From Pagrus major (taxonomy: Eukaryota; Chordata; Actinopteri; Spariformes; Sparidae): 64,000 nt of DNA. The stretch lies in assembly GCF_040436345.1 (NCBI RefSeq), contig NC_133224.1, positions 10,780,741 through 10,844,740 of the forward strand, written 5' to 3'. Positions 1 to 64,000 of this stretch are shown one piece after another. Every line of letters starts with the position of its first letter. Positions within the stretch are counted from its first letter, which is position 1. The position numbers and the translations under genes were made by a program. A model generated the notes under the pieces. The model saw only the letters and a list, made by a program, of their open reading frames with translations, made no database searches and was not told the origin of the DNA.

Positions 1-412
1 TGGTAGTTCCCCTCCTAAAATATTAGATTTCTGTTAAGAGGATGTGCGGAGCAGCTCTGGGCACTCAAAATACTTAACAGAGTTTGCTTTTTGAGAAAAA
101 CAGACAAGCTCACTACTGAGACAAGAAAGTAGAGCTAGTCTGGCAATAAAATGAAAAAATAACTGTTAGGTAGTGGATTTGAATGAGAGAAGCTAGACTT
201 TGTAGACAGATAGTCCGACCATATCTCACATTAATTGTCTTCTAATTTTGTGATATTTTCTTTGTCAATGTTAAACCCTGTTCTCACCAAATTTGCAACA
301 AGTGCCCTCAACCCAATAGGCCCTTGTGAGCTCACAAAGCTACCACCAGATCCTCATCAAGACAAGTGGGAACCGTACACTAACTTCACATGAATGGTCA
401 CCGATAGGAAAG
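1..412 (-). other. dvl2: probable start of the dvl2 3' UTR (incomplete)
   Basis: This stretch follows the dvl2 stop codon in the direction of transcription. It has no plausible coding sequence. I see no minus-strand AATAAA or ATTAAA (TTTATT or TTTAAT on the plus strand), so the poly(A) site is probably left of the window. Its assignment as 3' UTR is inferred from position only. Confidence 0.55.
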
Positions 413-17613
<17,201 letters not shown>

Positions 17614-18060
17614 GTCTACGGTTACTTTTATTCGTTCCCCCCCCCCTCAAAGCTGGAAGTCAACCACAAGAAACACACTATGAGGCGAGGTAGCGTTAAC
17701 TTTGTTAGGTAGTTAAGCTAGCGGCGGAGCTAGCTAGGTGGCTAACGAGACGGCAGAGGTGAAACGATGATGGCCACTGAGATTTTCAGTCCGAGCCAGA
17801 GGACGTAAAGCGGGTTAACCCTGCTCAAAAAGCTCGCTCTCTCCGACTTTAGGCGGCTAAAAACTCGCATTCCCCCCTGTTACCGAGGGGCGAAAAACGA
17901 CGGACACGCCACATTCACACGACCTATCTACCAACAACTTTTCCCCCAACAAAAACATACAGGGGAGGGGGGTCTAAAAACTTTTCACCACTTTTTGCGA
18001 GCCAACGCGGCGTGTGACGTAAACACGTACCCCCTCTTTTTTTACGTACGTGCTCTCCCA
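17614..18060 (-). promoter_or_regulatory. dvl2: probable dvl2 5' UTR and CpG-rich promoter
   Basis: The sequence just upstream of the dvl2 start codon is unusually rich in CpG for this AT-rich window (for example CGAAAAACGACGGACACGCC and GCCAACGCGGCGTG). It has no clear TATA box, as expected for a housekeeping-type promoter. A CRE-like TGACGTAA lies at 18,015-18,022. The transcription start cannot be placed from sequence alone. Confidence 0.6.
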
Positions 18061-18070
18061 ACCACCGTCC

Positions 18071-18092
18071 ACCCCCCCCCCCCCACCCCCCC
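18071..18092 (-). repeat. poly-C/poly-G tract upstream of dvl2
   Basis: Nearly pure C on the plus strand, broken by one A, so the dvl2 sense strand carries a run of about 20 G. It lies some 460 bp upstream of the start codon, at the edge of the CpG-rich promoter region. Confidence 0.85.
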
Positions 18093-20061
18093 ACTACATT
18101 TTCATTATAGCCTGTTTACAGAAACACAACTTTTATAAAGGTTTTTCATTAGGAAAATACTTTTATGTGTTTTTTTTATATAATGGTAGAAACTGACGTG
18201 GAAAAATTGTATCACTTTAAGAGAAATACTAAAAGCCCTCCCTTTCGAACTGTATTTATAAAAAGTAAAATAAAGTGTTTTCTGTCAGATTGTCACCTCA
18301 CTGATTTAACAATTTTTGTTTGTTTTTCTCTTAATTTGTGCAATAGAACGTAATAAAACAAAGTAGACAAATTAAATAGACAAAGGTGAAATAAAATACG
18401 GACAATAATACAAAACTGGTGCAGATTTCTTTGTTTATAGATATTTCATACATGTTTTTCTTTCACCTGTATCTGTTTAATTTGCTCTAATTTCTTTTGT
18501 TATGTTCTATCTAAAAGAAAAAAGCATATTAACAGTTGTAAAATCAATAATCAATAGGGTAACAATGACAGAAAAATGCATTATTTTACTTTTAATCAAT
18601 ACAGTTCGGAAAGCAGGGCAATTAAGGTGATTTAATTTTTCCATGTCAGAATGTATATGCATATGAAAATGATTGCCTTTAAATAAATTAATTTAAAAAG
18701 TGCTACTTTGGTTCTGATGCAGCCTGCAATCTGCAAAGTAACATGTAACAAAAGTTATTGATAAAATGTGAATAAAAATGAAGCAATAAAGCACATGTAC
18801 TTTGAAATTATACTTAAATACAGTACTAAAGTAAATGTGGTTACATTCCATCACTGACAATGTGTTTTTTATGTCAAGTATTCATCAATGCATGACCAGA
18901 GAGGAATGTGCAGTATCAGTGTTGTTTATTTTATTGTCATATGTTCTCTAGCTCAACCAGATGTTAAAACTCTGGCACAGCATCAATCTTCTTTAAGAGC
19001 TTTAAACATTTGTAACTACAGCTGTCAGATAGATGCAATGAAATATAAAGTACAGAAGAGTAGACTGTTAAAAGTATTGATCCCTTTAATTCAACACAGA
19101 TGGCAACCAGGCAACGTAAGCCACCGCCTCAAAAAGGCGCTGTGTTCATTGTGAGTTAGCTGGTTTGCAGTGCTTAAAGTAATTTAACTGAAATATAAAG
19201 GCCATAAGACGGGTCCTTTATTGTTATGTCTTTTTTTTTTTACATTTTCACTGCTGTATTTGTCATTAAATTGCACAGTTGTACTCATACGCATTTGATC
19301 AGCATCTCCAGTGTCAGCTCTACAACGAGCTGCAGTGGTTATCTGATTGTGAGCAACTTGAACTCATGAACTGGATTAAATAGATTAATCCATCACCATT
19401 AACAAGAACCAAAAGAGGAAACACATTAAGAAAGCCTTGCAATCACTTTAGCATCATTATACTAGTAAATGGCATCATTAAGGCCAATAAATTATCCAAT
19501 CTGGCCTCCTGCATCCTCTCAGGCAGTTACATCATCACAGCCTGCAAAGTTATCCAAGTGAGACGCCATTGTTTTAAATGAGGACTCCTGGAGGTAATTT
19601 AATTCCTCATTGTAGGATAAGGAAATTAAATTCTTTATCATACAATTTGTTTATAACAATCCAGGAGACAGTGTAAATGTGCTGTGTAAGCCAGCTTTAT
19701 TCAATTTATACATTGGCAGGACAGTCAGAGACAACTTTATCAAACCTTGGGGAAGAAAGCACATGTAGTTTTAAACCATTTTATTCACGTTCAGTTCCTC
19801 CATTTCCAGATAAACCACTAGAGGGAACTCTTCATCAGTCTATGATTGATGAACGAGCAACAAATATACAGTGAGTAAAGATTGGGGACATTCTACAAAA
19901 TCAAAAGGAGAGTCAAAAATATCTGGATAAAAATATAATTGAAAAACATTTTTCAGTTTTATATTCTCTAAAATGTGTCAACCTACTTTCTACAGTGCGT
20001 TCCTGTAGCCTATATCATGACTTTATATCTGCTACACAAAAAAGATAAAACATGCTTCCTA
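18093..20061. other. intergenic between dvl2 and the RING membrane gene
   Basis: AT-rich sequence with no defensible exon. Minus-strand AATAAA signals (TTTATT on plus) at 19,696-19,701 and 19,780-19,785 could end the RING gene transcript. The stretch 19,430-19,640 is unique, AT-rich and free of simple repeats. Confidence 0.6.
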
Positions 20062-20712
20062 TTAAAACTTCCTGTTCAAGAAATGTGGCCCAAACACCAC
20101 CCCGACCACGCAGGTGATCACAAACAGCACCCAGAAGATGACAGCCAGCAGCTGCACACAGACCAGCGTGTTCTTGCTCTGCTGTATGACCTCCTCTTCC
20201 CCAACCAGGCCTGGCGCCATGCCGTACAGCCTGTCCGGGTGCATCTGCTGCACCCGCAGGCTCACGGTGGGCAGGATGATGAAGCGGGTGTCCCTGCTGT
20301 CCCCCTCCAGGGAGAGCACCACTCTCTGGGTGACCGTGGCCAGGCGGGTCGGCTTGATCACGGGCAGGCAGAAGGCCCCTGGGGGCAGCCTGGCCAGGAT
20401 GCGGGAGTTGCAGGGTAAGGAGAGGGCGTCACCGGCTTCCACAGGGGTGAGGTGGCGGCACAGGGGGCAGGGGATGGCTGGAGGGCTGTGAGGGTCGGTG
20501 GGCTCGCAGGGGCAGAGCTGGATCCTCTGGAGGCACTCGGTACAAAAGACATGGAGGCACTCCAGCATCCGGGGGCATTTGTTGTACTGGTTGTACTCCT
20601 GGTAGCAGATGGGACACTCTACATCCATGGGCTCCCCAGGGGTGGTGCAGGGGCCAGGTGCTGCTGCAGCTGGATCTCCCGGATAGGGAGCTGGCACAAC
20701 TTCCCCTGTCAT
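20062..20712 (-). CDS. membrane-anchored C3HC4 RING finger protein (RNF183/RNF223/RNF225-like), 216 aa
   Basis: Probable E3 ubiquitin ligase. From the first ATG the protein has a short Pro/Ala-rich N-terminus, a C3HC4 RING at about residues 33-86 (CPIC, then CLHVFCTEC, then CPLC, all eight zinc ligands present), a middle region of about 90 residues, and one hydrophobic segment near the C-terminus at about 181-207 (VCVQLLAVIFWVLFVITCVV). The tail ends in FLNRKF. One RING plus a C-terminal anchor in about 200 residues is the layout of the RNF183/RNF223/RNF225/RNF152 group, whose members ubiquitinate targets from ER or endolysosomal membranes. I could not settle the exact member. The frame stays open upstream to 20,751 without an ATG, and a stop lies just beyond, so initiation at 20,712, at the later ATG before the RING, or splicing from an upstream exon are all possible. 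Confidence 0.82.
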   Translation of the reverse strand: MTGEVVPAPYPGDPAAAAPGPCTTPGEPMDVECPICYQEYNQYNKCPRMLECLHVFCTECLQRIQLCPCEPTDPHSPPAIPCPLCRHLTPVEAGDALSLPCNSRILARLPPGAFCLPVIKPTRLATVTQRVVLSLEGDSRDTRFIILPTVSLRVQQMHPDRLYGMAPGLVGEEEVIQQSKNTLVCVQLLAVIFWVLFVITCVVGVVFGPHFLNRKF

Positions 20713-21351
20713 GAGTGGATAGCTTGGGAGCTCAGTGATGGCAAGATGCAACTTGTGGATGAATATTTAACAGAAGATGGTAAAATCTGTGAAGAGAAAA
20801 CAACTTTAAGTCTACTTCTTTAGACTAAGAGAACTCCAGAGACTTTTAAATGCCACGTTCTCCTCTCCTGCTGCTTTGTTTCTTCTAAGTTTTATGAACA
20901 GATTCCAGACCCCATGAGTCATCGCATTCATCCATTTAACCACTCATCCACGTCTAACCAGTCCCCCCCCCCACCTACTCACAATGACCTAGAGTCCATG
21001 AAGTGTGTGCTGGCGTGCACGCTCGGAGCATGTCCAGAAAGTTTGGAAATGGATAACAAGAAAAACAACAAAATTAAGCAACAAGTCTTTGTAATGATTC
21101 TTGCTGCCCATGAGTGTGCGCACGTCCATCTTTCTCCACTCAGATTTCCATTTAAAGGGGCAGCTGATTATCAGTCAGCATATTAAACCAGTTGTATTTG
21201 TGTGGCTCTGGAGGAGCTTTATGTAGTATGAGAACATATCGTCAACGTCGAGAATTTTTAGAAGTAAGCTTGTGTTACAAATTGACGACATGGAGCTTGT
21301 TTTAACAAAACTCACTATTGAATCATGGGAAATGTAGTATCAGCTGGTAGC

Positions 21352-21666
21352 TTAAAGGGTAACCACCAATTTTATACATTAAAGTATTTAATTTATTTAG
21401 CCCTTAGCTAGTTAGCTCAGTTAGCTGTGAAGCTAGTGGTCCTGACTGGGAGCTCGGGGACCGGGGGAGTGTTAGTGTTTACGGTGCTAGCACAGGAGCT
21501 TTGGACCAGGACTGGCCAGAGGTAGCATGCTTACTCCATTAGATATCTTGCAACCCAATACATAGACATCATAATATCAAAAGCTGCTACTTATTCACAT
21601 TCTGAGGATAATTTCCGTTAATTTCTGAACACTTTCAACTTAAATTCCTGCATATTCCCCCTTTAA
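21352..21666. mobile_element. TTAA-flanked MITE-like element, about 315 bp
   Basis: The left end reads TTAAAGGGTAAC and the right end CCCCCTTTAA, so the two ends are imperfect inverted repeats flanked by TTAA. The inside is rich in GCTAGTTAGCT-type words. TTAA target sites are typical of piggyBac-type transposition, and elements of this appearance are common in teleosts. It has no coding capacity. Confidence 0.65.
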
Positions 21667-22689
21667 GAAACCAAATACGCTAGTGTATTTCTCAACATGT
21701 CAAACTATTTCTTCTTCTATCCAGTTAAACTCTGTCATTTATAAAAACAAAGCCCTTGATTTGATTTGCTTTGCAGACTCTTTTATGTCCCTGCTCGTTG
21801 CTCTCATGGGACAACTACAAGCTTACTCGCGGGTAGATTGTTGCTTAGCAGATTGGGTCTCATTTGAATTGGTGCATGGCAACACATACTCAAACCCTTT
21901 TCTTTCATAAATAAACTAGACTTCCATAAAATCAGAGCAAAAACATAGGAGCCAAATATAATTTACAACAACAATAGGCATTTTGATTTACTCCAAAATC
22001 ACATGGAACAAGAAAAAGAAGTTGTGGGATGGAAATGTTGAATTCAGCGCTGAATGGCTGCCCTGTATATTAAAACGAGCCCTCTTGTATCTATGTAGGC
22101 CACCAGGTTCAGTGAGATTACACAGAGAGAAACTGGCAGCCATCCATCTTTACATAGGAAGCAGATAAGAGAGCCACTTACCCACCACACACGGCTTTGA
22201 TCAGAGCACAGTTTGATGCCCACCTCCGACCCAGGTACTTCCCCTCTCACAATTCATACTCATGTTGGCACAGCTCTCATCCTGGAGTGTCCCCCCCACC
22301 CTCTTCAAGTCTCTATCTCAATACTCTTCAGCTCCAGTACGTGTCTGAGCTTGGCTTGCTGGCAACCACCTGATTTCGCTCGTCCTTGTCTCCTGCCCCA
22401 TGAGGCATCTCTGTGGTTTGCTCAGCAGTAATTAAACCCCTGGTGATGGGAAGGTAACCAGGACACACAAGACAGAAAATGACAGATTGAGAGTCTCTTG
22501 ATCCGGACTTACTCGACTCCACTCGCATATTATGTTATTACGCTTCCACACAGTCAGCATGTTGGAGGTTTTAAATAGCAAGGTGTGGATTAGGGTGTAA
22601 TTATTAACATCCTTACATTTTACATTGAAAGCAAGATGTAAAACATTTCTTCTGCTGAATGAAAATGATCACGTTTGCATGTTTATACC

Positions 22690-22900
22690 AGTGGGTGTCA
22701 GGTACAAATACCTAGTAAAGTAAATACATTTCAGGGACAGAACAGTCGTGTATGTTCAGAGCAGGGGTGTTCCTATGAAGTGTAAACAGCTGAGTTACTG
22801 ACAGTAACCTGTACTACAGAATCTGTTGCACCCTGATTGAATTGACTGATTAAATTTCCTTGTAACCAGCTTGTCCTGTACTGACATGCTAGATGCCAGC
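22690..22900. repeat. direct repeat copy 1 (pairs with 23,687-23,903)
   Basis: It shares long diverged blocks with the second copy in the same order: AGTGGGTGTCAGG, ATGAAGTGTAAACAG, GTTGCACCCTGATTGAAT and a shared end around CTGACATGCT. About 800 bp separate the copies. The relation is visible by eye, although both have indels. Confidence 0.8.
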
Positions 22901-23070
22901 TGTTTAGTGTTAGTCTGTCAACATGGTAGGTTTGCCCGTTAGAGCCCGACCAAAGCTTGGCTGATATTATCTTGGCCTATCATCAATATCAGCGTATATG
23001 CTGCCGTGGTGATACGAAACCTTTCTTCCAGAGATCGTAATGCAGAAAAAAAAAAAGTTCATTATCTCAG

Positions 23071-23245
23071 CCGAGGAGGTTATGTATTCACTCGTGTCTG
23101 TTTGTTTGTTTGTTGGTTTGTCACCAGGACAACACAAAAACTACTGAACAGACTTCCAGGGAACTTAGATGAAGGATGGGCCAAGAATAGAACCCATTAT
23201 CTTTGGGTGTGGATCCCAATAAAGGGACAGATCCAGGAATTTTGT
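23071..23245 (+). mobile_element. dispersed teleost repeat fragment
   Basis: It contains the consecutive phrases GAGGAGGTTATGTATTCACT, CAAAAACTACTGAACAGACT and GGGACAGATCCAGGAATTTT, which I recall as parts of a widespread repeat in fish genomes. The GTTT repeats near 23,100 belong to it. There is no coding capacity. The family name is not known to me. Confidence 0.7.
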
Positions 23246-23269
23246 TCTAACAATCTTTATTTCCTATCT

Positions 23270-23660
23270 CTGTCTGCTACTTGTTTTAAAGCAGTCCACA
23301 GCTTAAGATGTCGTGGAAAATGTGATACGAACATAAACTTGATGACGATGATTGATGAAACCTTAGAGCGATATAAACAGACACAGTCGACTATAAATCA
23401 ACTTAGCTTTTCGGTTTTCTGATTGTTTGTTTAAATGATTGACCACCATGAAGCTGATCATTTAAATGATGAAAACATGTAGAACTTGTGAATTTTAATC
23501 CTATTAATACACTAAAGTACAGGATGTGATATTCAGTGTATTCATGATTATGTTTATTTTGATATATCTGTTACACATTTAACAAGCTCTGGCTTGAGTT
23601 CACTTTGAAGCTTTCTGTGGCTGCGAGCTGAATTTTGGATGGTAGTTTGAGTGAGTCAGT
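23270..23660 (+). pseudogene. degraded duplicate of the RNF227-like terminal exon and 3' UTR
   Basis: This block aligns by eye, in order, with 27,345-27,760, the end of the RNF227-like gene. Shared words include the stop-codon region (TGTTTTAA followed by AG..GTC.ACAGCTT.AGAT), TAATGTGATAC/AATGTGATACG, CCTATTAATGCACTAA/CCTATTAATACACTAA, TTTGATATAT.TGTTACA.ATTTAA and CTTTCTGTGGCTGC. Coding sequence before the final codons is not recognisable, and no first exon was found nearby. It is either a relic of a tandem duplicate of the gene or a local duplication of its 3' end. Confidence 0.75.
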
Positions 23661-23686
23661 GTCTGTGTTTCAACAAGCAGGAAACT

Positions 23687-23903
23687 AGTGGGTGTCAGGA
23701 ACAAAAACCTAGTGAAAGTAAACAGAAGAGTCCATGTGTGTATGTTTAGAGCAGAGGAGATGTTCTGATGTACGTTCTTATGAAGTGTAAACAGGTGAAT
23801 TATTGACAGATAAACGAAGTCACATAACCTGTACTCGTGATATGTTGCACCCTGATTGAATGATTTCCTTGTACAGTTCGTCCTGTACCGACATGCTGGA
23901 CGC
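23687..23903. repeat. direct repeat copy 2 (pairs with 22,690-22,900)
   Basis: It follows immediately after the duplicated RNF227-like 3' end and repeats the sequence found on the other side of it. It has no counterpart after the intact gene at 27,760, so the repeat pair is specific to the degraded locus. Confidence 0.8.
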
Positions 23904-25616
23904 CTCCTCTGCTATGTTCTGTGTAATTATTTCTTAGTTCGTTACTAAGTGATCAAAACATAATCATCTAAGACAGCTGTTAAGATAGGATTCAAAGCTA
24001 ATTAATGGCATACTTGCTTAGCCTGAGTTTCTCTGAGGTTATTTCATTACAAAGCCTAACACTATGTTATGAAGTGAAGACTTTGTGATGGATTTTTAAA
24101 GAAGTTATGAAGAAGAATTAAAACCAGACACACGAGAGAAGGTTTTAAAACCACCAGACGTAACAAAACATTTAAACCTTTTTCACCCCTACAGTGATTT
24201 GCAGTCCTCACACACACACACACACACACACATCAGACTGTATTAAAAAAAAAAAAACGATTCAATGAAAAACATGAATCTCCAATTATTTAATTTAGGT
24301 TTTCTTCACTCATGACTTTGAGCCAGCCTACCAGAAACTGAACTCAGGCATTGTTCATTTTATTTTCTGGCCCAAACCTCTGATTCGGACGGACTGTGAC
24401 TGTTGCTTAAAGGCTCTCAGCAAAAGGTTAAACAATAAATACAGATGTTTATTATTCATTTTATAACAGTGAAGTACATACTACAGTCAGGCCTGAAGCA
24501 GTGGTTCCTAACACAACAACAATAAATATTTAATGAGGAATAGATCTGTGGCATTAGTAGAGCAAAACAAACATGTACAGAATGATTCGATAACGTGTCA
24601 TAGAGGCTACTATGAAAACAGTTAAGAAAACAAATGTATTAAAATCCTTAGTGATTTGGATGTAACTCTTTTTGGACTTAATACTCTTACGTTGAAACTT
24701 AAAGTGACATGTTGTACCTGTTGTTTTAGAGGGTTGTTATCCCACAAGACACACTGTACAAGCATCTGTATACTATAATTATAGTCGAGCACACTTATAT
24801 CTATCTTTCTTGTACTGTACTATAGAAGGCAGGGAGCAGAACATATGGTATACTTTGTTTTAAAATAGTGTTCAGTCCTTTGTGTCTTCAAATTGAGTCT
24901 TTTTACCAAGAAGACTGTACTGTACTGTCTAAATAATAAAGCATTAAAGGTTTCTTTTACTCTCCTCACTTTTTTGGTAAACACCTTTCTATTTTACGGT
25001 CATCCAAGTTGAAAAGCTGTGTTCAAGCATGACTAGATAGTTACAGTAAGTTCAACGCCGGTGACAAAAAGCGGTAAAGATCAGGAACAAAAGACTGCAC
25101 GACTCAGGGTCTGTGATTGTTGGCAAGGGTTTCAGCCGGAAAGCACCATGAAAGGGCTGGAGTGAGATTGTTTGGGGATTACCATGGAGAGGGGAAGGGC
25201 TTACGTCATATCACACACACACACACACACACACACCCTTGAGTGTCAAGAGTGTGTGGACTTCTGACATGAATCCAAGTTAGATTAAGTAGGGGAAGTC
25301 TACAGCTGGAGTTTACTGAACTTTGAATAAAACTTGTGAAGCCTCTCAGAGAGAACACTCAGCTTCCAATCCAACATTTAATGATTAATCAGTAAAGTAT
25401 GTTGCTCTGTCAGCCTGCACCTGGCTGTGCTCCTGTCCTATTATAATGACAGGTGTGTGACTGTGGAGATACGTGAGGGAGTGTGTGTGCTGGTCCCTGT
25501 GGTTTCATTGCATCACTTGTATTTTGAGCTTGATGACTCATAGGTTGTGTTTATTTGGCCCTGGTCTACTACGTTTCTCCTCTCCCTCCTCCCACACACG
25601 TCCTCACACCCTGTGG

Positions 25617-25622
25617 TATAAG
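25617..25622 (+). promoter_or_regulatory. rnf227: possible TATA box of the RNF227-like gene
   Basis: TATAAG lies 79 bp upstream of the start codon, a plausible distance for a 5' UTR of about 50 bp. It is a single motif match without further support. Confidence 0.4.
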
Positions 25623-25700
25623 TCTGGACAGCTCACCCCGTCTCACTTCATTCAAACCTTGAGATAAATCAGTGAGGAGCATCACAGATCAAACAGCAGC

Positions 25701-27364
25701 ATGTATTCAGAGCTTGAGTGCGGGATTTGTTACCGGACCTTCAACGCAGGTCGGCGGTGTCCCCGGGAGCTCCAGTGCAAACACAGCTTCTGTGAGAGCT
25801 GCCTGTTGGCCCTGTCACGACCCCTGGGCTCCGGTGAGGACGCGTCCATCGACTGCCCGCTGTGCCGACACACCACGTCCATCTCCGGAGAGGGGAAGAT
25901 CAGAGCCGAGCTGAGGGTGGACGAGTGCGTCCTGGAGCGGCTGTTAGCCGCGGGAGTCCTCGACCAGGAGGACCCGGAGGAGGAAGAGGAGGAGGGTGAC
26001 GTTCAAGACGGCTGTGACGACAGCGAGGAGGGGCAGCTTCCCGAGAGCGCAGCCGAGGAGAGCGACTCTTCCGCGGGCTCCAGAGGAGGGAGGCTCCGGC
26101 GGTCTTGTCGGAAAGTTTGGCAGAAGATAAGCGGGAAGAGCTCACGGCCGAGGGGCGGAGAAAGTAAGTGGCTCATAGTAGTTTTTGTCTTGTCATGTTG
26201 TTGAGGTGTGAAACATTAGGGAGCTCTTAAAATGAACATTTTGAGAATGAAGTTTGGTGGGGTGACCACAACAACAGTGGGCTCATCCTACAGGTGACAG
26301 AAGTCTAGCTTCAGTGTCACTGTGCCACATTTCGTTACATAATCCACTATCTTTTACATTTTCGTCTACAAAAACATAACTTATGTATAACTTGAACTTT
26401 TAGTACCTAGTTTTTAACCCCTGTTGTTGGGGCAAAACATTAGGAAGTTCTTAAAATGAGTATTTTGAGAATGAAGTTTGGTGGGCGTCACTACAATAAC
26501 AGTGGGTTACTCATACAGGTTTTACAGGTGACAGAAGGACACAACCACCTCAGTGGTGTAGTGCAAAGTTTAGGTTCAGCTTCAGTGTCAATTGACACAT
26601 TTAATGAAATATTTTTTTACATTTTCTCACACAAAAACAAGCTTTTACGTATAATTTTGACTTTTTAGTATCTAGTTTTGGACTTGTCTCATTGGGGCAA
26701 AACATTAGGGAGTTGTTGAAATGAACATTTTAAGAATGCAGTTAGATGGGAGTGTATTCATACAGGCTTTTAAGTCGACAACAATCTTAGTGACGTAGCA
26801 CAAAGTTTAGGATTTTAGTTTCCGTGTCAGCTTCTGTGCAAATGTTGCCACATTTGATAAATTAATCCATTACTTTTACATTTTCTTAGACCAAAACAAA
26901 GCCTCTATGTATGATTTTAACTTTTTAGTAGGCTATCTAGTTTTTAACTTAACGTCATGTTGTTGGGGCGAAACATTAGAGCGTTCTTAAAATGAACATT
27001 TTGAGAATGCAGTTTGGTGGGCGTGACCACAGAAGCAGTAGGCTACTGATTCACGCTTTTGTTTTAAGGCTGTCAAGTTGGCAGAAAAGTACACAACTCG
27101 CAAAGTTTAGGATTTTAGTTTCCAATCTAGCATCTATCATCCATCATGTCTTACATTTTCTCATAGAAAAAGTTAACAAATCTGTAATTTTAAATGTTGA
27201 ATACCCAAAATATGTACCCCACACCGAACAGAATGTTTTATTATAAAAAGAAATAGTGGATGTATAAAATGTTCTAATCTAATTTGTCCTGTTTTCTTTT
27301 AGCAGACTGTCTAACCAGTGATGACATGAGGAACCTCGCCATGATGTCCTGCTTCATGTTTTAA
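25701..27364 (+). CDS. rnf227: RNF227-like RING finger protein, two exons, 173-174 aa
   Basis: Probable E3 ubiquitin ligase without a membrane segment. Exon 1 is 25,701-26,163 (donor GTAAGT). Exon 2 ends at the stop 27,362-27,364 and starts at 27,303 or 27,306, because the acceptor is TAGCAG and both choices keep the frame. Residues 7-55 form a C3HC4 RING (CGIC, CKHSFCESC, CPLC). An acidic Glu/Asp-rich stretch (about 86-112) and a basic Arg/Lys/Ser-rich region (about 125-152) follow. The start LECGICYRTFNAGRRCPREL and the short C-terminus SDDMRNLAMMSCFMF resemble human RNF227 as I remember it, including the two-exon layout and length near 190. The family assignment is from memory; a different small RING gene is possible. 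Overlapping AATAAA signals lie 320 bp past the stop. Confidence 0.75.
26178..27170. repeat. diverged tandem repeat in the RNF227-like intron, about 4 units of 225-270 bp
   Basis: A marker phrase, AAACATTAGG followed by AGTTCTTAAAATGAACATTT and TGAGAATG.AGTT.G.TGGG, recurs at about 26,211, 26,435, 26,700 and 26,971. Each unit also carries CAAAGTTTAGG..TTAG-like, TTTTACATTTTCTCA and CTTTTTAGTATCTAGTTTT words in the same order. Units differ by substitutions and indels. The array fills nearly the whole 1.1-kb intron. Confidence 0.88.
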
Positions 27365-27710
27365 GGAGTCTACAGCTTCAGATACCCTGGATAATGTGAT
27401 ACTAGCCTATATTTATTTTCAAGATATCCTGTGCAACATGGACTTGAATCATGAAGACGATGAAACCTGGACACATGGACACATTCAACCATGATTTAAG
27501 TTAACTTTTCAGCTTTCTGCTTGCCTTTTTAAATGATACCACTAAGTTGCTGATACAGTCAAATGAGAAAAAAATGTGAATTGCCAAAGTTGCCCATTTT
27601 AGGCCTATTAATGCACTAATGTATGTGATATTTATTATTTTCATGACTGTATTTATTTGATATATTTGTTACATATTTAAGGAAAAATAAATAAGCTCTG
27701 ATTTGAATTC
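27365..27710 (+). other. rnf227: 3' UTR of the RNF227-like gene
   Basis: AT-rich sequence from the stop codon to just past the poly(A) signal. It is the stretch duplicated at 23,270-23,660, and the duplication continues about 50 bp beyond the expected cleavage site. Confidence 0.65.
27686..27691 (+). terminator. rnf227: poly(A) signal AATAAA of the RNF227-like gene
   Basis: AATAAATAAG gives two overlapping AATAAA-type hexamers some 320 bp after the stop codon. TTTTTCTGTGGCTG downstream is a plausible U/GU-rich element. Confidence 0.65.
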
Positions 27711-27993
27711 ACTTTTTCTGTGGCTGCATGCTGAATTGTGGATGGGCGTTCGAGTGAGTCACTTTTTGCATCATAAAAACAATGGTGTAATGTGTGTATG
27801 TGTGTGTGTGTGTGTGTGCAAAATCACAGTTGCAACATCATGTTCGATCAAGTCTAGGCCACAGTATTCTACAATGAATCAGCTAAAACAGGAAAACCCC
27901 TTTCAGACAACTCCAGGAAGTGGGTCACTTGAGGCCAGGTGAGGAGCATTTCCTCCAATCAGACTCACAACCAGCAGCAGTGTCAGAGCTCAG

Positions 27994-28000
27994 TGACTCA
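27994..28000 (+). promoter_or_regulatory. AP-1-like site upstream of the secreted orphan gene
   Basis: TGACTCA, the consensus AP-1 motif, lies 103 bp upstream of the ATG of the next gene. It is a single 7-bp match, so chance occurrence is quite possible. Confidence 0.3.
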
Positions 28001-28102
28001 TTTCTTTGACAAGTAAAACAAATGGGCTGACAACACTACTACAACTTACCTTTATGGTCGTTTCTTGACAACCTTAAAAAACCTAGGAGGAAACTGACCA
28101 TC

Positions 28103-31100
28103 ATGTTCGAAAACTCTGCTCCCTACTCAAGGTAAATATCCCCGTTTTACGAGCCTTGTGCACATGCAGTCATAAAATCTGAAAATGTTTTTTGATTGAC
28201 AGCATTATGATTCCCATAAATTACAAAAATACTCCAGTGAGTGTTTTTTTGTCTCCTCTGCAGACTCTTGTTTGTCTTTGCGCTGGTCTGTGCAGCTGTC
28301 ATACCGTTCGTCATGTGTTCAGATGATGCAAGAGGTGAGCGCTATCAGGCCAGTATCTGCCAGACCAATTCTGCCGCGTGTGCAGTTTCAGTGAGCTGAT
28401 GCTCATCTTAATGACTCTCTGAGAGACGTCATGACTCGTGTTGGCTGATAGATAGAGGTGAACGTGTTTGTTAACTTAAAGCTGCAGCTGTTTGATTTAT
28501 AGATATTTTCACAGGCATGTCTTTTAACTTTAAGTTTTATGTTGGCAGTGAAACAAAAGTGTAGAGAGATATGGATTTTACTTTATGAGATTTAAGTAAA
28601 CAAATCTGGAAATGTATTTGTTCTTTCTACATAGCGATTCAGATTATATTTAACTAAAACCAGGGTATAGAGAGGTGAATTCCTGTCCCTTCTGGTGTGC
28701 ACCATGACACCTTATTCATCGCACGATTTAAAATGATTTGTCTCGCCATAGACCATATTCACTCAACATCCATTTTCCTCTGATGTCTCACTTGTGGCAA
28801 GGAACCTCAAAAAGAAGGAAGGGTCATCACGTCACTGAATCTTACTTTGGGGCCAGACTGTGGTGCCTGCTGTATTGAAGTCTACGGGAGATGCATGGAT
28901 AAACACACTAAAACACAACATCTCTACGTTGTATGACATCTTGATGAAGAAATGTCTCCAGACTGATTTTTTTTCTCAAATGATTGACAAGGCTGATAAT
29001 ATTGTGCCCAAAAGTGGCAGGTCCGACCTAATATTGCTGATGAGACTGCAATGACACTGTGAACAGGAACCTTTCCCGAATTAAATTGAGGGACAAACAA
29101 CATGCCAATTTTATGATTTTTTTTTTTTTTAAATCAGTCGTTCACCAAAGCAAGCAAGATTCAGTGAAATAATGACCCTTCTTTTTTAGGCTCCTTGGCT
29201 CAGGGTGGGACGTTTGAATGCTGGAATAATGTTATGTTGCTGTGTACCTGGTTGCAAATTCCATAAAAGTAAGAAATCTGACAATTTGTTATCATTTCAC
29301 CACTTCCTGATTGAAAAGAAGATGGAAAAGGGAAAATCTGAAGGGACAAGGGACAGCCATATTTAAAGACAAAATATCATATTCAATAACCCACTTACTT
29401 TTGCATTTAATCATTCCCTAGCTAACATTACCATTTGATTACATCCTGATTGTAGATATTTTGGAATTAACATCTATCTTATTGTATTGTGTAACTCTAC
29501 TTCAAACCAAGACATTTTTCTTTTAGTATTTCTACAGCATCACAGTTATTATTTACCTGTATAACAACATTACAAAGAATAAATAGTTGTGTCTTATGTT
29601 GACATTCTTTTCCACTTTTAGGCAGTCCCATATCAACCCAAGTGGACAATGGAGTGCAACACAATGTCCCGAGACATGTGTACACCCCATACAGTCATCA
29701 TCTGTTTACTGCTCTGCCATTACCCGAAACTGGACTCCACGCTGGAACTCGCAGTGAAACTGATACAAGCAGGAATTATAAAGAGGCCTTGTCAATCATT
29801 CACCATCAATCAAACCCTCCACGGTTTAGTTATCAAAACGTCCCAGATAACAGACACTCCCGAGAGGGAACAACTGGAGCGCAGAGTGAAGTGAGGTCAG
29901 CAAACAGCATTTTCACCGGACAAAGCTTTGAGAGACGGCAATCCGAAGTAAATCACCACCCATTCTCTCGAGGAGTAGGGCAAAGTGGAAATTCCTATTA
30001 TTCACCCCCAGTGATCGTTAGGAAATCATCTCACAATGCCAGTCCCTTTCATCAGAGCTCTCGTCCATCTCAAGTCTGGGACCTCAAAGATGCTCAAAAA
30101 TCCTCCAACAAAGAAAGACTTCCTGGAAATAACCCTCCAAAGGTGGCTGAAGATGAAACAGTCTGGCAACCCTCTCGCTCTTCTCTTTTTTCATCCCAGG
30201 CTGGTAGATATTGGAGTACTTCACCGCCAACTTCAAGATGGCATTACAGTGGCTATGAAGAGACAAATGAGCTTGCTGCGGTCGGGCTGCTGAGCACATC
30301 TCGCGGGGTTCAATCAAGCAAATTTTTCGGCTTAGCGAGTCAAACTGCCCCTCGTGCGCCATCAATCAGCAAAAGCTTCGACACCTCTGTTATTAAAGGC
30401 AATCCAAGCCCAGAAAAACTGGCACCATCCATCACAGATTTCTCCCAGGGGTTGCACTCTGCGAGCAGCAGCAAGACACCGAGATACAGAAAGGTCCAGT
30501 CGTATCTGTTCAAGGACTCCCAGGCCTCTTCTGATGGACGTGAGAAAGTTAATACAGCCACTGGTGATGGACACAGGGCTTTTCCCACAACACCTCATAA
30601 GCAAACTCCCACTGATGCTCAAGTTTACGGCAGGTTTTCTTCCAATTTTAAACAATCAAAGACAGGAGAGCCAACCAAGGAAGTGCAACATCTCTCTAAC
30701 TATGCCAATCCACTGTATCATAACGCATATATGGCCCAGTATGGGGCTCACACAGATAGTTTTACCAAATATCAACACACTACCCCAGAAACTCTTGCTC
30801 AAATGTCAGTACATCCTGCTCCAGGGACAGACAACCCCATGCAAAGTTTCCTCCCCAGACCTCATGCAGATTTCCAGGGTAACTATGCCCCTGGCAGTGG
30901 GAAATCTGTTGTAAGTAGCCTGGTTAATACGACCACAAGAGGATCTATGACTGCATACAAACCTGGGCAAACCACTAAAAGCATCTATGGCTTCAGAGGA
31001 TTCAAAAATGCTCCGTTGAGAGCTGTGAAGGAGCCATCTATCCTCTCCTCCGATGGCTCTAATGAAAGGACCAACTCTCAACGATACAGCTTCGACAAAG

Positions 31101-32470
31101 GGAAGTTTAAAATCGCAAACATACACCCATCTTTGTCAGCAAAGTATAGTTTTGGCCAGAGAAAGGTGTCTACTACACCAGCAAAACTTGAGAGGACACC
31201 CACAGATTATTCCTCACCGCCTTCTGGCACTTTAGATCTTGTCCAAACCACTCCAAGGCCGTTCCCATCGAGATTTAAGGAAGCCAGGCCTCTGATGCCT
31301 GAAAGTGATGCGGGTCTGGACAGCAATCCAGATCGCAGGCAGTACAGAATCCACAAAAGGATTTATGGTCTCAAAGGATTTGGCACTCGACCACTCGAGG
31401 GAGCCAAATCTTCAGTTAGTGAAGCAGAGAAGTCTACCAGAGTCCAGCAGGGTTTTGAAGGATTTAGACATAGAGGCTCACAGATCTGGCAACACAGGTG
31501 GTACAATAAAACAAAACCAGGTAGCAGCCGTGTATCCACAATGAGTCCAACTGAACAAAACAGTGAAGACCTGCAATCACCGTTGAAGGCGGTGGGAAGC
31601 GCTGAAGCAGTCACCAGATTTACACCTGACAAATACAAAAATACCCACAAAATCTATACCCATCTGGGATTTCACCCTGTCCAAAAGAGAATTGGAAATG
31701 CTACAACTCAAACACACTGGAAGTACAGAGAACAAAATCCAGCTACAGCATCTGCAAGTCACAGAATCTCCTCAGCTTATCCCAGATCAGCAGGAGGTAT
31801 ACAATCTGAGCCAAGACCACCCAACAAAACCAAACCTTTTGCAATGAAGCCGAGCCCACTCAACAGTTCCACCAGCAGCACAGTGAGAGGCAAACGTGTA
31901 AGAGGAAAATACACTTCTGTCAAAGAGCTCAATGGATCTACCTCCCTAACTAATGGTGCTGGAAATGTACCCATAGTCAGGCTGCTCAAGCGGCCTGCCA
32001 GAGTCAAAGCTGTCATGTACACTGATATTCTGGGAAGTGCTTCGTTCAGTGGTGTCAGAGGTATAACCCAGACACCAATCACACCGGCTGATAAGGATAA
32101 TTTTCCAAACACTTCAACAAGGATGAAGGAAAAAGAAGCTCCGGGTGATTGGACCTTGAACTCTGAGGACGCTGTGCTTAGCAGAGAAAACAAGAGCAGA
32201 GGTCCTGAAGATGAGGTCGATTTTAGTAGTGTTGAGATGAACAAGTCGGGTGTTAGAAATGAAGGAGATGACAGTGATATGAAAACATCTGACTTATTCC
32301 TGGATAATGAAGGCAGTGGAAGTGGGGGATTTGATATGTCTGATGTTTTTTCAGCTGATCCCACAAAGACTCAGGGAGTTGGTGAAGATTTGTTAGAATT
32401 AGATTATCTACGTATATCAACAGGGAACATCTCCTTCAAGTCAACAAAACTATCCCCAACGGAGAAATGA
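28103..32470 (+). CDS. unrecognised large secreted protein with SGSG site, three exons, 982 aa
   Basis: Exons are 28,103-28,131, 28,264-28,334 and 29,622-32,470. Donors and acceptors are GT-AG and the phases join exactly. Exon 2 encodes a hydrophobic core LLFVFALVCAAVIPFVMC, so residues 1-28 look like a signal peptide. The remaining 950 residues contain no cysteine and are rich in Ser, Thr, Pro, Gly, Asn, Lys and Arg. Weak repeats centre on YGxxGF: VYGRFSSNF (about 368), IYGFRGF (about 488), IYGLKGF (about 614) and IYTHLGF (about 711). A more hydrophobic patch reads PIVRLLKRPARVKAVMYTDI. The last 110 residues are acidic and contain EGSGSGGFD, a classic glycosaminoglycan-attachment context at about 932-934. 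Several NxS/T sites are present. No known domain is visible. My inference is a disordered extracellular-matrix protein or proteoglycan; the function is unknown. Confidence 0.85.
28335..29621 (+). other. intron 2 of the secreted orphan gene
   Basis: A 1.3-kb AT-rich intron between the signal-peptide exon and the long last exon. No tandem array or clear mobile element was recognised, and short open frames inside show no domain. The acceptor is TCCACTTTTAG followed by GCAG; only the first AG keeps the frame. Confidence 0.75.
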
Positions 32471-32498
32471 GAGAAACCTGTTGAAGTATTATGTGGCA

Positions 32499-32504
32499 AT
32501 AAAA
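32499..32504 (+). terminator. poly(A) signal of the secreted orphan gene
   Basis: AATAAA lies 28 bp after the stop codon, giving an unusually short 3' UTR. A transposon-like element begins about 60 bp further on. Confidence 0.7.
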
Positions 32505-32563
32505 GTTGGAAAAACTTGTCGAGGTTATCATAATTCATGCATGAAAGGGTTAAGATGTACTGT

Positions 32564-32983
32564 TTTAAAGGATACGTTCACCCAGAAATGAAAATTAAAT
32601 CATAATCTACTCACCACCATGCAGATGGAAAGTCAGTCGTAGTTGACAAAATAAGGCATTTCTGGAGCTTCACAACGAAACAGTGTTGCAGCATTCTCCT
32701 AAACAACTGCTGTAGATGGGGACTTATTTTAAAATAAAATTTAAAAAACAATAGAAAAATAAATGTCTGGCGTAATTCAAGTGAATGAATTTGAAAACAT
32801 GGTATTCACACCCTTTTAAAGCCAAAATCTTCACTGTAGCTGCCAAGCTCAAAGCATTACCCAGCATTGAAGGTGTGAATAACGTCTTATTAAATCATTT
32901 TCTACTATCTACTTCAGTTTTTTGCTCCAGGAAATGAGTGAGTAGATAATGACTGAATTTTTATTTTTGGGTGAACTTATCTT
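32564..32983. mobile_element. MITE with terminal inverted repeats, about 420 bp
   Basis: The left end GATACGTTCACCCAGAAATG (from 32,571) matches in inverse orientation the right end CATTTTTGGGTGAACTTATC-type sequence (32,957-32,981), about 21 of 25 positions by eye. The phrase 'GTTCACCCAAAAATGAAAAT' is a hallmark of a very common teleost DNA element. There is no transposase. Related fragments lie at about 36,480-36,690 and 37,690-37,735. Confidence 0.8.
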
Positions 32984-33039
32984 CCAACATGTGCTACCAT
33001 ATTTAATACCATCATATTGTCCAGAGTTGATTTGCAAAA

Positions 33040-33194
33040 GCTTTTAGTAAGTAGTCCTTTATTCGATCAACGGAAAATGAAACGTTAACTTTCTTGATAA
33101 TTGATCATCCGAGTCACTTTTCAAGCCAAAGTGCCTGTATAGCTATTGCCATAGTATAATGGATAGTGAAAATAACTGTTAGTTGCAGCCCTAT
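33040..33194 (-). mobile_element. fragment of a teleost 'GGGCTGCAAC' element
   Basis: It ends with AACTGTTAGTTGCAGCCCT, the inverted form of the terminus seen at 62,075, and contains TTCTTGATAATTGATCA-like sequence typical of the same family. Only one end is preserved. Confidence 0.6.
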
Positions 33195-34758
33195 GAAGTC
33201 CATCGGCTCAAGGGACGTGCTTTTTATGTGACAATACATAAATTGGCTCTTTCCAAGATTGCTTCAGGTTCCTGGTACCCCTACTGATTCATTCATTGTG
33301 GTTAAAAAAAAAAAAAAGCCATCTGGCATGACAAAGTGATTACAAGAAATGCTGGGAATTATCTGAAAATACTATGTTATCATGTACATCATGCGGCATT
33401 TTTATTAAATGACATCCTCCGAGTCTAACCTCAAGCCTCCTCCTCAAGCCTCCTCCTCATGAGAGAAACCAAAACCTTATAATGAGCGGAAAAATCGATG
33501 GAGGTCAAACGTGAATTCCTGAGCATAACTTTTGCCTCATTTGGCAGATGATTTGCATAATGTAATGTCAAGTATGAAGAGGGAAAAACGTAGGAAGGTC
33601 ATACTTGAGGCTTTTTATAAATTGATTGTATTCCCATTCCTTGTGTCCTCATTTTCCAGGCAGGCAGTGGCTATTCAGCGTGCTGACACAGATTTTCCGT
33701 CTCCTCTTTCAAGCTTTCAAGTAGGGTTTGGACATGCCGGGTCTCTGGGTTAACACGCTACAAAATGGAAAAACTTGTTCTTCCCCTTTGTGAGAAGGTC
33801 TTTTTCTGACCTTGCCAAGCCATTAATGAGAAGGGTAATTGAAGAGAACAAGCTATTATGTGGTTTGTCCCTATTGATTTAAGCCGTAAAGGAAATAGAG
33901 GCTGTAATGGAATTTGTTTGTTAGCTGTAATCACAAGAATTATGCTACTATGGTATTATTTATATTGTTAGTGGCAGCTGAATTAGGCCTATACTGACAT
34001 GATCTGCATTTACAGCAAGAGCAGACACTGTTTCCACTAGATGGCGTTAGTTATCCATTTTATTAACCAACCTGTGACCTTAAGTGCAGGATCTTGTAGT
34101 TCTCATGCTGTGGTGGCCTGCTGGGCTACTAGCAAAAGGAAACAAGTTTAAGATGATGAGCTACAATGCAAGATTTTTCTTACGGAGTTTGGTCATTTTA
34201 AGCTGAAAAAAAGCTTACAAAGAAGAGCTAAATTTAGGTTTTTGCTTCCACCCCGTCAATCAGCTAATGAAGCATTCTGTTTCAAGGGCATTGGGTCCAC
34301 GCTAAGCCCGCACGTCACAGCTCCTAACAGATCCATTCACACCACCTGACCCTTCGCTTTTTTCCCAGTCGGTCACCTAAATGCCAGTTCCACGCTGATC
34401 CTCGGTCTACGAGCTCAAAGGGGCCCCACAGCGAGGGGAGGCTGGGAGGGTTTCAGGGGATCTGTCAGTCAAAGTTAAACACATTGTACATTGGATTAGC
34501 ACCCCTCACCCCTCTACCACCAGCACCACACCAATACCCGTGGAAAGTGGGACCGTCCACTTTCCCATAGAGCTGGGAGGCATTTAGGTGATATGATGTT
34601 TTTTGAGGTTTTCGGCGGGCTGGCACGTCGAGGCGTTGGCCAGCCGGCTCCTTCAAAGTTCCCTTCTTTCTCTGCTGCCTTTTGTGTGGCTGAGTGTTTG
34701 CACGTCTAGTTCACACACTCCCTTCCTTTTCCAAGTGTGTGTACTCGCCTGCAATATT

Positions 34759-34790
<32 letters not shown>

Positions 34791-37155
34791 TTATCACAGA
34801 CAGTGTGGTGCTCTCTTGCAGAGCCAGCCCTCCTCCTCCTCCTCCTCCTCCTCCTCCTCCCACTGTGAGGGGAATTCTGTACCATGTGTCTGCGGTTTTC
34901 AGGGAGCTTTCAAGGAAAATAAAGCACAGAGGCCTCACAGTCCCCCTCACCCTCACCACTCCCCCAAGGCGCCCTCAACTCCCTCCTCTTCTCCTCCCCT
35001 TCTCGGTTTCCCCTCACTCGCTCCATGTGGCACTTTTTTTTTTTTTTTGTTACGGTTTCAACCTCCAGTTTTTCTCAGCAGCTACGGAGTGACAGCTAAT
35101 TTTGTATGCAGCTTGTAATAGAGACAAAATCCACAATCATGGCAAGCGTTTGCTTATGAGGCGAGAAGGGAGAGAGGGTGAGCGTTAGCTGATGGAGGGC
35201 GAAGAGGAAGGGGAGGGATGGGGGAGACAGAGAAAGGCTTTTTGTTTGGCTAAGTACACTATGTGAAAGAGGGGGCGGTGAGGAAAAGAGAGCTGGAAAT
35301 ACATTAGAAAATGGTTGTGTCGGCTGCGGCATTTGTGGCTCAGATTACCTCACATGCCATCGTGCAGCGGATGGACCCAACGAAAACTAGCTTTATTGAG
35401 TCTGCAGTGTTTAACTTTGGCCTAAAACCTTTATGGAAGGACCGGGGAGGAGGAGAATAGGAAAGTTTGGAGGATTACCAGCTTGCATGTAGACTGTAAT
35501 CCAGGGCTTTATCAGCTCGGTCAACATACAGTAAGAAAACACCTGCAGCATTACCTATGTAGTTTGTTATGGCCACATGCCAGAGCCCTACGTATCCCAA
35601 TCACTGTGGGTACACTCTCTTGTTTCTGGACTCACACCCAACCTCTGCTATACACTTGAATGATGGGAAGGAAGCAATTTAGGAGCGTGGAACAGCACCG
35701 ACATTAACATTCCCACATCTGCTATGGGAGCAAAAGCTATTTCCGTGTCCTACATCCAGCGAGCTTCCTGTGGTCTGCGCCATGGAGGAAGTCATAAAGA
35801 CAGGAAGACTTCCTGTATTGTTGCCAACATGTAGCAGTACGGACTGTACATACCCCGTAAGGCCTGTGACTGATGACGTAAACGCCGTAAATATAGCACT
35901 CAGAGCTATCGAAGAGGCCAAGTCATTCATCTGACTGGGAGATTTATACCAGTGCTTTACACGAGTACCAGAGACATGTTTTCACTGGACGTGTAAAGTA
36001 TCTCCCTTTCAAAGAAATACACGGTAACAGAAATAAATAAGATCTAGTGGGTAGTCTTTATAGTTAATCAACACTGTTTAACAACTGTGTCTCATGAAAC
36101 ATCCAGTTCAGTACAGCATATCTGCAGGTCACCTTTAATCGTCTCGTTCTGAGGCCATAGTTCATGGAAATGTTTCATAATATTTGTCTGAAGCCTCAAA
36201 TAAAGCAACGACCTCTTGCGACCCCTCATCATCACATGATATGCTGCAGTGTTTTAGAACAGAGGCCGACCACTTCCACTTAGGGACCGTACAAAAATGA
36301 TTAACGGAGAAGATTGTGCCAGACAAATGTGGAAGGTAATGGTCGCATGCCTTTTTAAAAAATATAAACTTAAATGTGTCTTCGGCCTTCCTTTGCATTA
36401 GTTAAAAGTTACAGACAACTTTCACTTGTGCCACGGTTCATAGAGGTGCAACACTTCTGCCTCCATATCAGTAAAGTTCACTCATTATTTACTCACTCCC
36501 ATGCCGATGTATGGTCCGGTGAAGTTTCATAGTCCACAGAGAAGATTTCAGTTTAAAAAGGGTGTAAATAAAGCCTTTTAAAATCAGATTACGCTTGACA
36601 AGCTGTATGTAGCCATTTTGCAGTTTTTTTTCTGTCCCCATCTACTGTTTCGGACAACGCTGCATCTCAGAGGTCTGTTTCACGCAACGAATGCTGCATT
36701 TAATGAGTGTGACGTGGGACTCCCAACATGTTCTTAACAATATCCCAGGAGATATGTATGTACCTGCAGTGCAAACAAGAGTTCTCTGAGCAGATGAACA
36801 GGAGATTTTTCTTTCTCAGATTTGTTTTCATTTGAAAGATTTTTTAATAATCAAATTCATTTTTAAGTGTGTTTTCGGCAACATTTAGAGTAAGCAATTT
36901 GTCCTTTCTTATACCCTCAAAGGTTAGGGTTCAAAGCTCGGGCCATTAGTAGCAGCTCTGGAGATTTCCACCGTATCGCATCTTCATCAGCAGAGTTTGC
37001 CCTGCTATCACAGAGCTGAGGGGTTTGTGTTGGATTAATTCACATGAGGCTGCCACCCTGCAGTGTGTAAACAAGCGAGGTTATTGAGTCCATTTCTGAC
37101 TTGACTGCCAATAGGTGCATGTAAGTGTGTTTACACCGAGCTGGAAGATACAGTA
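33195..37155. other. gene-free stretch with low-complexity DNA and transposon fragments
   Basis: No defensible exon. Contents: an AT-rich unique block at about 33,500-34,010 with several TAAT cores, a GT tract (34,765-34,790), a TCC triplet tract (34,831-34,860), a poly-T run near 35,034-35,049, and a mobile-element fragment at about 36,480-36,690 related to the 32.6-kb MITE. Open frames here overlap these repeats or show no domain. Confidence 0.55.
34831..34860. repeat. (TCC)n trinucleotide repeat
   Basis: Ten perfect TCC units follow a short GT tract. In two frames it reads as poly-Ser or poly-Pro, which explains the open frames over it. Confidence 0.95.

Positions 37156-37194
<39 letters not shown>
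37156..37194. repeat. (CA)n microsatellite
   Basis: A perfect CA tract of about 19 units. Confidence 0.95.
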
Positions 37195-37196
<2 letters not shown>

Positions 37197-38082
37197 AGCC
37201 GCTCAGACACAACAGGTTCACCTGTTGGCCTCCATCCAGGGCACCTCTCTGCGACTGAACTCAGTGTCCTCTTGCCTTGGCTCCCATCCACCATCCCCTC
37301 CTCCTCCCTCCTCACTCTCTTGTCTTTACCAGAGATGCTGCCACCACGTCCGAGGCAGCCATTGTCGCCGCCTGTCGCCACAACGACCAGATGGCAGCTG
37401 TGCCCGCCCCCCCCCCCCCCCGCTCCTCCGTCCTCTCCTTATCAGAGAGCTGTTGCTCAAGATAATCCATAGACTTTGCTGTGCACAAAAAGAAAGTAGT
37501 TCCTACATAAAACTGCTCACAACAAGGTCTGTGAATTATCTTGGGTAAGCGGGTCATTATTGTGATTATAAAATGTAATTTTAAATGTCTAGTTCCACTA
37601 TGTTTGAGAGAAGGCAGATATCTCTAAAACTCGGCAACTCACACCAAAACAAGACGGATTTATAGATAAATATCACCAAAGGTGAGAGGAAAAATATATA
37701 TTGGGTGAACTTAGGTGAACTGTCCCTTTAACTGTAACTGTTGTGGATTTAAAGGGTGCATCACAAGGAAAAAAAAACTTTTTTTCATTTATGAAACTTT
37801 AAATTTCTTGAGAAAAAGTATAATGAGGAAAAGTCTTGCGAATAATGCATGATGGGAAAACAGAAAATCCTCTGCTGGAGCAAATCTGAAGTTGAAATCC
37901 CCCCGAGACTCACTTTTTTATTTGAGACGCAAGTGAACAAAAGTTGTGGAAGCTGTGAAGAGTGTAGGTTTCAGGTGTGGAGGCTTCCGCTTTCATACAG
38001 GTGCTACCAAACATTTTATTGTTGACACAGACATTATTTTACTCAGTAAGGGAAGCGAGAGGAGCTGCAGGTGTAGGCTTGA

Positions 38083-38128
<46 letters not shown>

Positions 38129-38673
38129 TGTGTGTTCTCATTTCTATTAATTCCTACGGTGCCTCGGTCGGGGGTTGAGTTACTTGGCCATCTGTGGACG
38201 AGGATGACACCAGATCCCATCCATGTTAACAATCAGAGAAAGAAGCAGAGATTTATCAGCTTATTTAAAAGCTTATTTAATTAAAGAGAGCGTGGAGTGA
38301 GCTGGCAGTATCAAATGGAAAGGGAGGTCTTTGAGCTCACCCGGCAAACACGTTGGTCAAATTACCAGTAAGACGAGTGATTAACTCGGGTGGCGATCGG
38401 CCAACTCTGAGGGTAAATGATCTTATCAATGGGAGTGGTGAATGTGACTAACGCAGCTACAAAGGCTTTGCGGATAACAATCAGGCTGCTTTCTTTTCCA
38501 CACTTCAGTGTGACATCTGCGCCGTGGTCGCAGCCTTTACAAGTGTGTGTGTGTGTGTGAGAGAGTCAAAGACAGCGAGTGTGTGAGGGGCATGAGCCCG
38601 CCGGCGTCTGTGGCATTCATGCAGATGTTCACACTTGTCTCAGCCTGTAAATGGTAGAGTCTTCTGCTCCTCC
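37195..38673. other. gene-free stretch between CA tract and MITE copy
   Basis: It holds a poly-C run near 37,409-37,420, a transposon-end fragment around 37,690-37,735 (TTGGGTGAACTTAGGTGAAC), the TG tract at 38,086-38,126 and a short TG/GA run near 38,540-38,565. No exon is supported. Confidence 0.5.
38086..38126. repeat. (TG)n microsatellite
   Basis: About 20 TG units, followed by an interrupted TG run. Confidence 0.95.
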
Positions 38674-38894
38674 TCTTCATATCCAACTTGTCGCTTTTCG
38701 TACTTTTACTTTGTTTATATGTGGCGGACCCTGCCACCTTTCTACCCTCAAACAGTGTTCTGGGGACCTTATATTCCTCTAAGAACAGCTTGTTCACTCA
38801 GTTACGGAACAAAAACATATTTCTGAGTTTGTGTTATTACTTGATTGATGTTGTAAATATTCCAATTCTGAGTTTCTACATACTGCCCCTTTAA
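38674..38894 (+). mobile_element. TTAA-type MITE, copy 1 (5'-truncated)
   Basis: It shares with copies 2-4 the core TTTATATGTGGCGGACCCTG, then AAACAGTGTTCTGGGGACCT and GAGTTTGTGTTATTAC, and ends in GCCCCTTTAA. The left terminus is missing, and sequence before CATATCC differs from the full-length copy. Confidence 0.85.
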
Positions 38895-41095
38895 GCCCGT
38901 AACTTTTTAATAACTACCCCCATTACATCACTCAGAAGGAAACTCAGCAGTGACAAAAGAAACCACAAAGTCCTTTTCTTGTTTGACTCTTTTTCCTTTT
39001 AGTCAGATTTTTTTTTCAAACAACAGAAGTAAAACTACATCAATGGCAAATCTCACAATATTCCCATTCAGTACCACCCCTCAGGGGAACAGGAGGAAGA
39101 GATAAAAACAATTTCGAGCAGCAGCAGCAGCACTTTTCTGCACATGTTATGAACATCTCTAAACTCGCTAACAACGCAATCAACCAAGTCATACAGCAGC
39201 CACTGATATGATGATAATGTCTGCTTGTCAGGATTGCAAGCGAGTCTGTTTGTGCGCTTTTTCTTCCTCTCTAAACTACAAGTACCTTCAAAAGCGTTTG
39301 TGTTTTGCTGAAATCTGCTGACTTTCAATACGAGAACATCTCCAAAGACATGAGAAACATTTAATCATCTTGTGTTTGCCTGCAGGTCTGCGAGAAAGCA
39401 CGGATTTACGTGCTGAATCTGGTTTGAACTCCAATTGTTTATTCCCACTTATGCATTAGTAAACCCCCATTAGAGGCCAATTCCAACCACAGATCCCAAT
39501 CTGCTCATAATAAAGCTGCATTGTTATGCTCCGGGCCGCCCGACAGTCATGTGACCAGAGGGAGAGAGTTCATGAACTCCCCCAAAGCAGGCAGACAGAC
39601 GAACACATGAGTACAATTTGGAGCAACGTAGATGCACATGTATTCAGACGTTTATGTTGTTTTCCCCGTTGGTGGCCTTTTATCCTTCTCATGCATTTCA
39701 TTTTTAATCCTCCGGTCAAAGTCAGAGGCAGATTCAAGGTTAAAGCAAGTCTTCACAATGACCTTTATCTCCGCGTACGCAGACTGCGAGGCGAGATATG
39801 TCACAGTTTTTCTCCCCCCCGCTGCACAAAAAAGAAGAAAACAACGGGGGAACACAAGAGGTTACATTTTAAAAACAAAAACAGAGCAATACGTCCAGAC
39901 TCGAGAGCTGAAGGTTGCTTCTTGAGGTGCTGTCGGAGCTTAGTCTTTTTGATGTTGCTGTTGTTGTGTTTTGGCACAGACTGCCCTGAAACAATTCAGT
40001 CCTCCATTACCGGCGAAGAGAAAACAGTCCAGAACTCCTCTGATTAGAACCGAGTCATCTGAGAGATCGTTGTCACACCGGACAAACACAAACAAGTTAT
40101 TTCATGAGAACTGTACAGCCAAAAGAGACAGAAAATAGACACAAAAATAGACTTGATATATTCTGCTAGGACAGCCCTATTAGTGCTAGCTGCTTAGACG
40201 GGGTCAGAGAGACAGACAGACAGATAAAAAAGGACAGACAGGCACTTAAGTGCTGATGCATAGCGGAGATTAAAGTAAGAGCCAAGCGAAAGACAGACAG
40301 GAGAGAGGGAAGGAGAAACAGAGTCTTAAAGAAGGATTTAGAGTCAAAGCACTTTCAATTCAACCAGTTTAAAAAGTGTAAAATTATTCGTATTAAAATG
40401 TTTGGTACCTTAACGTGAAAAATAACTGAGAACAGACTTATTTCATACTGACAGAATTGAAATATCTGACCCCCTTTTGTGGTGCTAAAAGCAGTTTGCT
40501 GACCGCTACGAAGCTAGCATTAGCATGGCTATTGATAGGGTCTCTATCCTCTCCTGTGTGTACCGTATGTCATTTAGCATCCTGAGACGAAGTGGATCAA
40601 GTGGGACAGAAGTGTCTTGAGCTAATAGCACTAATGGGATTGCTTGGCTCTATATCAGGGGTCTTGCCCTGAGCTGTAGTCAGCAGGATGTTGAATTTAC
40701 GTCCTGGCACCATGCTAATATCTTAATCTGGCCCCTAGCTGGCTTTAGCTAACTCGCTAGCTACTGTATCACCTGCTAAAAGTGCCTTTTGTTTCAAGCC
40801 TGTGTGTTTATTAATACTTCAGGTGTATGGCTCTGTTGGAAAGGAGGAAGAGAGAAAAAATAAGAGAGGATTGACGGGATGAAAGCAGCGTAAGTTACAA
40901 CGAGCAGAATGCTAACAGCAGCTACGCTAATATTTCTCACAGTAGACAGGAAGGCCAGCTCATAGCTAGGACCATTATCATTATTAATGTTAGCGGAAAT
41001 GCTGCATTCATGTCACATCGGAATTATTGTGATTTCCAGTTTCCGCCTTGTTAATATTGTTTACGTCAACATCCAATCGTAATTATGAATGTTAA
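38895..41095. other. gene-free stretch
   Basis: No supported exon. AT-rich unique sequence with a GACA-like run near 40,210-40,225 and several GCTAGC/TTAGCATG-rich words at 40,490-40,990 that resemble decayed dispersed elements. Confidence 0.5.
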
Positions 41096-41322
41096 ACTTT
41101 TCATATCCGACTTGGCGCTTTTCGTACTGTTTTACTTTGTTTATATGTGGCGGACCCTGCCACCTTTCTAGCTTTAAACAGTGTTCTGGGGACCTTTTTT
41201 CCCCCCTGAGAACAGCTTTTTTATTCAGTTATGGAAAAGATAAATATTTACCTCTTTAATATTGTAAATATTAAAATTCTGAGTTTGAATTTCTGCTCCA
41301 AAACTACAGAGTGCCCCTTTAA
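41096..41322 (+). mobile_element. TTAA-type MITE, copy 2 (5'-truncated)
   Basis: It starts at the same internal point as copy 1 (TTTTCATATCCGACTTG) and carries the same core and the right terminus ACTACAGAGTGCCCCTTTAA. Sharing a truncation point with copy 1 suggests a subfamily rather than independent damage. Confidence 0.85.
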
Positions 41323-42791
41323 GACACAGAAGTGCCTGTAAACCAAATACAAATGGGTGCCATATGTCCGCCAACTCATTTATAAATAATTCATGTCATT
41401 CATAAATTAACCCAAATTTCATGGCTATTGTGTTATATAGAACAAGCACAGTATCTTTGACCCTCGCACGGCCAACTCTGTCATCACAAAACTGTTGCTT
41501 GCAAGTTGTAAACACTGGAATATCCCATATGACATGAACGCAGCAAAAGCTCACACCAGTGCTACCCACTTTATTTATATCTTCAGCTGCTTTTTTTTTT
41601 TGTAACTACATCAAATCAAGCACAACAAAAATATTCCATAGCTTCAGTTAGTCGAAGTTCTTTGTAAAATGGCTACAATCTGAAAGTGAGGCACTTTTTG
41701 AGCTGATATATAATTCTATTTATTTTCTTTTTTATACCCTAAATAACCACCATTTTACCCTTAATGATTAGAGTTTCTCTCTTGGAAAAAACAAAACAAA
41801 ACAAAAAAAACACAGATCTCCATTTTTTTTTGTACCCTTCTCTGATTGGCTTTCACTCAAGGAATGAGAGCAGCAAATGGCTTTTTCGAGAGTGTCATTT
41901 GGCACACATCCCCGCTGGTTTTCCGCAACCAGCTAGATGAAAGCGAAGGAAAAAAAAAAAAAAAAAACGTTTTCCATCAGTTCTCCCTCAAAGTGCTTCA
42001 GGGGCGTGTCCTATCCAGCCGCTCTCACGTTGTGATTGGTTGTCACAAAAGGAACGGGCGGAGCTTTGAAGCTCTCTTGAGTGGTACCAGATTGTTTCCC
42101 CGAGGACGACGCACTGACATCAGCACTCTGGAAGAAGAAAGAGACACACAGAGAAAGAGGAAATGGTTTGGTTAGATGTAGAATCAACAATAACCCAGAT
42201 ATGAAGAGGAAATAAATATTATGACATGTGCATACACCGTCTCTTGCTTATCAGGTGCATTATAATATCTCAAGTACGATATCAGTGTCTGCTTATCTTG
42301 TCGGGAACACAGTGACCTGAAAACGAACAACAGGAATAAACAATGCAGCCAAATAAGCGAGAAAGACGGGAAGAAAGTGATAAAGGGAACAGTGGGAAGG
42401 AGAAAGTGAGGACACCTAACGCTGCAGGCACGGAGTCAAGTGTGTGTGTGCCAACATGAGGTAAAACAGATTCATGAATTATGTCAGGTTGTTCTGGCAA
42501 TTTTCTGCTCTTCACATCAAATCAGACATGCAAGCATAAAGGTGTGTGTCATCAGGAGAATGTCACAACTGTAAAAAAAAAAAAAAAATCAAAAAGGTCT
42601 GACCAGGACATTTGAGTCTTTACTTGGCCTTGTTTGCACAGCTGATAAGATTAGCAGGAATGCAGACATAATGATAATTCTGCTCCAGAGCAGAGAGGGA
42701 ATCACATGGTGTCAAACAGCCATATGGTTTGTTTATAAGGGAGTGATCTGAGGCTGTCTCAGGTGAGAGAAACCTGGTGAAATCTGAACAC
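41323..42791. other. gene-free stretch with homopolymer runs
   Basis: It contains long A or T runs (41,593-41,604, 41,950-41,969, 42,572-42,588) and AT-rich unique sequence. No exon, RNA gene or clear mobile element was recognised. Confidence 0.5.
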
Positions 42792-43136
42792 TTTAAAGGT
42801 GCACTATGTAGTTTTGGGGAAGAAATGTTAGAGATGTTCATTGACTGATTTTAAACAAACTAAATCATCAAACTCTCTTTGTTTTCATGACTGAATAAAC
42901 AAACTGACCTTAAAGGACAACACAGTTTCATACGGTTTTACTTTGTTTATATGTGGCGGACCCTGCCGCCTTTCTAGCTTCAAACAGTGTTCTTATTTTC
43001 CTCTGAGAACAACTTGTTCATCCAGTTATGGAAAAGATAAATATTTCTGAGTTTGTGTTATTACCTCATTAATATTGTAAATATTAAAATTCTGAGTTTG
43101 AATTTCTTCTCCGAAACTACATAATGCCCCTTTAAA
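42792..43136 (+). mobile_element. TTAA-type MITE, copy 3 (full length, 345 bp)
   Basis: Both ends are present: TTTAAAGGTGCACTATGTAG at the left and CTACATAATGCCCCTTTAAA at the right. They form 26-bp terminal inverted repeats with about 23 matches. TTAA at each border suggests piggyBac-type target duplication. The inside has the GTGGCGGACCCTGCC core. No coding sequence. Confidence 0.9.
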
Positions 43137-47450
<4,314 letters not shown>

Positions 47451-47610
47451 GCCTTTAACTCTGCTGCTGTCAATCACACTTTCTGCAAACATGTCACAAG
47501 CCATTATCCAGGTGTGTGTGCTTGTGCGGGGGTGTACAGTTGCAAGGGGTGCATGGGAAAAAAAAAAACACAGGTGGACTGAACACTCACACGTACACAC
47601 ATGCACACAT

Positions 47611-47611
<1 letters not shown>

Positions 47612-47643
<32 letters not shown>
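47612..47643. repeat. (CA)n microsatellite
   Basis: About 16 CA units preceded by interrupted CA-rich sequence, only 170 bp from the 97-bp AC tract. Confidence 0.95.
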
Positions 47644-50697
<3,054 letters not shown>

Positions 50698-50943
50698 TAT
50701 AATATTAATGAGGTAATAATGCAAACTCAGAAATATTTATCTTTTCCATAACTGAATAAACAAGCTGTTCTCAGAGGAAAATAAGGTCCCCAGAACACTG
50801 TTTGAAGGTAGAAAGGTGGCAGGGTCCGCCACATATAAACAAAGTAAAACAGTATGAAATTGTGTCATGAAAACAAAGAGAGTTTGTTTATTTAGGCATA
50901 AAAAATAAAATAAAATCAGCCAATGGAGATCTTTCTCTTCTGA
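50698..50943 (-). mobile_element. TTAA-type MITE, copy 4 (inverted, ends lost)
   Basis: On the minus strand it carries the same core (CAGGGTCCGCCACATATAAA on plus), AGGTCCCCAGAACACTGTTT and ATGAAAACAAAGAGAGTTTG, matching the left half of copy 3. Both termini are eroded. Confidence 0.85.
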
Positions 50944-51264
50944 TTAAAACCTTTAAATCACAGTTAACTTGAGCCCTGTAACTACGGCCAGCGAGCCCGA
51001 GACTTAAATCAGCGTTAGCCCACTTCTGATTGTGAAAGTGCGAAGGCTTCTTTAGCCTGACGCCGACGAGGCTCTCAGAATGCGTTTAGCCCTGTGAGGT
51101 GCAGTGTGATGAGTGTTCAGCAGAGTCAGAGGTCCAGAGAACAACTGACGAACCTTTGGATCATTAAAATGACGAGGGGGGCTGACAGAGTGGAATCTGG
51201 ATTGCATTTGGAAATCATCTCCTGTGTGTTTAGAAACTGATGCCAATCTGTGTTTCGCAGCGCC

Positions 51265-51266
<2 letters not shown>

Positions 51267-51309
<43 letters not shown>
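51267..51309. repeat. (TG)n microsatellite
   Basis: A perfect TG tract of about 21 units. Confidence 0.95.
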
Positions 51310-51310
<1 letters not shown>

Positions 51311-51527
51311 TCCACGTGCCAGTTTGTGGCCCCTGCTCCAGTCTGAAGATAAATTGTGTAATTATTAATAGCCCTTTTAATACCGCAACAGAGCAAACAC
51401 ACACACATCACCGGAGCTGCCCCATTAGCATTAAGTTACAACATGTTGCTTTATTAAGAGCAGTGCAGCTCTGCTTTTATGGGGAATAACCAGAAGTTTC
51501 ATGTGAGTGTAAGCGTGGATGACTTTC

Positions 51528-51531
<4 letters not shown>

Positions 51532-51625
<94 letters not shown>
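51532..51625. repeat. (TG)n microsatellite, 94 bp
   Basis: A perfect TG tract of 47 units followed directly by CACAC, so the junction is a small inverted repeat. It lies 220 bp from another TG tract. Confidence 0.98.
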
Positions 51626-51626
<1 letters not shown>

Positions 51627-54600
51627 ACACAAGTTTGTGTGTCCGACTGTGGGTAGACGGCAAGTCTTGGCCACCGTGCACGGCAAATATTTATCTTCGA
51701 ACCTTCTGGAGGCTCCGCGAGTGACGCTTCTCACCTTCTCCTCGTCTCAGGAGGAAAAAGCAAAATTAGTGAAAGAGCCCTCTCCTTGTGATCTCCATTT
51801 TTAGCCGTTTCTCGCCGCTCTATCGCTCGTCTGTCCACAACATTTACAACATTTAGTTGAAGTTCCCCTTTTTCGGCCCAGAAGTGAAATTCCAAAGTAT
51901 TTGCACAATTGCATCTATTGTTATGGCTGCAGCAGACACGTACTCTGAGGTACCCTCAACCTTAAAATCTGCAACAATGACTTATAATGTAAAATCAGCA
52001 GCCTGCAGAAACTCTACATCCAGCAAGACAGGGATCCAGACATTCTCCTCAGAAATAGCTGAAGAGAACTTAAAGTAAACAGTGAAAGTAGGAGCCACAG
52101 TCGTCTTTATGCCATTTTTGAGCAGCGCAGCAGGACAATGACAGGGCTACGTCTCCATACACAAACCAGGCGACCAATATGGATGTAAACACCCTAAAAT
52201 TAAACGTGAAAGTCCCCACATAACCCTCGTGGGCTTCTCATTTCAGATCCAGTGTGCAGGAGTATAGAGCCAAAAAGAAAAACATGTTTTTGACTAAAGA
52301 TTATGTATGACCATTTTTAAAGGCAGGCTTTGGCATGTTTTTGATTTACTTCCATACAGTATGAAGATCAAATGAAACAGTCTCTCTAAACTTGCCTCAG
52401 TTGTATAATCCAACATAATTGAACATCAAGTCCGCATTTATCTTGGATCAAACGTGCGTTATCGCTGCGTAGTAATGCAGTTTAACTAAGCTACTGTACA
52501 AACATAATGCAATCTGGTACAGAAATTCCTTCAGTCTTGATGTTTAAAGCGATGGATTTCACCACGCGAGTGTCTGCTAATGGATTTTCCTCAGTGTCTG
52601 ATGCTTGAAATGGCAAAAAGAGAACACATTAAAATGATCTAAAACAGCGAAATGCGATGTTGAGTTATGACATAAAACATGCAAAACCACAGTGTGTCTG
52701 GTGTGTGGTCGGACATGGAGGGAGAAAACAAGACAACAGCGACAGAAAGAAAAACAGCAGTTGAAGTCACTTAAGTGTCGACACGGGCGCAAGTGTCGGA
52801 TGGCACAATAACAGGACGCGCTGGTCGTGTGTGTAATGTTTGAGTCAACGCACCGCAAGCGAGGGAAATGAGCATGTGTGTGTGCGAGTGGTAGCTGGCC
52901 TGGGTCATTACTACAGCTCATGACTGGTCAAGAAACACACACATAGAGCACACACACAAAAGAGAGCCTGTAACTACACGTGTATCAGGTAAAATCCCCG
53001 TGGACATGAAGTCAGGACGTCATGTAAATGAGCAGCATGATGACGCACGGACAATCGCTATCTGTGTGTGTGTGTGTGTGTGTTGTTTTGAACGGGAGGT
53101 GATTCATATTCAGATACTGCTGGACTCCATAAAGCCCTCAGCGCCACCATCATTAGGAACACGCTGTCATCACCTCGCTCAGGATGAGGCGGGCGGACGC
53201 ACGTGCTGATGGCGAACACGCGCGCTCACACCTACAAAACATAATCAACCAGTCGTTTACACCGAGGGGAGGGGGAAGTTCGATTGAAAACTAGTGCCAC
53301 GTTTCGTCCAGCTCCCCTGGATGACAACTGGTCATGAATACAAACAATTTCATTAATGGCAAATGACATTCAGCAGGAACATGAACAGTATGTGCAGTTC
53401 CACGTGCAATTTTCTACTTGTTTGTTCTCCACCACGTATGACTAATAAGTAAACGGGAGAGCACATTTCATTTCCTCTCCTCTGACGATGTGAGGCTTTA
53501 AATGCCCTGGTTAGGCGGAGTGACGCCTGCAGTGGAGGAGAACATTGTGTTAACGGACGTGGAGAGGTATAGTGGTCGGCTATAATTGTAGATTCCAGAG
53601 ATGTTCCCCGCCTGGGCAGCAGAAACAGAACATCGAGTTTCTGTGACGCATAAAAAAGACACAAACATTTAGGATGCAGGATGCACTGGTGAACACAACA
53701 CGGACATGCAGACATCAAGACAGACGTGGCACTGCAGGCAAACAGACGCACACTCGCAAAACACACATGAAACGCGTTGATGATGCTCATTTAAATGCAT
53801 GAGTAGAGAAATATAAGCCTCTTTGTGCTGGGTGGGTGTGGTTTCCACATCATTTAAATTTGGCACATGTCGCTTGAGTGGCGAGAAAAACAAATCCTGG
53901 CAAATATAACTTGGCACAGCTGCAGAATACAAATGAAGATTTATTTTTCTTTATCAACACATGAATGTTAATGCAACACAACCAGAAATAAAGCATCCAC
54001 ATGCTCTGTATGTCGCTCTTATTGGCGTTTACCTGTGATGTACAGCCCCACTACAACTCATCCTCCACCAGCAGTGTCAGCACAGGTTCAGTCGCACTAC
54101 CTGACACCTACCTGACAGCGTATGATCATCAGCTGATTGGGATTCAGTGTTAAGCCCCGCTGTCAGCACTCATTGCAGTTCCCTCCAATCTCACGGTAAT
54201 CGCGGCGTAAGACGCAGGATCACTTTAGAATTAATTCCTTTTTGTTTTGGAGTGTGAAAGCGGCATGTAATGATACACGGGCCATTTAATCTAATTGCTG
54301 CCATTTCTCCCATCATCATTAAGGAAGATTAACTGAACTTTTAGATAAGGCACTGATACGATTCGGGAGAGATACAGATCTCAGATCATTTGTTTTCGTG
54401 TAAATCAAAACAACAAAAAAATGATTAAAAAAAGCCGTAAAATAACAATTACTTTATTATAACTGTCAATTGAGCCTACGCAAAACCTGTTCAATGGCTT
54501 CCAGCCATAACTAGGTTTGAGGTGTTTGCATGAGCATCTAATTAGAATGACACTAGGCCTTTAAATGGTTTGTAAGGTGGCTAAACGCCTTACAAAAACC

Positions 54601-54630
54601 CAAAACACAAGCCCAAGTGGAAGGAATGTA
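51626..54630. other. gene-free stretch
   Basis: Unique sequence with short CA/TG runs (53,060-53,082). The part at 54,110-54,340 is unique, repeat-free and contains several TTAAT/ATTAA cores. No exon could be supported on either strand. Confidence 0.5.
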
Positions 54631-54910
54631 TTAAAAAGGTGCAATATGTAAGAATTGGCCACCTGTTGAAAATACTCCCAACAAACAGGGGCGGCGTGTT
54701 AACAGAACACTGCTAACTGCTGCTAACCGTATTCTCTTTATGCATTCGTGGCTGTAGCTAGTTAGCTTCTTAGCTCGGTTAGCCACACAGCTAGCTAGTC
54801 TATCACAGGAGCTTCGGACTACTGGGACAAAGGTTTTCAGGTCTATTAGCTAGCTGGTTAGCATGCTAACTTCTGTAAATATCTCTGCCATACAATATAT
54901 AGCGATTTTG
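54631..54910. mobile_element. TTAA-type element related to the one at 21.35 kb
   Basis: It begins TTAAAAAGGTGCAATATGTA and continues with GAATTGGCCACCTGTTGAAA, phrases I recall from a common teleost element. The inside is rich in TTAGC/GCTAG words and shares CACAGGAGCTT.GGAC with 21,490-21,505. The right end was not found, so the end coordinate is approximate. Confidence 0.6.
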
Positions 54911-57900
54911 TTATAACGTTTTTTTTTTAAGCTAAAATTCGTAAATATATTGCATCGATAAGCTATGTCATTGTCTGCTTTAAAGTTAGCTACCAACGTT
55001 AGCATGCCTGGCTAGCAGTAAACTTGCTTAGCCTCCAAAGGCGAGGGGCATGTCATTAGCTAATTATTTGTGGGATTAAATGTTTCATGAGAAAAATACC
55101 TGTTCAGGATTGGAACGTGCACCCGGTGGGAGCAAAGATGCTACTATTTAGGGTAACGACGCCTCCATCCTGCTGTAGCTCTTGTATTTTAGCACAATAT
55201 TATGAACAGTATGTGGCCATCAACTGCATATTTAAATCCTTTTACAGGGTTCTTGTTTTAAAAATCAGTCAGCTCAATAATCTGGAGACAAACAGTTAAG
55301 AGAAAATAGACATCATTTCCTGATAAATACCTTTTTCCAACAATTGCACATAAATTCTCTGAAACAAACAAACAAAAAACTCATCTCCTGCCAATCAACT
55401 ATTGATAAAATCGGCTAATCGTTCCACACCAGAAGGTTCACACTTGTCTCCTTAGGCAAGAAATCAATTTAATCCCGAGAAAACCATTTCCAGGCAGAAA
55501 AACCCACGTGCTCACACGTAACTGACAACGCACACACATCCTGTGCCCCACAGCAATTTGGGGTAATTTGAGAAAGAAAACCCTGCTAAGCACAGGAAGC
55601 TGTTAGTTTTACCACTGAGGCCCGCTCACGGTGCTGATGCCGAGGTGACGTGGAGGTGAGGCAGCACTGTAAAGGTTAACGACCATTCTCAGACCAATAA
55701 TGGCAGCGGTGAGCAAACATCAGTGCTCCTTCATTCGATCAGCACTGATGAGTTACATAAGGAGGGTCGAGGGACTGTTTGTTCTTTCTCTAAATCACCA
55801 TATAGCTCCTACATGAGCGTATTATCCTGACTATAGAACGTGTTCTGGAGAGGAGCTGCATGCGTTTTATTCACATTTGCATGCAGATGGCTGAAGGAAG
55901 TGTGTGTCTGTGTTTGTGTGTGCGAGGGGAACAGTCGGGGGTTAATCTAAAACTCTGTCCACGTGTCAGGTTGGAAAATGTTCTGTAGTTGTTTGTCTGA
56001 AATGAAATTCTTGACTCTGTGTCAATTTGGCTTCCTGATCACATTGAACAAAGCTGCAGAGAACGTGGACCCTGGTCGATGTGTGAGGATTAGGTAACTG
56101 AAACGCAGGCTGTGCATGTGTGTGTGCGCATGTGTGTGTGTGTGTGTTCAGCCTATAGTTCACCCCCAGGCAGTCAGAGTTGAGCAATCTGTATAGAGTT
56201 AAAAGATGGCCCCGCTGTTCCCATGATCGGGCTTTTTTTTTGTTTCTAATTTGAAACACTGCTTTCTACTTAGCAGAAAGTTCCCCAAGTCCAGTGTTGC
56301 AGGATCAGTTGGCTAAAGCTACGAGTGAAAAGCAATTTGCTTTTTCACTTCTTACTTTATACTTTTTTTCAAAATGCATGTTGATTCCAGGCTGTTGTTG
56401 TCATAAACTCAGAAACCCTTGACGTCTCTGACCTTCACCATCATGACAGGTAATTCTGAACAACTGTCTTATTTCCCACAGGTTTGGTCCGAGTTCCTGT
56501 TGGTCATAATAACATTTTACTGTCCATAAATACGTTTCAAGAGGCTGAAGAGTCAATTCTGCGAACTGAAACTACAACCGTCACTTGCAAGTTTAATCAC
56601 CTGTAGCTCATTAACAGTTCATTAAAATCAAATTCAACCATTGTGCTGTTTAATGGGAGTTATGTCAACTTTCATGTGTTGTGCCGTTTTGTGGTTTCTT
56701 GTCTCTCTGCCCAGAAACAGATGCACATTAGCTGCTAGCTAACTCTTGTGCAGTTACTTTTAATCCTCGAAATAAACAATAACAATGAAATGAAATAAAA
56801 TGACTGAAACTGCTGATAATTGAGTAGATGAAGTGGAGTCTGGCTTCATTTGGCTGTAGTGTAACTGTCCAGAAGCTGTGATAATGCACTTATAACAGCA
56901 TAATATTAAAACGAGTATGATGGGACATAACTAAATAAAGTAAGGCAGCAGTTTGATGACAATATTTGGCGTGTCTGCACCACAGCTGCAACGATAAATT
57001 GAAAAGTCAAATCGAAATAAAAATACGTTTTCAAGGATTTTGATTTGTGATCACCTCTCTTTGCTTCCTGTCTCACCGTGTTTCCAAAGAGGTTGGCCAG
57101 GAGCGACTCAAGAACAGTCCTCTAGTCAAAAATTGGCTTAACCGGTCTCACTTCAGACAGTCTAGTCAGATCAAGGTTGAGTCGGGGAAAAAAGGGATTT
57201 CATGGCAGCTCCTCTGAGAATAACTTGACCTCCTTTGCAGGAGTCTTAAACCTGATTCTCACCCTGTTGTCAGCGTCAGCACTTCAGCTGACCCCGAGAT
57301 CAACTCTGACCTCCTCTCATCCTCCGAACCTTCTCTACCTGATCCGTCCAGCTTCGGCTCAGCTCAAGGTGCAACACACACCCTCCAGCGCACACACAAA
57401 CATGTACCGAGACCGCATGCAGCCGCATAAACAAACACTATGATAGCCAGACAGAAGTACACACACATACACTGCCTCCATGTGAGAAGTGGCTCGTTAG
57501 TAGACGTTAATCAGCTTAGTGCTCTCCAACGCCCACGGGTGCTAAGCTCTTTACAGACAAACCCAGTTAGAGAAGTAGCAGCTGAGCGATGCCATGGCCC
57601 CCGAACCCAATGAAACGCACACACACACACAGTCAGACACACACACAGATCATGGTGGAGACACGGGGAGAAACACTGCAGCGGTGTTGACATCTAGACA
57701 ATCACCCGGGGGAATTTATAAGGGAGACGAAGGGGAAAAAAAGAGGCTGGGAAACAAACACGGAGCGAGAAGAACGCCGAAAACGGCACACAAAAAACTC
57801 AAATAAAGCAAAAGGAGAAGCTCAAATGTTTTCCTGGAAGAGTGTGTGAGGAAGGAGGAGGAGAAAAAAGTGAACAAATAAGAAGGAGTGTGTGTGAAAG

Positions 57901-58439
57901 GAGGGAAACACTCCTCCTCCTCTTGTGCCCTCAGTAACCCCGATGGGTTGGTGGGAGGCCGCTCGTTCTTTTAGCCAGCGCCCGACGCTGGCCCGGCATA
58001 CATCCCATACCACAGCGCACAATAAGCGCTCTGTAGCCAGGATCATGCTCACACAGGGAGCTGGCAGGCTGCCAACGTAACACACTCACACTCAGAGGTA
58101 TGTACATATAGATGGCACCACACACACACACACATACAGAAGATACAGTACATACAGTTAAAGTAGTTCAAGTCAATGTAAACTTTGTCTTCAATGCTAA
58201 TTAGCAGCACTAATGTTAGCAACCAAGCAGAATATGGTCAACAGTATTACCTGCTAAACACAAGCTTGTTAGCATTGCCACTGTGAACATTTTGGCATTC
58301 AGCTCAAAGCTCAGCTGTTAGCATGGCCTAGTCTTTATGCTAATAGAAGAATAACAGCTTATCAGAATCATTATTGAATTTCATGTTGAGTTTGGGAATA
58401 CACTTATGAGCTCTATTGACAAACGTTAGATGACAGTAT
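54911..58439. other. gene-free stretch
   Basis: No supported exon. It contains short CA/TG runs at 56,118-56,148 and 57,617-57,645, and a small GGGCTGCAAC-element-like fragment near 56,990-57,030 (AGCTGCAACGATAAATTGAA). The rest looks unique. Confidence 0.5.
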
Positions 58440-58620
58440 TGATATCATTCATATCGATCTGTTAAATATGAAGCTGGAACCAGGAGACGGTTAGCTTAGC
58501 TTAGCATACAGCCTGGAAGCAGTGGGAAACAGCTCTGCCTGAGGGTAAATATTTGCCTACCATTACCTTTAAATCACACTAATTAGCATGCTAAACCTTG
58601 TTTGTTGAGCTGTAAACCAA
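58440..58620 (+). mobile_element. dispersed teleost repeat (TTAGCTTAGCTTAGCAT type)
   Basis: The phrases GGAGACGGTTAGCTTAGCTT, CAGTGGGAAACAGCTCTGCC and AACCTTGTTTGTTGAGCTGT are in the order I remember from a widespread fish repeat. The boundaries are approximate, and related sequence may extend left to 58,200. Confidence 0.7.
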
Positions 58621-58689
58621 CACCTCGCGGTTGTGTGCCTCCACACACCAGTCATGTTGCTATTCCCGAACTACGCCATTTGATAATGG

Positions 58690-58940
58690 ACCGAGTGAAG
58701 TCGACCTTCGACCTTTCTGATATAAAACATCATGACTTCATCATTAGGTGTAAAATGTTGTCAGAATTGTTGATTAATGGCCAAAACTCGGTGACGTTTG
58801 ACCACCAGAGTCCAAGTGGATGTTTGAAGAAATTCCCTCTCAGCATTCTTGAGATACCGCGTTCACAGGAATGGGACGGGTGGAAGGACAGCCAGAAGGA
58901 TGGACAGGTGGCCGTTGCCGGCATGGAGGCATAAAAACAT
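58690..58940 (+). mobile_element. dispersed teleost repeat fragment
   Basis: GAGTCCAAGTGGATGTTTGA, GAAGAAATTCCCTC, TGAGATACCGCGTTCACAGG and GGCATGGAGGCATAAAAA are parts of a common fish repeat known to me from memory. It explains the 110-codon open frame at this place, which is therefore not a gene. Confidence 0.75.
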
Positions 58941-59582
58941 GTATAGTGAGTGTGTGTTTTGCAAAATGTCAAACTATTCCCATTGGCACCACTTCAAAGA
59001 GACTTAAATACACCAATACATGTACAAATTGGCAAACTATGACATGCACACACACATTCACACACAAATTATACATTATGCAGTGAAGCAATGAGAGCTA
59101 CATTGACACTTTTACACAAACACAATCTGCTTCAACAGGTGCCTCACCTTAACTTGGGAGGTGAACGCACCGCCTTCCAAGGCGATGTTTAGTTGGCAGT
59201 GATTTCTTAACACAAACCTGCCCTGCGAGTTATCTTTCCTGAGATCAGAAAATAAATCATGCACCGTATATTACATCTAATGGATGGCAACGGTTCACGG
59301 CGACCTTACAAGAGGTGCATTCATTCATTCGTTCAATCGAGCATGGCTCACGGGCCCAAACTGAAAGCTCCTTAATGTGTGGAACATAATTATGAGAAAA
59401 TAAAAAGCAAGAGTCTGGTGTGAAAAATAAAAAAAAAAAATCAGACAAAAAGTCCACTGAGAGGAGGAGAAAAGACAGGAAGTGGAGGAGGAGAAAGAGA
59501 GGTTTGGAGAGCGGAGGAGAGAGGCAGAGCGGCTTTGTTCAAAATAGAATGAGAGAAATGGTATTGACAAAAGAGACAGGAG

Positions 59583-59640
<58 letters not shown>

Positions 59641-59789
59641 TTGCAGTTGATGTAGATCAGAGCCAGGGCGGTGAAGGTTACTTTGGCCATTAGTTGAGGA
59701 GCTTTTGGCTGATCCCTGCTTCCTGAGAGGTGATTGGCTCGGCTGATCTGTCTCAGCTTTTCCTATTAAGAGCAGCACAGCCTCCCCAC

Positions 59790-59826
<37 letters not shown>

Positions 59827-60098
59827 TGTTTGTAATTTATGTGCGTCCACTCATGCGTGTGTGTAAACCACATAGAGAAATCGAGACATTTTTACGTAGC
59901 TAAAGAGCTCTGAATTGTAAAGCAAACATGACCAGGTGTGGTAATCAAATGCTTGTATGTCACATCCAATGACAAGTTCAATGGCTGAAGTCCTGAGACA
60001 CACACAAACACACACACAAACACACACTTAGTCTGTCCGGCGGCGCCTCTTTGACTGACCAAGCTGCCAGTACAATTCATTCCCCTGCCGCTGTGTTC

Positions 60099-60133
<35 letters not shown>

Positions 60134-62074
60134 TGTGTGCCAAATGCATGTGAATAAGGCACTAGTCAGTCAAAACATGACTAGAGTACTGAGCCATTAG
60201 CCGAGGTTTTACTACCTAATTACCATTCGCTCGGCCGGGCAGCCCACCAGAAACGCACACACAAAAGGAAAAGGGGCAAGCAGGAGCTCCTGTCGAGGAG
60301 CCCTTGAGCAAGGTGTTTGAACCCTAAATACGCACAAGGGTAACAGAGGGATTTATCGCTGAAAACGAGCAATTAATCTGAATAAAGAAGCACGGCAAAC
60401 GTCTCCAATTAAGACAGGATTTTCAGCGTTTTATAAAGCCAAAGGAGAGTGAAGCACAGCTCGGTCTTCACAGGACGCATTTTAGTCCCAACACCTCAAA
60501 TCTTTGTTATAATTTAAGACTTAAACAGGTGGTTTCGGTCAGACAACATTCAAAATACTGAACGGGAAGCAACAAATTTAAGGGATTCTTATCAGTGAAA
60601 CGTGAAAACAAAATAATAACATCAGCAGATTGACAATTAACAATGATTAACTGATTAACTGACTGTTCAGATTGCACATTTGGGTTTAGGACTATTGGTT
60701 TGACAAAAACAAGCAATACCACACCTTTAAAGACAAAACAATTAACCAGAATAAATAAGAAAATAATCTTTTAAAGTCAAATATTTCTGTCGCCATCGAC
60801 CAAGGAAATCCACCGTTGGTTGGGCTCCATTAGCAGCAGTTTATCTTTAGCGTTGTGCTCACTGAATTCCTTCTAGGAAACTCCCATTTCAGATGACTTC
60901 CTGACCGGCTTATCATCAAATTATACCCGTGTTGATTTAGCCTAGATTTGCTCGACACATCTGTGTTTAACTTTTAGTTTGAACACAGCGGGCGATAAGA
61001 CATTATCAGATAACGTAAGGTGTGTACGTGACAAAGTAAGTGACACCTGCCGAGCAAAGGATGGTGTGTTTCTTACACTGACGCCTGGAAACGAGATCTG
61101 ATCCTCACTTTACTGGAAACACACACACACACACACACAAACATAAACACACCTTGTCCTATCAGCTGATCTGTCCCCTCTTCAGTCTTCATGTGACGAG
61201 CTGAAGAATGAAGCCACTCAGGTCCGCTGCTCTCACCCTGACCTTGTGAAATATGCCATCAGCGTCACACAAACACACACATCGTTTTCTTGCAACTATC
61301 AGCAAGATCACACCAAGCAGAAACAAACCAAGTGTGTGCGTGTGTGTGTGTGTGTCTGCTTTAAAAAAGAAAAGCTTGTGGTGGGAGATGTGCAGTGTAG
61401 CCTGGTCAAGGTCTTGGGAAGATGAGTGACTGAAAAACACAACCAGGCGGGTGATAACAGGGTAGGAGAGAGGCGAAGAAAGGGAGTGAAAAGAGTGCGA
61501 AGACGTCAGAGGCAACAAGTTTTCTTCACTGGTAATCACCACGGCAACAAACACATGACGCACACATCCATCTGTATATATCGAACATCGAACCACGCTA
61601 GGACGCAAGGTTCAACCTCCACCTTCTCCTTTTTGAGACTCTTTATAGGGATTTCACATTACGACAGTCTTTTCAATAACGATGCCCTTCACCATTCTCC
61701 ACTCAGTCTCCTTCACACCCGCAGCTGAATCCTTTCACTGACGTCATCAATGTTCCCAAGACAGAAACGCTGCAGTCTTCTGTATAATTTAACAACTATA
61801 AGTTTGAGTTATTTCAGCTTCTTTCTTTTTTCTTTCCTTTCAGAACATACTTGCATAATTCATCCAAAATTGATCCTGTACATGTCTGTGATTCTCTGCA
61901 GGGCGAACTTGTTTTTTTTTTAAGTTTTGCGGTTGTTTCATTTCAAAAGCTCTTTGAGAAGTCATCGCTTGTTCTGATGTAAACACTCTCAGACTTTTTC
62001 ATCAAAAAGGAGCGGATATTACGTAATGCATTGCTCATCTTTTCTACTGATGATTCAATGAAGAGGCCGTGAAA
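58941..62074. other. gene-free stretch with TG/CA tracts
   Basis: It contains TG tracts at 59,585-59,638, 59,791-59,822 and 60,102-60,132, shorter CA/TG tracts near 61,119-61,139 and 61,340-61,355, and a purine-rich block at 59,440-59,530. The part at 60,180-60,450 is unique with ATTA/TAAT words. No exon supported. Confidence 0.5.
59585..59638. repeat. (TG)n microsatellite
   Basis: A perfect TG tract of about 27 units, with a second tract of 16 units at 59,791-59,822. Confidence 0.95.
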
Positions 62075-62611
62075 GGGCTGCAACTAAGGATTAGTTTCAC
62101 GGTCGATTAATCTGTGAGCATTTTCTTGATTAATCGATTAGTTGTCGAGCCAATAAAATGTCAGATAATGTTGTTCAGTGTTTCCCAAAACCGAAGACGA
62201 CGTCCTCAAATGTCTTGTTTGAGATACTCAGTATACGGTCAGAGGAGTCAAGAAAACAGAAAATATTCCAGTGTTTCCCACACATATAGTTCACTTAGGC
62301 GGGAAGCCCAGGTATATTAACAGCTGCCTGAGTGCATTCGGCGACCCATTTATTATTTCAATCTGTCCACGAGAATGACGCCATCCATGATTAATCTCTG
62401 GTTCGTCCACACACTCCCTCACCTGTCGTTATGACAACAGAGTCACGGATAGAAATCTCCTAGACGTGTTTTTTGGTTGGCTTGAACCACTTTTAAGAAG
62501 CTGCAATGAACAGCTTTAGCTTTAAAACTCATAAGCTAATGATTGTTGATTGTTAAAATAGTTTGCAATTCATTTAATGGTTCACAATTCATCGATTTAT
62601 TGTTGCAGCTC
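62075..62611. mobile_element. 'GGGCTGCAAC' element interrupted by a second repeat
   Basis: It begins GGGCTGCAACTAAGGATTAG and ends ATTGTTGCAGCTC, so the ends are inverted copies. The left part reads CGATTAATC...TTGATTAATCGATTAGTTGT and continues with AGTGTTTCCCAAAACCGAAG and GACGTCCTCAAATGTCTTGT, as in a very common teleost element. The body is broken at about 62,269 and resumes at about 62,491 with TTTTAAGAAGCTGCAAT, the sequence expected next. Confidence 0.8.
62269..62490. mobile_element. second repeat nested in the 'GGGCTGCAAC' element
   Basis: CAGTGTTTCCCACACATATA followed by TTAGGCGGGAAGCC resembles the start of another dispersed fish element. It sits exactly where the outer element is interrupted. 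The right boundary is inferred from where the outer sequence resumes. Confidence 0.6.
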
Positions 62612-63200
62612 GGGAGTTTGATGTCCATACAAGCAATGTACTGCCAGTCACCTCACAGCGTCATCGGCGAGACGTTTTCTTTTGGACACCGAGAATAACT
62701 CCTCACACGTCACAACTCAGCGTCTTTTATCAGAAAAGAGAGAAAAACGCTGACTTTCTTCACATTTACACCGCTTTCCTCTTCATCATCTCCACTTTCT
62801 ATATTTACCTCACCTCCCGTCTTTGCTCTCCCCCTCATCAATCACCGCTTCTCTCTTTCTCCAGCCCTAAAGCTCGACCTTCCTCTTCCCACACCTTTTC
62901 TCCCCTCTGCCGAGAAGCATCGTCATCCATTCTCTGTGCTCGCCGACGTGTCCGGCTTCAATGTTTGCGTGTCAACAGCGCATTATGAAAAGACCATCTG
63001 ATGTCTGTCGAAATGAGGCAAATAGTAATACAGTATGAAAGCAAATATGCGAGGGTGACGGTCAATATTAACCGACGCACGTAGGGAGAAAAAAAAAATT
63101 TCCATCCAAAGACAGAAGAGAAGGTTATGAAAAGATCAGAGTTAGGGTTCAATAATGATTACAGAGGATGGTGTATGAAGGGTCAACAAGTGCTCAGGGA

Positions 63201-63276
<76 letters not shown>

Positions 63277-64000
63277 GATTTAGTCTCTATTCATTGTGCA
63301 GAACCAAATCCTCCCATTTCCTCCTCTTCCTTACATTATAGTCAATGGAAGATTAGTCTGTGGCAGAGACAGTAGACCTCAGGCAACATCCTAACACAAC
63401 TCCTCTACAGGCGTGACTACTTTTACTTTCAATGACCCCATCAAATTCCTCAAAGTAAGCAGATAAATTCGATTTGAATCCTTTTTAGTAACAGTTGGTG
63501 CCGTTTTGACTTCCCAGAACAGAGAAATCTACTCTGCTTCTTACAATAAGCCGTTTATGTGAGGACACTGATATTCCCTAGAGACACATCTGATCGATTT
63601 TCTGTTACGGGTTGAGGTTGTGTCGTCCATCACTGAATGTCTCATATTGTGAACTGATACTGTAACCAACGCTGCGGGAATCAAAGCCGCCCTTTCATTC
63701 ACTTCCAAGATGCAGTCAAAAAGATGCGACTGTCATAATTCAGGCAGATGACTTCGCAACATGACGGCTGTGATCGATGAAGGATTATATGATTGGAGTT
63801 GTAAAATTCTTCCCATCCTAATCAAACTGCTCTCAAATGTTTTGGCATCGGATAAGTCTTCAAAAGCATTCGTACAGTCCTCAAGCCGGTCTACCTTGAT
63901 CGCATTTCATCAGTTTCATTTGTACCTGAGGTAACATGCCGACACCAGAGCAGCGACTTGAACCTTCTGGCTCGTTAGAAGATCATTCATGCCAAAACTC
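62612..64000. other. gene-free right edge
   Basis: Pyrimidine-rich sequence at 62,750-62,900, a 72-bp CA tract and unique sequence to the edge. No supported exon. Confidence 0.5.
63202..63273. repeat. (AC)n microsatellite, 72 bp
   Basis: A perfect AC tract of 36 units. Confidence 0.98.

Follow-up and report, generated by a model that had tools for sequence, protein, structure and literature searches.

A 64-kb stretch of Pagrus major DNA (hereafter the window, meaning the whole stretch analysed) carries three forward-strand exons that a first-pass annotation had judged very likely to be a real gene encoding a cysteine-free secreted protein of no recognisable family, which raises the question of whether this reading frame is a gene and, if so, what kind of protein it specifies. 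Rebuilt from the sequence, the exons (Table 1) join in frame to give 982 codons, with introns of 132 and 1287 bp that are both GT-AG and lie in phases 2 then 1, reproducing the exact phase closure of the original model. In-frame stops precede the ATG by 75 and 96 bases, and the stop codon ends at 32470, followed by a poly(A) signal starting at 32498, the 28-bp spacing originally described.

The uninterrupted 2.8-kb last exon has an open frame of 955 codons, compared with chance maxima of 246 codons in 60 simulated 64-kb windows whose model was trained on the window itself and 346 codons in another 60 trained on exon 3. Its three-base periodicity (0.0205 bits) exceeds that of all 217 equal-length background segments (top 0.0117), and is uneven along the exon, with two of nine 300-bp blocks at ≤0.008. 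The first in-frame ATG inside exon 3 occurs only at residue 404, so that translation must begin in an exon further upstream; exons 1 and 2 provide both a start codon and a hydrophobic signal segment matching the exon 3 frame. A chance open frame or a pseudogene is scarcely credible: the failure to find a homologue would fit such a reading, but the length of the frame relative to the simulations, the periodicity, the lack of an early ATG in exon 3 together with a fitting signal exon, and the avoidance of cysteine (below) all argue against it. The 982-codon gene is very probably genuine, and the original observation holds and is somewhat stronger than first stated.

Table 1. Features of the 982-codon gene and its surroundings (window positions unless prefixed by a label).
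Feature	Position	Strand	Remarks
Exon 1, coding part	28103..28131	+	MFENSAPYSR, ending in a split codon; phase 2 with GTAAAT donor
Exon 2	28264..28334	+	Hydrophobic core and end of putative signal segment, LLFVFALVCAAVIPFVMCSDDAR; GTGAGC donor, phase 1
Exon 3	29622..32470	+	Remainder of the protein, beginning within the split codon for residue 34, plus stop; 0 Cys codons
IYGFRGF, IYxxxGF copy 1 (residue 488 on)	30983..31003	+	Motif scan
IYGLKGF, IYxxxGF copy 2 (residue 614 on)	31361..31381	+	Motif scan
IYTHLGF, IYxxxGF copy 3 (residue 711 on)	31652..31672	+	Motif scan
RGKR, furin-type, residues 789-792	31886..31897	+	Sole RX(K/R)R site of the protein
Acidic tail, residues 861-960	32102..32401	+	24 D/E, 10 K/R
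DNEGSGSGGFD, candidate glycosaminoglycan attachment site, Ser932/Ser934	32303..32335	+	Sequence scan; site rules from PMC10424144
AATAAA poly(A) signal	32498..32503	+	Read in sequence
dvl2	413..17646	-	C-terminal reading frame from 413 to DIX exon 17452-17646
RING ORF, 216 aa, intronless in its frame	20065-20712	-	C-terminal hydrophobic helix
RING-finger ORF, 5' neighbour	25668..26204	+	Pfam RING matches
irs, ~38 kb downstream of the 982-codon gene	L014:6880-9999 to L016:2198-2722	-	PH domain
irs duplicate	C13:5012190-5012525		PH domain 80% identical

Hydropathy of the N-terminus (Kyte-Doolittle mean over 19 residues, KD19) peaks at 2.68 from residue 11, over the exon 2 segment, and reaches at best 0.84 beyond residue 60, which on sequence grounds agrees with the signal-peptide exon first proposed. 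A weight matrix for signal cleavage, in which acceptable sites score 3.9 to 6.3, places potential cleavage after residues 24 (6.26), 28 (5.30), 34 (4.97) and 21 (4.86). The 982-residue protein probably enters the secretory pathway by way of this hydrophobic N-terminus. Since the hydrophobic run is long (~17 residues, with Arg preceding and Asp-Asp following), it could instead act as the uncleaved anchor of a type II membrane protein with an extracellular body, a reading that the several acceptable cleavage sites from the matrix make unlikely.

Cysteine is confined to residues 19 and 28, both within the signal region. None of the 948 codons of exon 3 encodes Cys, where position-specific base frequencies predict 18.2 (P ~1e-8), and the other two frames of the exon contain 21 and 41. 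Cleavage after residue 21 or 24 would nevertheless retain Cys28, so the claim of a cysteine-free mature chain holds for exon 3 and is conditional for the chain as a whole, in which one cysteine may survive unless the cut falls after Cys28.

The claim that the protein has no recognisable domain was borne out for exon 3. Pfam gave no family for exon 3 from residue 38 on, nor for five exon 3 pieces spanning all but 31691-31879, and PDB gave no chain for exon 3 or for the C-terminal 196 residues at permissive thresholds; the Pfam and PDB queries begin after residue 37. Because these are the sole searched libraries that cover vertebrate proteins, failing to match them is no proof of a new gene. The protein is presumably present in public annotation as an uncharacterised entry. 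Within its own 786-Mb genome, where match counts are lower bounds, exon 3 matched itself and two further stretches at chance level (E 3.9 with two stops, and E 8.1), the C-terminal piece matched itself and one stretch (E 2.9), and a 961-base DNA query matched only itself; the gene is apparently single-copy as far as found in this assembly. The remainder of the window holds no relative better than E 1.9, and Rfam gave no match on the window. In viral contigs 11 stretches fitted one of six peptide patterns and in prokaryote genomes seven stretches were picked up, none of which encodes a relative, and a literature search with six short peptides of the protein returned no match. Literature listings on RNF227, its neighbour, and on fish matrix proteins, glycoproteomics, orphan genes, dvl2 synteny and SCPP introns do not name the gene either, and two zebrafish clone-type names taken as leads showed no tie to it. 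Thus, of the original interpretation, a real gene of secreted type with no recognised domain and no paralogue found still stands, while its cysteine claim hangs on the cleavage site.

The gene lies in the order acadvl-like, dvl2, RING ORF, RNF227-like RING ORF, 982-codon gene, irs. The best PDB match of the dvl2 DIX exon is DVL-2 (E 1.3e-21), with DVL-1 near behind (1.3e-19), the acadvl-like exon just beyond the window has an acyl-CoA dehydrogenase match slightly under the Pfam cut-off, and the irs PH domain matches IRS-1 in PDB at E 5.3e-47. The RING ORF immediately 5' of the gene, called RNF227-like after the first-pass annotation, matched itself and, partially, 16 other stretches of the genome at 32-48% identity. 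Its gene may splice from GTAAGT at 26164 to an acceptor near 27303 rather than end at 26204, and the putative last exon (27303-27360, forward strand) reads, by eye, DCLTSDDMRNLAMMSCFMF. The reverse-strand RING ORF at 20065-20712 is 42% identical to the RNF227-like ORF over 60 residues, and in a model made without an alignment 22 residues of its C-terminal helix have pLDDT ≥90, making a tail-anchored E3 ligase possible. Two same-strand stretches at 23581-23658 and 27690-27761, each right after an AT-rich tract, are 79% identical over 78 bases and could stem from local duplication or belong to an interspersed repeat. Across ~30 kb at positions 33000-64000, CA/GT and AG repeats abound; nine reading frames tested there gave no Pfam match above cut-off, two of them giving weak matches below it (E 0.057 and 0.065).

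Around the irs duplicate, a scan of 140 kb (14 x 10 kb) recovered irs itself; two dvl2 pieces, both RING ORFs and a 91-residue piece of acadvl had no match at E ≤0.05, and the 982-codon gene gave only three chance matches there (E 5.4 to 7.8). No human gene of this kind is known near DVL2 or RNF227, and Pfam and PDB gave no match at permissive thresholds. Both points weigh against the protein being a rapidly evolving orthologue in fish, or a relic, of a named tetrapod protein that does the same job and is masked by divergence, as had been suggested; disordered secreted proteins do diverge quickly, and the neighbourhood itself is shared, as PMC9650189 describes ACADVL-DVL2 as conserved between fish and mammals. 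The figure legend for mouse and zebrafish in PMC5482937 places Acap1, Dvl2 and Acadvl among the Irs neighbours, and the block may therefore be an old one in fish. We regard such an orthologue as possible, with odds on the low side.

The protein is rich in serine (13.5%), threonine (8.0%; S+T 21.5%) and proline (7.7%), and its charge is laid out unevenly. Residues 35-982 have an overall pI of 9.8, which divides into a basic body (residues 35-860, pI 10.1) and an acidic C-terminal part (residues 861-982, pI 4.3). A charge-hydropathy comparison groups it with disordered proteins, its H of 0.398 lying below the Uversky boundary of 0.427, and it is probably mostly unstructured. A mean TOP-IDP value of 0.17, to which no cut-off was applied, was hence not used as evidence of disorder. 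An AlphaFold2 model made without an alignment has a mean pLDDT of 34 and no residue above 70, values that we did not take as disorder because in the control the neighbour's RING domain is equally low (31-39), its C-terminal helix exceeding 90. N-glycosylation sequons number 11, close to the 9.4 predicted from composition.

A secreted-type, low-complexity, cysteine-poor protein with short signal-coding 5' exons resembles the SCPP skeletal family. The acidic branch of that family is enriched in SxE phosphorylation sites, whereas SxE here occurs 7 times against 6.2 expected. SCPP genes lie in a sparcl1-linked cluster, and the locus here holds acadvl-like, dvl2 and irs. Actinodins, the fin-fibre proteins of fish, would share the character of a structural secreted protein, but have Cys-bearing repeats, which the 982-residue protein lacks. 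Nearly all SCPP introns are in phase 0 (PMC6732285, PMC7807025), and phases 2 and 1 contradict membership, which we consider extremely improbable; none of the observations speaks positively for the skeletal role first suggested. A parallel in gene structure is ODAPH, which according to PMC7807025 has three exons in several non-mammals and is set outside the SCPPs by its intron phases, but both of its introns are in phase 1 and its exons 2 and 3 contain cysteine, in contrast to phases 2 and 1 and a cysteine-free exon 3 here.

The acidic tail contains DNEGSGSGGFD, in which Ser932 is preceded by D (-4) and E (-2) and Ser934 by E (-4), that is, the Ser-Gly with acidic residues nearby that is a feature of proteoglycans. 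For this feature, selected like RGKR and IYxxxGF after inspecting the sequence, 5000 shuffles of the whole protein produced GSGSG with two or more acidic residues among the preceding four once, and a looser form, GSG with two or more acidic residues at -5 to -1, 157 times; when the acidic tail alone was shuffled, the looser form appeared in 110 of 5000 and any GSGSG in 9 of 5000. PMC10424144 reports that GSG is ranked above SG in site assignment, that acidic residues lie mainly N-terminal of the site (positions -4/-3 where sulphation is high), and that the chondroitin sulphate sites from human urine all fall within disordered or low-complexity regions. DNEGSGSGGFD fits this reported chondroitin sulphate pattern and is likely a candidate attachment site; unnoted in the first-pass annotation, it strengthens the general idea of a matrix protein proposed there. 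The part-time chondroitin sulphate proteoglycans identified through glycoproteomics in PMC8418075 and PMC10424144 are similar in combining such a site with a probably disordered stretch and probable secretion, and the 982-residue protein, compared through Pfam and PDB only and with its chain a candidate, differs from them in its strongly basic body.

Two further features lie upstream of the tail. The four-position motif IYxxxGF, likewise chosen on inspection, scores 18.28, reached in 0 of 200 shuffles (best shuffle 18.10), while the best ungapped self-repeat score of 48 was matched or exceeded in 3 of 30. Granins are acidic, and the strongly basic character of this protein, together with a single RX(K/R)R site over its 982 residues, makes a granin- or prohormone-like precursor of secreted peptides very unlikely. 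Such a precursor would account for the RGKR site and the long low-complexity body, and prohormones carrying chondroitin sulphate exist (PMC8418075).

Collectively, these features suggest, at a probability of about one half, that the gene encodes a matrix scaffold or part-time proteoglycan, secreted and for the most part disordered, with a cationic body and an acidic tail bearing a glycosaminoglycan site. The product would enter the secretory pathway through its hydrophobic N-terminus, and the released chain would be long, mostly unstructured and strongly basic, with an acidic C-terminal tail. At the xylosyltransferase-type site DNE-GSGSG in that tail a chondroitin or heparan sulphate chain would probably be attached, and a furin-type cut at RGKR, ~70 residues ahead of the acidic tail, could free a 190-residue C-terminal fragment carrying the chain. 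Through its basic body and the IYxxxGF repeats, the protein would attach to acidic polymers of the matrix or to further copies of itself, and so serve as a matrix scaffold free of disulphides or as a part-time proteoglycan. A bolder version, in which the protein is a lineage-restricted fish extracellular protein outside known families whose cationic disordered chain, together with an acidic proteoglycan tail that furin can release, builds a matrix without disulphides, is one that we put forward tentatively and consider rather doubtful.

The division into basic body and acidic tail, DNEGSGSGGFD, RGKR and the three IYxxxGF copies are new relative to the first-pass annotation, and the gene's locus is well defined, between the RNF227-like gene and irs. 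The 982-residue protein could extend the list of proteoglycan core proteins, and proteins that domain searches miss probably exist in fish matrices.
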